Assembly: GCF_013456555.2 (NCBI RefSeq)
Contig: NZ_CP059154.1
Span: 1,116,001-1,180,000 of the forward strand
Origin: Natrinema zhouii
GTDB lineage: Archaea; Halobacteriota; Halobacteria; Halobacteriales; Natrialbaceae
Direction: 5' to 3'
Length of the DNA: 64,000 bases
The notes below the pieces were generated by a model. It saw only the letters and a program-made list of their open reading frames with translations. It was not told the origin of the DNA and searched no databases. Shown in pieces: positions 1 to 64,000 of the stretch (the first letter of the stretch is position 1; each line of letters opens with the position of its first letter). Both the position numbers and the translations under genes were made by a program.

Positions 1-2352
1 ATGGTTCTGGAGCTGTGGCAGCTGTGATCGGGGGATTTGCCGGTTGACGACCACTGCAGGTCGTCCCTGACCGGGGGATACCTGTTCACCGTTCCCGTCG
101 ACGTGGATGACCTGTCCGCTATTGTCGACCTGTGCGTAACTGACGAAGACCGCCGTTCCCGCGCTGGCGTCCTCGTGGACGAGCCGGTAGTGCTCCATGC
201 CGTTGGTGTCGTCGAAGTACAACTGCGACAGCATCGTGTCGTCGTACGGCAGGTCACCGTAGACCTGCCCGAGTTCGGTCGCATTGATCGGCTGACCGTT
301 GTAGTTCTCTGGCGTCACGTAATGGGAGTAGTCCGGCCCGGAGAACTGGGTGATCGCGCCGAACTTCGAGCTGGCCATCTGGTAATCGGCCATCACGTAC
401 CGGATCGGCTCTTCGGAGTCGCTCTGGGCGGCAGCCTGACGGAGTTCCTCGTTGGACTGATCGGCGACCGGTTCGCCTGCGGCGATCGCGTCGAGAACCA
501 GCTCACCGCGCTCCTCGGACTCGGCGGTCAGGAACGCCGACGACGACCGCGCGTTCTGCTGGAACGGATTCGAGTGTGGAATCCGCTCGGCCTGGGTGGT
601 TATCAGGTGGCCGTAGTCCCACCACGACATGACGCCGTAGGCCCCCGCCGGATACTCGTAGTCGTCGTTCGCGGGATTGTACGTCCCGTAGTAGTCGAGT
701 TGGTCCGCGTTCGATGCGTTCCCGTAATTCCCCGGGGCAGGCGTGTTCTCCTGCATCCACTCGTTCGATCCTTCCCACATCGTGGAAGACGAATGTGGAC
801 CGGTCTGTTCGGCATTGTCCCACGCTGTTGCCTGAGCGAGCGGCGGGAGTAACGGTGCAAACAAGAGCAAGAAAACGAGTGCGATGACGATGACCTGATA
901 GGTCTCGATCTGGCGAAGCGACTCGCGACTGCCCGCGAGATCGAGATCGAAGAGCTGTACGAGCTCCGCGACGAAGGCGGCGTTGACGACAGCGACTGCG
1001 AGCAGGAGGTAATACGAGAAGCGAACCTGTGTCGCGGCCATGCTGATCAGGAACAGCGACCAGACGATGACGAGCGTGTGTTCGGCGCGGAACCGGCGGC
1101 CGAAGAACGGCCGGATCGCGAGGAAGGCGAGGCCGGCGAGCATCGTGTAGAACGCGGTTCCGAATTCGGTAAAGACGTGATTGAAGAAGTCGTCCGGCGG
1201 CTGGACTTCCTGGACAGTGAGCGCAGAGTCAGATGCGCCGAGGGGAAGCAGCCGTCCCGTCAGGTTTCCGATCAGGGTACTGTAGAGATTCGGTAGCGCG
1301 AGCCACATGACGAGCAACGCAGCAGTTATGATACCGACGATGGCGACCGGGTAGTACCGACGCTCGATCTTCCGGTTGTTCCACTCGCGGGCGAGCCAGG
1401 CCATGAAGAGACAGCCGACTGCGACCGAGATGGCGAGGAGCGGTTGGAGGTAACTGAACGCTGTGGTCTCCAGACCGGGCTGCTCGATAAGCAGTGTCGT
1501 CACGATCGTCGTCACGCCGAGACTCACCGCACCGACGAACGCAACGTGATCCGGGGAGACTCCCCGGACGTAATCGAGACAAAGCTGAATGGCGAAGAAG
1601 ACGCCGAAGATACCGATCAGTACGATACCTGCCGGCCAGACCCAGATGTACAGTGCGAGTGCGAACCCAGCGAGGGCGCTGTAGAGGGCGGGCGTCCGGA
1701 GGGCCGACCAGTCCCTGTCTGCGACCAGTTCGTAGATCGGTTTCTCGCGTTCACCGACGGTGAGCGCAACCATCATCGCGAGCACCGCAATGGCCATGAA
1801 CAGCGCCTCACCGGTGTGGTGATCGAGTTGGCCGACCGTGGATCGAGACAGAAACTGTCCCTTCGCGAGTGCGAGAATGACGATCGAAGCGATGCCGCCC
1901 AGCGTCCCGCCGAGGCGCCGACCCATGTAGAAGACGGGGATCGCAATGAGGGCGGCCATGACGGGGATGGAGAGCAGGGCGACCGCGTACAACGTTTGGC
2001 TCGACGGATCGCCGAGACCGACGATCATCGCCGCCGTGACGATGAGCTGATCGAACAGCGTCCCGAACTGACCGACGTAGTGACCGGTCGGGAACCCCGT
2101 CCAGACCTCGTACGGCATCGTATGCGGATAATTCTCCGCCGTCCACTGGATCGACCGCCAGTGATACCACGAGTCGATTCCGGCCAGGGCGGGCGTCCCG
2201 TCGTCCGTGACGAACCGGTCGTATGACTGGGTTCGCAGCCACAGCATGAACAGCATCACGACCCCGAGTACGGGGAGGTGATACCAGTTTCGCCACGCCT
2301 CGAGGATGGAAGTTTCGGTCCCCTCGTCAACGTGTTCGGTGTCGGTGCTCAT
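1..2352 (-). CDS. aglB: Oligosaccharyltransferase AglB (STT3 family), C-terminus beyond the window
   Basis: Catalytic subunit of the archaeal oligosaccharyltransferase (GT66), which moves the dolichol-phosphate-linked glycan to Asn in N-X-S/T sequons on the outer face of the membrane. The window holds the first 784 codons; the frame is open through base 1, so the C-terminus is missing. A membrane helix lies at about residues 24-41. It is followed by the external-loop motif GIDSWYHWRS (acidic residue D60) and then many hydrophobic segments to about residue 500. The family signature WWDYG is at residues 577-581 (bases 610-624), at the head of the soluble domain. ATG at 2352 is chosen because a CTTATTC box lies 27-33 bases upstream, which fits a leaderless mRNA. 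It is divergent from the glycosyltransferase at 2465 and anchors the glycan cluster. Confidence 0.95.
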   Translation of the reverse strand, partial: MSTDTEHVDEGTETSILEAWRNWYHLPVLGVVMLFMLWLRTQSYDRFVTDDGTPALAGIDSWYHWRSIQWTAENYPHTMPYEVWTGFPTGHYVGQFGTLFDQLIVTAAMIVGLGDPSSQTLYAVALLSIPVMAALIAIPVFYMGRRLGGTLGGIASIVILALAKGQFLSRSTVGQLDHHTGEALFMAIAVLAMMVALTVGEREKPIYELVADRDWSALRTPALYSALAGFALALYIWVWPAGIVLIGIFGVFFAIQLCLDYVRGVSPDHVAFVGAVSLGVTTIVTTLLIEQPGLETTAFSYLQPLLAISVAVGCLFMAWLAREWNNRKIERRYYPVAIVGIITAALLVMWLALPNLYSTLIGNLTGRLLPLGASDSALTVQEVQPPDDFFNHVFTEFGTAFYTMLAGLAFLAIRPFFGRRFRAEHTLVIVWSLFLISMAATQVRFSYYLLLAVAVVNAAFVAELVQLFDLDLAGSRESLRQIETYQVIVIALVFLLLFAPLLPPLAQATAWDNAEQTGPHSSSTMWEGSNEWMQENTPAPGNYGNASNADQLDYYGTYNPANDDYEYPAGAYGVMSWWDYGHLITTQAERIPHSNPFQQNARSSSAFLTAESEERGELVLDAIAAGEPVADQSNEELRQAAAQSDSEEPIRYVMADYQMASSKFGAITQFSGPDYSHYVTPENYNGQPINATELGQVYGDLPYDDTMLSQLYFDDTNGMEHYRLVHEDASAGTAVFVSYAQVDNSGQVIHVDGNGEQVSPGQGRPAVVVNRQIPRSQLPQLQNH

Positions 2353-2378
2353 TAGGTTCCACCAGACCCAAGTCAAGA

Positions 2379-2385
2379 ATAAGCC
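2379..2385 (-). promoter_or_regulatory. TATA box of aglB
   Basis: Read on the minus strand, CTTATTC lies 27-33 bases before the ATG at 2352. This is the spacing expected of a haloarchaeal leaderless promoter. The 112-base gap also has to hold the promoter of the divergent gene at 2465, for which I see no clear box. Confidence 0.5.
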
Positions 2386-2464
2386 TTGTCATATACCTGC
2401 GTAGTTTTCCCATTTGAGGAACTGTCCGACACACTGACGGGGGTCGGTCGAGAACGTAGCTCCA

Positions 2465-3385
2465 ATGGACGTTTCGGTCATCCTCTGCACCTATGCCCTC
2501 GATACGTACGATGACTTCTGTGAGGCCGCAACGAGCGTCCTCGAGCAGACGTACGATGGAATCGAGCTCGTGATCGTGGTCGACGGCGTCGAGGCCGTCT
2601 ACGACCGCGTTCGCGAGGACTTCGGTGGTCGTGACGATATCGTTATTCACTGTAACGACGAGAACCGCGGACTGCTTGCGAGCCGAAACCACGGCGTCGA
2701 ACTCGCGAGTGGCGATATAGTCGCGTTTCTTGATGACGACGCTGTCGCCGACAAGGCGTGGATCGAGTCGCTCGTTGAGGCGTACGACGAAGAGAACGCG
2801 ATCGCGGTCGGCGGGAAGATGACGCCGCGCTGGGTCGCCGGAAAACCGGCGTTTCTCCCCGAAGAGTTCTACTGGCTGATCGGCGTTACCCATCGCGGCT
2901 TCGCCGACGGTGCGAGCGAAGTTCGAAACACGTTCGGTTCGAACATCTCCTTTCGTCGCGACGTGTTCCTGAACCTCGACGGCTTCGATACGGATATCGG
3001 CGGCCGGAAAGGTGACAAAAACCTGCAGGGAGGGGAGACGGAATTGTGCGCGCGGATGCAACAAGAGTACGGTCGCGGTGTCCGGTACGTTCCCGACGCG
3101 ACGGTCGAGCACAAGGTCTTCGAGTATCGAATTGATCCGACATGGCTCCTCGAGCGGGCCTTCTGGCAGGGGTACTCGAAACGAGCGATGGAGACGCTCG
3201 TTCCGAACTCGAGCGACGAAGAGAGCGCGTTCCTCGGCAAACTCCTCTTCGATTTCGTCCCCGACCGAGTGCATCGCCTCGCGACCGACCCGAGTATCGA
3301 ACGGGCGACCAGGCTACTCGCACTGTTCGTCTTCACCGCGGTCGTCGGGTTCGGATATCTGTACGGTATCACGCAGTACCGATGA
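2465..3385 (+). CDS. Glycosyltransferase family 2 (AglG/AglE-like)
   Basis: Probably adds one sugar to dolichol-phosphate-linked glycan on the cytoplasmic face. The 306-residue protein starts with the GT-A fold strand VSVILCTY (residues 3-10). It carries the nucleotide-sugar/metal motif SGDIVAFLDDDA with the acidic triad at 90-92, and a GGETELCARM segment near residue 195 where acceptor-side residues lie in GT2 enzymes. A hydrophobic segment near residues 280-300 suggests a C-terminal membrane anchor, as in Haloferax AglG, AglI and AglE. It overlaps the next glycosyltransferase by 4 bases (ATGA). The donor sugar cannot be told from sequence. Confidence 0.88.
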   Translation: MDVSVILCTYALDTYDDFCEAATSVLEQTYDGIELVIVVDGVEAVYDRVREDFGGRDDIVIHCNDENRGLLASRNHGVELASGDIVAFLDDDAVADKAWIESLVEAYDEENAIAVGGKMTPRWVAGKPAFLPEEFYWLIGVTHRGFADGASEVRNTFGSNISFRRDVFLNLDGFDTDIGGRKGDKNLQGGETELCARMQQEYGRGVRYVPDATVEHKVFEYRIDPTWLLERAFWQGYSKRAMETLVPNSSDEESAFLGKLLFDFVPDRVHRLATDPSIERATRLLALFVFTAVVGFGYLYGITQYR

Positions 3386-4374
3386 CTGTCATGACCGCCA
3401 CACCAGCAGTACTCTGGCTCACTCCCGACAAACCCGCCGATATCAGCGTCGGCCGACAGCGTATCGCCGATCACCTCTCGAGCGACGGGATCGCAGTGAC
3501 GCTCCGCGGCACCACACCGAAGACGGTACTCGGATCGCTTCGGGAAGCCAACCGCTACGACGTGATCGTCGGAACCACGCGGGCGGGTGCCATCGCTGGG
3601 ACAGTAATAAAACTCGCGACCGGGACGCCGCTGGTCGTCGATCACGTCGATCCCATCCGTCAGTTCGAGGAGAACAGTTCGCGCTGGCTCGCGGCGATCG
3701 TCCGCCGACTCGAGAACGCGGCGTTTCGCATTGCAGACCACGCGCTGTACGTCTACGACGAAGAGAAAACCCGAATCGAGCGGTTCGGATCCGCGACGAA
3801 GACGGAGCTCGGCGTCGAGTACGACCGATTTGCGAACCCGCCGATGGAGACGGTCTCACGGGCGAGATCGGCGCTTGACGTTCCTGATACGGAGAACGTC
3901 GCGATATACGTCGGTGGACTCGAATCGATCTACCAGATCCGAGAACTGCTCGCTGCAGCGACGGTCCTCGAGGATTGGACACTCGTCGTTCTCGGTGCGG
4001 GATCGCTCGGTAGTCTCGTCGAGCAAACAGCGGAAACACACGAAAACGTGATCTTCCCCGGGACTGTGGCACACGATCTCGTTCCGGGCTACCTTCGGGC
4101 CGCAGATGTCGGCATCTGCCTCGTCGACGACCCGCACACCCTGAAGGTGCTCGAGTACGGTGCCGCAGGGTTGCCGACCGTTCAAGTTCGCGGTCGTGCC
4201 GAGGCCCGATTCGATGGCCTCGTTGAGTTTTGTGAGCCGACACCTGACAGTATCGCTCGTGCTATAGAGCACGCCGCGGCGACCGATCCGACGCCGTTGC
4301 AGTCGTTCACTCGAGACTTCGATTGGTCGGAGATCGCTGAAACGTATAAACAAGTCATCAAAATCGTAAAATAA
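3382..4374 (+). CDS. Glycosyltransferase, GT4/group 1 type
   Basis: A 330-residue GT-B-fold glycosyltransferase, probably another step of the surface glycan. The C-terminal half shows the group 1 pattern: a strand with a YVGG turn near residue 173, then a DDPHTLKVLEYGAAGLPTV segment (about residues 252-270) where the nucleotide-sugar-binding acidic residue and Gly-rich turn lie. The frame is open upstream to 3142. I start it at ATG 3382, which overlaps the stop of the preceding glycosyltransferase as ATGA; a second ATG follows at 3391. No transmembrane helix is seen, so it is probably cytoplasmic or peripheral. Sugar and acceptor are unknown. Confidence 0.85.
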   Translation: MTVMTATPAVLWLTPDKPADISVGRQRIADHLSSDGIAVTLRGTTPKTVLGSLREANRYDVIVGTTRAGAIAGTVIKLATGTPLVVDHVDPIRQFEENSSRWLAAIVRRLENAAFRIADHALYVYDEEKTRIERFGSATKTELGVEYDRFANPPMETVSRARSALDVPDTENVAIYVGGLESIYQIRELLAAATVLEDWTLVVLGAGSLGSLVEQTAETHENVIFPGTVAHDLVPGYLRAADVGICLVDDPHTLKVLEYGAAGLPTVQVRGRAEARFDGLVEFCEPTPDSIARAIEHAAATDPTPLQSFTRDFDWSEIAETYKQVIKIVK

Positions 4375-4395
4375 CGGGAGAATGCAGTTACCGGC

Positions 4396-5754
4396 ATGGA
4401 CGATATCCTTCTCGTTACTGTCGACTCCCTCCGCGCAGATCACGTCGGCTGGCAGGGATACGAGCGGGAGACGACGCCGAATCTGGATGCTCTCGCGGAT
4501 AACGGACACACCTGCACCAACGCGTTCGCGCACGCATGCAGTACTCGGCCGTCGTTTCCGTCGATTCTCACGTCGTCGTACGCACTCATGTACGGCGGGT
4601 ACGAGCGGATCTCCGAGGAACGAACCCTTCTCTCGGAAGTGTTCAACAGCGCTGGCTATCGGACGGCCGGGTTTCACTCGAACCTCTATCTGAGCGCGGA
4701 TTTCGGGTACGGTCGCGGATTCGACGAGTTCTACGATTCCAAGACGGATCCGTCGGCGACCGCACGAGTTCGCCAGTTCGTGAAAGACCAGTTGGACTCT
4801 GACGGACTGCTCTACCAGACGCTCGCACAAGCATTCGAGACCGCAGAACGGACCGCCGGTGCGAACGTGGGATCAGCGTACGTGAGCGCGGACGAGATAA
4901 CTGACCACGCGCTCGAGTGGGCGGAATCGGTCGCGAACGACGGCCCGCGATTTCTCTGGGTCCACTACATGGACGTACACCATCCGTATGTCCCGCCAGA
5001 GCGTCACCAGCGGGCGTTCCGCGATGAGCCGATCAGCGATCGACGAGCGATAAAGCTCCGACGCAAGATGATCGAATCCCCCGACGAGGTCACTCAGGGA
5101 GAACTCGACGACATTATCGACCTCTACGACGCGGAAATCCGCTTTACTGACGAACAGATCGGGCGGTTGGTCGAAACGGTTCGAGAATCGTGGGACGGTG
5201 CTACCACGCTCGTCACGGCCGACCACGGCGAGGAGTTCCTCGATCACGGCCAGTTCAGCCATTATGCGACCTTCTATGACGAGGTGCTCCACGTTCCTCT
5301 GTTGTACGACGATGAAACCGGATCCGGTGGCAGCCACGACGAACTCGTCGGCCTGCTCGATATCGCGCCGACGCTCGTCGAGCGCGCGGGACTCGAGCCG
5401 CCGTCGAACTTCTGCGGGGAGAATTTACGCTCTCTGTTCGACGGTGACGGGTGGTCCCGGGAACACCTCATCGGCGATTGGGCCAACACGAATACGGGCG
5501 AGCGTCGCTTCTCCTACCGCGACCACGAGTGGAAGTACATTCGGACCGGCGATGGCGAGGAACTCTATGACCTGACGACCGATCCCGAGGAACGGGAGAG
5601 CATCGTCGACACCGAACCAGAGATCCTCGAGCACGCACGGGACGTGATAGACGATCACGAACGGGCTATCGAGGAAACAGCGACCGATCTCGGTGAGGTG
5701 GAGATGGAAGAGGCGGTCAAAGACCGATTACGCGACCTCGGCTACAAAGAGTAA
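4396..5754 (+). CDS. Sulfatase/alkaline-phosphatase-superfamily hydrolase
   Basis: A 452-residue protein of the sulfatase branch of the alkaline phosphatase superfamily. The N-terminal metal site is the strand LLVTVDSLRADH (D10), and the second metal site is ADHGEEFLDHG near residues 274-284. At the place of the sulfatase signature C-x-P-S-R the protein reads T-R-P-S-F (T50 to F54). It therefore lacks the Cys that becomes formylglycine and may be a phospho-transferase or a Thr-nucleophile hydrolase rather than a classic sulfatase. No signal peptide is visible. Lying between glycosyltransferases, it may trim or modify charged groups on the glycan or its lipid carrier. It starts 21 bases after the GT4 gene. 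Confidence 0.82.
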   Translation: MDDILLVTVDSLRADHVGWQGYERETTPNLDALADNGHTCTNAFAHACSTRPSFPSILTSSYALMYGGYERISEERTLLSEVFNSAGYRTAGFHSNLYLSADFGYGRGFDEFYDSKTDPSATARVRQFVKDQLDSDGLLYQTLAQAFETAERTAGANVGSAYVSADEITDHALEWAESVANDGPRFLWVHYMDVHHPYVPPERHQRAFRDEPISDRRAIKLRRKMIESPDEVTQGELDDIIDLYDAEIRFTDEQIGRLVETVRESWDGATTLVTADHGEEFLDHGQFSHYATFYDEVLHVPLLYDDETGSGGSHDELVGLLDIAPTLVERAGLEPPSNFCGENLRSLFDGDGWSREHLIGDWANTNTGERRFSYRDHEWKYIRTGDGEELYDLTTDPEERESIVDTEPEILEHARDVIDDHERAIEETATDLGEVEMEEAVKDRLRDLGYKE

Positions 5755-5755
5755 A

Positions 5756-6712
5756 ATGAGCGATCGAACGCCGCTGGTGAGTGTTATCGTCCCGACGTAC
5801 AATAGACCCGAACGGTTGGTGCGGTCCCTCGAGAGCGTCGCCGACCAGACCTACGAGCACCTCGAGGTCATCGTCGTCGACGACGGATCGGAGACACCTG
5901 CCACGGACGTCGTCGCGCCAGTTCGCGAGGAACTCCCGTACGAAGTCACCGTCATCAGACACGACGACAATCGCGGCGCGAACGCAGCCCGTAATACGGG
6001 TATCCGTGAAGCATCGGGCGAATTCCTCGCGTTTCTCGACGACGATGACGAGTGGTGTCCGTCGAAGGTAACCCGGCAGGTAGATGCCTTTCAGCGGGCG
6101 TCTACTGATCTCGGACTGGTATACACCGCGCTTCGACTTGTCGATGACGACGGAACGGTCCTCCGAACAACCGACGCGTCGGTCGCCGGTGACGTGACGC
6201 GACAGCTCCTGTGTCGGAACGCTATCGGCTCGTTCTCCTGCGTGATGGTTCGGTCCGCAGCGGCCGCCGACGCCGGCCCCCTCGACGAGGCGTTTCCGAG
6301 CTGGCAGGATCTGGACTGGTACATCCGTATTTCGGAGGACTGGACCGTCCAACCGATTTCCGACCCGCTCGTCACGAACTACGCGGGAACGCACGACCGA
6401 ATCACCGACGACCTCGAGTCGCTTATCGAGGAGACCTATCCTCGATTCCTCTGGAAACACCGCCCTCGAGCGGCGGCGTACGGTGGACTGTTCGAACGCA
6501 AAATGCTCGCCTGGGCCGCGTTCCGGATCGGCGCATGGTACGCGCTCCCGGCCGGTCAGTACGCGACGGCGCGCCAGTTCCTCCTGCGCGCGATCACACT
6601 GTATCCCTTCGATCCGCGGTTCTTCCTCTACGCCGCGATCGCCGTCGGTGGCGACCCAGCAAGAATCGCCTTCGATCGAGCGAAACGGTTGCTCTCTTCC
6701 ATGCAAGGTTGA
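5756..6712 (+). CDS. Glycosyltransferase family 2
   Basis: A 318-residue GT2 enzyme of the surface-glycan block. It has the fold start VSVIVPTYNRP (residues 8-18), the strand VIVVDDGS (38-45) and the donor-binding motif GEFLAFLDDDDEW (88-100). The C-terminal quarter holds moderately hydrophobic stretches (for example RFFLYAAIAVGG) but no strong helix. ATG at 5756 follows the TAA of the preceding gene by one base, making this the last gene of the tight 2465-6712 operon; the frame runs open upstream inside the sulfatase gene and that part is not expected to be coding. Substrate unknown. Confidence 0.88.
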   Translation: MSDRTPLVSVIVPTYNRPERLVRSLESVADQTYEHLEVIVVDDGSETPATDVVAPVREELPYEVTVIRHDDNRGANAARNTGIREASGEFLAFLDDDDEWCPSKVTRQVDAFQRASTDLGLVYTALRLVDDDGTVLRTTDASVAGDVTRQLLCRNAIGSFSCVMVRSAAAADAGPLDEAFPSWQDLDWYIRISEDWTVQPISDPLVTNYAGTHDRITDDLESLIEETYPRFLWKHRPRAAAYGGLFERKMLAWAAFRIGAWYALPAGQYATARQFLLRAITLYPFDPRFFLYAAIAVGGDPARIAFDRAKRLLSSMQG

Positions 6713-6990
6713 CTTAGAGCACGTTGCACCACTTTCCGGCTCGAGTTCATCCTTCGACGGTTCACACCGCACATTAAATATATATCACAGGTCAAGTTCT
6801 CGTCAAATTAGTTAAACCGCCTGCAGTCATAAATACGGTAAATGCGACAGACAGAAACAGCTTTTACGAGCTGGAAGTGTCTCATGCTCGAGTACACGAC
6901 GTCGCTCAGATTTCACGCCAAGTATGTCGCTGCATCACTTCCAAGAGGCGTGACAGAGAGCAACTCGCTTGGGATCTCAGAGGGATATTT

Positions 6991-8055
6991 ATGACTGAGA
7001 ATGAAGGAGATACATCTGGTGGCTACGCTTCCAGTAACGGAGGTTGTGTGAAAAACCAGGAAGGGGCGGCTAAGAGACGTAGTTCCCCCTATCCAACTGA
7101 CGATCCGATATTAGCCCGTATCGGGAGAACACCGCTCATCGAGTACCCCGAACCGACGAACGGTGCGGATATCCTTCTCAAACTGGAGTCCGACAACCCG
7201 ACCGGTTCAATGAAGGATCGTATCGCCCTTGGCATCATTCGCGAGTTAGAAGACGACGGAGAACTGGCAGATGTTGATATTATTGTCGAAGCCTCGTCAG
7301 GGAATACTGCCGGTGCCGTGTCGTTAGTTACGAATCGGTTGGGCTACGATAGCGTACTGACAACCCCTGCTGGAACGAGTTCGCAGAAAATCGGCTATGT
7401 TCGATCGTTCGGCAGTGAAATCGTTGAGTGTCCGAACGTCGATTCCGACCACGAACAGCACTATCGGAAGACGGCAAAACGCATCGCAGAAGAACGGGAC
7501 GGTATTTGGTTAGACCAGTATTCGAATCAGCTAAACCCGACAGTTCACTCCAAGTGGACCGGTCCAGAACTGTGGGATCAGACGGGAGGTGATCTGACAC
7601 ACATTGTCTGTCCGATGGGGACCGGCGGTACGCTATCCGGTATAGGAAAATACGTAACAGAGCAGGATTCGGACGTACGCATTATCGGCGTTGACGCCGA
7701 GCAATCGAATATTTCCGCTTCATTTTACGGAACCGATTCTGGGACGTATGATACTGATGTCGAGGGACTCGGGAAGGGTCACGAGCTACCGACTATGTGG
7801 TTCGAGTACGTGGACGAGGTGCAGAGTGTCAGTGACGAACGAGCATTCGTTCAGGCTCGACGTGCTGCCGCTGATTGCGGGATACTCGTCGGTGGGTCGT
7901 CCGGAGCGGCATTAGCTGTCGCTCGTGATATTACAACCGAGCAGCCGAATGCGTGCATCGCGGTGATCGGCTGCGATGGAGGAGAGCAGTACTTTGACAC
8001 GATATTCGACGACACGTGGATGCAGGAGCACGGCTATTCAACGGAGTATCGGTGA
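6991..8055 (+). CDS. Cysteine-synthase/cystathionine-beta-synthase-like PLP enzyme
   Basis: A 354-residue fold-type II PLP enzyme. The Schiff-base lysine is K75 in NPTGSMKDR, the substrate loop is EASSGNTAGA (about 100-109), and the phosphate-binding loop is PMGTGGTLSG (about 210-219). CysK makes cysteine from O-acetylserine and CBS-like enzymes do beta-replacement. In this position a role in making an amino-acid-derived precursor for glycan decoration is possible but is inference. The first 35 residues are polar and not part of the fold. I use ATG 6991, after an AGAGGGA stretch; the frame is open to 6877. Base composition is lower in GC than the neighbours: two sampled 60-base lines give 52% and 55%, against about 63% in aglM. 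Confidence 0.88.
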   Translation: MTENEGDTSGGYASSNGGCVKNQEGAAKRRSSPYPTDDPILARIGRTPLIEYPEPTNGADILLKLESDNPTGSMKDRIALGIIRELEDDGELADVDIIVEASSGNTAGAVSLVTNRLGYDSVLTTPAGTSSQKIGYVRSFGSEIVECPNVDSDHEQHYRKTAKRIAEERDGIWLDQYSNQLNPTVHSKWTGPELWDQTGGDLTHIVCPMGTGGTLSGIGKYVTEQDSDVRIIGVDAEQSNISASFYGTDSGTYDTDVEGLGKGHELPTMWFEYVDEVQSVSDERAFVQARRAAADCGILVGGSSGAALAVARDITTEQPNACIAVIGCDGGEQYFDTIFDDTWMQEHGYSTEYR

Positions 8056-8147
8056 ACAGAAAGTCGAGTTCGGATACCGGCGCAGTTCGATCCCTCTCGC
8101 TCGAATAGTCGGTATTCTTTTCTCTCCGTTCAAGTAACGATGTGAAC

Positions 8148-10013
8148 ATGGTCGGCCTCTGTGGGATACTGGGTGATCCTCAACACAATATCGACGCAGT
8201 CAGTCACACCATCGAATGGTCCGAGGACGAGAACGGGGCCATTTTCCGAGACGATACCGCCCAGATATTCCACTCGGTCCATCGTGAATCCGACGCACAT
8301 CAACCAGAACCGACTGGCGGAGAGCAGTTGCTGTGGATCTGGGGAGATGTCATCGGGTTCGAGGATTCGACGGGCTACACGCCGCGGGGTAACCAAGAGA
8401 CATCGGATGCGACGTATTGTGCATCCTTGCTAGAGTCGCACGGGCCGTCGTTCATCGAGGGTCTGAACAGCGAATTTGCGGGAGTGATTCTCGACCAAGA
8501 TCGAACGAAGGCAACACTGTTCACAGACCGACTCGGTGCGCGACCGATCTACGTCACCGATGAACTCGACGACTCTGTCCTCTTTTCGACCCACCTAAAT
8601 AGTATCCTGGCACATCCTGCTTTCGAGCCGTCAGTCGACGACGAACTCCTGTCGGAATTTCTCAAACTCGAGCGAACGTTCGGCATCTATACGCCGTTTG
8701 AGGGCGTACATCAACTCCATCCGGGCTCGACGCTTACAGTCGATCTCGAGGACGGATCGACCTCGCTCGAGCGGTACTGGGTGCCGCAGTATCGACCCAC
8801 GGATCGACCGTACAATGAGCTCGTTCAGGAATTCTCCTCGATCATCCAACGGAGCGTAGAAGAGCGGAGCGATCCGTCGGCGGACGAAGGCCTCTTCGTC
8901 AGCGGCGGGAGCGACTCGAGACTGCTCCTGTCCCTGTTGGCCGACGACGTCACGGGATATCATCTGAACGATTCGATAAACACTGAGGCCGAAATTGCAC
9001 GGGAAGCATGTGAAACGGCGGGCGTCGATTTCAGATTCCTGCAGCGAGAACCGGACTATCTAACGGATGTGCTCGAGCGGGTCGCGGACTTTCAGCTCTT
9101 CCAGTCGTTCTTCGACCAGGCGCACTTTGCGGGGTTCGAAGACGAACTCACCAACGAGGTCGACGCCGTGTTTTCCGGCCACACAGCGGACACGATACTG
9201 GAGGGGTTTTATTTACCGACGCGAGAGGTCCCCGTCCCTCACCTGGGATGGACAATTCCGTTACCGATTCTCGAACCCGTCGAGAGCGTTGGCTCGTACG
9301 CCGAGTACATCGTCAACGATTATCAGTATAATCGAGGGCCGTCGACGAATACGCAACCGGAGTACGTGACGCTCGACAAATCTCCCGAGGCGGTGTTACG
9401 TGAGTACATGACCGAATCGGATGATGGCGTCGTTCACCACGGCGTGAAATATCCGTCGATCGATGCGTTAGCGCACGCTGGTGGATTTTATCCGATAACC
9501 AATAATAAGGCGTACTTCACGTATTACACGGCGAATCAGATGTTGCCAACGCACTATCCGTTTCTGGACAATCGGGTGATCGACTTCTCGCTATCCGTTC
9601 CGCACCGGCACCACGCCCGACGCAGTATCGTCAACCGCACCCTCACAAACCGGAATCGTCCCCTTGCAGAGATTCCGAAAGCGGGGATCGGACTTCCGTT
9701 AACGTACCCGCGAACGGTGTACAGCGTCGCAGAGCTGTGGCGGAGCTTCAAGAATAATATCGTTCCCGGTTCCGGATCTGGCGGCGGCTCGTGGAGCGAC
9801 AACGCCGCGGTACTCAGGGAGACAGATATAGCCGAGTCGTACCTGTTGAACGGTGAGTGTTCCGAACAGTATCCGGCTATTATCGACAGGGAGAAGATCG
9901 AAACGCTGTATCAACGCCACCTCGAAGGGGAGAATAACTACTTCGACCTATATGCGTTGCTCTCACTCTGTAACTCGTATCCCGTGAAAAACGATCGCAT
10001 GACATTTCAGTAA
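8148..10013 (+). CDS. Asparagine-synthetase-like amidotransferase
   Basis: A 621-residue two-domain protein. An N-terminal Ntn-type glutaminase domain (about 1-210) is followed by an ATP-pyrophosphatase domain with the PP-loop SGGSDSR at residues 252-258. Classic AsnB enzymes begin Met-Cys-Gly. Here the conserved Cys-Gly-Ile follows Met-Val-Gly-Leu, so the would-be nucleophile is Cys5 and needs cleavage to be N-terminal. Starting at the GTG at 8142 would push it to Cys7, so I prefer ATG 8148. Such AsnB-like proteins in polysaccharide clusters can amidate uronic acids or amino-acid substituents; that role here is inference. Base composition is uneven, one 60-base line near 9.5 kb being only 40% G+C. 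It follows the cysteine-synthase-like gene by 92 bases. Confidence 0.85.
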   Translation: MVGLCGILGDPQHNIDAVSHTIEWSEDENGAIFRDDTAQIFHSVHRESDAHQPEPTGGEQLLWIWGDVIGFEDSTGYTPRGNQETSDATYCASLLESHGPSFIEGLNSEFAGVILDQDRTKATLFTDRLGARPIYVTDELDDSVLFSTHLNSILAHPAFEPSVDDELLSEFLKLERTFGIYTPFEGVHQLHPGSTLTVDLEDGSTSLERYWVPQYRPTDRPYNELVQEFSSIIQRSVEERSDPSADEGLFVSGGSDSRLLLSLLADDVTGYHLNDSINTEAEIAREACETAGVDFRFLQREPDYLTDVLERVADFQLFQSFFDQAHFAGFEDELTNEVDAVFSGHTADTILEGFYLPTREVPVPHLGWTIPLPILEPVESVGSYAEYIVNDYQYNRGPSTNTQPEYVTLDKSPEAVLREYMTESDDGVVHHGVKYPSIDALAHAGGFYPITNNKAYFTYYTANQMLPTHYPFLDNRVIDFSLSVPHRHHARRSIVNRTLTNRNRPLAEIPKAGIGLPLTYPRTVYSVAELWRSFKNNIVPGSGSGGGSWSDNAAVLRETDIAESYLLNGECSEQYPAIIDREKIETLYQRHLEGENNYFDLYALLSLCNSYPVKNDRMTFQ

Positions 10014-10173
10014 TCGCGACTATTGATGACACTATCTCGTCTAGTCACTCGATTCGACCATCAGTCGTCAGTAGGCTGGCACGCTCGAGGAGAACGCATC
10101 GAACTCACGTTCGATAACGTTTTTTCACGAGCGTCCATTGGTGAGATAGACGATCACGACGATAGATGATAGT

Positions 10174-11589
10174 ATGAAGCTAGGTCAAATCTCGTTCATT
10201 AATTTCGCGTCCCAGATCGCATCCTCGGTATTCGGTTTCATCGCGACGATTTATCTCGCTCGCACGCTGGGTGCGGGCGTGTTGGGGACGTATTTTCTCG
10301 TCGTCGCGATCGTGATCTGGGCGAAAGTCGTCATGTTCGGCGGCGTCCAGTCGGCACTCACGAAACGTCTGAGCGAGGGCGAGGAACCCGGAGCATACCT
10401 TGCTGCCGGGACAGGACTTTTTCTCGGCCTCTATGCGGTCCTTCTCGTCGGGCTGTTTCTCGGGCGCGATCTCGTCAACGCCTACATCGGGCGAGCCGTA
10501 GCGCTTCCGATCGCCGTCGTGCTCCTCGCGACAGTACTGTTCATGTTCGTCTCGGGAGCGCTGCAAGGGCAGCATCGAGTTCATATCTCCGGCGCGCTCC
10601 AACCCGTGGACACGTTCTCGCGGAGCGCACTGCAGATCACCGCCGTTTTGCTCGGCTTCGGACTGATCGGTCTCCTGACCAGCTACGCGCTCGCGAGCGT
10701 GATCGCGGGGGTCGTCGGTGCGGTGTTCGTCACTTGGAAGTGGGACCGCCCCGCGCGCCGCCACGTTTGGAGCCTGTTCGACTACGCCCGATACTCGTGG
10801 CTCGGGAGATTGAGTTCGCGTACGTTCTCGTCGATGGACACGCTCGTACTCGGCGTGTTCGTCGCTCCCGATCTCATTGGGGTCTACGAAATTTCATGGA
10901 ATCTCGCGTCGCTGCTCGCGATTTTCAGCCTCGCGATCCAGCAGACGCTATTTCCCGAAATCAGTAGCGTTGCGAACGACGACCGCGACCGAGTCGTCAG
11001 CTTGCTCGACGACGCGTTCGCGTACGCCGGTCTGTTTCTCATTCCCGGCTTGATCGGGAGCGTCCTCATCGGCGATTTCGTCCTCCGGATCTACGGCTCC
11101 GAGTTCAGCGTCGGACACACCGTGCTCGTGATACTCGTCGCGTCGCGGCTCGCCTATGCGTACGGCGAACAGTTCCTGAACGCGCTCAACGGTCTCGACA
11201 GGCCCGATCTCGCGTTCCGTATAAACGCGGTCTTTTTCGTAACGAACATCTCGCTCAACTTCGCGCTCGTGTCCGTGTACGGCTGGGTCGGTGCTGCGGT
11301 CGCGACGGCGGTTTCCGCGCTGGTAACGGTCGCGATCGGATACCGGGTGCTCACTCGCTTCATCACCGTCTCGTTCCCGATCCGAGAAGTCTCGATACAG
11401 GTCCTCGCTGCGGGCCCGATGGCTGTCATGGTCGGGAGCGGACGGCTGTTTCTCGAGCCGAGCGAAGTGACGGCTGTGATTCTGGTTGCTGTCGGGGCGG
11501 TCACGTACTTTGCATCGCTGTTCCTCCTTTCCGGGCGCTTCCGGACGACGGTGGTTCGCAACTTGCCGATAGAGTACGGCGGCTCGTAG
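10174..11589 (+). CDS. Polysaccharide/oligosaccharide flippase (MOP superfamily, AglR/Wzx-like)
   Basis: A 471-residue integral membrane protein with about 12-14 hydrophobic helices. The N-terminus FINFASQIASSVFGFIATIYLARTLG is typical of the MOP polysaccharide exporters, with helix 1 running into the LARTLGAG turn. It is expected to flip the lipid-linked glycan, or a dolichol-phosphate sugar as proposed for Haloferax AglR, to the outside, where AglB acts. ATG 10174 lies 160 bases after the AsnB-like gene, so it may have its own promoter. It lies on the same strand as the glycosyltransferases. The cargo cannot be read from the sequence. Confidence 0.88.
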   Translation: MKLGQISFINFASQIASSVFGFIATIYLARTLGAGVLGTYFLVVAIVIWAKVVMFGGVQSALTKRLSEGEEPGAYLAAGTGLFLGLYAVLLVGLFLGRDLVNAYIGRAVALPIAVVLLATVLFMFVSGALQGQHRVHISGALQPVDTFSRSALQITAVLLGFGLIGLLTSYALASVIAGVVGAVFVTWKWDRPARRHVWSLFDYARYSWLGRLSSRTFSSMDTLVLGVFVAPDLIGVYEISWNLASLLAIFSLAIQQTLFPEISSVANDDRDRVVSLLDDAFAYAGLFLIPGLIGSVLIGDFVLRIYGSEFSVGHTVLVILVASRLAYAYGEQFLNALNGLDRPDLAFRINAVFFVTNISLNFALVSVYGWVGAAVATAVSALVTVAIGYRVLTRFITVSFPIREVSIQVLAAGPMAVMVGSGRLFLEPSEVTAVILVAVGAVTYFASLFLLSGRFRTTVVRNLPIEYGGS

Positions 11590-11730
11590 TTCGCTCGAAA
11601 CGAACGTGTCTGACCCCTAACCGGCGTCCGCCGTATGTGGTCCCTACTAGACGGGAGGACACCAGGTCAGGATGAATGGACTCCCTGACACCCCGGTCAT
11701 TCATTAGCGGACGGGCGAATAGACGAGGAT

Positions 11731-12462
11731 ATGCAAGCCGTCGTTCTCGCCGCGGGTGAAGGAACTCGTCTCCGTCCCCTCACCGAAGAGAAACCGAAGG
11801 TGCTCGTCGAGGTCGACGGGACGCCGCTCATCGAAGACGTCTTCGATAACCTGATCGAAATCGGTGCGACGGAGTTCATCGTCGTCGTCGGCTATCGCAA
11901 GGAGAAGATCATCGAACGGTACGACGACGAGTATCGGAACGTTCCGATTATGTACGCACACCAACGCGAGCAACTCGGGCTCGCCCACGCGATCCTGCAG
12001 GCGGAGCCCCACATTGACGACGACTTTATGCTCATGCTCGGGGACAACATCTTTCGCGCCAATCTCGGCGACGTCGTCAACCGGCAGCGCGAGGACCGTG
12101 CGGACGCAGCGTTCCTCGTCGAAGAAGTCCCGTACGAGGAAGCCTCGAGGTACGGCGTTCTCGACACGAATGAGTACGGTGAGATCGTCGAGGTAATGGA
12201 GAAACCCGACGACCCACCGTCGAACCTCGTGATGACCGGATTTTACACGTTCACGCCCGCGATATTCCACGCGTGTCACCTCGTCCAGCCGAGCGACCGT
12301 GGTGAGTACGAACTGCCGGACGCAATCGATCTACTCATCCAGTCCGGGCGGACTATCGACGCGATCCGCATGGACGGCTGGCGCGTCGACGTTGGCTACC
12401 CGGAGGACCGCGATAGGGCCGAAGATCGGCTGGTCGCAGAAACGGAATCGGATCGAGACTAA
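11731..12462 (+). CDS. aglF: Sugar-1-phosphate nucleotidyltransferase (AglF-type, UDP-glucose pyrophosphorylase-like)
   Basis: A 243-residue nucleotidyltransferase that probably makes UDP- or dTDP-glucose from glucose-1-phosphate. The activation loop is LAAGEGTRLRPLTEEKPK (residues 6-23). The nucleotide/sugar contacts include GLAHAILQA (near 85-95) and the metal-binding LGDN (near 107-110). A GEYELPDAIDLLI segment and a terminal VDVGYPED sit where sugar-binding residues lie in the RmlA/AglF family. The product would feed the UDP-glucose dehydrogenase at 23807 and the SQD1-like enzyme at 15455. It is convergent with the regulator at 12527. The symbol is by similarity and position; the base specificity is not certain. 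Confidence 0.8.
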   Translation: MQAVVLAAGEGTRLRPLTEEKPKVLVEVDGTPLIEDVFDNLIEIGATEFIVVVGYRKEKIIERYDDEYRNVPIMYAHQREQLGLAHAILQAEPHIDDDFMLMLGDNIFRANLGDVVNRQREDRADAAFLVEEVPYEEASRYGVLDTNEYGEIVEVMEKPDDPPSNLVMTGFYTFTPAIFHACHLVQPSDRGEYELPDAIDLLIQSGRTIDAIRMDGWRVDVGYPEDRDRAEDRLVAETESDRD

Positions 12463-12526
12463 CTGACACGGATCGCTGCAAACGACGAAACGCGATCCCG
12501 GACGGCGAGACGGCGCGTCGCGTCGC

Positions 12527-13384
12527 TCAGATCGAGGGCCGCGTTTCGAGGCTCTCGTACTCCCAGATCAAGTCGAAGTACCGTTTCATCCCGGCGACGA
12601 ACGACCCGTTCTCCGTAATTGCGGCCTGCCGCCGGTGGTTGGGAACGTCGGTCTCCTCGACCAGAAAAATCGCCTTGCCCGAATCGTAGTCCATACTCGG
12701 ATCGATGAAGGTACCGCGCCAGGGCAGCACCGTTTCGCTAAACCGGTAGTCGACGGACGGATAGTCGGTCGCGATCCGGTCGACGATGTCCGCCTGCACT
12801 GCCGCCTTCTCGGCCGGGAGATTCCGCGGGTCGAGAAACAGGACCGAAATATCGATCCCCCGCTCGAGTGCGTCCGAGACGGCTGGCTCGACGTCGTCGA
12901 AGTACGCGAAACTGTTCGTGATGACGGAGACCGTCTCCGACGCGTTTTGATAGAGCGCTCTGGTCTCAGTCTCGCTCGGGCCGCCGACGTCGACGACCGA
13001 AAACAGCTCCGACATCGGCGTCACCTCCTCGTCCGCCTGCTCGTATAGCGGACCGAACTCCTCCAGGAACTCGTCCTGTAACTCCTCGACCTCGTTGCAG
13101 TAGTCCTCGTACTGTTGTCGTCGGTTCTCCTTCGCCCGCTCGAGGATCTCCTCGGGGGATTTCGGCTGGTACTGCTTCGGTCGGCCGGGAATTACCTTGA
13201 TGAATCCGTAATCGGCCAACGAATCGAGGACGCCGTAGACCCGCGCTTTGGGGATGCCGGTCGCTTCGGAGACGTTCGGCGCGGTCGTCCGGCCGGCGCT
13301 CAGGAGGTGGGCGAGCGCCGTCGCCTCGTACTCCTTCAGGTCCAATTGCTGAAGTAGGTCCGTCGAACCGGTTCGGGTACCCAT
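12527..13384 (-). CDS. TrmB-family transcriptional regulator
   Basis: A 285-residue regulator with an N-terminal winged helix-turn-helix (about residues 10-75: LQQLDLKEYEATALAHLL, then a recognition region ATGIPKARVYGVLDSLADYG). A charged coiled segment follows (about 85-125), then a C-terminal ligand/PLD-like domain. TrmB proteins bind sugars and control sugar and gluconeogenic genes. It lies 129 bases downstream of, and on the same strand as, the three epimerase genes. A GGGTTTAC box about 27-34 bases before ATG 13384 suggests its own leaderless promoter. It is shorter than the global Halobacterium TrmB and may be a local paralog. The two TACT-N8-GAGT sites at 16712 and 17037 are candidate targets. 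Confidence 0.85.
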   Translation of the reverse strand: MGTRTGSTDLLQQLDLKEYEATALAHLLSAGRTTAPNVSEATGIPKARVYGVLDSLADYGFIKVIPGRPKQYQPKSPEEILERAKENRRQQYEDYCNEVEELQDEFLEEFGPLYEQADEEVTPMSELFSVVDVGGPSETETRALYQNASETVSVITNSFAYFDDVEPAVSDALERGIDISVLFLDPRNLPAEKAAVQADIVDRIATDYPSVDYRFSETVLPWRGTFIDPSMDYDSGKAIFLVEETDVPNHRRQAAITENGSFVAGMKRYFDLIWEYESLETRPSI

Positions 13385-13513
13385 CGCCCGCAGATTGGCA
13401 GCGGAACACCGTAAACCCAAGTGGTCGCAGCGCCCGCAGCGTCTGGCGCTCGGCATCTCAGCGCTCGTACCGTCTGCGTGCGTGGGGAGCGCTCTCCGAC
13501 GGGTACGGCGGAT

Positions 13514-14503
13514 CTACGCGTTCCGTCGTAGCAGTTCGCGAACCGACTCCGCAACCGTGTGACGCGCCTCCCATCCGAGTACCTCGTTCGCTTTCGAGGT
13601 GTCGACCGCGAAGTCTTCAACCAGCGTCTCGGCGCTTCGGGGGTTCTCGACGAGTTCGACGTCGATAGAGACGCCGAGTTCGTCGCGGGCGAGTTCCTGA
13701 ACCGTCTCCGCGACCGACATCACGGACGGATCTTCGGTACCCGCGATCTCGTACGTCTCGGTGCCCGTTTCGCCGTCGGCCAGTTGCTCGAGCAGTCGTT
13801 CCGTGCTCCGAACGTAGGATCTGGCTACGTCTTTGACGTGAACGAAGTTTCTGGACTGGGTTCCGGGTTCGTAGACCGTCAGCGCCTCGCCGGACGTCGC
13901 TCGATCGACGAAGAAGTTGATCACGGTCGGCTTGGAGACGACCGTTTCGCCGACGACGTGGTCGCCGTAGAGGTTCGACTTCAGTAACAGGTGGGCGGGA
14001 AACGAGCCGTCGGCGAACGATTCGATCGCCCGTTCGCCGAGGAGCTTCGTCCGGCCGTACCAGTTGAACGGGTCCCGGGGGAGGTCCGCGGTGATCGGGA
14101 ACGTCTCGGGATCGCCGAGGACGGCCATACTGAACGGGAACGTGAGCGCCGCTCCGTTCTTCCGACAGAACCAGGCGACGTTGTTCGTCCCCGTGACGTT
14201 GACCTCGTAGGCCAGCTCGGCATTTTCGTCGCAGTCGTCGACCCCGCTGATCGCCGCCAGGTGCAGCACGACGTCCGCTCCCTCGAGGCAGTCCTCGAGC
14301 CGTTGCCTGTTTCGGATGTCGACGTGGGCGATGTCCGTCTCGCCGACCGACTCGACCTGTCCGCGGTACTGGTTGTCGAGTGCGATCAGGTCCCACTCGG
14401 GATGTTCCGTCTGGAGTCGGTGGACGACGCGACTGCCGATATACCCGGCAGCGCCGGTGATTGCGATCGTCGGTGCGTCGCGAGCGGTCTCCGATCCGGT
14501 CAC
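13514..14503 (-). CDS. NAD-dependent sugar epimerase/dehydratase (extended SDR), third of three
   Basis: A 329-residue extended short-chain dehydrogenase acting on a nucleotide sugar. The NAD site is ITGAAGYIGS (residues 15-24), HLAAISG follows near 81-87, and the catalytic Y-x3-K is Y149/K153 in NWYGRTKLLGE. I start at GTG 14503 because it forms a GTGA overlap with the stop of the previous gene; an ATG far upstream at 14758 would lie wholly inside that gene in another frame. It is the last gene of the 16708-13514 operon. Products of such enzymes include 4-epimers and 4-keto-6-deoxy sugars, and the exact reaction is not predictable here. Confidence 0.85.
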   Translation of the reverse strand: MTGSETARDAPTIAITGAAGYIGSRVVHRLQTEHPEWDLIALDNQYRGQVESVGETDIAHVDIRNRQRLEDCLEGADVVLHLAAISGVDDCDENAELAYEVNVTGTNNVAWFCRKNGAALTFPFSMAVLGDPETFPITADLPRDPFNWYGRTKLLGERAIESFADGSFPAHLLLKSNLYGDHVVGETVVSKPTVINFFVDRATSGEALTVYEPGTQSRNFVHVKDVARSYVRSTERLLEQLADGETGTETYEIAGTEDPSVMSVAETVQELARDELGVSIDVELVENPRSAETLVEDFAVDTSKANEVLGWEARHTVAESVRELLRRNA

Positions 14504-15462
14504 GCTTCGAGCACCTCCGTTCGAGTTCGCTGCAATCGATCCGCGAGTTGGCGGACGCCGCGCCGGAGCGTCCACTCGGGTTCGAATCCCGTCTCGCCCA
14601 GCCGATCGAAGTTCACGTGGTACGACGGGCCGGGATGTTCGTCTTCGAGGTACGTGATCTCGAGTTCGCGGTCGAGTTCGTCGCGGACGATTTCGGCGAT
14701 TTCGGCGATTCGATAGTTCTCGTCGTTCGACCCCACGTTGTAGACCGTTTGCGGCCACGACTCGGGCACGAGCGCGGCGTCTGCGTACGCCCGTGCCGCA
14801 TCCTCGACGTGGATGAACGGCCGCCAGTTGTTGCCGTCGCCGTACACCGTCAGCGGGCGGTCGGTCAGGCCGCGGAAGACGAAGTGATTCACGACCAGAT
14901 TGAACCGGACGCCCGGCGCCCAGCCGTAATTCGTACTCATGCGCAGCGCGGTTCCGTCGAAGTCGTAGTCGTCCATCGCGTCGGTGAGCAGCCCTTCGGA
15001 CTCGACCTTCGATTCCGCGTACGGGTTGAGCGGGTCCGGTTCGGTCTCCTCGTCGATATTCGTACTGGCCGCCCGGCCGTAGTTGTTACACGACGACGCG
15101 AACACGACGGAATCGACGTCGAGCTTACCGGCGGCGGTAAGCACGTTCTCCGTCCCGCCGCGGTTGATCGCGAACGTCTCGTCGCGGCGGTCGTGCGTCG
15201 ACCCCGCACCGGTGATCGCCGCCAGGTGGATCACGCTGTCGACGCCGCGCATCGCGCTCTCGACGTCGCCGTACTCGCGAACGTCGCCGCGGCGGAATCG
15301 CAGCGTTTCGTCGAGACACCCGCGGAGGTTCGCGGGAGAGCCGGACGCGAGCGAATCGAGGACGACGATCTCGTCGACTCGCTCGTCCTCGAGCAACAGC
15401 GGAACGAGTTCGCTCCCGATGTACCCGCAGCCGCCCGTCACGAGGATGCGCATGTCACTCAT
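14500..15462 (-). CDS. NAD-dependent sugar epimerase/dehydratase, second of three
   Basis: A 320-residue extended SDR enzyme. The NAD-binding loop is VTGGCGYIGS (residues 8-17), the active-site strand is FASSCNNYG (121-129), and the catalytic pair is Y148/K152 in NPYAESK. The sequence NWRPFIHVEDAARAY near residue 225 is the usual nucleotide-sugar contact region. It overlaps the SQD1-like gene by 8 bases and the following epimerase by 4, so all three should be made from one mRNA. It could be a UDP-glucose/GlcNAc 4-epimerase or a related dehydratase; I cannot decide. Confidence 0.86.
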   Translation of the reverse strand: MSDMRILVTGGCGYIGSELVPLLLEDERVDEIVVLDSLASGSPANLRGCLDETLRFRRGDVREYGDVESAMRGVDSVIHLAAITGAGSTHDRRDETFAINRGGTENVLTAAGKLDVDSVVFASSCNNYGRAASTNIDEETEPDPLNPYAESKVESEGLLTDAMDDYDFDGTALRMSTNYGWAPGVRFNLVVNHFVFRGLTDRPLTVYGDGNNWRPFIHVEDAARAYADAALVPESWPQTVYNVGSNDENYRIAEIAEIVRDELDRELEITYLEDEHPGPSYHVNFDRLGETGFEPEWTLRRGVRQLADRLQRTRTEVLEA

Positions 15463-16708
15463 CCTCTGGAGTCGCAGAGGAGTGGGCCGCTTCGGACGAA
15501 TCGTCGTCGTCGAATTCGACGACCGTGTCGTCGTTTTCGTCGTCGACCAACACGCCGGGAAGGAACCGATCTTCGTGCGCTTCGACCGTCTCTCGATAGT
15601 CGACCAGCGTGCCGAGAACTTCCCTGACTCCCTCCTCGAACGTGGTCGACTGCCCGCCGATCAGGTCGGCGTACCGGTCGTTCTCGATCTCCATCTTGTG
15701 CGTTTCGTCCTCTTCACGGGGGTTCTCGAAGTGTTTGACGTCGACGTCGAGATCGAACTCGTCGGCGACGTCGGCGATCGTTTCCGCGATTTCGACGATA
15801 CTGATCGATCGCGTCACCTGATTGTAGACGGTGTGATCGTCGGGCCTCGTCTCGGGATCGGCGAGGGCCAGCTGCGCCAGTCCTTCGACCGCGTCCTCGA
15901 GCGCGACGAATGGTTTGCGCTGCTCGCCTCGCCCGTAGACGGTCATCGGGTAGCCGGCGACGGCCTGCGCGCAGAAGCGGTGAGCGACGACGCCGAAGTA
16001 GTAATCGAAGTCGAAGCGGGTCGCCAGACGCGGATCTGCGGCCGTCTCCTCGGTTTCGGTCCCGTACGCGATTGCCGTCCGAACGTCCGAAATCGGAATG
16101 CCGAACTGTTTGTGTGCGAGCCGCATGTTGGCCGCGTCGTGGGACTTCGTCAGGTGGTACCAGCTCCCGGCCATTGCGGGGAACGGGACCTCGTCGCGCT
16201 CGCCCTGATTCTCCATCGTCGCTCCGCCTTCGGGGATCGGGAACTCCGGCGCGCCGTAGACGCCGGTCGTCGTCGTCTCGATGAAGTGGGTGTCGGTCAG
16301 GTCGTGTTCCTCGAGCCCCCACAGCAGGTTGCGCGTCGCCTGGAGGTTGTTGTGCTGGGTGTAGTTCGCTCGCTCCCCGTTGATCTGGGAATAGGGCGCT
16401 GACGGCTGTGCGGCGGTGTGGATGATCGTCTCCGGTTCGTGGATCGACAGCAGACGGTCGACGGTCTCCTTGTCTGTCAGGTCACCCTCGACGAACGAGA
16501 GGTTGGTGAGGCCGTGAACTTCTTCGGCGGCGGCGATTCGCTCGTCAATATCGGTGACCGGAACGGCGCTAGTCGAGCCGACCGACTCGACCCATTCACG
16601 CCTGGCAAAATTATCGACGAGGAGGACTCGGTCGTTCGTCTGCGTTGCGATTCGCAGCGCCGTTGGCCAGCCGATGTAGCCGTCCGCTCCCGTTACGAAT
16701 ACGGTCAT
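15455..16708 (-). CDS. UDP-sulfoquinovose synthase-like enzyme (SQD1/Agl3 family)
   Basis: A 417-residue extended SDR that closely follows the plant SQD1 and Sulfolobus Agl3 pattern; these make UDP-sulfoquinovose from UDP-glucose and sulfite. It has the NAD loop GADGYIGWPTA (residues 7-17), VDNFARR (31-37), QPSAPYSQ (101-108) and YTQHNN (116-121). A Thr cluster at 145-148 precedes GVYG, the catalytic pair is Y184/K188 in WYHLTKSHD, and FDYYFG and MTVYGRGEQRKPF follow, then an ENPREEDETHKME segment like the C-terminal motif of SQD1. The last 40 residues are acidic and extra. ATG 16708 is preceded by an operator-like palindrome and a TATA box at 16735-16742, so the mRNA is probably leaderless. 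It is the first gene of a three-gene operon. Confidence 0.87.
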   Translation of the reverse strand: MTVFVTGADGYIGWPTALRIATQTNDRVLLVDNFARREWVESVGSTSAVPVTDIDERIAAAEEVHGLTNLSFVEGDLTDKETVDRLLSIHEPETIIHTAAQPSAPYSQINGERANYTQHNNLQATRNLLWGLEEHDLTDTHFIETTTTGVYGAPEFPIPEGGATMENQGERDEVPFPAMAGSWYHLTKSHDAANMRLAHKQFGIPISDVRTAIAYGTETEETAADPRLATRFDFDYYFGVVAHRFCAQAVAGYPMTVYGRGEQRKPFVALEDAVEGLAQLALADPETRPDDHTVYNQVTRSISIVEIAETIADVADEFDLDVDVKHFENPREEDETHKMEIENDRYADLIGGQSTTFEEGVREVLGTLVDYRETVEAHEDRFLPGVLVDDENDDTVVEFDDDDSSEAAHSSATPEDE

Positions 16709-16711
16709 GGT

Positions 16712-16728
16712 TACTCAGATACTGAGTA
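16712..16728. promoter_or_regulatory. TACT-N8-GAGTA operator (TrmB-type site)
   Basis: The site reads TACTCAGATACTGAGTA and contains the perfect inverted repeat ACTCAG-ATA-CTGAGT. It matches the motif TACT-N7-8-GAGTA published for TrmB of Halobacterium. It lies three bases before the ATG (16708) of the SQD1-like gene and downstream of its TATA box, so a protein bound here should block initiation. Confidence 0.7.
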
Positions 16729-16734
16729 AGTAGA

Positions 16735-16742
16735 GATAAAAG
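16735..16742 (-). promoter_or_regulatory. TATA box of the SQD1-like operon
   Basis: CTTTTATC on the minus strand, 27-34 bases before ATG 16708. The expected transcription start falls at or beside the start codon, and the TACT-N8-GAGTA site lies between box and start. Confidence 0.55.
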
Positions 16743-17036
16743 TTTTGTCGTTGATAATTGGTTATTTTTCATTTCGAATGCAAAGGGAGGAAACAATCCG
16801 AGTTTTCACCCGAGATTTGACGCGCCGAAACACCCCAGACGGCCAGAGTTCCATTTGTGAGTCCGTAGAAAATGACGATGAAACGGATGCTCGACAGCTA
16901 TTTGATACAATTCGGACCGTTCAGCGGCAGAAAGGAGAGAGTTACGCCAATTACAGTCCCGTAACGACTGCTTTTGCACGGCACTCGCTGATCGACCCAC
17001 CGGAATAGCCGAAGAACTTAATTAGCTGGTTGGAGT
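16743..17036. other. AT-rich divergent promoter region
   Basis: About 300 bases between two divergent genes, each with a TACT-N8-GAGT site. It is much richer in A+T than its surroundings. A weak + frame (TTG 16745 or ATG 16778, to 17008) and a 64-codon minus frame (17000-16806) are open, but neither has convincing codon use or recognisable motifs, so I call no gene. Confidence 0.5.
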
Positions 17037-17053
17037 TACTCAGAAAGTGAGTC
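17037..17053. promoter_or_regulatory. TACT-N8-GAGT operator, second copy
   Basis: TACTCAGAAAGTGAGTC matches the site at 16712 in 14 of 17 positions, with half-sites ACTCA and TGAGT five bases apart. It ends four bases before ATG 17058, and a TTAATTA box (17018-17024) lies about 35 bases before that start. The arrangement mirrors the SQD1-like promoter. Confidence 0.6.
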
Positions 17054-17057
17054 CCCT

Positions 17058-17186
17058 ATGAACACCGAGAGAGACGTGCCGGACGACGAGGAAGACCGGG
17101 ATCGAGACCACCTTTCGGCCGTCGACGACGGATGCGGCTGTACCGAGATCTGGGAACACCTCGCCGATCAACGATCGGACGAGTAA
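17058..17186 (+). CDS. 42-residue acidic small protein with a CGC-TEIWEHL core
   Basis: A small protein of 42 residues. The first half is highly charged; the second half has the core DDGCGCTEIWEHL (residues 23-35), with a C-x-C pair that could bind metal. Its own operator and TATA-like box sit directly upstream, which argues that it is real despite its size. I recall similar short proteins ending in GCTEIWEHLSE-type sequences in haloarchaea, but the function is not known to me. The gene is convergent with glmS, whose stop lies 10 bases downstream. Confidence 0.65.
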   Translation: MNTERDVPDDEEDRDRDHLSAVDDGCGCTEIWEHLADQRSDE

Positions 17187-17196
17187 CTAGTGGTAC

Positions 17197-19002
17197 TCAT
17201 TCGACGGTCACGCTCTTCGCCAGGTTCCGCGGTTTGTCGATAGATCGCCCCTGAAGGTCTGCGATGTGGTACGCGAACAGCTGGAAGTAGATGTTCGCGA
17301 CGAGCGGCGTCATGTGGCCGATCTCCGACACCTCAAGCGCCAGATCGAGCGAGTCCGTCTCGACGGTCCCGTCGGTAACCCCGATCGCCGGCGCCGCTCG
17401 CGTCTGTGCCTCCGTGACGTTGTTCAGCGTTTCTCCCGGACGTGCGCCCTCGGTCAACACCGATAGGACCGGCGTTTCGCCGGTGACCAGCGCCAGCGGT
17501 CCGTGTTTCAGTTCTCCCGCGGCGAATCCCTCGGCGTGATCGTACGCGATCTCTTTCAATTTCAGTGCCCCTTCGAGCGCGACTGGATAGCCGAACTGTC
17601 GGCCGACGAAGAAGAAGGCGTCCGCGTCGACGAACCGTTCGGCGCCCTCGAGGACGCGCGCTTCCTCGTCGAGTACTTGCTGGACCGCTCCCGGCAGCTC
17701 CCGGAGGTTCTCGAGCACCGCTCGAGCGTCGGTGGCCGCGAGCGTCCCCCGTTTGCGGCCGATTTCGACCGCTAACAGCGCGAGCGTCGTCACCTGCGAA
17801 GCGAACGTCTTGGTCGCCGCGACGCCGATCTCCGGACCAGCACGGATGAACAGCGAATCCTCGGTTTCGCGCGTCACCGAACTCCCGAGCGTGTTCGTCA
17901 CCGCGAGAGTTCGAGCGCCCGCTCCGCCGGCGCGACGAATCGCACCGAGCGTGTCCGCCGTCTCGCCGCTCTGCGTCACGGCGATGACGAGCGTTCGCCA
18001 GGGATCTCGGCCGCCGTCGAAGGTGTACTCGCTCGCGATTTCCACGGTCGTCCGAACGTCGGCGAACTGCTCGAGCAACCGCGCCGCGTACAGGCTCGCG
18101 TAGTAGGACGTCCCGCAGGCGACGAGCTGGATCTCCTCGAGCGACTCGAGATACCCCTGTGGGAACGAGACGTCGAGGTCGGCGTCGCCGCGTTCGATGT
18201 CAATCCGTCCCGAGAGCGTCTGCCGGAGCGCGACGGGCTGTTCGTGGATCTCCTTTCGCATGTAGTGTTCGTACCCGCCTTTTTCCGCCGCATCGGCGTC
18301 CCACTCGACGGTCTCGACGTCGTGATCGACGACGTCGCCGTCCCGATACACCGTTACGGTGCCCGCCTCGAGCGACGCGATATCGCCGTCCTCGAGGTAG
18401 GTCACGTCGCGAGTCCGATCGAGGAACGCCGTGACGTCGCTCGCGAGGAACGACGCGTCGTCGCCGTGGCCGACGACCAGCGGGCTCTCGTGGCGCGTCG
18501 CGACGATCCGATCGCTCCCTGCACGCACTGCAGCGATCGCGTAGCTCCCCTCTATCGCGTCGACGACGCGCTCGAGCCCGGAGAGCAGGTCGTGGCCGCT
18601 CTCGAGTTCCCGCTCCAGGAGGTGCGGGATGACTTCCGTGTCCGTGTCGCTCGAGAATTCGTGACCGGCGTCGGCCAACTCCGCCTTGATGGACTCGTAA
18701 TTCTCGACGATTCCGTTGTGGACCACCGCAACGTCACCGGCCTGTCCCGTGTGCGGATGTGCGTTCTCGTCGGTCGGCGGACCGTGCGTCGACCAACGGG
18801 TGTGACCGATCCCGCAGGTGGCACCCGGCACGTCGGGAACGTCCAGTTCGCTCACTTCGCCTGTGCGCTTCGCGATGGTGAGTTCCTGTTCCACGAGCGC
18901 GATTCCGGCGGAGTCGTAGCCGCGATAGTCGAGATTCTCGAGGCCGCTGTAGACGATCGGGCCGGCGGGTTCACCGCCGACGTACCCGACGATTCCACAC
19001 AT
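17197..19002 (-). CDS. glmS: Glutamine--fructose-6-phosphate aminotransferase
   Basis: Makes glucosamine-6-phosphate from fructose-6-phosphate and glutamine, the entry to UDP-GlcNAc. The 601-residue protein begins Met-Cys-Gly-Ile-Val-Gly, giving the N-terminal Cys nucleophile of the glutaminase domain, with GIGHTRWSTHG near residues 64-74. Two SIS domains follow, the first around CGTSYYASLYAARLLEQ, with a TQSGETADT phosphate loop. The C-terminus PRNLAKSVTVE is the standard GlmS end. It starts one base after the GlmU-like gene stops, so the two form an operon. Confidence 0.96.
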   Translation of the reverse strand: MCGIVGYVGGEPAGPIVYSGLENLDYRGYDSAGIALVEQELTIAKRTGEVSELDVPDVPGATCGIGHTRWSTHGPPTDENAHPHTGQAGDVAVVHNGIVENYESIKAELADAGHEFSSDTDTEVIPHLLERELESGHDLLSGLERVVDAIEGSYAIAAVRAGSDRIVATRHESPLVVGHGDDASFLASDVTAFLDRTRDVTYLEDGDIASLEAGTVTVYRDGDVVDHDVETVEWDADAAEKGGYEHYMRKEIHEQPVALRQTLSGRIDIERGDADLDVSFPQGYLESLEEIQLVACGTSYYASLYAARLLEQFADVRTTVEIASEYTFDGGRDPWRTLVIAVTQSGETADTLGAIRRAGGAGARTLAVTNTLGSSVTRETEDSLFIRAGPEIGVAATKTFASQVTTLALLAVEIGRKRGTLAATDARAVLENLRELPGAVQQVLDEEARVLEGAERFVDADAFFFVGRQFGYPVALEGALKLKEIAYDHAEGFAAGELKHGPLALVTGETPVLSVLTEGARPGETLNNVTEAQTRAAPAIGVTDGTVETDSLDLALEVSEIGHMTPLVANIYFQLFAYHIADLQGRSIDKPRNLAKSVTVE

Positions 19003-19003
19003 G

Positions 19004-20170
19004 TTATCCCCTCCTGACGATCGCGTCCGGTTCGATTCGGCCGCCGACGCTCACGCCGTGGTCGACGGTCGCGCCGTCGCCCACCACGGTCCCGGGCGCG
19101 ACGGTGACGCCGCTTCCGAGGATCGCATTGTCGCCGACGACGCCGCCCAGATCGACGTCGTTGTGGACCTCGCCGTCAACGACGACCGTCGTCGATCCGC
19201 CCGCGATCGTCGCGTTGGCACCGACCCTTCCGTTTTCGGCGATAATCGCGTCGCGAACGACGGCACCGGCTTCGATGACTGCATCCGAGAAGACGACCGC
19301 GTTCGAGAGAACGGCGTTCGCTTCGATCGTCACGTTGTCCCCGATCGCGGTCCCACCGCCGATAGTCGCGTTCCGGCCGAGCGTCACACCGGTCCCGATC
19401 GCAGTGTCGTCGGCGACGGCACCGTCGAGCGGTTCCGATTCGCGCTCGTCGACGTTGGCGATCACGGCGGCATTGATCTCGAGCAAGTCCCAGAGATGCG
19501 AGACGTCCTGCCAGAGGCCGCGATAACGGACGGTTCGAATCGGTCGGTCCGCGGCGATTCGTTCGAGCGTCGTCGTGATCGCCAGTTCGCCGCGCTCGGT
19601 CGGCGTCTCTCGAATCGCGTCGAAGATCGATTCGTCGAATCCGTACACGCCGGCATTGATCACTTCGGCGGTGACCGGTCCACCCGGCTTCTCGGTGATT
19701 CCGGTGACGCGACCGCCGTCCAACGAGACGACCCCGTAGTCGCTCGCGCGGTCGGTTCGCGTGACTGCCATCACCGGCCCAGCACCGCTCTCGATTTCGC
19801 TCCGGACTCGCTCGACGAGCGACGACTCGACGAGCCGATCGCCGTTCAGCACGAGGAACGACCCCGTAACCGCCGACTCGGCCTGTAAAATGGCGTGGGC
19901 GGTTCCGAGCTGATTCTCCTGGACGACGTACTCGATCTCGATCCCCCAATCGTCACCGTCGCCGAAGTAGTTCCTGATCCGCTCCTGTTGATAGCCGACG
20001 ACCAGCACGACCCGCTCGACGCCCGCGTCCGCGATCGCCGAGACGACGTAGTCGAGTATCGGGCGGTTCGAAACGGGAACCATTGGCTTCGGCCGCCGAT
20101 TGGTCAGCGGCTCGAGCCGCCGTCCCTCGCCGGCCGCGAGGACGACGGCTGACGCGTTCTCGTCTTTCAT
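19004..20170 (-). CDS. glmU: GlmU-like bifunctional sugar-1-phosphate nucleotidyltransferase/acetyltransferase
   Basis: A 388-residue two-domain enzyme. The N-terminal nucleotidyltransferase has the loop LAAGEGRRLEPLTNRRPKP (11-29), GTAHAILQAE and the metal-site NGDR. From about residue 245 to the end, hexapeptide repeats (for example VTLGRNATIGGG, AIGDNVTIEAN) form a left-handed beta-helix of the acyltransferase type. In archaea such proteins make UDP-GlcNAc from glucosamine-1-phosphate. It lies directly upstream of glmS in a two-gene operon. A TGTTTATC box about 40 bases before ATG 20170 is the likely promoter. The symbol is by analogy; a glucose-type specificity is possible. Confidence 0.85.
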   Translation of the reverse strand: MKDENASAVVLAAGEGRRLEPLTNRRPKPMVPVSNRPILDYVVSAIADAGVERVVLVVGYQQERIRNYFGDGDDWGIEIEYVVQENQLGTAHAILQAESAVTGSFLVLNGDRLVESSLVERVRSEIESGAGPVMAVTRTDRASDYGVVSLDGGRVTGITEKPGGPVTAEVINAGVYGFDESIFDAIRETPTERGELAITTTLERIAADRPIRTVRYRGLWQDVSHLWDLLEINAAVIANVDERESEPLDGAVADDTAIGTGVTLGRNATIGGGTAIGDNVTIEANAVLSNAVVFSDAVIEAGAVVRDAIIAENGRVGANATIAGGSTTVVVDGEVHNDVDLGGVVGDNAILGSGVTVAPGTVVGDGATVDHGVSVGGRIEPDAIVRRG

Positions 20171-20477
20171 ACCTCATCTGTGGAACCCGAACGCTTGAAT
20201 AGGTGCCGATAAACAGGATATTTGACCTAGAAACGACGCTCCGAAACAGCTCGAAAACGATTCCACCCATCTCTCAGTCAGCCTTTTCCATCCGATCGAA
20301 CGTCACAGTTCGGTGGGTCAATCGCCTGCTTCGCTCGCGCCGCGCTGCCGGCTCGAGTTCGAGCATCGCCGACCGGTGTGGCCACTGCTGGCCGAACCAT
20401 CAAGCGGGGAGACATCGATAGGTCCGGCTACGGAAATCGGAGTTCCGATCCACCGACGGGCTCACAGACACGAAACT
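20171..20477. other. Divergent intergenic region
   Basis: About 307 bases between the GlmU-like gene and the Tat-exported protein. Near its left side is the minus-strand box TGTTTATC (about 20208-20215). No clear promoter is seen for the + gene and no RNA or TACT-N8-GAGTA site. Confidence 0.4.
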
Positions 20478-22490
20478 ATGGTTGACAATTCGCCAAACGA
20501 AACCGCGTTCGATAGGTCTCGCCTCTCCCGTCGCGGCTACCTCGCTACCGCCGGCGTCCTCGGAGCCGGGTTGGCGGGCGGATACGTCGGTCTCGACCGG
20601 TTCCGAGATCAGCAGTCGACCGGTGGCGAGTCACCGCCCGGTGACCCACCGATGTCCGGCGAGGACTTCCTCTGGCTTAACAGCGGCCTCTGGGAGGACG
20701 AGGCGGTTCGGGAGAACCTGTTCGCGTTCGCGCGCCGCCACGACCTCGCGGTGATCCTCGTCGAAAGTAACTCGAGCGAGGACTCGCTCGAAGAGACCTT
20801 CAGACCAGCGTTGACTACCGCGAGCGAGTTCAATCTCGACGTCTGGCTCAATGTCGGGCTGCTGAACGACATCTCTGTGCCCGCGTTCGTGACCGACGAC
20901 GATGCCCGCGAAGAGTCCCTCCGACGGCTCCGGGAGGTGGTGTCGATGCACGGCGAACTGTTCGATACCGGTCGAGTCATCCTCTGGCAGGAAGCACCGG
21001 TCATGGGCCAGTGGGTCGAGGGTGGTGACTGGAACGAGGCGGCGGTCGACAACCTCGTCGAGTTCGGCCCCGAGATATTCGACGCCCAGAAGCGGGCCGT
21101 CGAAGCGGTGAACGACGCGCTCGAGGTCGGTCTCTTCGTCCACTTTCCGTACATCGTCGACTCGAAGCGACCCGAGGTGTTCGACTCGCTGGCGCAGGGC
21201 CTCCGGCGGCGAAACGTCATGCCCGACTTCAGTTTCGTCGACTTCTATCGGGGCTGGTACGAGAAGGACGTCGGACCGGAACCGACCAACGCAGCCGTCC
21301 GCAGCCTCATCTCGAACGCGCGGACTGCCCTCGGAGACCGCCCCGTCTTTTACCTCGGACAGAGCCACACCATCAACCCGAACCACACCCCGAGCAAGCA
21401 GGCCATGCGGATGAATCTGCGCGCCTCGATCGAGGCCGGGGCGGCTGGCCTCGGCTGGTACATTCGGAGCGGGTACGTGCCGACCGAGAGCGGGTTCGAT
21501 CCGTTCGTTCCGAACGTCAACGGCGCGGAGGTCGACGGCGACTCGATCAACACGCTGACGATTGCTCGTGACCGCTTCCTGTATCCGTCGATGGCGACGC
21601 TCGATGCCGGAGACGGGTTCGAGGCGGACGACGCATTCGATCTCTGGATGATCGGAAACGAATTCGGGTTCTACGACCATCGGTTGTCGCTACGAACGAC
21701 TGATGGAACGTGGGAGTATATTGGCGACTTCGGTGGCTACGCGGACGGCGACTACCCCGATGGGAGCGAGGCCACCCACTGGGCGACCGTCTTTCGTGCG
21801 CTGGATCGCGACCGGTTCCTCGAGGGAGACTCGCTCGAATGCCGCATCGAGACGGCCGACGAAAGTTCCAGCGCCGACCTGCGGTCGGCGTCCGTCATGC
21901 CCTGCGAGCCGGATTCCTACGTGAGCGAGCGGGAAGCCGCAGCGTTGGCTCGCGGGGACGCGCCGCTCGAGGAGTTCAGTCTCGGACGAACGACCGAGGG
22001 AACCGCGTTAGTTCCGAATGAACGGCGACGAGTCACGATCCCCGTTTCCGAGACGGACGGCTCGTCACTCGAGCGATTACGCCACCCCGATCACGTTCAG
22101 CTGATCGACCGACTCGCGTCGTTCGAGGAGCGGGAGGACGTTGATCCGTCTGCCCGCTTCGACCTCTGGGTGAGCGGCTCGGGACTGGCGGAGTCGTCCG
22201 CCGTCCCGTCGATTCTCGATCGAGACGGCACCGCGCGAACCCTGGCGGATGTCGGCTTCGTCGCGTCGACGGACTCGCTCGCTATCTGCTACGGGCTCGA
22301 GCGGGATCGGTTCCTCGGTGAGGCCGGGCTCGAGTTGGCGGACGACGGAAATGTGTCCGTCGAGACGGCCTACGCGATGCCGTACGCTGGAAGTGCTACG
22401 TTCCATACCCCGTCTTACGCGGCCGAGCTACTGGACGAGCAACCCGGCGAAGCGAAGATATTCTCCCTCGAGTACTCGATATCGGAGTGA
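20478..22490 (+). CDS. Tat-exported protein of unknown function, possible TIM-barrel glycosidase
   Basis: A 670-residue protein with a twin-arginine signal: SRRGYLATAGVLGAGLAGG at residues 17-35 with RR at 18-19, so it should be exported folded. The body has alternating strand/helix pattern with clustered aromatic and acidic residues (RVILWQEAPVMGQW, VGLFVHFPYIVDSKRP, FVDFYRGWYEKDVG, AAGLGWYIRSGY), reminiscent of a TIM-barrel carbohydrate-active enzyme. The last third repeats a beta-rich unit containing YGLERDRFLGE- or RALDRDRFLEGD-like phrases, perhaps carbohydrate-binding. I do not recognise the family. ATG 20478 is used; the frame is open to 20313 but the Tat motif fits this start. It lies within the glycan cluster. 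Confidence 0.75.
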   Translation: MVDNSPNETAFDRSRLSRRGYLATAGVLGAGLAGGYVGLDRFRDQQSTGGESPPGDPPMSGEDFLWLNSGLWEDEAVRENLFAFARRHDLAVILVESNSSEDSLEETFRPALTTASEFNLDVWLNVGLLNDISVPAFVTDDDAREESLRRLREVVSMHGELFDTGRVILWQEAPVMGQWVEGGDWNEAAVDNLVEFGPEIFDAQKRAVEAVNDALEVGLFVHFPYIVDSKRPEVFDSLAQGLRRRNVMPDFSFVDFYRGWYEKDVGPEPTNAAVRSLISNARTALGDRPVFYLGQSHTINPNHTPSKQAMRMNLRASIEAGAAGLGWYIRSGYVPTESGFDPFVPNVNGAEVDGDSINTLTIARDRFLYPSMATLDAGDGFEADDAFDLWMIGNEFGFYDHRLSLRTTDGTWEYIGDFGGYADGDYPDGSEATHWATVFRALDRDRFLEGDSLECRIETADESSSADLRSASVMPCEPDSYVSEREAAALARGDAPLEEFSLGRTTEGTALVPNERRRVTIPVSETDGSSLERLRHPDHVQLIDRLASFEEREDVDPSARFDLWVSGSGLAESSAVPSILDRDGTARTLADVGFVASTDSLAICYGLERDRFLGEAGLELADDGNVSVETAYAMPYAGSATFHTPSYAAELLDEQPGEAKIFSLEYSISE

Positions 22491-22538
22491 CCGAGTCGGA
22501 ACTCGAGTCGACCCGCAGTTTTGATGGAAAACACGGAT

Positions 22539-23078
22539 TTACTGTTGCTCGAGCGACGCCGACTCCTCGCTTCGCCCCACACCGACCCGTCGCTTGGCTG
22601 CCCAGACGAGTACCGCACACAGTCCGGAAACGAGCGCCGGCCAGCGATCGGTACTCAGGTAGAGCCCGCCCGCCGGCGGTCGATACTCGGTCAACGGCCA
22701 GAACGCGGCGTAGGAGTACCCCGTCGACGTCATGAGGCCCAGATCGAGGACGTGGTGTGATGCCGCGCCGATCGCGACGAGCACGATTGCGTCCCGGCGG
22801 TACTCGGGTGCGAGCAGAAGCGAGCCGAAGAGGGTCACGACGATCGTCCCGCCGAGAACGTGTAACGGTGCCCACGAGAAGGGGATGCCGAGCAGATAGC
22901 TGACGAACTCGTCCGGGAAGAAGAGGTCGATCTTCGTGAAGTCGGGCGAGAGCGCACCGACCATTACGAGCGTCACGTGTGCTCGCCGCACCCGTTCGTA
23001 CCGAATCGACAGGAGCGTCCCGATGACGTAGCCGGCGAGGACGTGGGTGAGGACATCAGGCACCGTGATCACCGCCAC
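22539..23078 (-). CDS. YdjM-like membrane-bound metal-dependent hydrolase family protein
   Basis: A 179-residue polytopic membrane protein of the LexA-regulated YdjM/DUF457 type. His residues recur at family-typical places: LTHVLAGYVIG near the N-terminus, APLHVLGG mid-protein and ASHHVLDLGL near residue 110. Four or five hydrophobic segments are visible. The start is a GTG at 23078, overlapping the preceding gene by 23 bases; a GTG at 23072 is also possible. The family function is poorly known (putative metal-dependent hydrolase). It is co-transcribed with the OB-fold-like membrane protein upstream. Confidence 0.75.
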   Translation of the reverse strand: MAVITVPDVLTHVLAGYVIGTLLSIRYERVRRAHVTLVMVGALSPDFTKIDLFFPDEFVSYLLGIPFSWAPLHVLGGTIVVTLFGSLLLAPEYRRDAIVLVAIGAASHHVLDLGLMTSTGYSYAAFWPLTEYRPPAGGLYLSTDRWPALVSGLCAVLVWAAKRRVGVGRSEESASLEQQ

Positions 23079-23619
23079 TCGTGTCTCCTCGAGTCCCAGG
23101 GATCACGTCTCGGAGCGAGAGCGGACCGTCCCGCCGGACGAACGCGAGTCGGTCGAGATCGAATCGCCAGTCGCGGACGAACCGACTGATAACCCAGAGT
23201 CCGCTGAGGAACGAGACGAGCAGCATGTACGCTGTCCCGGCCGTGTCGCCGACCGTCGTGCGGTCGACGACGAGAGTCGACTCGTTCTCGAGGGTTCCGA
23301 ACGCGCTCACGCGATCGCCCTGCTCGAGGGACACGTCCGAGTTCTGGAGTCCTTCTTCTGCGTTTACGAGGGTGAATCTGCCATAGCCGTTGGCGCGAGT
23401 CGCGATGACGACGGGGTCCGTATCGACGATTCGACCGCCGAGGACGACCTGCTCGCCCACGTAGGCCTCGCGGTTCGGTGTCACCTCGACTTCGTCCGGA
23501 TAGCCGCTCGTCATCAGGTCGGAGGGAACCGCACCCGCCCATAGCACGAGTACGGCCAGAACGGCGAGGAGGACGACGCCCGCGGCGACACGGCCGCGTT
23601 GGCCGAAAGGTTCCTGCAT
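23056..23619 (-). CDS. Membrane protein with an OB-fold-like external domain
   Basis: A 187-residue protein. One N-terminal membrane helix (about 12-32) is followed by an external beta-rich domain containing YVGEQVVLGGRIVDTDP and LEQGDRVSAFGTLENE, a pattern like tRNA_anti/OB-fold modules found in nucleic-acid or quinone-associated membrane proteins. A second helix lies near 130-148, with a basic C-terminal tail. I do not know a function. It forms a two-gene unit with the YdjM-like gene. Confidence 0.65.
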   Translation of the reverse strand: MQEPFGQRGRVAAGVVLLAVLAVLVLWAGAVPSDLMTSGYPDEVEVTPNREAYVGEQVVLGGRIVDTDPVVIATRANGYGRFTLVNAEEGLQNSDVSLEQGDRVSAFGTLENESTLVVDRTTVGDTAGTAYMLLVSFLSGLWVISRFVRDWRFDLDRLAFVRRDGPLSLRDVIPGTRGDTSGGDHGA

Positions 23620-23806
23620 GCCTCTCTAGGGTGGTCCCGGACTGCACGAATAGGTTTCGTGTTCGTGACGGTCACCGATCGGATTCAGTTGGTATGTTCA
23701 ATCGCGCGAAATCGACGGCTGGGACGAGGCGAGTCGACGAACTGAGCCGAGTACGGGTCCGCTCGAACCCAAAAACGTCTAACGTCCACCGCTCGTCTCA
23801 CATCCT

Positions 23807-25096
23807 ATGAACGTCTCCATCGTCGGCAGCGGCTACGTCGGCACTACGATCGCCGCCTGTCTCGCGGATATCGGCCACGACGTGGTCAACATCGAGATCG
23901 ACGAGTCCATCGTTGAGACGATAAACGCCGGCGAGGCCCCGATCCACGAGTCGGGCCTCGAGGAACGAATCGCCGACCACGCGGGCACGACCCTCCGCGC
24001 GACGACGGACTACGACGCGGTCCGCGACACGGACGTTACATTTCTCTGTCTGCCCACGCCCCAGTCCGAGGACGGCAGTCTCGATCTCGCGATCATGCAG
24101 GCCGGTGCGGAATCGCTCGGCCGCGCGCTCGCCGATAAGGACGACGAGCACCTCGTGGTCGTCAAGAGCACGGTCCTGCCCGGCACAACTGAAGACGTCG
24201 TCGGGCCGGTCCTCGAGGCCGAATCCGGAACGGAAATCGGCGACGGCCTCGAGCTCGCGATGAACCCCGAGTTCCTCCGGATGAGTACCGCGGTCGAGGA
24301 CTTCCTCGAGCCGGACAAGGTCGTCTTCGGGACTGCGAGCGAGGGGGCCGCTGCGACCCTCCGAGAGCTGTACGCGCCCGTCCTGGAGCGCGATGAGACG
24401 GACCTCGTCGAGACCGACGTCCGCGAGGCCGAGCTCATCAAGTACGCGAACAACGCCTTCCTCGCGTCGAAGGTCTCGCTGGTCAACGAACTCGGCAATA
24501 TCGCCAGGGAGTACGGCGCGGACGCCTACGAGGTGCTCGAGGCGGTCGGACTCGACGACCGAATCTCCGAGCGGTTCATGCGCTCGGGGCTCGGCTGGGG
24601 CGGCTCCTGTTTCCCCAAGGACGTCAACGCGCTGCGCGCCGGCGCTCGCGAGCAGGGGTACGACCCCGAACTGCTCGACGCGGTCGTCACGGTCAACGAT
24701 GCACAGCCGCGTCGACTCGTGGATCTGCTCGAGAATCACGTCGCTCTCGAGGGGGCTCGCATCGCGGTCCTCGGACTCTCGTTCAAGCCCGGGACCGACG
24801 ACGTGCGCAAGTCCCGCGCGCTGGACGTGATCGAGCACCTCCGGGATCGCGGCGCGGCTGTCGTCGCCTACGATCCGGTCGCGATCGAGAACGTTCGGCC
24901 CGACTACCCCGAGATCGAGTACGCCGATTCGGCCGACAGCGCGCTCGAGGGGGCCGACGGAGCCGTCGTCGCGACCGACTGGCCCGAGTTTGACGACCGC
25001 TCCTTCGAGGGAATGGCCCGCACCGTGGTTGTCGACGGACGGCGGATCGATATCGACACGGATGCGCTCGAGGTCTACGAGGGACTGACCTGGTAA
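23807..25096 (+). CDS. aglM: UDP-glucose 6-dehydrogenase (AglM)
   Basis: Oxidises UDP-glucose to UDP-glucuronate with two NAD+, supplying uronic acids for the surface glycan. The 429-residue protein has the NAD loop VGSGYVGTTIA (6-16), the helix AELIKYANNAFLASK (K212, N216) and the catalytic Cys268 in GLGWGGSCFPKD. The C-terminal UDP-binding domain has LGLSFKPGTDDVRKSRA. Length and motifs are those of the UDP-glucose/GDP-mannose dehydrogenase family and match Haloferax AglM. GDP-mannose specificity cannot be fully ruled out. It is followed 93 bases later by aglJ on the same strand. Confidence 0.93.
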   Translation: MNVSIVGSGYVGTTIAACLADIGHDVVNIEIDESIVETINAGEAPIHESGLEERIADHAGTTLRATTDYDAVRDTDVTFLCLPTPQSEDGSLDLAIMQAGAESLGRALADKDDEHLVVVKSTVLPGTTEDVVGPVLEAESGTEIGDGLELAMNPEFLRMSTAVEDFLEPDKVVFGTASEGAAATLRELYAPVLERDETDLVETDVREAELIKYANNAFLASKVSLVNELGNIAREYGADAYEVLEAVGLDDRISERFMRSGLGWGGSCFPKDVNALRAGAREQGYDPELLDAVVTVNDAQPRRLVDLLENHVALEGARIAVLGLSFKPGTDDVRKSRALDVIEHLRDRGAAVVAYDPVAIENVRPDYPEIEYADSADSALEGADGAVVATDWPEFDDRSFEGMARTVVVDGRRIDIDTDALEVYEGLTW

Positions 25097-25189
25097 CGAG
25101 TCGATAACCGCGGCATAGCGCGCATCTGAGGGAAACTCGGCAGTAATCAATCAGTAGCCTTTTGCAGTTCGGTGGGGGAGTACTGTCAA

Positions 25190-26197
25190 ATGGAAGACGA
25201 CGCGGTTCGGACGGGCACGAGCCCCCTCTCGGACGGCGGCGAGACCGTCGCCGTAACCGAGGAAACCCGCGAGGTCTCACCCGACGACGTCTGCGTTCTC
25301 ATCCCGACGCTCGACGAAGCGGCCACGATCGGCGACGTGATCGAGGGCTTCTACGAGCAGGGGTACACGAAGGTCGTCGTCGTCGACGGCAACTCTACTG
25401 ACGACACTCGCGAAATCGCTCGAGACCACGGTGCCGAGGTATTGGTCCAGTCGGGTGACGGAAAGGGCCAGGCCGTCCGCGAGGCCCTCGAGTACATCAC
25501 CGTTCCGTACGTGTTGATGGTCGACGGCGACGGGACCTACGATCCGGCCGACGCCGACAAAATGGTCGAACCGCTCTCGCGGGGGTACGAGCACGTGATC
25601 GGCAACCGCTTCGCCGAGATGGACGACGACGCGATGCGTGCGTTGAACGGCTTCGGCAACCGAATGATCAACCGCGCGTTCGGCTTCGTCCACGGCGCCA
25701 ACTACGAGGACATTCTCTCGGGCTACCGCGCGTTCACCGTCGACTCCTTCGAGCGGCTCTCGCTCGACTCCGACGGGTTCACGATCGAAACGGAACTCGC
25801 CGTCGAGTGCGTCAAACACGGGGTCGAGACGACGGTCGTCCCGGTCGGTTACAGCGCCCGGCCCGACGAGTCCGAGACCAACCTCCACCCGGTCAAAGAC
25901 GGCGGGACGATTCTCCTGACGCTGTACTCGCTGGCCAAGACCAACAACCCGCTGTTCTACTTCGGCAGTCTCGGGGTCGCCGGTATCCTCTCGGGCAGTC
26001 TCATTGCAGTCTACGTCCTCTGGGAGTGGGTCCAGTACAACCAGAGCCACGAAGTCATCGCCCTCGTCTCGGCGGCCGCCATCCTCCTGGGCGTCCAACT
26101 GCTGATGTTCGGCGTCCTCTCGGACATGCTCGTGACCCTCCACCGCGAGCAGCGGCGGCGACTCGAGCGGATCGCTCGAGAGTCGAACGACGAGTGA
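25190..26197 (+). CDS. aglJ: Dolichyl-phosphate hexosyltransferase AglJ-like (GT2)
   Basis: Likely adds the first hexose to dolichol phosphate for N-glycan assembly. The 335-residue protein has the GT2 start VLIPTLDEAATIGDVI (36-51), VVVVDGNSTDDT (62-73) and the DXD-type VDGDGTYDPADADKM (111-125). A SGYRAF motif lies near residue 180 and two membrane helices near residues 250-272 and 285-310, as in DPM1-like enzymes of haloarchaea. The first 30 residues are a polar extension. ATG 25190 follows a GGTGGGGGAG stretch; the frame is open 18 bases further upstream. It closes the glycan cluster that aglB opens. Confidence 0.88.
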   Translation: MEDDAVRTGTSPLSDGGETVAVTEETREVSPDDVCVLIPTLDEAATIGDVIEGFYEQGYTKVVVVDGNSTDDTREIARDHGAEVLVQSGDGKGQAVREALEYITVPYVLMVDGDGTYDPADADKMVEPLSRGYEHVIGNRFAEMDDDAMRALNGFGNRMINRAFGFVHGANYEDILSGYRAFTVDSFERLSLDSDGFTIETELAVECVKHGVETTVVPVGYSARPDESETNLHPVKDGGTILLTLYSLAKTNNPLFYFGSLGVAGILSGSLIAVYVLWEWVQYNQSHEVIALVSAAAILLGVQLLMFGVLSDMLVTLHREQRRRLERIARESNDE

Positions 26198-26286
26198 CGG
26201 CCGGAGTCGTGAACAGGCCAAAGAGCGTCGCGGTCTACTCAGCCAACCCCGGAGATCCATTTATCACCTTCAACCGATCAACCGCT
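26198..26286 (+). promoter_or_regulatory. Spacer with promoter before the structured element
   Basis: After the aglJ stop there is no gene, but TTTATCA (26260-26266) lies 21-27 bases before base 26287, where the structured element begins. This suggests an independent transcript. Confidence 0.4.
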
Positions 26287-26430
26287 ATGCGGTGGCACGC
26301 TGTCGGCCGTCCGAGCGACAGTGAGGATGGCCGTCGATGCCGTGCGAGGGATGAGCGAGGGAAGAATGACCGAGCGAATCGGTTGGGGAGGGCGTGGCGA
26401 TTCCCTGCTGCCACGATAGCAGGACGCTCG
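26287..26430 (+). ncRNA. Unassigned structured repeat element, copy 1 (probable small RNA)
   Basis: A non-ribosomal, non-tRNA element whose 46-base core (26381-26426) matches the core at 29891-29936 at 37 of 46 positions without a gap. In this copy CGTGGC (26393-26398) can pair with GCCACG (26410-26415), and CTGTCG (26300-26305) with CGACAG (26316-26321). A TATA-like box is at the expected distance upstream. A 56-codon frame starting at ATG 26287 also exists (beginning MRWHAVGR), but the other copy has no matching frame, so I favour RNA. Strand is inferred from the upstream box. Confidence 0.5.
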
Positions 26431-26495
26431 TCATCGTCGTTTCTACATCGAGTCTGAATCTACCGGGGACAGCTGAAAGGATCGCAATATAGAAC

Positions 26496-26825
26496 TCAGA
26501 AGGGCAATAGCGAGCGGAACTGAGCGACGACCCCGTTCGAGTTGTTTCGACGGTACTCCTCGAAGGGCTGGTGGAGCGCGTTCAACAGCTCCTGGCGCGA
26601 GTCGAACTGTTGTGCCGGGACTCTCTCGAGCATCTCGCTCAGCGGCACGTCGTTCCCGTGAACGTCGTAGGGGATGCGCTCCTGGCCGATCGCTTCCCTG
26701 ACGTCGTCTTTCGTAGCCGGAAAGGAGAGGTCAGCACTCCTGAGATGAGCGTCGACGGCCGCGATGCCGAACTCGATACTGTCGGGTTCCTCGTCGTCTC
26801 CGCTCGATGGTGGCCTGACTCCCAT
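26496..26825 (-). CDS. DUF5789-type small haloarchaeal protein
   Basis: A 109-residue acidic protein with the layout of the DUF5789 family: FGIAAVDAHLRSADLSFPATKDDVREAIG, a conserved YDVHGNDVPLSEMLE core, then FDSRQELLNALH and a short basic tail. The family looks like a small alpha/beta domain of unknown role. ATG 26825 has a TTTTTATAC box 27-35 bases upstream, so it is probably transcribed leaderless. It is convergent with the RNA-like element. Confidence 0.75.
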   Translation of the reverse strand: MGVRPPSSGDDEEPDSIEFGIAAVDAHLRSADLSFPATKDDVREAIGQERIPYDVHGNDVPLSEMLERVPAQQFDSRQELLNALHQPFEEYRRNNSNGVVAQFRSLLPF

Positions 26826-26851
26826 ACCTATACCTCTCGCTACGGAGCCGG

Positions 26852-26860
26852 GTATAAAAA
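26852..26860 (-). promoter_or_regulatory. TATA box of the DUF5789 gene
   Basis: TTTTTATAC on the minus strand, 27-35 bases before ATG 26825. Confidence 0.5.
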
Positions 26861-27063
26861 TGGCTGTGGATGTGGAGACGAAACTGGAGTGTCACCGGTC
26901 AGTGAGTATTACTCGAGAGCCACTACCAACTGAGAGCCGCTACCAACCGAGAGCCCCCAGACCGATAGCCGCGAACAACTGTCCGCGGCCAGTAGCTACG
27001 GAACCCCCGTCTCAACCAACGACCTGTCGACACGCATTTGGGGCCCGCGACGGAGTATGGCGT

Positions 27064-27273
27064 ATGACCGAATATACCACGGTATCGATCCCGAAGGATC
27101 TCGCGGACCGCGTCGAGGACACCATCGAGGGAACGAGTTTCCAGAGCACGAGCGACCTCGTCCGATTCCTGCTGCGAAGCATCGTCATCCAGCACCAGAA
27201 AGAGGGCGAACTCACCGAAGCCGAGTTCGAAGAGATCACCGAACAGCTCCGCGGACTGGGCTATCTCGAGTAA
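27064..27273 (+). CDS. Ribbon-helix-helix (CopG/Arc-type) protein
   Basis: A 69-residue protein with a beta-strand TEYTTVSIPKDLADRVEDTI followed by two helices (SQTSTSDLVRFLL-like turn at residues 27-40) as in ribbon-helix-helix DNA-binding proteins. The C-terminal part is acidic (EGELTEAEFEEITEQLRGLG). The many haloarchaeal relatives are short, single-domain proteins, some of which accompany toxins; none is adjacent here. ATG 27064 is chosen because the RHH strand begins right after it; the upstream part of the frame has no domain. Confidence 0.75.
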   Translation: MTEYTTVSIPKDLADRVEDTIEGTSFQSTSDLVRFLLRSIVIQHQKEGELTEAEFEEITEQLRGLGYLE

Positions 27274-27431
27274 GCCATCCGAATCGAGTGAACTGCCCGG
27301 TCCTGAGCGACCCAGACAATCCGGGACGCCCCGCTTCGAGCGTCCCCTGTCGGACCGCAGCCGACCACCGCTCGAGGGGTCGGGGTAGCGTTTTTCCGCC
27401 TCGAGACGGCTAGTTGCTCACGGGGAGAGAC

Positions 27432-27554
27432 ATGCCTCACATCCCGGATTTCCCAGCCAACGACAGTGACGACGATGGACGCGATCGGAACCCCGGCCGC
27501 ATCATCGACCGAATCATCGGTGACGGAGAGGTGCCGGTGTCGGCCGGAGAGTGA
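27432..27554 (+). CDS. Possible 40-residue small protein
   Basis: An open frame of 40 codons beginning MPHIPDFP, followed by an acidic stretch and an RIIDRIIGDGEVP helix-like segment. It is preceded by GGGGAGAGAC, which resembles a weak ribosome binding site. Codon choice (GAC, CGG, ATC) matches neighbouring genes. No known family is recognised and no conserved context is visible. Confidence 0.4.
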   Translation: MPHIPDFPANDSDDDGRDRNPGRIIDRIIGDGEVPVSAGE

Positions 27555-27675
27555 CACCACAGGTTCGCTTTTTTCGGGCCCGCGATACGGCAAGACTGGA
27601 CGGGAGTTACTGCACTGACAACGCGTTACGACGGCTGCGCGGCCGATGTGTTCTCCTCGCGTCCGACGATATCGC

Positions 27676-28098
27676 TCAGTCCGTTAGTGACTGCCCCGGC
27701 GGCGAGGCGTCGATGATCTCGAGGGTGTGGCGCTCGCCGCTCCGATCGAACGCGCCGAACGACCGGTCGTCGACGTTCCACGGTGGGACGGCGACGAAGA
27801 CGACTTCGGCGAGGTCGTCTCGCTGGGTCACCTCGAGTTCGCCGACGGGGTGGGAGACGAACCGGCCCTGCGCCTGTCGGGCGGGCGTGGAGAGATCGAC
27901 CCCGAAGACGGCGGTGACGGGATTGCCGGGATTCGGGAGGAAGAAGTCGGTGAAGACCGGCGTCTCGGGCGGGAGCCCGTCGGCACCCTCGAGTTCGCTC
28001 GCAGGCGTGACCGAAACGCCGGTCGTCACGTCGTCGGGGTCGGCGTCGCTCGCCAGATCCAGCAGGACGTCGACGAGGGCGCGAGTTACGTAGACCAC
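27676..28098 (-). CDS. Conserved-looking haloarchaeal protein of unknown function
   Basis: A 140-residue acidic protein. The middle part (PPETPVFTDFFLPNPGNPVTAVFG, RFVSHPVGELEVTQRDDLAEVVFVAVPPWN) looks like a compact alpha/beta or beta-sandwich enzyme-like domain; the S-H-P turn faintly recalls MPN/JAB proteins, but the metal ligands are not evident. The start is a GTG at 28098 with an ATCTAAACTT box 24-33 bases upstream. Function unknown. Confidence 0.7.
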   Translation of the reverse strand: MVYVTRALVDVLLDLASDADPDDVTTGVSVTPASELEGADGLPPETPVFTDFFLPNPGNPVTAVFGVDLSTPARQAQGRFVSHPVGELEVTQRDDLAEVVFVAVPPWNVDDRSFGAFDRSGERHTLEIIDASPPGQSLTD

Positions 28099-28173
28099 AA
28101 GGCACCTTTGGGTGGCTGGAAGTTTAGATCTATGCCCAACGAGCGAACCCCGTTTCGCTCCGTTTCCGACATA

Positions 28174-28857
28174 TTAGACGGGAAGCAGTTCCCAGACCGT
28201 CGTGGCGTACAGCCGTGGCGCACCCTTTCGGGAGTTGGCGAGTGCGGTCTCGAGGACGCGCGCGGCGTCCGCCATTACGCCAGCGCCGTGGCCGACGAGC
28301 ACGCGCTCGGGTGCGACGCCGCGGAGGGCCGTCCGCGGTGGGTTCAGTCGCAACATCGGATGGACGCCGAGTTCCTCGTCGCCGGCCCGGAAGAACGCGA
28401 CCGTCCCGACGGTTTCGGGGACGACGAGCGTCCCGTCGGCCGGGTTGTAGAGCGCGACTTCCTGCCAGAAGCGGTTGTCGACCACCGTGATGGCGCGGAT
28501 CCCGGTATCGGAGAGTTCGTCGTCGAAGCGGGCGACCGCGGCGTCGATCTCGTCGGTGACGCCGTCGAAGAATTCGGGCAGGTAGACGGGGACGTCGTGG
28601 CGGTTCGCGACCGCGGCCGCGTCGCGCTTGTGCCGGTCGAGCGTGACGACGACGCCGGTCACGTCGCCGAACTCGGCGAACAGCTCGTCGATCCCCTCGG
28701 CGTCGACCGGGTCGATCACCCAGACGTCGCCGTCGACCGCGAGGGCGTGGCTGGCGCGTTGCATCCGTTCGTCGGGGTGGGCGATCCAGCCGATGCCGTC
28801 CTCGAAGCGATCGATCTCGCGGAACTCGGTCGCACGCTCGTCGGCGCGTGAAGTCAT
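28174..28857 (-). CDS. Degenerate metallo-beta-lactamase-fold-like protein
   Basis: A 227-residue protein whose outline follows MBL-fold proteins: VWVIDPVDAEG (strand/turn), then VTGVVVTLDRHKRDAAAVANRHDVPVY where MBL enzymes have T-H-x-H-x-D-H, and VLVGHGAGVMADAARVLETAL near the C-terminus where a late His ligand lies. The HxHxDH ligands are missing, so any catalytic role would differ from a normal metallohydrolase. ATG 28857 has a GGTTTATAGA box 24-34 bases upstream. The fold assignment is by pattern only. Confidence 0.65.
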   Translation of the reverse strand: MTSRADERATEFREIDRFEDGIGWIAHPDERMQRASHALAVDGDVWVIDPVDAEGIDELFAEFGDVTGVVVTLDRHKRDAAAVANRHDVPVYLPEFFDGVTDEIDAAVARFDDELSDTGIRAITVVDNRFWQEVALYNPADGTLVVPETVGTVAFFRAGDEELGVHPMLRLNPPRTALRGVAPERVLVGHGAGVMADAARVLETALANSRKGAPRLYATTVWELLPV

Positions 28858-28880
28858 ACCGCCATCCTACGAGTCGTCGG

Positions 28881-28891
28881 TCTATAAACCT
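28881..28891 (-). promoter_or_regulatory. TATA box of the MBL-like gene
   Basis: GGTTTATAGAC on the minus strand ends 24 bases before the ATG at 28857, which fits a leaderless transcript. Confidence 0.5.
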
Positions 28892-29024
28892 CGGCGACCG
28901 AGGCCCGCACTCGAGCGTTCGTCCGTGCTCCAGTGTCCGTCCACGCTCGAGTGCGCCCGTCTACAGGTAAGCGACTGTCCGAGACAGTCGGCAACGCTCC
29001 GCCGCGAGCGCCCGCAGCGAGCCC

Positions 29025-29033
29025 ACATATATG
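29025..29033 (+). promoter_or_regulatory. TATA box of the VOC gene
   Basis: ACATATATG lies 25-33 bases before ATG 29058. It also covers the in-frame ATG at 29031, which argues that 29031 is not the true start. Confidence 0.6.
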
Positions 29034-29057
29034 CCTCTCCCGCGCGTACGGCCACGT

Positions 29058-29744
29058 ATGCTAACCGGGCTCGCCTGGCTCGCCCTCGAGGCCAAGTACC
29101 TCGAGGACGCGGGGACGTTCTACGAGGAGACGCTGGGATTGTCGGTCCGCGAGCGCAGAGCGAACGAACTCGTCTTCGCGGCCGGCGACACCGATCTCGT
29201 GCTCCGGCGACCCCGAACGCTCCCGCGCGGCGGGCTCCATACGCACTTCGCGTTCTCGATTCCCGCGGCCGAGTACGACGACTGGTGGGACCGCCTCGGC
29301 GACGATTACGACCTCGAGGAGGTCCAGTTCGGCACCTCCCGATCGCTGTACCTGTACGATCCCGACGGCAACTGCGTCGAACTGGGCCAGCAGGACGTCG
29401 CCGGACCCGGAATCGACGGCATCTTCGAGGTCGTCCTCGAGGTCGCGGATCTCGACCGCGCGCAGGCTTTCTACGAGGTTCTCGGGTTCGAAACGGTCGA
29501 CGAAGGCGACGACCGCAAGCGCGTCCGACTCCACGGGCCGATGGCCCTCGAGCTCTGGGAGCCCCATCTCGGGATCGCCGACGCCCGCGGCGGCGTCCAC
29601 GTCGATCTGGGGTTCGAGACGAGCGATCCGGGGGCGGCGCTCGAGGCGGTCCGTGATCGGATTGGGTCGCTCGAGCGGCGGTCAGATGAGAAGATCGTCG
29701 TTCGCGATCCGGACGACCACTTCCTGACGTTTACAACGGCATAA
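29058..29744 (+). CDS. VOC (glyoxalase/dioxygenase) superfamily protein
   Basis: A 228-residue protein with two vicinal-oxygen-chelate modules. Each has a beta-alpha-beta-beta-beta unit: residues ~1-112 end with LYLYDPDGNCVELGQQ, and residues ~118-228 with VVRDPDDHFLTFTT. The first module has a His (HTHFAFSI) and a Glu (NCVELG) where metal ligands lie. The second has DDHFLTF, so the ligand set may be incomplete. Members include glyoxalase I, extradiol dioxygenases and many of unknown substrate. The start is chosen by the TATA box at 29025. It is followed by the second copy of the structured element. Confidence 0.82.
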   Translation: MLTGLAWLALEAKYLEDAGTFYEETLGLSVRERRANELVFAAGDTDLVLRRPRTLPRGGLHTHFAFSIPAAEYDDWWDRLGDDYDLEEVQFGTSRSLYLYDPDGNCVELGQQDVAGPGIDGIFEVVLEVADLDRAQAFYEVLGFETVDEGDDRKRVRLHGPMALELWEPHLGIADARGGVHVDLGFETSDPGAALEAVRDRIGSLERRSDEKIVVRDPDDHFLTFTTA

Positions 29745-30080
29745 GTACGCCTACATTCCGGAACGGGAAATACGAATAGTGTGCGGGACTGCCGATCTCG
29801 TAGACCATCTGAATGAGCTGAAAGCCTGCGAACAGACGGCGGCTCCGCCGCCGTGAGCAGACGGCGCTTCGCGCCCGTGAGGAGAAATACGGCTGGGGAA
29901 GGCGTGGAAATTCATTTCCGCCGCGATAGCAGGACGCGTCGTCTCAGTAATTCCATCAGCATACACTGTTCCATTCACACTGCTCACTGAGCGCCGGGCT
30001 CGATCCAGATAACTGCTCGTCCGGGCGGCCGATCGAAACCAAAGTTGGTATGTCCGCCTCGGTTCCTTCACTGAGATAAG
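29745..30080 (+). other. Gap with the second structured element
   Basis: No protein gene is seen in these 336 bases between the VOC gene and proC. Bases 29820-29943 hold the repeat element. The remainder, including 29960-30080, has no clear RNA or promoter except the sequence right before proC. Confidence 0.4.
29820..29943 (+). ncRNA. Unassigned structured repeat element, copy 2 (probable small RNA)
   Basis: It carries the same 46-base core as copy 1 (29891-29936), starting GGCTGGGGAAGGCGTGG and ending GATAGCAGGACG. Upstream are two tandem GC-rich hairpins: ACGGCGGC/GCCGCCGT with a 3-base loop (29836-29854) and GGCGC/GCGCC (29863-29875). In the core, GGAAAT can pair with ATTTCC across TC. 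The base change opposite the conserved CGTGG is A to G, which keeps a wobble pair. No frame shared with copy 1 is seen. No transposase is near. Confidence 0.5.
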
Positions 30081-30866
30081 ATGGTACAGACGAGCGTTAT
30101 CGGTTGTGGCAACATGGGGAGTGCCCTGATCAAGGGACTCTGGCGAGACGGGAACCATACGGTGACCGCGTGCGATCTCGATCCCGACGCACTCGAGTCG
30201 GTCGCCGACTACGTCGATCACACGACGTCGGACATTTCGGAAGCGGCCGACGCCGACGTCGTGATCGTCGCGGTCAAACCGGACATCGTCGGCGCGGTGC
30301 TGGATGATCTCGATCTCTCGCCCGAGCAGACCCTCATCTCTATCGCTGCGGGCGTCTCCACCGACTACGTCGAAGCGCGGACCGACGCGAACGTCGTTCG
30401 GATCATGCCGAACCTCGCGGCCGAAACCGGGGACATGGCCGCTGCCGTGACCACCGAGGGCGTCACCGACGAGGTGCGAGAACTGCTCGACGACGTCGGC
30501 GAATTCGCCGAGATCGACGAGGCGAAGATGGATATCGCGACCGCCGTCAACGGGAGCGGACCGGCCTTCGTCTTCTATCTCATCCAGGCGATGGCGGACG
30601 CGGGCGTCGAGGGCGGCCTCGAGGCCGACGACGCCGAGACGCTGGCCGCCCAGACGTTCAAGGGGGCCGCCGAGACCGTCCTCCGGTCGGACCGGAGCGT
30701 CGAGGAACTGATCGACGCCGTCTGTTCGCCCAACGGGACGACGATCGAAGGGATGGAAGTCCTCTGGGACAGCGACGCCAAAGCCGACGTCGCCGCGGCG
30801 GTGACGGCGGCCGAAGAACGCTCGGCGGAGCTTGCACGCGAATTTAACAGTGAGGACGATGAGTAA
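30081..30866 (+). CDS. proC: Pyrroline-5-carboxylate reductase
   Basis: Last step of proline synthesis: reduces pyrroline-5-carboxylate with NAD(P)H. The 261-residue protein has the Rossmann loop [14 protein letters not shown] (6-19), AVKPDIV near 73-79, and the family helix region [23 protein letters not shown] (about 154-176). The C-terminal helix [12 protein letters not shown] (about 214-225) is the ProC signature. It overlaps proB by 8 bases, so the three pro genes are one operon, though the order C-B-A differs from many bacteria. Confidence 0.96.
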
Positions 30867-31692
30867 GGGACTCGAGGAAGGGGCCGTCGCGGCGGCGCGA
30901 CAGCTGGCGGCCGACGCGGACCGCGTGATCGTCAAGGCGGGGACGAACTCCCTGACCGACGAGGATTCGAACCTCGACGACGAGAAGCTCGACAAGCTCG
31001 TCGACGACCTCGAGGATCTCCTCTCCCGGGACAAGGAGGTCATCCTCGTCTCGTCGGGTGCGATCGGCGCTGGCACGGGCCGGATCGGGGAGTCGACCGG
31101 AACCGTCGAGGAGTCCCAGGCGCTGTCGACCGTCGGCCAGAGCCACCTGATGCACCGCTACACCGAGAGCTTCGCCCGATACGACCGAAAGGTCGCCCAG
31201 CTCCTCTTGACCCAGCACGACCTCGAGAACCCGGAGCGGTTCACGAACCTCCGGAACACGATCGAGACGCTGTTGGACTGGGGCGTCGTTCCGATCATCA
31301 ACGAGAACGACGCGGTCGCGACCGAGGAGATCCGGATCGGCGACAACGACATGCTCTCGGCGGCGACGACGATCGGTATCGACGCGGACCTGCTGGTCAC
31401 GCTGACCGACGTCGGCGGCGTCTACACCGGCAATCCGAAGCACGATCCCGACGCCGAACGCATCGAAGCGGTCGGCACCAACTACGACACGGTCCAGGAG
31501 ATCATCACCGAGAGCACGTCCGACGGATTCGGCGGCATCCAGACGAAAGTCGAGGGCGCACGCGACGTCAGCGAGCACGGCATCCCGGCGTTTATTGCGA
31601 AGTCCACCGAGCCCGACGTGCTCGAGAAAATCGCTACTGCCAAGCCCGTGGGAACCATATTCCTCCCTATCAACGGTGTGAGCGATGACTGA
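30859..31692 (+). CDS. proB: Glutamate 5-kinase
   Basis: Phosphorylates glutamate to glutamyl-5-phosphate, the first step to proline. It is 277 residues long and has only the amino-acid-kinase domain, without the PUA domain seen in longer bacterial ProB. Motifs: [10 protein letters not shown] (23-32), VSSGAIGAG (64-72) and PIINENDAV (about 144-152), with the nucleotide-binding segment [11 protein letters not shown]. The N-terminal ATG at 30859 is inside the proC end; the frame is open upstream but that part is proC sequence in another frame. It overlaps proA by 8 bases. Confidence 0.95.
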
Positions 31693-33022
31693 GACAGATA
31701 TCGAACGAGACGTCGACGAAGCACAGACCGCGGCCCTCGAGCTCGCGAAACTGTCCGACGAAGAGCGGAGGCGGGCGCTCCACGGAATCGCCGATGCGAT
31801 CGAAGCCCGGACCGACGAGATCCTCGCGGAAAACGAGCGAGACGTCCAGGAGGGTGAGCGGCTGCTCGAGGAGGGCGAGTACACGCAAGTCCTCGTCGAC
31901 CGACTGAAGCTCTCCGAGTCGAAGATCGAGAGCATCGCTGAGATGGTCCGCAGCGTCGCCGGGCAGGACGACCCGCTGGGCAAGACGCTCTCAGCCAGAG
32001 AACTCGACGAGGACCTCGAACTCTACAAGGTCGCCACCCCAATCGGCGTCGTCGGGACGGTCTTCGAGTCCCGGCCCGACGCGCTCGTCCAGATCGCCGC
32101 GCTCGCCCTCAAATCGGGGAACGCGGTGATCCTCAAGGGCGGCAGCGAGGCGCTGCACTCCAACCGAATTCTCTTCGAGATCATCGAGGACGCCGCAGCC
32201 GACGCCGAGATACCGGATGGGTGGGCCCAGCACATCGAGGCCCGCGAGGACGTCGACGCCCTGCTCGAGATGGACGACGCGATCGACCTCCTCATGCCTC
32301 GGGGGAGCTCCGCGTTCGTGAGCTACATCCAGGACAACACGAGCATCCCCGTCCTCGGCCACACGGAGGGGATCTGTCACGTCTACGTCGACGACGAGGC
32401 GGACCTCTCGATGGCCGAAGACATCGCGTACGACGCCAAGGTCCAGTATCCCGCGGTCTGCAACGCCGTCGAGACCCTGCTGGTCCACGAGGACGTCGCC
32501 GCTGAGTTCCTGCCGGCGATCGCGGATCGCTACGAGACCGCCGACGTCGAAATTCGGGGCGACGAGGCAACCTGCGAAATCGTCGACGTCGAGACCGCAA
32601 CCGACGCCGACTGGGACACCGAGTACGGCGATCTCATCGTCTCGATCCGGATCGTCGACTCGCTCGAGACCGCGATCGATCACGTCACCACCCACGGCTC
32701 GAAGCACACCGAATCGATCGTGACCGAGGACGCCGACCGCGCGAGCACCTTCATGCGGAGTCTCGACTCCGCGAGCGTCTTCCACAACGCCTCGACCCGG
32801 TTCGCCGACGGCTACCGGTTCGGCCTCGGCGCGGAGGTCGGCATCAGCACGGGCAAGATCCACGCCCGCGGCCCCGTCGGCCTCGAGGGGCTGACGACCT
32901 ACAAGTACCACCTCGAGGGCGACGGCCAGCTCGTCGCCACCTACGCCGGCGAGGACGCGAAACCGTTCATCCACGAGGAGTTCGACGGCGAGTGGTCTCC
33001 CGGTCGTCTCTCTGACGACTAA
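31685..33022 (+). CDS. proA: Gamma-glutamyl phosphate reductase
   Basis: Reduces glutamyl-5-phosphate to the semialdehyde with NADPH. The 445-residue protein has the aldehyde-dehydrogenase-like fold. Cys259 in [13 protein letters not shown] is the catalytic thiol. [30 protein letters not shown] near residues 119-148 and the late [26 protein letters not shown] segment are ProA hallmarks. It is the last gene of the operon; the next gene is convergent. Confidence 0.96.
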
Positions 33023-33056
33023 TCTCTCGATTTCGAAACTCCCTCCTCTTTAGCAC

Positions 33057-33596
33057 CTACCCGCGCGTAGGCACTGACCGATAGCCGCCTCCCGTTTTCG
33101 TCGCGAGTTCGAGCAGGACGGCCCACTCGAGGAGTCGCTCGGTTCGCTCACGCTGCGCTTCTTCGACACGGCTCGGACGCCGTCCGCGTTCGCCGGATCG
33201 CTGTCGCTCTTCGCGGATCGCCGTAGCGATCTCACCAGCGGTCAACGGGCCGTCGACCTGCTCGAGCACTGAAATCACTGCGTCGGCTCCATCCACCCGC
33301 TCTCGAAACGCTCGACGGAGCCGGTCGAGTTCGAGCGCCGGCGGAGTGTCCGGATCGATCTCCCCACTCGAGTCCGGATCGCGGCGGCGAAAACCCGCCG
33401 GCTCCTCGGTCGCGAGCTCGAGCGCGCGCAGAAAGGTGAGCCACGTCGCCGCTTCGTCGCGCGTCTCGAGGGGCGTCTCGTCGATGAGACGCTGACAGCA
33501 GTCGTCGACGTCGCCGGCGGTCGCGGGGAGGGCTCGCTGGACCGTCGCGAGGACCTCGGGATCCGCGGGCGGCTCCGGAACCGGCTTGAATCGCAC
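33057..33596 (-). CDS. Uncharacterised haloarchaeal protein next to mch
   Basis: A 179-residue protein starting at GTG 33596, three bases after the mch stop, so translation is likely coupled. It is mostly helical with Arg/Glu-rich stretches; CCQRLIDETPLETRDEAATWLTFLRALEL (helical) and a C-terminal part with ALL/WAVLLELATKTGGGYRSV like a winged-helix end. A larger frame exists upstream (to 33728) but lies within mch. I see no known domain. It may act with the methenyl-H4MPT pathway only by position. Confidence 0.7.
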   Translation of the reverse strand: MRFKPVPEPPADPEVLATVQRALPATAGDVDDCCQRLIDETPLETRDEAATWLTFLRALELATEEPAGFRRRDPDSSGEIDPDTPPALELDRLRRAFRERVDGADAVISVLEQVDGPLTAGEIATAIREERQRSGERGRRPSRVEEAQRERTERLLEWAVLLELATKTGGGYRSVPTRG

Positions 33597-33598
33597 GG

Positions 33599-34531
33599 CT
33601 ACAGGCCGAAGGAGTCGACGAGGATTTCCTCGTCCGTTTCGCCGTGGACGTACGTCGGACCGCCGATCACGTCGATCGTCACCGTCGCGGGCGCGAAGAG
33701 GTCCGACGAGACCTCCGAGAAGTCCCACTCGAGTTCGTCGAAGACCTCGCCGAACGGCCGGCCGTGATCTTCGGCGGCGGTCGACGGCACCGAGTCGAAG
33801 ACGTCGGCGTCCTCTCGGACGGTGAGGTGCGCGCGCCCGCCGTAGGCGATCGCGTCGTTCGTCCGCGCGATGGCCGTTCGCTCGTCGCCCGCGACGGGCG
33901 CGACCGGCGCGCGGCCGGTCGCCGAGACGATGTCGAGGGGATCGTAGCCGAGTTCCGAGAGCCGGAACGTCGCGAGTTCGGCGGTGCGGGCGGCGTTGGT
34001 GATACTACCGGCGAGGCTCGCGGTCGAATACGCCAGCAGGAAGACGCTGCTCGTCTCGACCTCGGCGCGCTCGGCGACGTGTTCGGCCACGGACTCGGTC
34101 GGATCCGCCTCCGTCTCGATAGCCAGCGCCGTCAGGTCGAACGCGTCGGTGTAGCCGATGCGGCGGAACTCGTCCTCTTCGGCTACCAGCGCTCGAGCGG
34201 GACCGCTGCCGAGACCCTCGAAGTCCTCGGTCAGCACCTCCCAGCCAGCCTTCTGGGAACACAGCAGCGAGAGCGCCGGCTGATCCGTCGACAGCTCGAC
34301 GAAGGGGATCGACGCGTCGCCGACTTCGCCGAGTTCGTAGCTCGGCGTCGCCATCCCCGCCGTCTGGATCTCGGTCAGTAGCAGTGCAGCCTCGATCCCG
34401 CCGTCGAACTCGAGGCCGAAGTCGAGTACCGTCGCGTCGTTCTCGAGGTCGTAACCCCCGATATTCAGCTCTTCGGCGTAGTCGAGGGCCTCGTCGACCA
34501 GCTCGATTGCCATCCGATTGAGACTTTCCAT
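33599..34531 (-). CDS. mch: Methenyltetrahydromethanopterin cyclohydrolase (haloarchaeal Mch)
   Basis: Interconverts methenyl- and formyl-tetrahydromethanopterin, or the haloarchaeal folate analogue, in C1 metabolism. The 310-residue protein has LNRMAIELVDEALDYAEELNI at the N-terminus, and the central and C-terminal parts follow the Mch pattern: LLAYSTASLAGSITNAAR and ELGYDPLDIVSATGRAPVAPVAGDE, with YGGRAHL near residue 230. ATG 34531 is the start; an in-frame ATG 29 codons upstream precedes no conserved sequence. Haloarchaea lack methanogenesis, so it serves biosynthetic or detoxifying C1 transfer (inference). Confidence 0.9.
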   Translation of the reverse strand: MESLNRMAIELVDEALDYAEELNIGGYDLENDATVLDFGLEFDGGIEAALLLTEIQTAGMATPSYELGEVGDASIPFVELSTDQPALSLLCSQKAGWEVLTEDFEGLGSGPARALVAEEDEFRRIGYTDAFDLTALAIETEADPTESVAEHVAERAEVETSSVFLLAYSTASLAGSITNAARTAELATFRLSELGYDPLDIVSATGRAPVAPVAGDERTAIARTNDAIAYGGRAHLTVREDADVFDSVPSTAAEDHGRPFGEVFDELEWDFSEVSSDLFAPATVTIDVIGGPTYVHGETDEEILVDSFGL

Positions 34532-34645
34532 GGCACCGAATTCACCCTCCGTAGTAAAACCGTTTGTCAGTTCGTGTCTGACTGACGTCTGACAGGTTTG
34601 CCCTGATCCGCGCCTCACGTTGCGATTCCCACAGATGGCCGCGTT

Positions 34646-34960
34646 TCACCCCTCGCGATTTCGGGCTGGTCGCCCGAGCTGTTCTTCGACGGCTGAGACC
34701 TTCTCTGCGGCGTCGACGTCTCGGGTCCGTTTGTCGTCGATCTTCAGAACCGTGCTGACTCGGTCCGCGTCGACGGCGTCGTGAGCCGCCTGCGCGGCCG
34801 CGAAGAGTTCGTCCGTCGTCTCGGCTTCGATCACCGTTCCCATCGGGTTCGTCTCGTAGGTGACGTCGTACTCCTCGAGCGCGTCGACGGCTTTCGCGAC
34901 TTCGCCGGCCATACTGTCCTCGATCACTGGTGCGACGCTCAGTAGTGCGACTACCGTCAT
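34646..34960 (-). CDS. MTH1187/YkoF-type thiamine-binding family protein
   Basis: A 104-residue ferredoxin-like alpha/beta protein of the MTH1187/YkoF family, whose members bind thiamine or its precursors. It begins MTVVALLSVAPVIEDSMAGEVAKAVDALEE and continues VTYETNPMGTVIEAE, the typical P-x-x-T turn. No membrane segment is seen. I start at ATG 34960; an ATG three codons upstream is possible. It is followed, 114 bases on, by mch, and so may not be in the same operon. Confidence 0.82.
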   Translation of the reverse strand: MTVVALLSVAPVIEDSMAGEVAKAVDALEEYDVTYETNPMGTVIEAETTDELFAAAQAAHDAVDADRVSTVLKIDDKRTRDVDAAEKVSAVEEQLGRPARNREG

Positions 34961-35133
34961 ACGGATCACTGATACTCGGCAGGAACCTAAATCCGTTCCC
35001 GACGGATCGTCTCACCGGGGTTGTCGTCAGCTGCTCGTGAGCGCCGAACGGATGCGGTGCTCACGGTCAGTCGACAATGTGAGCGTGGAAAAACGATCAG
35101 TGTGACTGGATCGGGACAGTGACCGATGGACGG

Positions 35134-35487
35134 TCAGTTCGTGGTCGGCGTCTGGGGCGTCTCCGCGGGCGGGTAGATAATGACGTCGCCGTTCGCGTAG
35201 ACGTACACCTCGTGCTCGAGGGCGGTGAACGCGACGTGGCCGCCCGTCCGGTCGGAGCCGTCGGCCTTCTGGCTGAAGATGCGGTCGAGTGCGTCCGGGT
35301 CGACGCTGTCGTACAGGGAGAACTCTCCCTGCGAGACGTCGGTGTCCGCGATCGATGCGAGCGCGTGGACGATCGTCGTGGTGATAGTGGCGGTGCCGTC
35401 GATATCGTGGTTGAAGACGTAGCGGTCGTTGGGCTGGTCGTACTGGAGGTCGTCCGTGCCGTCTGCGGGTGAGAGTTCAGTTTGCAT
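35134..35487 (-). CDS. HalOD1 output-domain protein
   Basis: A 117-residue protein of the HalOD1 (halobacterial output domain 1) type, found alone or fused to sensor domains and thought to serve signalling. The central part DIDGTATITTTIVHALASIADTDVSQGEFSLYDSVDPDALDRIF carries the ITTTIVHALA helix and LYDSVDPDALD. Here it is a stand-alone domain with short tails. A CTTTTATACT box at 35532-35541 lies about 45-54 bases before ATG 35487, giving a short 5' leader of some 20-25 bases. Confidence 0.82.
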   Translation of the reverse strand: MQTELSPADGTDDLQYDQPNDRYVFNHDIDGTATITTTIVHALASIADTDVSQGEFSLYDSVDPDALDRIFSQKADGSDRTGGHVAFTALEHEVYVYANGDVIIYPPAETPQTPTTN

Positions 35488-35904
35488 TGCTATATCTGAT
35501 CGTTCAATCGTGTATTAGACAGTAGTTACTCGCAGTATAAAAGCCACTCGTCGCCGACAATAGTAGTCATATGTGAGATACACACCTCTATTAGTAAAAT
35601 ACGTAAACTACCGTTTGGAGCGGCTGATTAGCCGATTTTCCACCAGCGTCACGACGAGGCTACACGCGACAATATCTGCTTTTGCGACGGAAATCAGTTG
35701 TTTCTGATCAGATCAACCTCGCAACCGTTTGTGCCGTCCCCATCGCGAAGCTCGCGCCTCTTCGAGCCTCCATGGGAGGGAGTCAGTCGTCGCACTCGTC
35801 GGTGAACGAAGAGCCCAACGGGGCTATGATTCGGCCGTTCGGTCCGCGAACCGCTTGCCACGGCCGCCCGCGGGCTTATCCACACTGGCGTCCAATCGGT
35901 CCGT
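35488..35904. other. AT-rich gap between two divergent genes
   Basis: 417 bases. Near 35533-35541 is the minus-strand box CTTTTATAC, serving the HalOD1 gene. The middle part is AT-rich with no recognisable frame; one frame on the + strand from 35682 lacks codon bias. GGGCTTATC at 35873-35881 lies 24-32 bases before ATG 35905 and is the likely promoter of the DUF4112 gene. Confidence 0.4.
35873..35881 (+). promoter_or_regulatory. TATA box of the DUF4112 gene
   Basis: GGGCTTATC lies 24-32 bases upstream of ATG 35905, which fits a leaderless mRNA. Confidence 0.45.
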
Positions 35905-36351
35905 ATGACTACCGGTTCAGCAGACGATTTCAGTTCGGAACTCGAGGAACTCATTGAAGACCTCCCCGCTGCCGTCGACGAGGCGGCGATCAAACGTATG
36001 CGCGTCGTCGCGCACGCCCTCGACGAGGGGGTACCGATTCCGGGAACGAACTTCAGAGTCGGACTCGACCCAATCGTCGGGATCCTCCCGGGGGCTGGCG
36101 ACGCCGCGGCCGCGGGCGTCTCGCTGTACCTCGTCGTCGAAGCCGCCCGCATGGACGTCTCCCAGTCGACGCTGCTTCGCATGCTCGCGAACATCGGCGT
36201 CGACACTGTCATCGGCTCCGTCCCCGTCCTCGGCGTCATTTTCGACGCCTTCTGGAAAGCCAACAAGTGGAATCTGAAACTGGTCCTCGAGGACCTCGCC
36301 GAGACCGACGGCCAGTCCGACGGCGGACCGGAAGTCGTGACTATCGATTAG
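35905..36351 (+). CDS. DUF4112 membrane protein
   Basis: A 148-residue protein of the DUF4112 family. The family-typical sequence is PIVGILPGAGDAAAAGVSLYLVVEAARM, followed by LLRMLANIGVDTVIGSVPVLGVIFDAFWKANKWNL; each contains a hydrophobic hairpin-like segment with a Pro-Gly turn and a D-A. Two membrane helices, around 66-90 and 107-127, are likely. The function of the family is unknown. Upstream and downstream genes are unrelated. Confidence 0.85.
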   Translation: MTTGSADDFSSELEELIEDLPAAVDEAAIKRMRVVAHALDEGVPIPGTNFRVGLDPIVGILPGAGDAAAAGVSLYLVVEAARMDVSQSTLLRMLANIGVDTVIGSVPVLGVIFDAFWKANKWNLKLVLEDLAETDGQSDGGPEVVTID

Positions 36352-36491
36352 CGCAGTCGCTCGAGGTCGTTGCGTCCGGTCATCGGTCTTGTTTCTTTTT
36401 GGCTGTGATCTCGAGGTCACACTCACGAGTGGTGGTCGCGATATGCACCGACTCAGAGAAACCGATGGCAAATGGTGAGTTCGGAGACCGG

Positions 36492-36645
36492 GCTGGCTGG
36501 GATTTGAACAACGCGAAGACGGTCCTGCTCGCTCACTCCGTTCGCTCGCAGGCTGCGACTTCCCTCGTTCAAATCCAGAACGATTTCTCTGAACACGAAT
36601 ACTCGCGTTGCTACGCAACGCTCGCGATGTTGTGTTCAGAGAAAT
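36492..36645. repeat. tRNA-Gly fragments and hairpins beside tRNA-Gly
   Basis: The 18-base string GCTGGCTGGGATTTGAAC, which is part of the tRNA-Gly T-arm/acceptor side, occurs at 36492-36509 and again within the tRNA at 36648-36665. A 10-base part of it (GTTCAAATCC) occurs inverted at 36567-36576. Between them, ATTTCTCTGAACAC (36583-36596) and GTGTTCAGAGAAAT (36632-36645) form a perfect 14-base stem that ends exactly at the tRNA 3' end. The pattern suggests an attachment-site remnant or a repeated rearrangement at the tRNA. Confidence 0.55.
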
Positions 36646-36715
36646 GCGCTGGCTGGGATTTGAACCCAGGTTGTGACCATGGCAAGGTCACGTGATACCA
36701 CTACACTACCAGCGC
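36645..36715 (-). tRNA. tRNA-Gly (GCC)
   Basis: A 71-nucleotide cloverleaf on the minus strand. The acceptor strands GCGCTGG and CCAGCGC pair fully, with discriminator A at 36645. The anticodon loop reads TTGCCAT between TGACC and GGTCA, giving GCC (glycine). The T-loop is GGTTCAAATCC-like. The 3' CCA is not encoded. No intron is seen. Confidence 0.93.
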
Positions 36716-36745
36716 CCTGCTGCACTCATACCTACTGCCGGACGG

Positions 36746-36755
36746 ATGTATAAGG
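36746..36755 (-). promoter_or_regulatory. TATA box of tRNA-Gly
   Basis: CCTTATACAT on the minus strand, 31-40 bases upstream of the tRNA 5' end at 36715; this allows a short 5' leader. Confidence 0.5.
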
Positions 36756-37019
36756 GTTGCGAATCAAATCGCCTGCGGCATGCCGCAGCATGCCGATTCT
36801 CGAGTAATCGTACTGCCAATTTCCGCACATTCTCGGCAGTATTCCCCGGATCTTCTCGTCTGTCGAATGCAACTGGTTGCCGAGGAAGAATGTGTGTCCG
36901 TTCACCACGAATTCGGGGGTGTGAGGCGGTGACAGCCGGAATCGAATCCGCTATTCTTTTAAGACCCTCTCCGCAATACATCGCTACAGTCTAGTGACGC
37001 GGCGCCGAAGCGTTTCGGT
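36756..37019 (+). other. Upstream region of the S10/spc operon
   Basis: About 260 bases without a gene. A palindromic CTGCGGCATGCCGCAG lies near its left end. TTCTTTTAAGA at 36954-36964 is a good TATA candidate 56-66 bases before ATG 37020; transcription would start near 36989, leaving a leader of about 30 bases. This is the only strong promoter I see for the ribosomal operon. Confidence 0.5.
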
Positions 37020-37895
37020 ATGACTGTCAGCGTACTCGTGCCGTCGTCAATCAGCCGGGAAGCCGAGGACAAACGCGAGGCAACTCGCAAACTTGGATAC
37101 GTCGCCCGCGCGGCGACGATCTTCCGGGCCGATCGCCTGGTCGTCTATCCCGATCGGGATGGAGAAACCGGGCGATTTGACGGCGGGTTCGTAAGCACAG
37201 TGTTGCGGTACGCCGCAACCCCCCCATACCTCCGCAACGAGGCGTGGGGGATGCGGGACGAACTGGAGTACGCGGGCATCTTGCCGCCGCTCCGCGCCAT
37301 GTCACAGACCGGCTCCGAATCTACCGGTTCGGGGTCGTCAAGACAAGGAATCGTGACCGAGGTCGGACCTGAAGGGCGCGTCCGGGTCAATTGCGGACTG
37401 CAACACCCGATCTCCCTCAACGTACCGCCGAAAATGGCGGTCGAGGAGGGGGAGCGCGTGACCGTCAGGATCTATTCGCGACGACCGGTCCGGGCGAAGC
37501 TCGTCGACGATCCCCTCCCGGGGCTTTCGATCGAGCAGACGGACCTGCAGGCAGCACTCGGCCGTGAGGACGCCGGCGTTCGCATCGCGGCCTCCCGATT
37601 CGGTGAGCATCTCACCGTCGGGCGGCTCGAGACGCTGGCCGGACGCGTCCAGCGCGACGGGATGACCGTCGCCTTCGGCGCGCCCGAGAGAGGGCTGCCG
37701 GCTATCCTCGGAATCGAGGAATCGGCCATCGAAGCGTCGTCCGGACATGGCGACGCGGCCGATAACGGAGTCGAACCCACTGCCGATCCGGGGTTCGACC
37801 TCTGGCTAAACACGGTTCCGGATCAGGGAAGCGAGGTCGTGCGAACGGAGGAGGCTCTGTTCGCTACCCTCGCACCCCTCTCACTGAGAGAGTGA
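37020..37895 (+). CDS. SPOUT-type RNA methyltransferase (DUF171), with OB-like insert
   Basis: A 291-residue protein of the SPOUT methyltransferase superfamily that commonly precedes rpl3 in archaea. The N-terminal part contains MTVSVLVPSSISREAEDKREATRKLGYVARAATIF. An OB-fold-like insert GIVTEVGPEGRVRVNCGLQ starts near residue 109, and the C-terminal knot motif has VAFGAPERGLPAIL near 219-232. The family members are thought to methylate RNA uridines. It starts a long operon and lies 4 bases before the L3 gene. Confidence 0.85.
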   Translation: MTVSVLVPSSISREAEDKREATRKLGYVARAATIFRADRLVVYPDRDGETGRFDGGFVSTVLRYAATPPYLRNEAWGMRDELEYAGILPPLRAMSQTGSESTGSGSSRQGIVTEVGPEGRVRVNCGLQHPISLNVPPKMAVEEGERVTVRIYSRRPVRAKLVDDPLPGLSIEQTDLQAALGREDAGVRIAASRFGEHLTVGRLETLAGRVQRDGMTVAFGAPERGLPAILGIEESAIEASSGHGDAADNGVEPTADPGFDLWLNTVPDQGSEVVRTEEALFATLAPLSLRE

Positions 37896-37899
37896 TAGA

Positions 37900-38919
37900 A
37901 TGCCACAAGCAAATACACCACGCAAAGGCTCACTCGGGTTCGGTCCACGACAGCGGGCGACCAGCGAGGTCCCGCGCTTTAACTCGTGGCCGGACGACGA
38001 CGGACAGCCGACGCTCCAGGGCTTCGCGGGCTACAAGGCCGGCATGACCCACGTCGTCATGGTCGACGATAAAGCGAACTCGCCGACCGAGGGGATGGAA
38101 GAGACCGTCCCCGTGACGATCGTGGAGACGCCGCCGATGCGCGCCGTCGCTCTGCGAGCATATGAAGACACGCCGTACGGTATGAAGCCGATAACTGAGG
38201 TCTGGACCGACGAGTTCGTTCCCGAACTCGATCGCGTTCTCGACCTTCCCGGTGACGAGAACGACAACGGCGCGACCACGGACGAGCTCCGTTCCCTCCA
38301 CGAGGAGGGTCGCGTCGATGACGTTCGCGTCATCACCCACACGGTTCCGGGGGACCTGCCCTCGATGCCGAAGAAGAAACCGGACGTGATGGAAACGCGC
38401 GTCGGCGGCGGCTCCGTCGACGACCGCATCGACTTCGCCCTCGAGACGATCGAGAACGGTGGCGAGCACGTCATGAACGATGTGTTCCGCGCCGGCGAGT
38501 ACGTCGACGCGAGCGGCGTCACGAAAGGGAAAGGGACCCAGGGTCCCGTCAAGCGATGGGGCGTCCAGAAACGAAAGGGCAAGCACGCCCGGCAGGGATG
38601 GCGCCGCCGCATCGGTAACCTCGGCCCCTGGAACCCGTCCCGCGTTCGGTCGACGGTTCCCCAGCAGGGGCAGACCGGCTACCACCAGCGGACGGAACTG
38701 AACAAGCGCCTCGTCGACATCGGCGACGGCGCAGACGCGACGGTCGACGGCGGCTTCGTCAACTACGGCGAAGTCGATGGACCGCACGCGCTGATCAAGG
38801 GCTCGCTCCCCGGGCCGCAACAGCGTCTCGTACGCTTCCGCCCGGCGATCCGACCCGGAGACCAGCCGCGCCTCGATCCCGAGGTTCGCTACGTCTCCAC
38901 CGCATCCAACCAGGGATAA
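37900..38919 (+). CDS. rpl3: Ribosomal protein uL3
   Basis: Large-subunit protein that folds the 23S rRNA near the peptidyl transferase centre. The 339-residue protein is of archaeal/eukaryotic length, with the start SLGFGPRQRATSEVPRFNSW and the GYKAGMTHVV motif near residue 44. The basic arginine-rich loop VTKGKGTQGPVKRWGVQKRKGKHARQGWRRR lies near 205-235. Spacing to the next gene is three bases. Confidence 0.97.
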   Translation: MPQANTPRKGSLGFGPRQRATSEVPRFNSWPDDDGQPTLQGFAGYKAGMTHVVMVDDKANSPTEGMEETVPVTIVETPPMRAVALRAYEDTPYGMKPITEVWTDEFVPELDRVLDLPGDENDNGATTDELRSLHEEGRVDDVRVITHTVPGDLPSMPKKKPDVMETRVGGGSVDDRIDFALETIENGGEHVMNDVFRAGEYVDASGVTKGKGTQGPVKRWGVQKRKGKHARQGWRRRIGNLGPWNPSRVRSTVPQQGQTGYHQRTELNKRLVDIGDGADATVDGGFVNYGEVDGPHALIKGSLPGPQQRLVRFRPAIRPGDQPRLDPEVRYVSTASNQG

Positions 38920-38922
38920 CAC

Positions 38923-39675
38923 ATGGACGCAACAGTACGAAACCTGGACGGCGACGACGCGGACACGATCGAGCTCCCGGCGGTCTTCGAGACCACGTAC
39001 CGCCCGGACTTGATCGGCCGCGCCGTACGCGCCGCACAGGCAAACCGAAAACAGGACTACGGTGCCGACGAGTTCGCCGGCCTTCGAACGCCGGCCGAAT
39101 CGTTCGGTAGCGGCCGCGGTATGGCCCACGTCCCACGGCAGGAGGGTCGCGCTCGCCGCGTCCCCCAGGCCGTCAAGGGACGCAAGGCACACCCGCCGAA
39201 GGCCGAGAAGGACCAGTCCGAATCGATCAACACGAAAGCAAAGAAACTGGCCGTTCGCAGCGCGATCGCTGCGACGACCGACGCCGAACTCGTCGCCGAG
39301 CGCGGCCACGAGTTCGACGAGGAGTGCGAGCTTCCCGTCGTCGTCGACGACGAGTTCGAGGACCTCCAGAAGACTCGAGCGGTCGTCGACTTCCTCGAGG
39401 CACTCGGCCTCGAAGACGACATCGAACGCGCCGACGAGGGTCGCAACGTCCGCTCCGGTCAGGGGAAAGCCCGTGGCCGCAAGTACAAGACGCCGACGTC
39501 GATCCTCTTCGTCACGTCCAGCGAGACCGGCCCGTCCCGTGCGGCCCGGAACCTCGCGGGTGCCGACGTGACGACGGCCGCCGAGGTCAACGCGGAGGAT
39601 CTCGCCCCCGGCGCACAGCCGGGACGACTCACCGTCTGGACCGAAAGTGCACTCGAGGAGGTGGCCGACCGATGA
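38923..39675 (+). CDS. rpl4: Ribosomal protein uL4
   Basis: Large-subunit protein lining the exit tunnel with its long loop. It has 250 residues. The loop region PAESFGSGRGMAHVPRQEGRARRVPQAVKGRKAHPPK, near 49-85, is the glycine/arginine-rich tunnel extension typical of archaeal L4. The stop overlaps the start of the L23 gene by 4 bases, supporting translational coupling. Confidence 0.97.
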   Translation: MDATVRNLDGDDADTIELPAVFETTYRPDLIGRAVRAAQANRKQDYGADEFAGLRTPAESFGSGRGMAHVPRQEGRARRVPQAVKGRKAHPPKAEKDQSESINTKAKKLAVRSAIAATTDAELVAERGHEFDEECELPVVVDDEFEDLQKTRAVVDFLEALGLEDDIERADEGRNVRSGQGKARGRKYKTPTSILFVTSSETGPSRAARNLAGADVTTAAEVNAEDLAPGAQPGRLTVWTESALEEVADR

Positions 39676-39926
39676 GTTCGGCCATCGAACACCCGCTCGT
39701 CACCGAGAAGGCGATGAACGACATGGACTTCGAGAACAAGCTCCAGTTCGTCGTCAACCCGGACGCGACCAAACCCGAGATTCGGGACGAGGTCGAAGAG
39801 CGCTTCGAGATTTCGGTCGAGAACGTCAACACGCAGGTAACGATGAAGGGTAAAAAGAAAGCGATCGTCCGCCTCTCCGAGGAGGACGACGCACAGGAAG
39901 TCGCTTCGCGCATCGGGGTGTTCTGA
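39672..39926 (+). CDS. rpl23: Ribosomal protein uL23
   Basis: Large-subunit protein at the tunnel exit where SRP and the translocon dock. The 84-residue protein begins SSAIEHPLVTEKAM and continues with NVNTQVTMKGKKKAIVRL, the archaeal L23 core without the long bacterial loop. ATG 39672 overlaps the end of rpl4 by 4 bases. Confidence 0.96.
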   Translation: MSSAIEHPLVTEKAMNDMDFENKLQFVVNPDATKPEIRDEVEERFEISVENVNTQVTMKGKKKAIVRLSEEDDAQEVASRIGVF

Positions 39927-39928
39927 GA

Positions 39929-40651
39929 ATGGGACGACGCATTCAAGGACAACGACGCGGCCGCGGGACCTCCACGTTCCGTGCCCCGTCGCACCGATAC
40001 AAAGCGGAGCTCGAGCACAAGAAAGAGGAAGACGACGATATCGTCCGCGGGACGGTCGTCGACATCGAACACGACCCGGCTCGGTCCGCACCGATCGCGG
40101 CCGTCGAGTTCGACGATGGCGATCAGCGCCTCATCCTCGCACCCGAAGGCATCACCGTGGGCGAGGAGCTCGCAGTCGGTGTCACGGCGGAGATCAAGCC
40201 CGGCAACACGCTCCCGCTCGCGGAGATTCCCGAGGGAGTGCCGGTCTGTAACGTCGAAGCGAACCCGGGCGACGGCGGTCGATTCGCTCGCGCCTCGGGG
40301 ACCAACGCCGACCTGATCACCCACGACCGCAACGCGGCGGTCATTCAGCTTCCCAGCGGCGAGGTCAAGCGCCTCGATCCGCAGTGTCGAGCCACCATCG
40401 GCGTCGTCGCCGGCGGCGGCCGCACGGAGAAGCCCTTCGTCAAGGCCGGCAACAAGTATCACAAGATGAAGTCCCGGGGCACCAAGTGGCCCCGCGTCCG
40501 CGGTGTCGCGATGAACGCCGTCGACCACCCGTTCGGTGGCGGCGGCCGACAGCACCCCGGCAAACCCAAGTCCGTCTCGCGGGACGCCCCGCCGGGACGG
40601 AAGGTCGGTGACATCGCGTCCCGAAGCACCGGTCGAGGTGGAAAGAAATGA
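39929..40651 (+). CDS. rpl2: Ribosomal protein uL2
   Basis: Conserved core protein of the large subunit near the subunit interface. Its 240 residues begin [21 protein letters not shown]. They include the family signature region [23 protein letters not shown] (around 190-212), with the conserved His in the DHPFGGG loop. It overlaps rps19 by 4 bases. Confidence 0.97.
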
Positions 40652-41070
40652 GTCAGGAGTACCGAACCGGCCGTGAAGGTGAGTTCACCTACCGCGGCCA
40701 CACGCTCGAGGAGCTGCAGTCGATGGAGCTCGACGAGGTTGTGGAACTGCTCCCCGCACGACAGCGGCGAAGTATCAAACGCGGCCTCTCCGTCGAGAAG
40801 GAGAAGCTTCGCGAGGAGGCCAGCGAGAAGGGCGACGAAGAAACGGCGAACGACCCGATTCGAACGCACCTGCGGGATATGCCGATCCTGCCGGAGTTCG
40901 TTGGACTGACCTTCGAGGTCTACAACGGGCAGGCGTTCGAACGCGTTCGTGTCGAACCCGAAATGATCGGCCACTATCTCGGCGAGTTCCAGCTCACACG
41001 GACCTCCGTCGAGCACGGACAGGCCGGCATCGGCGCGACCCGATCGTCGAAGTTCGTCCCACTGAAGTGA
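40648..41070 (+). CDS. rps19: Ribosomal protein uS19
   Basis: Small-subunit head protein, of archaeal length (140 residues). The N-terminal third is the archaeal/eukaryotic extension ([20 protein letters not shown]). The core contains [29 protein letters not shown] and ends with [24 protein letters not shown], typical of S19. Confidence 0.96.
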
Positions 41071-41077
41071 TCCACGT

Positions 41078-41554
41078 ATGGGAATCAACTACTCTGTCGA
41101 CGCGGATCCCGACGCCACGGCGAAAGCCATGCTTCGGGAGCGTCATATGAGCAACAAGCACAGCAAGGAAGTCGCACGCCAACTCAAGGGCCGGACCGTC
41201 GGTGAGGCCCGGGCGTACCTTCAGGACGTAATCGACAAAGAGCAGTCGGTGCCGTTCAAGTCCCACAACGCCGGCGCGGGTCACCGCTCCGACATCGAGG
41301 GCTGGGACGCCGGCAAGTACCCCGAGAAGGTCTCGGGGGAGTTCCTCGACCTGCTCGAGAACGTCGAAGCCAACGCGGATCATCAGGGCTTCGACGGCGA
41401 GTCGATGGAAATCGTCCACGTCGCCGCCCACAAGGTCGGCGAGTCCGTGGGCCGCAAGCCCCGCGCGATGGGGCGTGCGTCGGCGTGGAACACGCCGCAG
41501 GTCGACGTCGAGATCGTCGTCGAAGAAGTCGAAGACGAGGAGGACGATAGCTAA
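41078..41554 (+). CDS. rpl22: Ribosomal protein uL22
   Basis: Large-subunit tunnel protein. It has 158 residues. The archaeal N-terminus ([42 protein letters not shown]) precedes the exit-tunnel hairpin around [18 protein letters not shown]. The C-terminus is acidic (DEEDDS). It starts 7 bases after rps19. Confidence 0.96.
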
Positions 41555-42516
41555 TGGCTGACGAACACCAATTCATCGAAAACGGCCTGCAGCGGTCCCA
41601 GATCGACGAGTTCTTCCAGGAAGAGCTCGGCCGCGCGGGCTACGGTGGCATGGACGTCGCCAAGACGCCGATGGGAACCCAGATCGTCCTCAAGGCCGAG
41701 AAGCCCGGGATGGTCATCGGCAAAGGCGGCGAGAACATCCGGAAGGTCACGACGGCCCTCGAGGAGAAGTTCAACCTCGAGGACCCCCAGATCGACGTGC
41801 AGGAGGTCGACGAACCCGACCTCAACGCACGGATCGTCGCGGACCGACTGGCCAACGCGCTCGAGCGCGGCTGGTACTTCCGGAAGGCCGGTCACACAAC
41901 GATCGACCGGATCATGGACGCCGGCGCGCTCGGCGCGGAGATCGTCCTGTCGGGGAAGGTCACCGGCGCACGATCGCGCGTCGAGAAGTTCAACCGCGGC
42001 TACATCAAGCACAACGGCGAGCCCGCCGAGACGGTCGTCGACCACGGCCAGGGCGTCGCGGTGATGAAACTCGGCACCATCGGTGTCGACGTCAAGATCA
42101 TCCCGCCGGGAGCCGAGCTCCCCGACGACTTCCAGGTCAACGAGGACATGGATCCGGAAGAGGTCGTCCCGGACGCCGTCGAAGTCAACGCGGAAGGCGG
42201 CGTCGAGGAACTCCTCGAGGGCGAACCCGAGGAGGCCGAGGCCGCCGAGAGCGGTGCCGAGGCTGCGGCTGACGAAGCCGTCGAAACCGACGAAGCCGAC
42301 CTCGACGAAGACGTCGTCGAGGAAGTCATCGAAGAGGAGGTCGAGGCCGACGCCGACGAGGAGTTCGACGAAGTCGAAGTCCCCGACGACGAAGACGTCG
42401 ACGAAGAGCTCGAAGAGCTCGAGGAAGACGTCGAAGCGGAAGCCGAAGAGCTCGTCGAGGAGATGGACGAGGAGGCGGACGACGAGGCAGACGCGGACGA
42501 GGGAGGTGACGCCTGA
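41554..42516 (+). CDS. rps3: Ribosomal protein uS3 with very long acidic tail
   Basis: Small-subunit protein at the mRNA entry site; the KH-type motif is [12 protein letters not shown] (residues 54-65). It has 320 residues, against about 230-240 in many archaea. Residues from about 190 to 320 are a nearly all-acidic tail of repeated Glu/Asp/Ala stretches, for example [18 protein letters not shown]. Such tails are usual for haloarchaeal S3 and help with solubility in high salt (inference). Start and stop overlap neighbours by one base each. Confidence 0.96.
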
Positions 42517-42746
42517 TGGCGATCCTCCACGTCGAAGAGATCCGCGACATGACTCCCGCCGAGCGGGAGGAAGAACTCGAGGAACTCGAGACCGAACTGC
42601 TGAACCAGAAGTCCGTCCTCGCCGCCGGTGGTGCCCCGGAGAATCCGGGTCGCATCGGCGAACTCGGTCGCACCGTCGCTCGGATCAAGACGATCCAGAA
42701 CGAGGAAGGCGATCTCGAGGACGAAGCGGACACAGACGCGGAATAA
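42516..42746 (+). CDS. rpl29: Ribosomal protein uL29
   Basis: Short coiled-coil large-subunit protein at the tunnel exit. It has 76 residues: [21 protein letters not shown] (first helix), [15 protein letters not shown], then [19 protein letters not shown] (second helix). The tail is acidic. It starts one base inside the stop of rps3. Confidence 0.95.
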
Positions 42747-42756
42747 CGACACACCA

Positions 42757-43170
42757 ATGGCACTGACACCCGAGACCCTGCCGCGACACGAACTCAACGG
42801 GCTCCCCGTGCGAGTCGTCGAGAGCGACGACTCCTCGCGGGTCGGCCTCGAGGGACGGGTCGTCATCGAGACGACCAAAACTCTCTCAATAGAAGTCCGT
42901 GACGACGGCGAGTCTCGGGTCGTGATGGTGCCGAAATCGGGCTCGACGTTCGAGTTCGCGATCACAGATGAAGCCGCCGACTCCGCGAAGGAGTCGGGGA
43001 CTGCGTCCAAACTGGCCGACACTGAACCCGCCGGGGGATCCGAGGAACGAACCTCACCCGCTGCGGACTGCGCTGGCGAGGATGTAGCCTACGTTACGGT
43101 CGATGGATCGCGGCTGCTCTCACGACCCGCCCGACGCACGGAAACGAATGGTGACTCACCATGGCAATAG
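42757..43170 (+). CDS. rnp1: Ribonuclease P protein component 1 (Rpp29/Pop4)
   Basis: Protein subunit of archaeal RNase P, acting with the RNA to remove tRNA 5' leaders. The 137-residue protein has the Sm-like barrel: HELNGLPVRVVESDD, LEGRVVIETTKTLSIEVRDDG and VMVPKSGSTFEFAI. The following 65 residues are a haloarchaeal insertion/tail with YVTVDGSRLLSRPARRTE. I start at ATG 42757, ten bases after rpl29. The last ten bases overlap rps17. Its place between L29 and S17 is conserved in archaea. Confidence 0.92.
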   Translation: MALTPETLPRHELNGLPVRVVESDDSSRVGLEGRVVIETTKTLSIEVRDDGESRVVMVPKSGSTFEFAITDEAADSAKESGTASKLADTEPAGGSEERTSPAADCAGEDVAYVTVDGSRLLSRPARRTETNGDSPWQ

Positions 43171-43598
43171 GACTAGACGTTGAAACCCCTCCGGAACCGA
43201 ACAATCCGGAGGAATACGACTACGAGAAGTGTCCGTTCTACGGCGACCTCTCCGTTCGAGGACAGATCCTCGAGGGGACGGTCGTCTCGACGGACATGGA
43301 CAAGACCGTAGTCGTCGAGCGAGAGTACGATGTGGCGGTCCCGAAGTACGACCGACACATGAAACGACGCTCGCGCATCCCGGCACACGTACCGGGCGTG
43401 CTCGAGCCGCTCTCGGTCGGTGACACGGTCAAGATCGCAGAGACCCGACCACTGTCGAAGACGAAATCGCACGTGGTCGTCGAAGTAACCCAGAAAGCGA
43501 CAGCGGAGGACCTCGCCGAACTCACGAGCCAGGCCGAGCCTGAGCCGGAGCTTTCGGACGAGGACTTCGCGACCGACGAAGACGAGGGTGACGAGTGA
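43161..43598 (+). CDS. rps17: Ribosomal protein uS17
   Basis: Small-subunit rRNA-binding OB-fold protein. It has 145 residues with the archaeal N-terminus [40 protein letters not shown]. It ends with an unusually long acidic tail from about 115 onward, absent in shorter S17 proteins. It overlaps the Rpp29 gene by 10 bases. Confidence 0.95.
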
Positions 43599-43996
43599 TG
43601 GAGGCGATGAAAGCCGACGTCACGCAGGGACTCAAGAAGGGATCCCTGGTCACGTGTGCCGACAACACCGGCGCGCGTGAGCTGAAAGTCATCAGCGTCG
43701 CGGGCTACCACGGCACCAAGAACCGCCAGCCGAAGGCGGGGATCGGTGACAAAGTGACCGTCTCGGTCACCAAGGGTACCCCGGAGATGCGCCGACAGGT
43801 CCTCGAGGCCGTCGTCGTCCGCCAGCGGAAGTCGATCCGCCGGCCCGATGGCACGCGGCTCAAGTTCGAGGACAACGCGGCGGTCATCATCGACGAGAAC
43901 GAGGAGCCCCGCGGCACGGAGATCAAGGGGCCGATCGCCCGCGAAGTCGCAGAGCGCTTCGGAGCAATCGCCAGCACGGCGACGATGATCGTATAG
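43598..43996 (+). CDS. rpl14: Ribosomal protein uL14
   Basis: Large-subunit protein contacting h14 of the small subunit. Its 132 residues include [22 protein letters not shown], the [33 protein letters not shown] signature and a C-terminal [14 protein letters not shown] use ATG 43598, which overlaps the S17 stop by one base; a GTG at 43595 is also possible. Confidence 0.96.
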
Positions 43997-43998
43997 AT

Positions 43999-44355
43999 AT
44001 GACCACGCAACCAGACAAACAGCGAACGAAGACGAGAAACGCGCCGCTGCACCAGCGAGGAAAGCAGCTGCACGCGACGCTGTCCGACGACCTCCGCGAG
44101 GAGTACGACACCCGTCGAACCCGCGTCAACGCGGGCGACACGGTCGAGGTCATGCGCGGCGACTTCGCCGGCGAGGAAGGCGAGGTCATGCGCGCGATTC
44201 TCGAGGATGGAACCATCCACGTCGAGGACGTGACGGTCGAGACGGCCGACGGCGAAGAAGTGCCGCGGCCGCTGGACCCGTCGAACGTCCGTCTCACGGA
44301 GCTCGACCTCGAGGACGAGCGTCGCGAGTCGCGTCTCGAAGGTGATACCGAATGA
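43999..44355 (+). CDS. rpl24: Ribosomal protein uL24
   Basis: Assembly-initiating large-subunit protein. The 118-residue protein has a basic N-terminus ([19 protein letters not shown]) and the KOW motif [21 protein letters not shown] (residues 41-61). The rest is acidic. It overlaps rps4e by 4 bases. Confidence 0.95.
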
Positions 44356-45080
44356 CGAAACACCAGAAGCGACTGTCAGTTCCGAAGTCCTGGCCGGTCG
44401 AGCGGAAGACCGAGACCTTCACGGTGAAGGCCGGTGCCGGCCCGCACGGCGAGGACGGCGTGCCGCTCGTCGTCCTCCTGCGGGACGTGCTCGGCTACGT
44501 GGACTCGCGGAAGGAAGCGCGCTACGCCCTCTCGGAGGACTCGATCCTCATCAACGGGGACGCGATCAACGACGAACAGCGCCCGATCGGCATGTTCGAC
44601 ATCGTTGCGTTCCCTGGTCGCGAGGAGTACTACCGCGTCTTCCCCGACGAGGGCGGTCGGCTCGCGCTGACCGAAATCGACGAGGACGCCGCAGGGAGCC
44701 GCCTCGGCAAGATCGAGGGCAAACAGCAGGTTCCGGGTGGCGAGACGCAGCTGACCCTCCACGACGGGACGAACGTCCTCACCGATTCCGACGAGTACCG
44801 CCCGAAGGACTCGATCGTCGTCGACAACGACGACAAATCCGTCGTCGCACACTTCCCCTACGAGGAAGGTGCGCTCGTGACGGCCGTCCGTGGCAACCAC
44901 GGCGGCAAGGTCGGCGAGATCGACGCGATCGACATCACGCCGGGCAGCGGCTCGAACAGCGTCGGTGTCTCCATGGACGACGGCGGCTTCGAAACCGTCG
45001 AAGAGTACGTCGTCGTCATCGACGAGAACTTCACTGGCGACGCGGACGAGGAATCCGCGAACACAGGTGATGACGAATGA
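44352..45080 (+). CDS. rps4e: Ribosomal protein eS4
   Basis: Archaeal/eukaryotic S4e. In its 242 residues the S4 RNA-binding domain runs from about 40 to 100 ([35 protein letters not shown]). The central domain ([34 protein letters not shown]) and the KOW-like region [17 protein letters not shown] follow. The C-terminal tail is acidic. Confidence 0.96.
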
Positions 45081-45616
45081 GCGAAGCCAGCAACGCTGAC
45101 TTCCACGAAATGCGCGAGCCCCGCGTCGAGAAGGTCGTCGTCCACATGGGCGTCGGTCAGGGTGGTCGCGAACTCGGCAAGGCCGAGGACATCATCGAAA
45201 CGGTCACCGGCCAGGAGAGCGTCCGCACGCAGGCCAAGCGGACCGAACCTGACTTCGGCATTCGACAGGGCGATCCGATCGGCGCGAAGGTCACCCTTCG
45301 CGACCAGGACGCACACGACTTCCTCGAGACAGCGCTCCCGCTGTCGAACATCTCGTCGTCGCAGTTCGACGACACGGGGAACTTCAGCTTCGGTGTCGCG
45401 GAACACACCGACTTCCCCAGCCAGGAGTACGACCCGAACGTCGGGATCTACGGGCTGGACGTCACCGTCAACCTGGTGCGTCCGGGCTACCGCATCGCCA
45501 AACGCGATAAGGCGACCCGATCGATCCCCTCGAGCCACCGATTGACCCCTGAGGACGCCATCGCGTTCCTCGAGGGGAACTTCGACGTGACCGTAGAGGG
45601 CACAGACGATGAGTGA
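45077..45616 (+). CDS. rpl5: Ribosomal protein uL5
   Basis: 5S rRNA-binding large-subunit protein in the central protuberance. It has 179 residues. The N-terminus [26 protein letters not shown] is typical; the [18 protein letters not shown] region near 125-142 contains the 5S contact. It overlaps the S4e gene by 4 and the S14 gene by 8 bases. Confidence 0.96.
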
Positions 45617-45791
45617 AAGCGAAACAGAAAACGACCGCACGGGCGAGCACGCAGCAAAGCGGACGGGACAGATCGAGTCTTGTCAGCGCTGTGGCCGCGA
45701 GCAGGGACTTGTCGGGAAGTACGACATCAACCTCTGCCGACAGTGCTTCCGCGAGATCGCCCGCGACATGGGATTCAGGAAGTACAGATAA
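45609..45791 (+). CDS. rps14: Ribosomal protein uS14 (zinc form)
   Basis: Short zinc-binding S14 of the small-subunit head. In 60 residues the C-x2-C ... C-x2-C pattern is [22 protein letters not shown] (positions about 21-42). The basic tail [14 protein letters not shown] ends the protein. Confidence 0.95.
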
Positions 45792-45792
45792 C

Positions 45793-46185
45793 ATGACCGG
45801 AAACGATCCACTCAGCAACGCGCTCTCGGGAATCGATAACGCCGAGAGTGTGGGTCATCTCACCCACGAGGTAACGCCCGCCTCGAACGAAATCGGCAGC
45901 GTACTCGAGGTCTTCTACGACCGCGGGTACATCGACGGCTTCGAGTACGTCGACGACGGTAAAGCCGGTCAGTTCGAGGTCGAATTGAAAGGAGCGATCA
46001 ACCAGTGCGGCCCCATCAAGCCCCGCTACGCCGTCGGCTCCGAGGGCTTCGAGAAGTGGGAGAAGCGCTATCTCCCCGCTCGAGACTTCGGTGCCCTCGT
46101 CGTCACGACGAGCAGTGGCATTATGAGCCACTACGAGGCTCGCGAACAGGGTATTGGGGGCCAGGTGATCGCATACGTCTACTGA
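45793..46185 (+). CDS. rps8: Ribosomal protein uS8
   Basis: 16S rRNA-binding small-subunit protein. Its 130 residues begin [18 protein letters not shown] and contain the conserved [20 protein letters not shown] segment (here [24 protein letters not shown], 107-126), the S8 signature. It starts one base after the S14 stop. Confidence 0.95.
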
Positions 46186-46187
46186 CC

Positions 46188-46721
46188 ATGCGAGTAGAAC
46201 TGGAAATCCCCGAGAACGTAACCGTCGAGGTCGATCGGTTCGACGTGACCGTCGAAGGGCCGGAAGGCAGCGTGACGCGCCGCCTCTGGTACCCCGACGT
46301 GACCGTCGAGACCGACGACGATCAGGTGGTCATCGAAAGCAGTGCCGAGGACGCGAAGACGAATTCGACCGTCGGCACCTTCGAGAGCCACATCCGAAAC
46401 GCAGTCCACGGCGTGACCGAGGGCTGGGAGTACGAGATGGAAGTCTTCTACTCTCACTTCCCGATGCAGGTCCGTGTGGAAGGCGAGGAGATCGTCATCG
46501 AGAACTTCCTCGGCGAAAAGGCACCGCGACGAACGACTATCCACGGTGAGACCGACGTTACCGTCGACGACGAGCAGCTCGTCCTGTCCGGCCCCAACAA
46601 GGAGCACGTCGGACAGACGGCGGCCGACATCGAGCAGCTGACGAAGGTCAGCGGCAAGGACACCCGCGTCTTCCAGGACGGGGTCTACATCACCACTAAA
46701 CCCGCCAAAGGAGGTGTCTGA
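46188..46721 (+). CDS. rpl6: Ribosomal protein uL6
   Basis: Large-subunit protein near the factor-binding site. Its 177 residues begin MRVELEIPENVTVEVDRFDVTVEGPEGSVTRRL. The C-terminal domain has VDDEQLVLSGPNKEHVGQTAADIEQLTKV and ends DGVYITTKPAKGG. The start is ATG 46188, two bases after the S8 stop; the longer upstream frame has no matching sequence. Confidence 0.95.
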   Translation: MRVELEIPENVTVEVDRFDVTVEGPEGSVTRRLWYPDVTVETDDDQVVIESSAEDAKTNSTVGTFESHIRNAVHGVTEGWEYEMEVFYSHFPMQVRVEGEEIVIENFLGEKAPRRTTIHGETDVTVDDEQLVLSGPNKEHVGQTAADIEQLTKVSGKDTRVFQDGVYITTKPAKGGV

Positions 46722-46724
46722 TAG

Positions 46725-47462
46725 ATGGCAGACGATCAATCGAACGACGAGCAAGACTCGGACGAGCCGCAGACGCTCGAGGACATCAGCGGCGTCGGCG
46801 AGAGCAAAGCGGACGCACTGCGCGATGCCGGTTTCGAGTCCATCGAGGACGTCAAGGATGCCGACCAGGACGACCTGGCCGATGCCGACGGCGTCGGGAA
46901 CGCGCTCGCGGCCCGTATCAAAGCCGACGTCGGCGACCTCGAGGTCACCGACGAGACCGAGGCCGAGATCGAAGACGAGGGCGCCGAAGAAGAAGAACCC
47001 GACGAAGACGTCGAGACGGAACTGCAGCCACGCGGGCTGACCGAGAAGACGCCCGACCTGTCCGAGAACGAGGAGCGACTCCTCAACCGTCGACACGTCG
47101 AGGGGAAACCGCAGTTCAAGCGGCAGGACTACCACAAGAAAAAGCGGACGCCGGAGTCCTGGCGTCGACCCCGCGGCCAGCTGTCCAAGCAGCGCCGCGG
47201 CGTCAAGGGCAAAGGTCCGAAAGTCGAAGCCGGCTACCGAACGCCGACGGCCGTCCGGGGCAAACACCCCAGCGGCTTCGAGGAAGTCTACGTCGAGAAT
47301 CTCGGCGACCTCGAGGGCGTCGACGGCGACAGCGAAGCGGTTCGGATCGCCTCTGCGGTCGGCGCGCGCAAGCGCGAACGGATCGAAGAGGAAGCGGAAG
47401 ACCAGGGCGTGCGCGTCCTGAACCCGACCTACGAAGAAGTCGAGGTGGAAACAGATGACTGA
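46725..47462 (+). CDS. rpl32e: Ribosomal protein eL32 with N-terminal helix-hairpin-helix domain
   Basis: The last 130 residues are eL32 ([58 protein letters not shown]). The first 100 residues carry a helix-hairpin-helix unit ([48 protein letters not shown]) and an acidic linker. eL32 is about 110-135 residues in most archaea, so this is a fusion or extension. HhH domains bind DNA or RNA backbones; its role in the ribosome is unknown. Confidence 0.95.
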
Positions 47463-47904
47463 TCTGAGTGCACAGAAGCGACTGGCGGCCGACGTCATGG
47501 ACGTCGGCAAGAACCGCGTCTGGTTCGACCCGGACGCGCAGGGAGACATCGCCGAAGCGATCACTCGTGACGAGATCCGCGATCTCGTCGACGAGGGTCG
47601 CATTCAGGCCGACGAACCCTCGGGCAACTCTCGCGGCCGCGCCCGTGAGCGCAACGCGAAACGCGCCTACGGCCATCAGAACGGCCAGGGCAAGCGCCGC
47701 GGCAAGAAAGGCGCCCGCCAGAACGAGAAAGAAGAGTGGCAGAAGAAGATCCGCGCACAGCGACGGAAGCTACGCGACCTCCGCGACAAGGGCGAACTGA
47801 CGCCCACGCAGTACCGCACGCTCTACAAGAAGGCGGGCGGCGGGGAGTTCCGTAGCGTCCAGTACCTGTTGAACTATATCGACGACAACTTCGGTGACCA
47901 ATAA
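47455..47904 (+). CDS. rpl19e: Ribosomal protein eL19
   Basis: Large-subunit protein of archaea and eukaryotes with a long basic helix. Its 149 residues include [47 protein letters not shown] and the basic [36 protein letters not shown] helix. It overlaps rpl32e by 8 bases and rpl18 by one base. Confidence 0.95.
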
Positions 47905-48452
47905 TGGCGACAGGACCACGATACAAAGTGCCGATGCGGCGTCGCCGTGAGGTCCGGACGGACTACCACCAGAGGTTGCGCCTGCTGAAATCGGGAAAGC
48001 CCCGCCTCGTTGCTCGCAAGAGTAACAAGCACACTACGGCGCAGCTGATCACTCCCGGACCTCAGGGAGACGAGACGCTTGCAAGCGCGCACTCGAGCGA
48101 TCTGGCGGAGTACGGCTGGGACGCCCCCACAAGCAACATTTCCGCGGCGTATCTGACCGGCCTGCTGGCCGGCCAGCGAGCCGTCGACGCCGGTGTCGAG
48201 GAAGCGGTCCTCGACATCGGCCTCAACACGGCGACGCCCGGCAACAAGGTGTTCGCGGTACAGGAGGGCGCGATCGACGCCGGCCTCGAGATCCCGCACA
48301 ACGATAGCGTACTCGCGGACTGGTCGCGAACGCGCGGCGAGCATATCGCCGAGTACGCCGAACAGCTCGACGAGCCGCTGTACAGCGGCGAGTTCGACGC
48401 AGCGGATCTCCCCGAACACTTCGACGAGGTACGAGAGGCGATTCTCGAATGA
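47904..48452 (+). CDS. rpl18: Ribosomal protein uL18
   Basis: 5S rRNA-binding protein. It has 182 residues, with N-terminal [45 protein letters not shown] and the conserved [29 protein letters not shown]. It overlaps rps5 by four bases. Confidence 0.95.
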
Positions 48453-49102
48453 GCAACTACAACGATAGAGGATGGGAGCCCGTCACCCGTCTCGGTCGGA
48501 AGGTCCAGGAGGGCGAAATCGAGGACATGGAAACCGCCCTCAACTCGGGCCTCCCGCTGAAGGAACCCGAACTCGTCGACCAGCTCCTTCCCGGACTGGA
48601 AGACGAAGTGCTGGACATCAACATGGTCCAGCGGATGACTGACTCCGGACGACGCGTGAAGTTCCGCTGCGTCGTCGCCGTCGGCGACCGTAACGGTTTC
48701 GTCGGCTACGCCGAGGGTCGAGACGACCAGGTCGGCTCTGCCATCCAGAAGGCGATCGGTATCGCGAAGCTGAACATGATCAAGGTGCCCCGCGGCTCGG
48801 GCTCCTGGGAGGACCGCTCGGATCGGCCCCACTCGCTGACGCGGAAGACGACCGGCAAGGCCGGCTCCGTCGAGGTCGAGGTCATTCCGGCCCCCGAAGG
48901 GCTCGGACTGGCCGCCAGCGACACCGTCCGTCACGTCCTCGAACTGGCCGGCATCGAGAACGCCTGGACCAAGAGCCACGGCAACACTCGAACGACGGTC
49001 AATCTCGCGAAAGCGACGTACAACGCGCTCGAGAACGCCTCGCAGTCGCGACAGCCGCGACAACGAGGCGGCCGTGACGAAGCCGAGGTGGCTGACCAAT
49101 GA
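48449..49102 (+). CDS. rps5: Ribosomal protein uS5
   Basis: Small-subunit protein involved in decoding accuracy. Its 217 residues contain the dsRBD-like region [16 protein letters not shown] and the core [44 protein letters not shown]. The C-terminal domain ends in a basic/acidic tail. It overlaps rpl30 by four bases. Confidence 0.95.
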
Positions 49103-49566
49103 AAGCGATCGTTCAGATCCGTGGCGAAGTGAACCGACAGGAAGACGTTCAGGACACCCTGTCGATGCTCAACATCCACAACGTCAACCACTGCACGCTC
49201 GTCCCCGAAACCGACCCGTACGAGGGGATGATCGCCAAGGTCAACGACTACGTCGCCGTCGGAGAGCCCGACGCCGACGTGCTCGAGACTCTGCTCGCGA
49301 AGCGAGCGGAGCCCCTCGAGGGCAAGCAGGCGGACGTCGACGAGGAGTGGCTGGCCGACAACACCGAGTACGACACCTTCGGTGAACTGGCCGACGCGCT
49401 GCTCGACGAGGAGACGACACTTCGTGACGAGGGACTGTCACCGACGCTTCGACTCCACCCACCGCGGGGGGGTCACGACGGTATCAAAAAGCCGACCGTC
49501 GAGGGCGGCCAACTCGGAAAACATACAACCGGGGAGATTAACGACCTCCTAGAATCGATGCGATAA
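49099..49566 (+). CDS. rpl30: Ribosomal protein uL30
   Basis: Long archaeal-type L30 (155 residues). The start [39 protein letters not shown] precedes the acidic middle. The C-terminal part has [24 protein letters not shown], a conserved archaeal extension. It is separated from rpl15 by two bases. Confidence 0.95.
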
Positions 49567-49568
49567 CT

Positions 49569-50069
49569 ATGACGAGCAAAAAACGACGCCAGCGCGGATC
49601 GCGGACCCACAGCGGCGGTTCCCACAAGAACCGACGCGGTGCGGGCCACCGTGGTGGCCGCGGCCGTGCCGGGCGCAGCAAACACGAGTTCCACAACTAC
49701 GAACCGAAGGGCAAACACGGCTTCAAGCGACCTCACGACATCCGCGAGACGGTCGCGGAGATCGACGTCCAGAAGCTAGACGAGGACGCGATCCTCTACG
49801 CCGCAGAGGACCTCGCTGAAGAGACCGACGACGGCTACGCACTCGACGCACGCGACGTCGTCGAGGACGGCCACGAGGTCGACGTCGTCAAGGTCCTCGG
49901 CTCCGGGCAGGTCCGCAACCAGCTGACGATCACTGCGGACGCCTTCTCCGAGACGGCAGCAGAGAAACTCGAGTCCGCCGGCGGTGAAGCGATCCTCTCC
50001 GAGCGCGGCGAGGAGCGAGCCGCCGAGGCCGAGGACGACGAAGCCGACACTGAACAGGACGAGGAATAA
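49569..50069 (+). CDS. rpl15: Ribosomal protein uL15
   Basis: Large-subunit protein; 166 residues. The basic N-terminus KKRRQRGSRTHSGGSHKNRRGAGHRGGRGRAGRSKHEF is the rRNA-binding segment; the rest is acidic with a long Glu/Asp tail. Two bases separate it from secY. Confidence 0.95.
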   Translation: MTSKKRRQRGSRTHSGGSHKNRRGAGHRGGRGRAGRSKHEFHNYEPKGKHGFKRPHDIRETVAEIDVQKLDEDAILYAAEDLAEETDDGYALDARDVVEDGHEVDVVKVLGSGQVRNQLTITADAFSETAAEKLESAGGEAILSERGEERAAEAEDDEADTEQDEE

Positions 50070-50071
50070 CT

Positions 50072-51532
50072 ATGGGATGGAAGGAAGCCGCTGAACCGGT
50101 CCTGACGAGGATGCCAACAGTACGCCGTCCGGAGGGGCACGTCCCCTTCAAGCGGAAGCTGATGTGGACGGTCGGCATCCTCATGTTGTACTTCTTCCTG
50201 ACGAACATCTCGCTGCTCGGGTTCCAGTCCGGGGGAGCGGACGACCTCTTCGGACAGTTCCGTGCGATCCTCGCCGGGGCGCACGGATCGGTGCTACAGG
50301 TCGGTATCGGACCGATCGTCACCGCGAGCATCGTCTTGCAGTTGCTCGGCGGTGCGAACCTGCTCGGGCTCGATACGGACGATCCCCGTGACCAGGTCCT
50401 CTATCAGGGCCTCCAGAAGGTACTGGTCGTCATGATGGTCATCCTGACCGGGCTCCCGATGGTGTTCGCCGGCGGCTTCCTGCCAGCAGTGCCGCAGCTC
50501 CAGCTCGGCGGGCTCACCCTCGATCAGACACAGGTGCAGTTCCTGATGTTCGCCCAGATCGTCGTTGGCGGTATCCTCATCCTCTACATGGACGAGGTCG
50601 TCAGCAAGTGGGGCGTCGGCAGCGGGATCGGCCTGTTCATCATCGCTGGCGTGAGCCAGCGACTGGTCTCCGGGCTCATCAATCCCGTTCCGGGCGGGTT
50701 CTTCTACGACTGGTACCGCATCCTGACCGGACAGGTCGAAATCGGCTCGATCATCGGTGGCAGTGGCTTGCAGACGCTACTGATCGGCGATGGGCAGATC
50801 ATCGCCTTGCTGACGACGCTGCTGATCTTCGGGATCGTCGTCTACGCGGAGTCAGTCCGCGTCGAGATCCCATTGAGTCACGCTCGAGTCAAGGGTGCCC
50901 GTGGTCGGTTCCCCGTGAAGCTCATTTACGCGAGCGTCCTGCCGATGATCCTCGTTCGCGCAGTGCAGGCGAACGTCCAGTTCATGGGGCAGATCCTCAA
51001 CCGCCAGTGGGACGGGATGCCCGCCTGGCTCGGTAGTTACTCGAGTGGACAACCCGACGGCGGGTTCTTCTACTACGTATCTCCGATCTACTCGCCCCAA
51101 GACTGGATGTGGTGGTCCGCTAACTTCACCCAGGAGTGGTGGCAAGCGATGATCCGGATCGGTATCGACGTTACCTTCATGGTCGTCGGTGGTGCGATCT
51201 TCGCCATCTTCTGGGTCGAGACGACGGACATGGGGCCCGAATCGACGGCGAAGCAGATCCAGAACTCCGGGATGCAGATCCCCGGTTTCCGACAGAACGT
51301 GGGCGTCATCGAGAAGGTCATGGAACGGTACATTCCGCAAGTGACCGTCATCGGCGGCGCGCTGGTCGGCCTGCTGGCCGTCTGGGCCAACATGCTCGGT
51401 ACCATCGGCGGTGTGAGTGGTACCGGGCTGCTGCTGGCGGTCTCCATCACGTACAAGCTGTACGAGGAGATCGCCGAGGAGCAGATGATGGAGATGCATC
51501 CGATGATGCGCGATATGTTCGGCGGCGAGTAA
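50072..51532 (+). CDS. secY: Preprotein translocase subunit SecY
   Basis: Channel-forming subunit of the Sec translocon in the cytoplasmic membrane. The 486-residue protein has ten membrane helices. Motifs include a short N-terminal VRRPEGHVPFKRKLMWTVGILMLYFFLT, the plug region near residues 55-70, and LGTIGGVSGTGLLLAVSITYKLYEEIAEEQ at the C-terminus. It is the last gene of the ribosomal operon, two bases after rpl15. Confidence 0.97.
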   Translation: MGWKEAAEPVLTRMPTVRRPEGHVPFKRKLMWTVGILMLYFFLTNISLLGFQSGGADDLFGQFRAILAGAHGSVLQVGIGPIVTASIVLQLLGGANLLGLDTDDPRDQVLYQGLQKVLVVMMVILTGLPMVFAGGFLPAVPQLQLGGLTLDQTQVQFLMFAQIVVGGILILYMDEVVSKWGVGSGIGLFIIAGVSQRLVSGLINPVPGGFFYDWYRILTGQVEIGSIIGGSGLQTLLIGDGQIIALLTTLLIFGIVVYAESVRVEIPLSHARVKGARGRFPVKLIYASVLPMILVRAVQANVQFMGQILNRQWDGMPAWLGSYSSGQPDGGFFYYVSPIYSPQDWMWWSANFTQEWWQAMIRIGIDVTFMVVGGAIFAIFWVETTDMGPESTAKQIQNSGMQIPGFRQNVGVIEKVMERYIPQVTVIGGALVGLLAVWANMLGTIGGVSGTGLLLAVSITYKLYEEIAEEQMMEMHPMMRDMFGGE

Positions 51533-51655
51533 CCCCGCTCTCGTTTCTCTTTCCGTTCTTCGGTCCGTGAGCGGCTGCTCTATTGCTCCATTTACCAGTC
51601 GGTACCACGCTGTACGCGGTGAGGGACATAACCCGCTGTGTGACGTACCCGACAC

Positions 51656-52171
51656 ATGGTCAACGCCTTCTGGCTCGATCGCGACCTCGAGCGAGCCGCG
51701 GCGTGGCTCGTCGATCGCCACGTTATGAGCAGCGTCTTCGAGTGTTCGATGGTGCTAACGACCGCGGTCCAGCAAAACGGCTACCCCGAATCAGACGCGC
51801 TGTACTTCACCCATCCGAATCACCCGCTGACGCGCTGGGCAGCGCGATCGGCCGCTAACTGGCGGTCCCTTCGAGACTACACCGAGGCGGCTCACGAGGA
51901 GTGGCGCTACCGCTGGGATCACGAATCGACGGACCGACACGGCTGCTGGGCGACCGTTCGCTCCCTCGACGTGGATCGCGTTCGCGGCCTCGAGTGGCCG
52001 GCCGAGGGCCGCGAGGATCCGCCGCAGGTGACGGGAGCGTGGACGGCTGACGACTACGTCGATGCCTACCGGTACTACTACGCGAACGAGAAACGGCACC
52101 TGTTCGAGTGGTCGAAAGACCGGTCGATGCCGCCCTGGATTTCGGCGTACACGGTCGACGAAACGGGGTGA
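51656..52171 (+). CDS. Protein resembling a phage-borne family of unknown function
   Basis: A 171-residue protein. Its start, MVNAFWLDRDLERAAAWLVDRHVMSSVFECSMVL, and the segment THPNHPLTRWAARSAANWRSLRDYTEAAHEEWRYRW recall a family seen in phages that reads N-x-F-x-L-D-x-D and H-V-V-K-M ... E-T, then H-x-N-H-P, S-x-x-N-Y and Y. The paired residues (D, H, E, H-N-H-P, W) look like an active site. The protein is probably cytoplasmic. It follows secY by 123 bases and has no mobile gene beside it. Assignment rests on pattern memory, so I do not name the family. Confidence 0.6.
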   Translation: MVNAFWLDRDLERAAAWLVDRHVMSSVFECSMVLTTAVQQNGYPESDALYFTHPNHPLTRWAARSAANWRSLRDYTEAAHEEWRYRWDHESTDRHGCWATVRSLDVDRVRGLEWPAEGREDPPQVTGAWTADDYVDAYRYYYANEKRHLFEWSKDRSMPPWISAYTVDETG

Positions 52172-52293
52172 CGTCCGCTCCGCTCTCGCGTCACGATGGG
52201 GACGCGCAGTCTGCAAACGCCACGTGAGACGCGGGGGCGAGACCGATCGCTGTCGACGCGAGCGATCGGACCGCGTTTGACTGCCGGCGCTGC

Positions 52294-52455
52294 TCAGTCC
52301 GAGACCGGCTGCATCTCGACCTGGTCGTGGAGGGTAGCAAGATAGCGGGCGACTTCGTCGTGGGTGTGGGCCCCGACGAGGTGGTCCTCGAGCGTCCGAT
52401 CGAGTTCCAGTACGTCACGGCAGATCGGACACTCGATCGGCGGTTTGAATGCCAT
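52294..52455 (-). CDS. Small C2H2-type zinc-finger protein
   Basis: A 53-residue protein with C-P-I-C (residues 9-12) and H-L-V-G-A-H (25-30), a C2H2-like finger of the haloarchaeal small zinc proteins. The rest is a helix ending in HDQVEMQPVSD. A longer frame upstream (start at 52503 or farther) carries no conserved sequence and its far part is a shadow of the uracil-DNA glycosylase gene. Function unknown; such fingers often bind protein or RNA. Confidence 0.6.
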   Translation of the reverse strand: MAFKPPIECPICRDVLELDRTLEDHLVGAHTHDEVARYLATLHDQVEMQPVSD

Positions 52456-52758
52456 CTGTTCTTCACCATCCGTCCGTTCGAGGGAAAGCGCTACAGCATG
52501 CATGTGCCCGCCCGCGATCCGTCTCGAGCGGGCCATCGACCGGCGTGGTCTCCGGTGGTCATCGACGGTTCCCGGCGAGAGGACCGCTCGCCGACCGGCA
52601 CGGGACCGACGGATCGGTGGGCGACTACCTCGAGCGAGCGGTACCCCAGCCGTCGGCGTCGGATCTACCCGTCGAGCGACGGCCGCCGTTTCGACCGACC
52701 CGTCGGGTAGCGTGCGCAGCGAAAAGGTGTTTCCTCGACGCGGTCGGAGCCCCACTCG
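52456..52758. other. Divergent gap
   Basis: 303 bases between the zinc-finger peptide and the uracil-DNA glycosylase. It is GC-rich; I see no RNA, repeat or clear TATA box for either gene. Confidence 0.35.
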
Positions 52759-53319
52759 ATGAGCGACCGAACCGCGACCGACTGGGAGTTCGACGCGGAG
52801 TTCGAAACGGTGCTCGAGGCGGTGCCCGACGACCAGTTCGATCCGGAACGGTTCGTCCCCGGGATCGGGCCGCTGTCGGCGGATGCCATGCTCGTTGGCG
52901 AGGCCCCGGGCAAGCAGGAAGTTACTCAGGGCGAACCCTTCGTCGGCCAGGCCGGCCAGCAGCTCGATCGAGCGCTCGAGGCGATCGGCTCCGACCGCCG
53001 CGACCTCTATATCACCAATCTCGTCAAGGTACGGCCGCCGGAGAACCGCGATCCCCACGTCGACGAGATCGAGGCCTGGTGGCCGGTGCTCGAGGCGGAG
53101 ATCGAACGCGTCGATCCGAACGTGCTCGTCCCGTTGGGAAGTTTCGCGACGACCGAGCTTCTCGACACCGACGAGACGATCACCGACCTCCACGGGCGCG
53201 AATTCGAGCGCGAGGGCCGCTCCGTCGTGCCGGCGTTCCATCCCGCGGCGGCGCTGTACGACCGCAGCAAAGTCGACGCCATAGAGTCGGATCTGCAGAC
53301 AGCTCTCGAGTTGGCGTGA
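52759..53319 (+). CDS. Uracil-DNA glycosylase, family 4-like without Fe-S cysteines
   Basis: Removes uracil from DNA in base-excision repair. The 186-residue protein has the active-site loop LVGEAPGKQEV (about 45-55) and FVGQAGQQLDRAL, the middle NLVKVRPPENRDPH, and the late catalytic His motif PAFHPAAALYDRSK (about 159-172). Family 4 enzymes usually carry four Cys binding a [4Fe-4S] cluster. I count no Cys in this protein, so it is either a cluster-less branch or a different family with the same fold. ATG 52759 is the start. Downstream is the PRC-barrel gene. Confidence 0.82.
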   Translation: MSDRTATDWEFDAEFETVLEAVPDDQFDPERFVPGIGPLSADAMLVGEAPGKQEVTQGEPFVGQAGQQLDRALEAIGSDRRDLYITNLVKVRPPENRDPHVDEIEAWWPVLEAEIERVDPNVLVPLGSFATTELLDTDETITDLHGREFEREGRSVVPAFHPAAALYDRSKVDAIESDLQTALELA

Positions 53320-53374
53320 GCAGAATCTGGGTCGTCGGACCGTGCAGGCAGAAGGGCTTCTTGGGAGCGGTGGT

Positions 53375-53716
53375 ATGGCCCACGTGATGGATTCGTCCCT
53401 CACTGACGACGATGTCGGCAAGCCCGTCGAGAGCGCGGACGGCGAGACGCTCGGTACCGTCGCCACTGTCGACGCGGCGACCGCACACGTCGATCCGGAA
53501 CCGGAAATGACGGAATCGATCAAGGCCGTACTCGACTGGGAGCCCTCGTCCGGCGATATCGTCCCGCTCGAGGACGACGCCATCGACGAGGTCACCGACG
53601 ATGCGGTCCAGCTTAGGGCCGAGTTTTCGGCGGAAAGCGTCGCATCGGACGAGGACCCCGAACTCGAGGCGGACGATGGTCGTTCGGACGGCCGCGACGA
53701 CGAGTTCGAACGGTAA
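53375..53716 (+). CDS. PRC-barrel domain protein
   Basis: A 113-residue protein. Residues about 5-60 form a PRC-barrel (LTDDDVGKPVESADGETLGTVATVDAATAHVDPEP), a beta-barrel found in photosynthetic centres, ribosome maturation and signalling proteins. The C-terminal 40 residues are highly acidic and disordered. I use ATG 53375; ATG 53387 is possible. It starts 56 bases after the uracil-DNA glycosylase. Confidence 0.75.
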   Translation: MAHVMDSSLTDDDVGKPVESADGETLGTVATVDAATAHVDPEPEMTESIKAVLDWEPSSGDIVPLEDDAIDEVTDDAVQLRAEFSAESVASDEDPELEADDGRSDGRDDEFER

Positions 53717-54055
53717 GCGGCGGCGGGTCGACCTGTGGACCAGTGGCGTCCCAGTATTACTGACGATTCTCGAGCGACAGGGGTTTCTTTTCGATTACCT
53801 CGAGAAAATCCGGACCCGAATCGCTCGCCAGCGAACGGGGTCTCCCACCGGTAGCCGGCGTCCGTTCCGCCGGCGACATGGATCCGATCGAGGTCATCGC
53901 GAGCCTGTTCCGCCACGGATGTCGCTGTCGACCGGTCGAGTCACCTGCGTTGTAAGCAACGAGTCTGTTCCAACGAGAGATCGGAGTTGATATCGTCTGA
54001 AACGGCGAGAGAAGACACAATTTCGGTTTCCAGCCGACTGCCGTCGAGAGCCGCG
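53717..54055. other. Convergent gap, no gene
   Basis: About 340 bases between the stops of the PRC-barrel gene (+) and the CoxD gene (-). A pyrimidine-rich GGGTTTCTTTTCGATT near 53781-53796 may act in termination. No frame has convincing protein-like sequence. Confidence 0.35.
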
Positions 54056-54322
54056 TTACTGAATCGAGTACCCTGCTGCGAGAGTGAGCAGGACCACCAT
54101 GAACACCGCGGTGAGCATCAGGTAGGTGATCGACCGCGGCTCGTCTTTCAGGTGCTGGAAGTAGCCAGCGATCAGGGATACCTTGATGACTGCCAGAATC
54201 ATCGTGCCACCCACTGCGAGCTCGTAGGTGAATATTTCCGGGAAGTGGAAGAAGACGAACTTCCCCGTCGCCAGCAGTATCAGTGCCACGTAAATCAATG
54301 CGTAGTTCCGAATACTCGCCAT
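54056..54322 (-). CDS. Cytochrome c oxidase subunit IV (CoxD/CyoD-type)
   Basis: An 88-residue three-helix membrane protein: NYALIYVALILLATGKFVFF, then LAVGGTMILAVIKVSLIAGYFQHLKDE, then ITYLMLTAVFMVVLLTLAAGYSIQ. This is the layout of subunit IV of haem-copper oxidases. It fits with the subunit I+III and II genes 2.6 kb away. ATG 54322 is used because GGTATAAGTA lies 22-31 bases before it; a long upstream frame has no hydrophobic segment. Confidence 0.85.
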   Translation of the reverse strand: MASIRNYALIYVALILLATGKFVFFHFPEIFTYELAVGGTMILAVIKVSLIAGYFQHLKDEPRSITYLMLTAVFMVVLLTLAAGYSIQ

Positions 54323-54343
54323 TGGTGTGGAATGCGGCTGACG

Positions 54344-54354
54344 GATACTTATAC
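54344..54354 (-). promoter_or_regulatory. TATA box of the subunit IV gene
   Basis: GGTATAAGTAT on the minus strand, 22-32 bases before ATG 54322. Confidence 0.5.
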
Positions 54355-54493
54355 CTTCCTCATACGATCGCTCGCCGGGCTGGCCGGCATATACGCGACC
54401 GCTGGAGGTGCGTGTCAGACCGACACCCAGCGGGGTCAACGGTGGCCACACGGAAGCGACACGTAGATGGGCCGCGGGCGCGAATCGCCGGCA

Positions 54494-55897
54494 ATGAGTG
54501 GACGTTCGGCTCTCGTTCGCCGGACCGGTATCGCGTTCGCGTTCGCCCTCGCGGTCCTCGCCGCGAGCACCGGCCTCGCCGCCGCGAGCAACGTCGCCGC
54601 CGGCCTCTCCGGTGGCGGTGGCGACGTGTCCGTCCCGACGTGGCTCTACCTCGCGACCGGCGGCGGTGCCATCGGCGCCTCGGCGCTGTTGACCATGCTC
54701 GTCACCGATCGCGACGTGATCGGAACCTACCACGACCGGGCGCTCGAGACCACGACGGATCGGCTCCTGACTGCGGGCTCGCTCCTGTTCGGCGTCCTCG
54801 GTCTCCTGGGACTCGCGATTATTCTCGTCGCCGGGATCAGCGGTCCGAATATCGGACTCGTCAGCGCGACCGTTCTGCTGACGTTCGTCGGCGGGCGGGC
54901 GTTACTGACGATCGCCGCGTACGCCATCGGAAACCCGTGGCCGGCGCTCAACCCCTGGCGACGGATCGCCGCGGCGCTGCCGAACGGCTACGAATCGTAC
55001 CCATCGGCCTTCGGCTCCTGGCCCGCCGTCGTGGCGCTGTTGACGTTCGTCTGGCTCGAGGTCGTCGCCCCGCTGACCTTGTCGGCGCGAGCGCTGGTAT
55101 CTGTCCTCGTCATGTACTCGCTGTTTACGATCTCGAGTGCGGTAATCTTCTCCCCCGAGACGTGGTTCCGTCGCGGCGATCCGCTCTCGCTGTGGTTTCG
55201 ACTCTACGGGGCCGTCGCGCCGATCCAGCGCACGGACGACGGGTTCGAACTGCGGTTTCCCGGCTCACGGCTGAGCGACGACGACCTGATACCCGACACC
55301 TCCGTCGTGGCGTTCGTGCTCGCGCTCGTCTGGGAGCTTACCTACAGTGGGTTTATCGTCACTCCGGTCGGCGTTCGGACCGTCGAAACGCTGGTTGGGC
55401 TCGGCCTCCCGCCGGTGATCGTCTACCTGCTCTTGCTCGTCGGTGGCTTCGGCCTGTTCTGGAAGGTGTACTGGATCGCGATCGACCGGACCCGCGATCG
55501 GGCCGAGACGTATCTCTCCAGTCGATATCTCGGGCTCCGCTTTGCCGCGCCGCTGCTCGCGATTGCGGCCGGCTACCACTTCGCACACTATATCGGCTTC
55601 GCGATCTCGCTGTGGCCGTCGTTGTTCGACGCGCTGGCGATGCCGCTGAATCCGCCGCCGAACCCAACCCGGTACACGCTCCCGGGCTGGTTCGGCTACG
55701 TCGAGATCGCTGGTATCCTGCTCGGGCACGTTCTCGCGGTGTGGATCTCCCACACCGTCTCCTTCGATCTCTTCCCCGGCAAACTTCAGGCGATCAGGAG
55801 CCAGTATCCGCTCATCGTCGTGATGGTATTTTTCACGATGGTAAGCCTCTATCTTGTCTCGCAGGGATCGATGAGTCCACCGTACGTTCCAGGGTAA
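54494..55897 (+). CDS. Polytopic membrane protein between oxidase genes
   Basis: A 467-residue protein with about eleven or twelve hydrophobic helices. The N-terminus has a signal-like helix (RTGIAFAFALAVLAASTGLAAAS). GYHFAHYIGF near residue 357 and HVLAVWISHTVSFDLF near residue 421 hold His residues that could ligate haem or metal. I do not recognise the family; its place next to cox genes and on the opposite strand from CoxD suggests a link to oxidase assembly or redox transport. ATG 54467, nine codons upstream, is another possible start. Confidence 0.7.
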   Translation: MSGRSALVRRTGIAFAFALAVLAASTGLAAASNVAAGLSGGGGDVSVPTWLYLATGGGAIGASALLTMLVTDRDVIGTYHDRALETTTDRLLTAGSLLFGVLGLLGLAIILVAGISGPNIGLVSATVLLTFVGGRALLTIAAYAIGNPWPALNPWRRIAAALPNGYESYPSAFGSWPAVVALLTFVWLEVVAPLTLSARALVSVLVMYSLFTISSAVIFSPETWFRRGDPLSLWFRLYGAVAPIQRTDDGFELRFPGSRLSDDDLIPDTSVVAFVLALVWELTYSGFIVTPVGVRTVETLVGLGLPPVIVYLLLLVGGFGLFWKVYWIAIDRTRDRAETYLSSRYLGLRFAAPLLAIAAGYHFAHYIGFAISLWPSLFDALAMPLNPPPNPTRYTLPGWFGYVEIAGILLGHVLAVWISHTVSFDLFPGKLQAIRSQYPLIVVMVFFTMVSLYLVSQGSMSPPYVPG

Positions 55898-56032
55898 TCT
55901 CCCGCAATCAGCTCCTCGGCATTGTTCCCGCTTCGGCCCTCTAATCGTCCAAATTACTGATTTGTCCCCTACTGACCGCTCGGACTACTGAACCGGCAAA
56001 CACTTCCTCTCGCTCTCGCAATTGTCGATCGA

Positions 56033-56320
56033 ATGGCGACCAATCGGCCACTCGAGCGGGAGTACGAGGTACCACCGGAGGAAACGCCCGGCGAGACCTG
56101 TCCGTACTGCGGACGGCCGTTTCAATCCGAACGATACGCCACGTTCCATATCGGTGTCGACCACGCCGAGGAGTGTTCCGAGGACGAATACGAGGCGTTC
56201 GAAGCCGAACGCGACGACGAGGAGTACGACCTCTTCACGTTTCACTTCAAGGCGGCCATCTCCGTGTTTCTGGTCTACTTCCTGTTTACGTTCATCTATG
56301 CGCTGGTCTGGGCCGGCTAA
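56033..56320 (+). CDS. Zinc-finger protein with a C-terminal membrane helix
   Basis: A 95-residue protein: charged N-terminus, then a C2H2-like finger C-P-Y-C ... H-I-G-V-D-H (residues about 23-44), an acidic linker, and one hydrophobic helix AAISVFLVYFLFTFIYALVWAG (74-95). It appears anchored to the membrane by the C-terminus. Similar small proteins sit near oxidase genes in haloarchaea as far as I recall, but the function is not known. Confidence 0.7.
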   Translation: MATNRPLEREYEVPPEETPGETCPYCGRPFQSERYATFHIGVDHAEECSEDEYEAFEAERDDEEYDLFTFHFKAAISVFLVYFLFTFIYALVWAG

Positions 56321-56662
56321 CGCCCGGACTCGAGTCGTGCTCGTCACTCGGCTGTCGATGCCGCACTCTCCTCGTCCGATCGTCGCTCCGTCTCGCACGT
56401 CATTGTCGAAATGTGTGGCCGATTTCGTTTACCGGTTTTATGCTATCTCGCCGCCTTCTCGAGTTGGTTCAATCGTCAGGATCCGGTGGAGCTGTCGCCT
56501 CTCGAGTAGCGGGGAATCAAACGACTGAGCGGGACACAGTTTCGGTACCGACGAGTGTCGTCGGCGAACGCGATGTCGAGAACTCGCACTCTCGTCTTCG
56601 TCCTCGTCAGAACAAACGAAACTGCAACCGAGCGCAGAACGAACCCGTGTAGCGGCGGACCG
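56321..56662. other. Convergent gap, no gene
   Basis: About 340 bases between the stop of the zinc-finger gene (+) and the stop of the fused oxidase gene (-). Open frames here have no recognisable protein features. No tRNA or hairpin terminator is clear. Confidence 0.35.
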
Positions 56663-59158
56663 CTACATCAGGTAGAACAGTGGGAACAGGAAGACCCACA
56701 CGATGTCGACGAAGTGCCAGTAGAGACCGAAGTACTCCACTGGCATATGATCCTCGAGGTAGGCGTCGATCGAGACGACGCGGTAGATCATGAACCCGGC
56801 GATCAACAGTCCGAGGATGACGTGGAGCGCGTGCAGGCCGGTCGTCACGAAGTACAGCGAGTACTCGATTCCGCTGAACCAGTAATGATTGTCAGCGAAC
56901 TTGCTGCTGTACTCGAAGGCCTTGACGCCCATGAACACGAACCCAAGCAGGACCGTCGCGCTGAGCGCGCCGAGCAGCCCCTTCTTGTTTCCGCGTTCGG
57001 CCATCACGTGTGCGAGGATGACCGTGAAACTCGAGGTGAGCAGGACGTACGTGTTGAACAGCCCCGCCATGGTGATCGACTCGAGGTGCCAGTTACCCCA
57101 GCCGCTGTGGATGCGCATGAAGATGTACGCACCGATCGCGGCCCCGAAGACCACGACGTCAGAGGCCAGGAAGACCCAGACGCCCATCTTTTCGTTGCTG
57201 ATGCCGCCGAACGGCCAGCGTTCAGCGATGGCCATCTCGGGAGCGTCGAACTGCTCGCGGCCGAACTGGAACAGCGTGACCCCCATCAGGCCGAGTCCGA
57301 GCGCGGTCAGTATCGGGTAGACGATACTCTGGTTGGGTGCCGAGGCCAGGCTCACGAAGTCGCCGACATCACTCGCGATGTTGGACTCGACGAACGAGAA
57401 GACGTACGGCGTGATCCCGCTGAGCCCGAGGAAGAAAACGAAGGTCCCGGCACCGATGCCGAGCGGCCAGATGCTGGCGTGATCGGCGTGTTCCTCCTCG
57501 TGGCTCTCGGCCGTCGTGGTCGCTCCGTGGGCGACGCCGCCGTCAGTCGCCGTGGGTGCGTCGTCGACGAACTCGAGGCGACCGCTCGCGTAGCTGGGTC
57601 GGTTCGGCCAGTTCTCGAGCGGCGGGGGCGAGGGAATCGCCCACTCGGCGGTTCGCGAGAACGTCCACGGGTTGTCTGGCGCGTCGGGGCCGGACAGGAA
57701 GCTCTTCCCGAGCGTGATGAACACGAGCAGTACTCCCGCACCGAGGACGAACGCCCCGACGGTCGCCATCTGGTGGTAGATCTGTGCGCTCTCGGCGTAG
57801 TGGAAGACGCGCCGCGGCGTCTCCCACGCGAGGAACATCGGGAAGTACAGCAGGTTGAAGCCGAGGAAGTAGACGGCGAAACTGAGCTTGCCGAGCCGTT
57901 CGTCGTACATCTTCCCGCTGATCTTGGGCCACCAGTAGTAGAGGCCACCGAACAGCGCGGTGACACCGGAGACCATTACGTAGTGGAAGTGAGCGACGAC
58001 CCAGTAGGTGCCCCGGAACTCGTAGTCGAGGACGACTGCACCGAGGAAGACGCCGGTGATCCCACCGAGGATGAACAACACGAGCGCACCCAGCGAGAAC
58101 AGGAACGGCGTCGTAAAGCGCACGCGACCCTTGACCATCGTGTAGATCAGCGCGAAGACCATCAGGTCGAAGGGCAGCGAGATACCGATCGTCGTCGCCA
58201 TGAACAGCGTCTTGATCGGGAGGTTGATCGTCGACAGGAACATGTGGTGCATCCAGACCAGGAAGGACTGGACGGCCACCAGGACCATCGCGATGATGAC
58301 CCACTTCCGGCCGACGAGTCGTCGACCACAGAAGGTCTGGAACGTCTCGAACATGATTCCCAGCGCCGGGAAGAAGACGATGTACACCTCCGGATGGCCG
58401 AAGAACCAGAAGAGGTGGGCCCACAACAGGCTCGAGCCCTGGTCCGTAGCAAAGTACTGTGTGAGGAACAGGCGGTCGACTGACAGCAACAGGAGCGCTG
58501 CCAGCAGTGCCGCGAACGCGAACAGCATCATCCAGATGGTCAGCAGCCACGACCACGAGAACATCGGGATGTTCCAGAGGCCGAGCCCCTCGGCTCGAGA
58601 CCGGTGCATCGTCACGAGGAAGTTTACCGACCCGATCGTGATCGACACGACGAACAGAGTCAGTGCGAGAATCGTCGCGTTACTGCCAGCAGTCGCGCCT
58701 ATCGCTGGTGTATACGTCGGAACGTTCAATGGGGCGTACATCGTCCAGCCGCCGGCGAACGTGCCTCCCTGGAAGAACGAGATTCCCATGAGGATGCCCG
58801 AGAACAGGTAGAACCAGTAACTCAGGGCGTTCAGTCGTGGGAACGCGAGGTCTTTCGCGCCGATCTGCAGGGGAACGAAGTAGTTCGCAAAGCCGCTCGC
58901 GATCGGCGAGAGGAACCAGAAGACCATTATCAGCCCGTGCGCAGAGACCGACTGATAGTACTGATCGTTCGACAGCAGCGTGCTTCCGCCGAACTGCATC
59001 CCGCCCGACTCCCAGAGGTGGGCACGGAACAGCAGGGCGAGGACACCACCGAAGATGAGGAAGAACAGTGATGTCGTGATGTAGAGGATCCCGACGTCCT
59101 TGTGGTTCGTCGTCACCAACCACCGCTTGACCGAATTCATCGGCGGGAGATCACTCAT
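56663..59158 (-). CDS. coxAC: Cytochrome c oxidase subunits I and III fusion
   Basis: A single 831-residue protein joining two oxidase subunits. Residues about 1-500 are subunit I: twelve helices, WFFGHPEVYIVFFPALGI (His-Tyr pair, about 262-279), WMHHMF with the CuB His pair, and VAHFHYVMVSG with the haem ligand. Residues 575-831 are subunit III (seven helices, for example NEKMGVWVFLASDVVVFGAAIGAYIF and the late GLYWHFVDIVWVFLFPLFYL). An acidic linker with His/Glu-rich HEEEHADHAS joins them. It starts with a one-base overlap with the subunit II stop and so is co-transcribed. Terminal electron acceptor: oxygen. Confidence 0.94.
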   Translation of the reverse strand: MSDLPPMNSVKRWLVTTNHKDVGILYITTSLFFLIFGGVLALLFRAHLWESGGMQFGGSTLLSNDQYYQSVSAHGLIMVFWFLSPIASGFANYFVPLQIGAKDLAFPRLNALSYWFYLFSGILMGISFFQGGTFAGGWTMYAPLNVPTYTPAIGATAGSNATILALTLFVVSITIGSVNFLVTMHRSRAEGLGLWNIPMFSWSWLLTIWMMLFAFAALLAALLLLSVDRLFLTQYFATDQGSSLLWAHLFWFFGHPEVYIVFFPALGIMFETFQTFCGRRLVGRKWVIIAMVLVAVQSFLVWMHHMFLSTINLPIKTLFMATTIGISLPFDLMVFALIYTMVKGRVRFTTPFLFSLGALVLFILGGITGVFLGAVVLDYEFRGTYWVVAHFHYVMVSGVTALFGGLYYWWPKISGKMYDERLGKLSFAVYFLGFNLLYFPMFLAWETPRRVFHYAESAQIYHQMATVGAFVLGAGVLLVFITLGKSFLSGPDAPDNPWTFSRTAEWAIPSPPPLENWPNRPSYASGRLEFVDDAPTATDGGVAHGATTTAESHEEEHADHASIWPLGIGAGTFVFFLGLSGITPYVFSFVESNIASDVGDFVSLASAPNQSIVYPILTALGLGLMGVTLFQFGREQFDAPEMAIAERWPFGGISNEKMGVWVFLASDVVVFGAAIGAYIFMRIHSGWGNWHLESITMAGLFNTYVLLTSSFTVILAHVMAERGNKKGLLGALSATVLLGFVFMGVKAFEYSSKFADNHYWFSGIEYSLYFVTTGLHALHVILGLLIAGFMIYRVVSIDAYLEDHMPVEYFGLYWHFVDIVWVFLFPLFYLM

Positions 59159-60189
59159 CAGGCCTCACCTCCGTCGTTCGTGTCGCTTTCATTGGTTTCA
59201 CTTTCCGTCGCGTTCAGCTCGAGCGTGAAGGACTCGTCGACCGGACCGGTCATGTCGAACTGCTCCTCGACCGGTTCGAACTGCTGGCCGTCGTCGGTCG
59301 GCGTGATCGTCACGTTGTAGACGCCGCCTCGCTCGATGTCGCTGACGTTACTGACCTCGATCGTCCCGTTGTTGAACTGGTCGTCCGTGTACGTCTCTTC
59401 GAACTCCCACTCCTGACTCTCGAGGGTCATCTCGTATCCGACATCCCCGTATCCGGTTTCTTCGGAGACGGGAGTCTCGTTCCCGTCTTGAACCGTAATC
59501 GACATCGTTAGCTGCTCGTTCATCCAGTCTTCGAACGCATCGGGCTCCATGACCTGCACCTCTCCGGTCATCGTGGTGTGGAACTCGCCACAGAGCTCGA
59601 AACACTTGATCTCCTGTGTCTGGTCGGCCTCATCGGCCTCGAACCACGTTTCGTCGTACTCGCCCGGGATCGCGTCGGCTTTCACCCGTTGATCGGGGAT
59701 ACCGAACGCGTGCCAGACGTCGCCAGACGTCACCTGAAGCCAGACTCGTTCGTCCGCGGGGACCCGAAGTGTAGTCGTCGATTCGATCCCGTTGTCGTAC
59801 TCGAAGTACCACGCGAAGCTATCACCGGTCACTTCGACTGGTCCCTCGAGCGCCTTCTCCTGCTCGGTCGTGTCGGGGTCCTCGACGTACAGGAGCATCG
59901 TGTACGTCCAGATCACCAGTGAAATGACGATGACGGCGCTGATGCCGAACGAGAGGAACAATTTTTTCCCGCCCTTTCCGCCTGTCGGTAACTCCCCAAC
60001 GGATGGCAGATCCTCGTCTTCGTCGGTCTCGCCGGTATCGCGATATTTGTACGCGTTGTACAACATGTACGCGACAACGATGATACCGACGAGCGTCCCG
60101 AGTCCGAGGAATACCACGAAGATATTCTCGAACACGTCGACGCGGGTCCGCTGCATCGGGGCAATGAGTGCGCTATAGATTGTATTCAT
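59158..60189 (-). CDS. coxB: Cytochrome c oxidase subunit II with C-terminal extension
   Basis: Carries electrons through the CuA centre. Two N-terminal helices lie near 25-45 and 78-100. The cupredoxin domain has the CuA ligands C-F-E-L-C-G-E-F-H-T-T-M (about 201-212) and an earlier His at DVWHAFGIP. After about residue 225, roughly 115 residues form an extra beta-rich, acidic domain not present in short CoxB proteins, with NVTITPTDD and FTLELNATE. A CATATAAC box precedes the ATG by about 18-25 bases. The start codon at 60189 is the first of the operon. Confidence 0.92.
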   Translation of the reverse strand: MNTIYSALIAPMQRTRVDVFENIFVVFLGLGTLVGIIVVAYMLYNAYKYRDTGETDEDEDLPSVGELPTGGKGGKKLFLSFGISAVIVISLVIWTYTMLLYVEDPDTTEQEKALEGPVEVTGDSFAWYFEYDNGIESTTTLRVPADERVWLQVTSGDVWHAFGIPDQRVKADAIPGEYDETWFEADEADQTQEIKCFELCGEFHTTMTGEVQVMEPDAFEDWMNEQLTMSITVQDGNETPVSEETGYGDVGYEMTLESQEWEFEETYTDDQFNNGTIEVSNVSDIERGGVYNVTITPTDDGQQFEPVEEQFDMTGPVDESFTLELNATESETNESDTNDGGEA

Positions 60190-60496
60190 CTCTTTTGTCG
60201 GCCAGTTATATGTCGGACGATGGTTGCTGGGGGCACTTATCTATTTGGAAACCGCCCGGATGAGCCCGGTTTTCGAGTCAGATTCTGGTTCGAAGTCCGA
60301 TCGGTGGTCCACTCGACTCCGTCAGGTTTCCACATCACGTGGTCGTTGGTGCCGATGACCTTTTGTTTATCGTTGTTCCGTTCGGATCGGTCCGTTCAGC
60401 AACGGATTACTGGTGATTCTGGCGAACACGTTCGTGTCAGTGAAAACCAAAATGGGAGGTGCCGTACTTGGCCGGCTGTCGATTCGACGAGAGCTT
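60190..60496. other. Gap holding the coxB promoter
   Basis: About 307 bases. CATATAAC on the minus strand (60207-60214) is the coxB TATA box. I see no other gene in the rest and no RNA. Confidence 0.45.
60207..60214 (-). promoter_or_regulatory. TATA box of coxB operon
   Basis: CATATAAC on the minus strand, 18-25 bases before ATG 60189. Confidence 0.5.
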
Positions 60497-61540
60497 TTAC
60501 GCCCGCCAGCCGAAGAGGCGTTCACGGAGCGATCGGGCGTGGCGGCGCTGGGCGAGCACCACCGAGCAGTCGACGGTTTCGGCGACGTCGTCGATCAACG
60601 AGTTCCTCAGGAGTCGGGTGAGGAGGCCCCGTTCGGTCGCACCGACGATCACCAGCGTCCGGTCTCGAGCGGCCCGCTGGATAGCAGTTCCAGGATCTCC
60701 GGCTTCGATGAGCAGCGTTGCATCTGCGAGCTCGTGATCGGTCGCCCAGTCCTCGAGGAAGGCTTCGGCGTCGGCGGTCGACTCGTCGTCGTCGCGAATG
60801 TACAGCAACGAGACGTCGCTGTCGTACTCGTCGGCGAGCAACTTGGCGACGGTCGCACCGAGTTCGGAGTCGGGTCCGCCGGCGGTCGGCACGAGGATGC
60901 GCGACGCGTCGAACCCGCGATTCTTGTAGACGAGGAAGTCACACGGGAGCTCACCGACGAGCTCGTTTCGACGCTGTTCCGCACGCCCGTGTGCGCGAGG
61001 CCCCCATCCCATCACGACGAGGTCAGCATCGGTCGTCTGTGCAGCGTCGAACACCTCGTCGAACGACCGATGTGAGAGGATCGTTCTCGTTTCGACATCG
61101 ACCCCGAACGGTTCGGCGTCCCGTCGAGCCTGTTCGAGGAGCTGTTTGGATTCGGCGTCGAACTCGGCCACGTGGTCGGCACCCTTCTCGAGGGGCGTCT
61201 GATCGGGGACCTGGACGATGTGGATCGCGACGACGGTACCTCCTCTCTGTTTAGCGATCGTGCTGGCGAGCGTGATCAGGTCCGTCTCGTGATCCGGGTT
61301 CGCGACGGGGACCATCACGCGGTAGCGTCCGCCGTCGGGTTTGACGCTCGTGGCGGCGGTGACGGCGGGTTTGGGCATTTCGTCGGTCTGGTTGCGAATG
61401 AACTCAGTGAGGGCGTCCTGTTCTTCGGTCGTATCGCGGGTATCGAACAGATGCCAGAGCGCGGCGACGATCGCCGTCCCGACGCCGATCGTCAGCATGG
61501 CCAGCGGACCGAGATCCGTCGCTAACTCTTCGTCAGTCAT
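60497..61540 (-). CDS. Double universal stress protein with an N-terminal membrane helix
   Basis: A 347-residue protein. One hydrophobic helix (LGPLAMLTIGVGTAIVAALWHLF, about 10-32) precedes two UspA-like modules: about 73-205 (YRVMVPVANP, DADLVVMGWGPR) and about 211-335 (SRILVPTAGGP, RTLVIVGATERGLLTRLL). Each has the Rossmann-like strand start and a G-x-x-x-x-G turn. In haloarchaea such Usp pairs often sit at the C-terminus of amino-acid permeases; here only one helix is left, which may be the end of a lost permease. No further frame upstream to 61700 encodes helices. Confidence 0.8.
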   Translation of the reverse strand: MTDEELATDLGPLAMLTIGVGTAIVAALWHLFDTRDTTEEQDALTEFIRNQTDEMPKPAVTAATSVKPDGGRYRVMVPVANPDHETDLITLASTIAKQRGGTVVAIHIVQVPDQTPLEKGADHVAEFDAESKQLLEQARRDAEPFGVDVETRTILSHRSFDEVFDAAQTTDADLVVMGWGPRAHGRAEQRRNELVGELPCDFLVYKNRGFDASRILVPTAGGPDSELGATVAKLLADEYDSDVSLLYIRDDDESTADAEAFLEDWATDHELADATLLIEAGDPGTAIQRAARDRTLVIVGATERGLLTRLLRNSLIDDVAETVDCSVVLAQRRHARSLRERLFGWRA

Positions 61541-61763
61541 TGTAAGAGCGGTGACCGTCGGTCACTGGTCGTCGAACGGTCGTCGATGGCGGACCCCAGT
61601 CCGGACATCGACCGCCGTAACTGAATTGGGGATAGCTCCGTTTCTCGAGGGGTCGGTCGGGCCGTCGTGCGAAGTCCATATCGACTCTTGTACTGTTTCG
61701 TCTTGTAGTTCCCCGAGACCGTTCATCCCGGCATCACGGCCTCGATCGAGGATTCGTGGCCGT

Positions 61764-62228
61764 TCACACCTCGACGGCCCAGACGCGAAACTCCGAGGGC
61801 AGGTCGTACACCTCGAGGAAGACGTCGTCGACGAACTGGGCGATCCGATTCGAGTCCGCCTTCGCGCTGATCCGAGCGTTGACCCCCGCTGCCTCCTCGG
61901 GCCGGAGAAGTTCGTCGATCTTGAACGCCGGAAACTCCCCGAGGACGGTCTTCAACGTCTCCAGTTCCGCGTCCGTACAGTCGAGGTTGACCGTTCCGTC
62001 ACCGAACTGGACCCATGGAACGCCCAGCTCGGCAGCGGACGCGTCGTCCGATTCGCCCTCGGTCTCGAGCGCTGTCTTTGCCTCGTCGCCAGCATCTGTC
62101 TCCGCCTCAGGGATAGCGTCGTCGGCCTCGAGTGTCAGAAAGGCGCTTCCACGTTCGCGATGGGCAGCGATGGCATCGACGTACAGTTTCCGACGCTCGG
62201 CGGGCTCGGCCGCATCGAAGCGAGTCAT
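61764..62228 (-). CDS. Uncharacterised acidic protein divergent from adk
   Basis: A 154-residue protein. The first part has FDAAEPAERRKLYVDAIAAHRERGSAFLTLEADD, and the core PWVQFGDGTVNLDCTDAELETLKTVLGEFPAFKIDELLRPEEAAGVNARI shows no known domain. It faces adk across 59 bases with shared promoter DNA. The C-terminus FVDDVFLEVYDLPSEFRVWAVEV is beta/alpha-like. Function unknown. Confidence 0.7.
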   Translation of the reverse strand: MTRFDAAEPAERRKLYVDAIAAHRERGSAFLTLEADDAIPEAETDAGDEAKTALETEGESDDASAAELGVPWVQFGDGTVNLDCTDAELETLKTVLGEFPAFKIDELLRPEEAAGVNARISAKADSNRIAQFVDDVFLEVYDLPSEFRVWAVEV

Positions 62229-62248
62229 AGTCGGAGGGTCGTGCCCGA

Positions 62249-62267
62249 TTCTTTAAGTCTTTATGTG
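62249..62267. promoter_or_regulatory. Divergent TATA boxes of adk and the minus-strand gene
   Basis: On +, TTTATGTG (62260-62267) lies 21-28 bases before adk ATG 62288. On -, ACTTAAAGA (about 62249-62257) lies 21-29 bases before ATG 62228. The two boxes are a few bases apart, so the genes share a compact leaderless divergent promoter. Confidence 0.5.
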
Positions 62268-62287
62268 GTGCCCATGAACGGTGGCGT

Positions 62288-62923
62288 ATGGCTCAGCCAC
62301 GAATCCTGATCCTGGGCGCGCCCGGGGCCGGGAAAGGGACCCAGAGTGCAAAGATCACCGAGGAGTTCGACGTCGATCACATCACTACCGGCGACGCGCT
62401 CCGGAACAACAAGGAGATGGATATCTCCGACATGGACACTGAGTACGACACGCCGGGCGAGTACATGGATCAGGGCGAACTCGTCCCCGACGAGGTCGTC
62501 AACGCCATCGTCGACGAGGCCCTTTCCCAGGCCGACGGCTTCGTCCTCGACGGCTATCCGCGGAACTTAGAGCAGGCCGAGGAACTCGAGGACATGACCG
62601 ACCTCGACGTCGTCCTCTCCCTCGAGGTCGGCGAGGAGGAACTCGTCCACCGGCTGACGGGCCGACGCATGGACCCCGAAACGGGCGACATCTACCACGT
62701 CGAGTACAACCCGGCCGAGGATCGTGAGGTCGAGGAACGACTCGTTCAGCGCGACGACGACACCGAGGAGACAGTTCGGGAGCGACTGTCTGTATTCCAC
62801 GAGAACACCGAGCCCGTTATCGAGTATTACGAGGAGGAAGGCGTGCTCGAGCGGATCGATGGCGAGCAGGCTCCAGATGAGGTCTGGGAAGACGTGAAGG
62901 AAACGATCGAAGACGCCGCGTAG
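62288..62923 (+). CDS. adk: Adenylate kinase
   Basis: Interconverts ATP + AMP and 2 ADP. The 211-residue protein is of the bacterial-like long type: P-loop [11 protein letters not shown] (8-18), GDALRNN (AMP site), DGYPRN (about 90-95), and an LID segment [21 protein letters not shown] without zinc-binding Cys. It is often linked to secY in archaea; here it lies 11 kb downstream, separated by the oxidase block. Confidence 0.96.
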
Positions 62924-62980
62924 AACGATCAGACACGTTCTATACTGAAACATCGATTTCGATACTGCGCCACGTTTTAG

Positions 62981-64000
62981 TCACTTGTTTTTCACTTCGA
63001 TCCTATGTTCAGCGATGTTGAGATACGACAGTTTTGGTGGGAAGACATATCCCTCTGGCGACACTTCCGGGCTGAATGACCTGAGCGATTCGTCGTACAC
63101 TCCCTCCGGCGCCTTACTGTGGATGTGGGCGGACGAGACGACGATCGACCCATCCATGTTGCCGTTGGATTGCAATGCGAACTGTCCATCTAAGTTAGTG
63201 ATGTAATTGTTCGATCCCTCAAATGACCCATCGCCCGGTGCGTATATCATTCCCTCGAAATATGACTTCCCTTTCCCGATCGCGATATGAGTTTCTGACG
63301 TCCCATATACTTGAAGGTACTTCGAGTCTACGCTGGTTGATGAACAGGGATCGACACACATCTCGCTATTTCCACCATCGACGTGTAGCCCTTTCTTTAC
63401 GTAGATCTGTAGAGTATGGTTCTCACCAGGCTGGTTCCAGTTCGTAACGTGGAGATTGCCGCCGCTAACGATAAGTTCATCTTCGACGATGAGCGTCGCG
63501 TCCCCGTCGGAAAGATTGAAAGTCAACTCATCATTGATCGTGGCGCTATCCGTATAGTACGTGCCGCTCGTTGCCGTCTCTTCGACCTCGCTTAGATCCG
63601 TGACGCTGTCATTATCTCTCATATCCGACACCATCTGTTCGATCATGGGATCTAGCGGCGGGAGAGTCTCGTTTGTTTTGCTGATATCGACATCCTCCGT
63701 ATGTACGTCACGTCCGGACACATTCCCAGCGACGATCCCGTCTTCGAATGTACCTTCGGGAATGTCCATCCGTCCTAGTTCGACTCGGAGGGTGTTTTCT
63801 TCCCCTTCACTACATGCTTCCTGAATCGCTCGTCCATCCGCTTTCTCCATTTCCTCCTCAAAATAGGTCTGCCATCCGACACAGTACTCGCTCGTAATGT
63901 TGACCTTGATCGTACTCCCTTCGACGTACGATGTGTTGCGATGTGCAGTACTATCCACATAGTCGAACGTCACGTCACCCGAGGTGAGTTCTGTGTCCTC
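62981..64000 (-). CDS. Large secreted-type protein (DUF7289-like), N-terminus beyond the right edge
   Basis: The frame is open from the stop (62981) through base 64000, so only the C-terminal 339 residues are visible. The sequence has a beta-strand-rich, low-complexity character with N-x-T sequons and a polar repeat-like part (DGDATLIVEDELIVSGGNLHVTNWN, YVKKGLHVDGGNSEMCVDPCSSTSVD, GMIYAPGDGSFEGSNNYITNLDG). This is like the beta-helix, pilin-like secreted proteins annotated as DUF7289 in haloarchaea, but the name is from memory. GC is clearly lower than the neighbouring genes. A GTG at 63973 is only an internal codon; the coding frame continues to the edge. Confidence 0.6.
   Translation of the reverse strand, partial: EDTELTSGDVTFDYVDSTAHRNTSYVEGSTIKVNITSEYCVGWQTYFEEEMEKADGRAIQEACSEGEENTLRVELGRMDIPEGTFEDGIVAGNVSGRDVHTEDVDISKTNETLPPLDPMIEQMVSDMRDNDSVTDLSEVEETATSGTYYTDSATINDELTFNLSDGDATLIVEDELIVSGGNLHVTNWNQPGENHTLQIYVKKGLHVDGGNSEMCVDPCSSTSVDSKYLQVYGTSETHIAIGKGKSYFEGMIYAPGDGSFEGSNNYITNLDGQFALQSNGNMDGSIVVSSAHIHSKAPEGVYDESLRSFSPEVSPEGYVFPPKLSYLNIAEHRIEVKNK

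Follow-up and report, generated by a model that had tools for sequence, protein, structure and literature searches.

The window analysed here, a 64-kb stretch of DNA from Natrinema zhouii, holds a predicted operon on the minus strand and a small divergent gene on the plus strand. The first gene of the operon (15455..16708) encodes an SQD1-like short-chain dehydrogenase/reductase, a predicted target of regulation that was assigned from its family match and from its full-length similarity to plant SQD1 (PDB 1qrr, E 1.1e-70). Gene 2 (14500..15462) and gene 3 (13514..14479, start codon uncertain) of the predicted operon both encode NAD-dependent epimerases/dehydratases matching PF01370, and gene 2 is found beside the SQD1-like gene in most of 80 loci (best 80 of 127). 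A TrmB-family winged-helix protein (PF01978, E 1.2e-19) is encoded on the same strand at 12527..13384; the earlier note had placed a TrmB-family gene at 12527, where we found it. This protein is the predicted regulator, as its orthologs track the operator described below. On the plus strand, a conserved reading frame at 17058..17186 encodes a protein of 42 residues, a member of an uncatalogued conserved family and the predicted second target.

Paired putative operators at two start codons

Operator 1, TTACTCAGTATCTGAGTAA, spans 16711..16729 on the minus strand and ends 2 bp before the SQD1-like ATG, an assignment that rests on its letters and on conservation. Operator 2, TTACTCAGAAAGTGAGTCC, spans 17036..17054 on the plus strand, with an imperfect right half, and leaves 3 bp to the start codon of the 42-residue protein. 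The inner 17-mer of operator 1, TACTCAGATACTGAGTA, lies at 16712-16728 and is separated by three bases (16709-16711) from the SQD1-like ATG (minus strand, 16708), while the inner 17-mer of operator 2, TACTCAGAAAGTGAGTC, lies at 17037-17053 with four bases (17054-17057) between it and the small-protein ATG at 17058. These coordinates confirm the earlier observation of paired sites that have a common half-site geometry and stand 3-4 bases before two ATGs. Compared letter by letter, the two putative operators are versions of one palindrome, GTTACTCA-N5-TGAGTAAC, from which the 17037 site departs at two positions. The proposed fit to the TACT-N7-8-GAGTA motif is literal for operator 1, and operator 2 fits but for the last A. 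A TATA-like stretch was seen before each site, as had been noted: TTTTAT at 16736..16741 (minus strand) in the predicted promoter of the SQD1-like operon, in line with the A+T profile of 70 promoters, and TTAATTA at 17018..17024 (plus strand), predicted from its letters, before the small-protein gene.

The pattern TACT-N8-GAGT has five matches at four places in the window, one palindrome being counted on both strands. Shuffled windows (n=100) held 0.88 such matches on average and none of the 100 reached five. The longer form TACTCA-N5-TGAGTA is present exactly twice in the host genome (5.34 Mb), against a chance expectation of 0.05-0.11 estimated from base composition with an assumed G+C of 60-65%. 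One of these two copies is the 16712 site and the other, at C1:861064, precedes a paralogous SQD1-like gene by 3 bp. A chance origin of the sites was rejected on the shuffles and on the genome count set against its expectation. When the shorter pattern TACT-N8-GAGTA was scanned through the host genome for sites of the classical sugar-sensing TrmB, many of the inspected loci lay in reading frames or beside no clear gene.

Conservation of the palindrome and promoter architecture

The conservation set consisted of 80 SQD1-like loci from named genomes (best 80 of 127), in which the site was scored as TTACTCA-N5-TGAGTAA with up to three changes allowed. The palindrome ends 0-5 bp before the SQD1-like ATG in 69 of these best 80 of 127 haloarchaeal loci, and 38 of the 69 conserved sites are exact. 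No site was found before the SQD1-like gene in the other 11 of the 80 (L099, L104, L105, L111, L113, L114, L115, L118, L122, L123, and L124). A G precedes the palindrome in 61 of 70 promoters, that is, the 69 conserved ones and the window's own. Departures from the palindrome were one-sided in 38 cases and two-sided in one among 483 cells; the halves thus vary independently and there is no covariation. As judged from this comparison, the conserved palindrome resembles a protein-binding DNA site rather than a random word or the stem of an RNA.

In 53 of the 70 promoters, the centre of the most A+T-rich 8-mer lies 13-18 bp ahead of the palindrome's first base, and the positional A+T profile predicts a transcription start inside the palindrome. 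In the excerpted text of PMC4158304, archaeal and TrmB-family repressor sites are located downstream of the TATA box, where they block RNA polymerase, and TrmB-family proteins are also able to activate from sites upstream of the BRE/TATA. The placement of the box fits the position of an archaeal repressor in 53 of the 70 promoters, with transcription starts that are here predicted from sequence.

Two side observations concern the upstream regions of other genes. Three Natrinema-type SQD1-like genes (L104, L105, and L115) lack the operator and have another upstream sequence in common, and their genomes are without a TrmB-like gene; they are possibly under a different control, or possibly show mere close kinship. 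Operator-like sites were also seen shortly before a GlmU-like nucleotidyltransferase gene, at L046 12154-12172 (1 mismatch) and at L116 419-437 (3 mismatches), hinting that the regulon may sometimes take in UDP-hexosamine supply. Since these degenerate sites occur in two species, a description of the regulon as having two targets may be too strict.

The TrmB-like gene and its co-occurrence with the site

The predicted regulator scores 70.3 bits against PF01978 (cut-off 25.6), making it a member of the TrmB superfamily. In the Pfam search only this model reached E 1e-3 and no sugar-binding domain was matched; the C-terminal sugar-binding domain of sugar-sensing TrmB corresponds to PF11495. A further mark of the halobacterial sugar-sensing TrmB is its release from DNA by glucose. 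The TrmB equivalog models match the window protein only at N-terminal parts and far below their cut-offs, as with NF047392, which aligns to residues 10-87 only with 43.3 bits against 500. The earlier note had proposed a local sugar-responsive regulon. The sugar response is unsupported, because no sugar-binding domain was matched and the TrmB-model matches are N-terminal only, and that label was dropped; the idea of a local regulator is strongly supported by the comparative genomics given below.

Several known regulators resemble the predicted one in part. The TrmB proteins of Halobacterium salinarum (VNG1451C) and Haloarcula hispanica are likewise TrmB-family winged-helix proteins, and the Halobacterium system shares the TACT-N7-8-GAGTA geometry, with a site downstream of the TATA box as part of the known mechanism (PMC4158304, excerpted text). 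It differs in that the window protein matches the model over a short stretch at 43 of 500 bits, that the halves of the window's palindrome are longer and almost fixed, with two main targets predicted, and that the presence of TrmB is linked to the site differently from that of the TrmB-like protein. The closest solved relative is TrmBL2 of Pyrococcus furiosus (residues 6-185, E 2.8e-19), which was also the best match in the fold search (E 9.0e-14), although with a low TM-score of 0.34, the model being of moderate confidence (pLDDT 68); by the title of its publication TrmBL2 is a chromatin protein, whereas the window protein goes with a single palindrome. OxsR of Haloferax volcanii is another TrmB-family regulator in a haloarchaeon, but according to its abstract it has a single winged helix, and its sites are described in part of PMC9426492 as CG-repeat palindromes 5' of the BRE/TATA. 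The operator would act as others of the TrmB family do, yet the window protein is not the Halobacterium TrmB; it would best be classed as a new TrmB-superfamily protein that has a small regulon to itself.

Co-occurrence was surveyed in 392 genomes of the host's order, with TrmB-like orthologs taken at E <= 1e-50 and SQD1-like genes at E <= 1e-100. TrmB-like orthologs were found in 137 genomes, SQD1-like genes in 162, and the exact operator in 104. Regulator and exact site were both present in 97 genomes, with 40 having the regulator only, 7 the site only, and 248 neither, so that the exact site occurs in 97 of the 137 genomes with the TrmB-like gene versus 7 of the 255 without. The 40 of 137 regulator genomes without a site, in a count limited to exact sites, tell against the proposed regulation, and so do the sites without a regulator or a recognised target given below. 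A reversed-pattern control was present in 31 of the 392 genomes (hand-read count): 7 of the 137 regulator genomes and 24 of the 255 others. For regulator and SQD1-like gene the corresponding numbers were 135 with both, 2 with the regulator only, 27 with SQD1 only, and 228 with neither. Within the SQD1 genomes, the site was present in 97 of the 135 with the regulator and in 3 of the 27 without, the latter being the three SQD1 genomes of the 392 surveyed in which the site was present and the regulator was not found. Fisher tests on the 392-genome table counted genomes as independent and ignored kinship.

The same association was seen locus by locus. The TrmB-like gene lies inside the fetched stretch in 27 of the 80 loci (best 80 of 127), and all 27 have the site. 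A genome-wide check covered 34 genomes, namely 23 site loci (of the 42 without a nearby TrmB-like gene) and 11 with a site-less SQD1-like gene. Among the 23, which have the site and no neighbouring TrmB-like gene, this gene was found elsewhere in 22, the one miss being Halostagnicola sp. A56 (L058). Of the 11 genomes whose SQD1-like gene has no site, nine are without a TrmB-like gene, and the other two, Halocatena pleomorpha and Haladaptatus sp. DYF46, have a second SQD1-like copy with a site (L096 and L098). Where sites were listed with coordinates, 52 of the 75 precede SQD1 by 3-6 bp, and a further 12 are found 44-102 bp upstream of the TrmB-like gene, not over its start. Seven of the 11 remaining listed sites were fetched: six sit at an SQD1-like gene or at a small gene, and the G190 site adjoins no recognised target in the fetched region. 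The last four include three at small-family matches (G041, G268, and G289), the fourth being G130. In several genomes, for example G177, SQD1 and the regulator are on different contigs, so the link between site and regulator is not one of mere neighbourhood. These comparisons support the view that the sites go with the TrmB-family gene, whether it is neighbouring or distant.

The two sites are copies of one conserved palindrome, and we think it probable that the product of the TrmB-family gene at 12527-13384 binds them; joint repression of the SQD1-like operon and the 42-residue gene is the predicted outcome. In the proposed mechanism, the 8-5-8 palindrome, which covers the predicted transcription start, would be occupied by a dimer of the TrmB-family protein. 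Because the site is just 3' of the TATA-like box and over the predicted start, the bound dimer would exclude RNA polymerase from the promoter and so presumably repress it. Release would be triggered by a metabolite, plausibly one from the same sugar-nucleotide pathway, and the main targets would be the SQD1-like operon and the gene of the 42-residue protein.

Other readings of the same sites were weighed. The host also has a true ortholog of the sugar-sensing TrmB (C1:21382-22428, 603 bits), which could bind both sites as part of a global regulon, both being of the published TACT-N7-8-GAGTA type (excerpted text of PMC4158304). However, its distribution does not follow that of the site: the classical TrmB occurs in 327 of the 392 genomes, in 88 of the 104 with the site and 239 of the 288 others (hand-read), and all 16 site genomes that lack it have the TrmB-like gene. 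Moreover, in the excerpts of PMC10817205, none of the 15 ChIP-seq peaks of the Haloarcula hispanica TrmB is labelled as such an operon, a species which may not carry it. The classical TrmB was ruled a quite unlikely binder. Co-occurrence would suit any other DNA-binding protein that accompanies the cluster, and two candidate regulators were compared; yet the TrmB-like gene tracks the site even when it is distant from SQD1 or sits on a different contig, and we regard a third protein as unlikely.

The TrmB-like protein could also bind the sites and activate, or act both ways depending on its ligand. Activation from a site upstream of the BRE/TATA does occur in the TrmB family (PMC4158304, excerpted text), but the A+T-rich box 13-18 bp before the site in 53 of the 70 promoters puts the site downstream of the box, and we hold this mode of action to be improbable. 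The position of the palindrome at the start codon, with the ATG included in 18 of the 27 selected small-gene sites, would also allow it to work as a hairpin in the mRNA. Against this, the palindrome tracks the gene of a DNA-binding protein; the hairpin was rejected on the predicted transcription start inside the palindrome and on the lack of covariation (38 one-sided versus 1 two-sided departure of 483 cells), and we consider it very improbable indeed.

The SQD1-like enzyme and the small-protein family

The SQD1-like protein, one of the two main predicted targets of repression by the TrmB-like protein, was compared with known UDP-sulfoquinovose synthases. Like SQD1 and Agl3, it keeps the catalytic Thr and YxxxK in the alignment to SQD1, which it resembles over its full length, and a strict WYH.TK pattern is present in 75 of 80 orthologs (best 80 of 127). 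It differs from them, in the same best 80 of 127, by a Pro for Agl3 Arg101 in 76 of the 80 proteins (4 misfit the pattern, and the position was assigned through the alignment to SQD1 and its numbering) and by a Thr for Agl3 Met145 in all 80. Across these loci (L046-L125), QPSAPY (76/80) replaces the QRSAPY of SQD1 and TTTTG[V/I/L]YG (80/80) replaces GTMGEYG. Ala mutants of Agl3 at Arg101 and Met145 are inactive, according to the excerpted text of PMC4388408. The score against NF041015 (SQD1/Agl3), 353.5 bits, is below the 575 cut-off, and with both residues replaced the firm name UDP-sulfoquinovose synthase was dropped. The Pro and Thr replacements make the product of the enzyme uncertain, and its chemistry may differ from sulfoquinovose synthesis.

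The host has further copies of this gene. A second cluster (C1:857623-861299; L126 and L127) contains an SQD1-like gene behind a perfect operator and the two epimerase genes. Its divergent small gene lacks a good operator, and its TrmB-like gene is broken, shortened and interrupted by an in-frame stop. A perfect operator kept beside a broken TrmB-like copy would fit control in trans, without proving it. A third SQD1-like gene (C1:830140-831627, 78% identical) has a divergent small-family member beside it.

Members of the small-protein family were found in 358 of the 392 genomes, and no Pfam or NCBIfam model matched the family above chance level. The residues that do not vary in an alignment of 24 sequences are a His, an Asp-Gly-x-Gly-Cys stretch, a Glu, and an Arg. 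In many genera the small gene and the TrmB-like gene are divergently oriented. A scan of the 80 loci (best 80 of 127) for further copies of the palindrome returned recurrent sites at small-gene starts; these stand at the start codon or run across it, and those at ortholog starts match the palindrome better than operator 2 does. Among 27 orthologs, picked for having such a start-site (18 named loci and 9 others), the ATG is inside the right half, ATGAGTAA, in 18. No start-site was found at the small genes of L104, L105, L111, L113, L115, and L122 or at the L126 paralog.

The host genome has five copies of the small family. Three of them are divergent neighbours of the three SQD1-like paralogs, and no nitrite/sulfite reductase was found near the remaining two in the stretches fetched. 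In 12 extra-copy regions of other genomes, hand-picked from the top of the match list, a nitrite/sulfite reductase gene is close by in 5 and the other 7 are of a different kind. Where small-family members lie near a NIR_SIR gene (L208, L210, L211, L212, and L213), a conserved protein of ~110 residues is encoded between them. A partner role for nitrite/sulfite reductase-type or SQD1-like enzymes is what this distribution suggests, as a lead and not a finding. A role of the small protein as specific co-regulator of the TrmB-like protein was weighed and set aside: with the family in 358 genomes and the regulator in 137, at least 221 of the 358 are without the regulator. In PMC4388408, as far as its excerpted text goes, the delivery of sulfite to UDP-sulfoquinovose synthases in vivo is called unknown. 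There is a slender chance that the 42-residue protein is a one-cysteine carrier of the SQD1-like enzyme, which would hand over sulfur or another small group for UDP-sugars and would be derepressed with the operon, as its start codon is often carved from the operator; the copies near NIR_SIR genes would then do the same job.

In the literature searched, which most subscription papers lay outside, we recognised no paper on the operator, on a TrmB-like gene with an SQD1-like operon, or on the small family. Repression by the TrmB-like protein would join an uncharacterised TrmB-family protein and an uncatalogued small family into one testable circuit that is found in many haloarchaeal genera and is tied to sugar-nucleotide chemistry. 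For the small-protein family, present in 358 of the 392 genomes, the tie to the SQD1-like enzyme would be a first functional address, and the residue changes may mean that this enzyme makes something other than UDP-sulfoquinovose.
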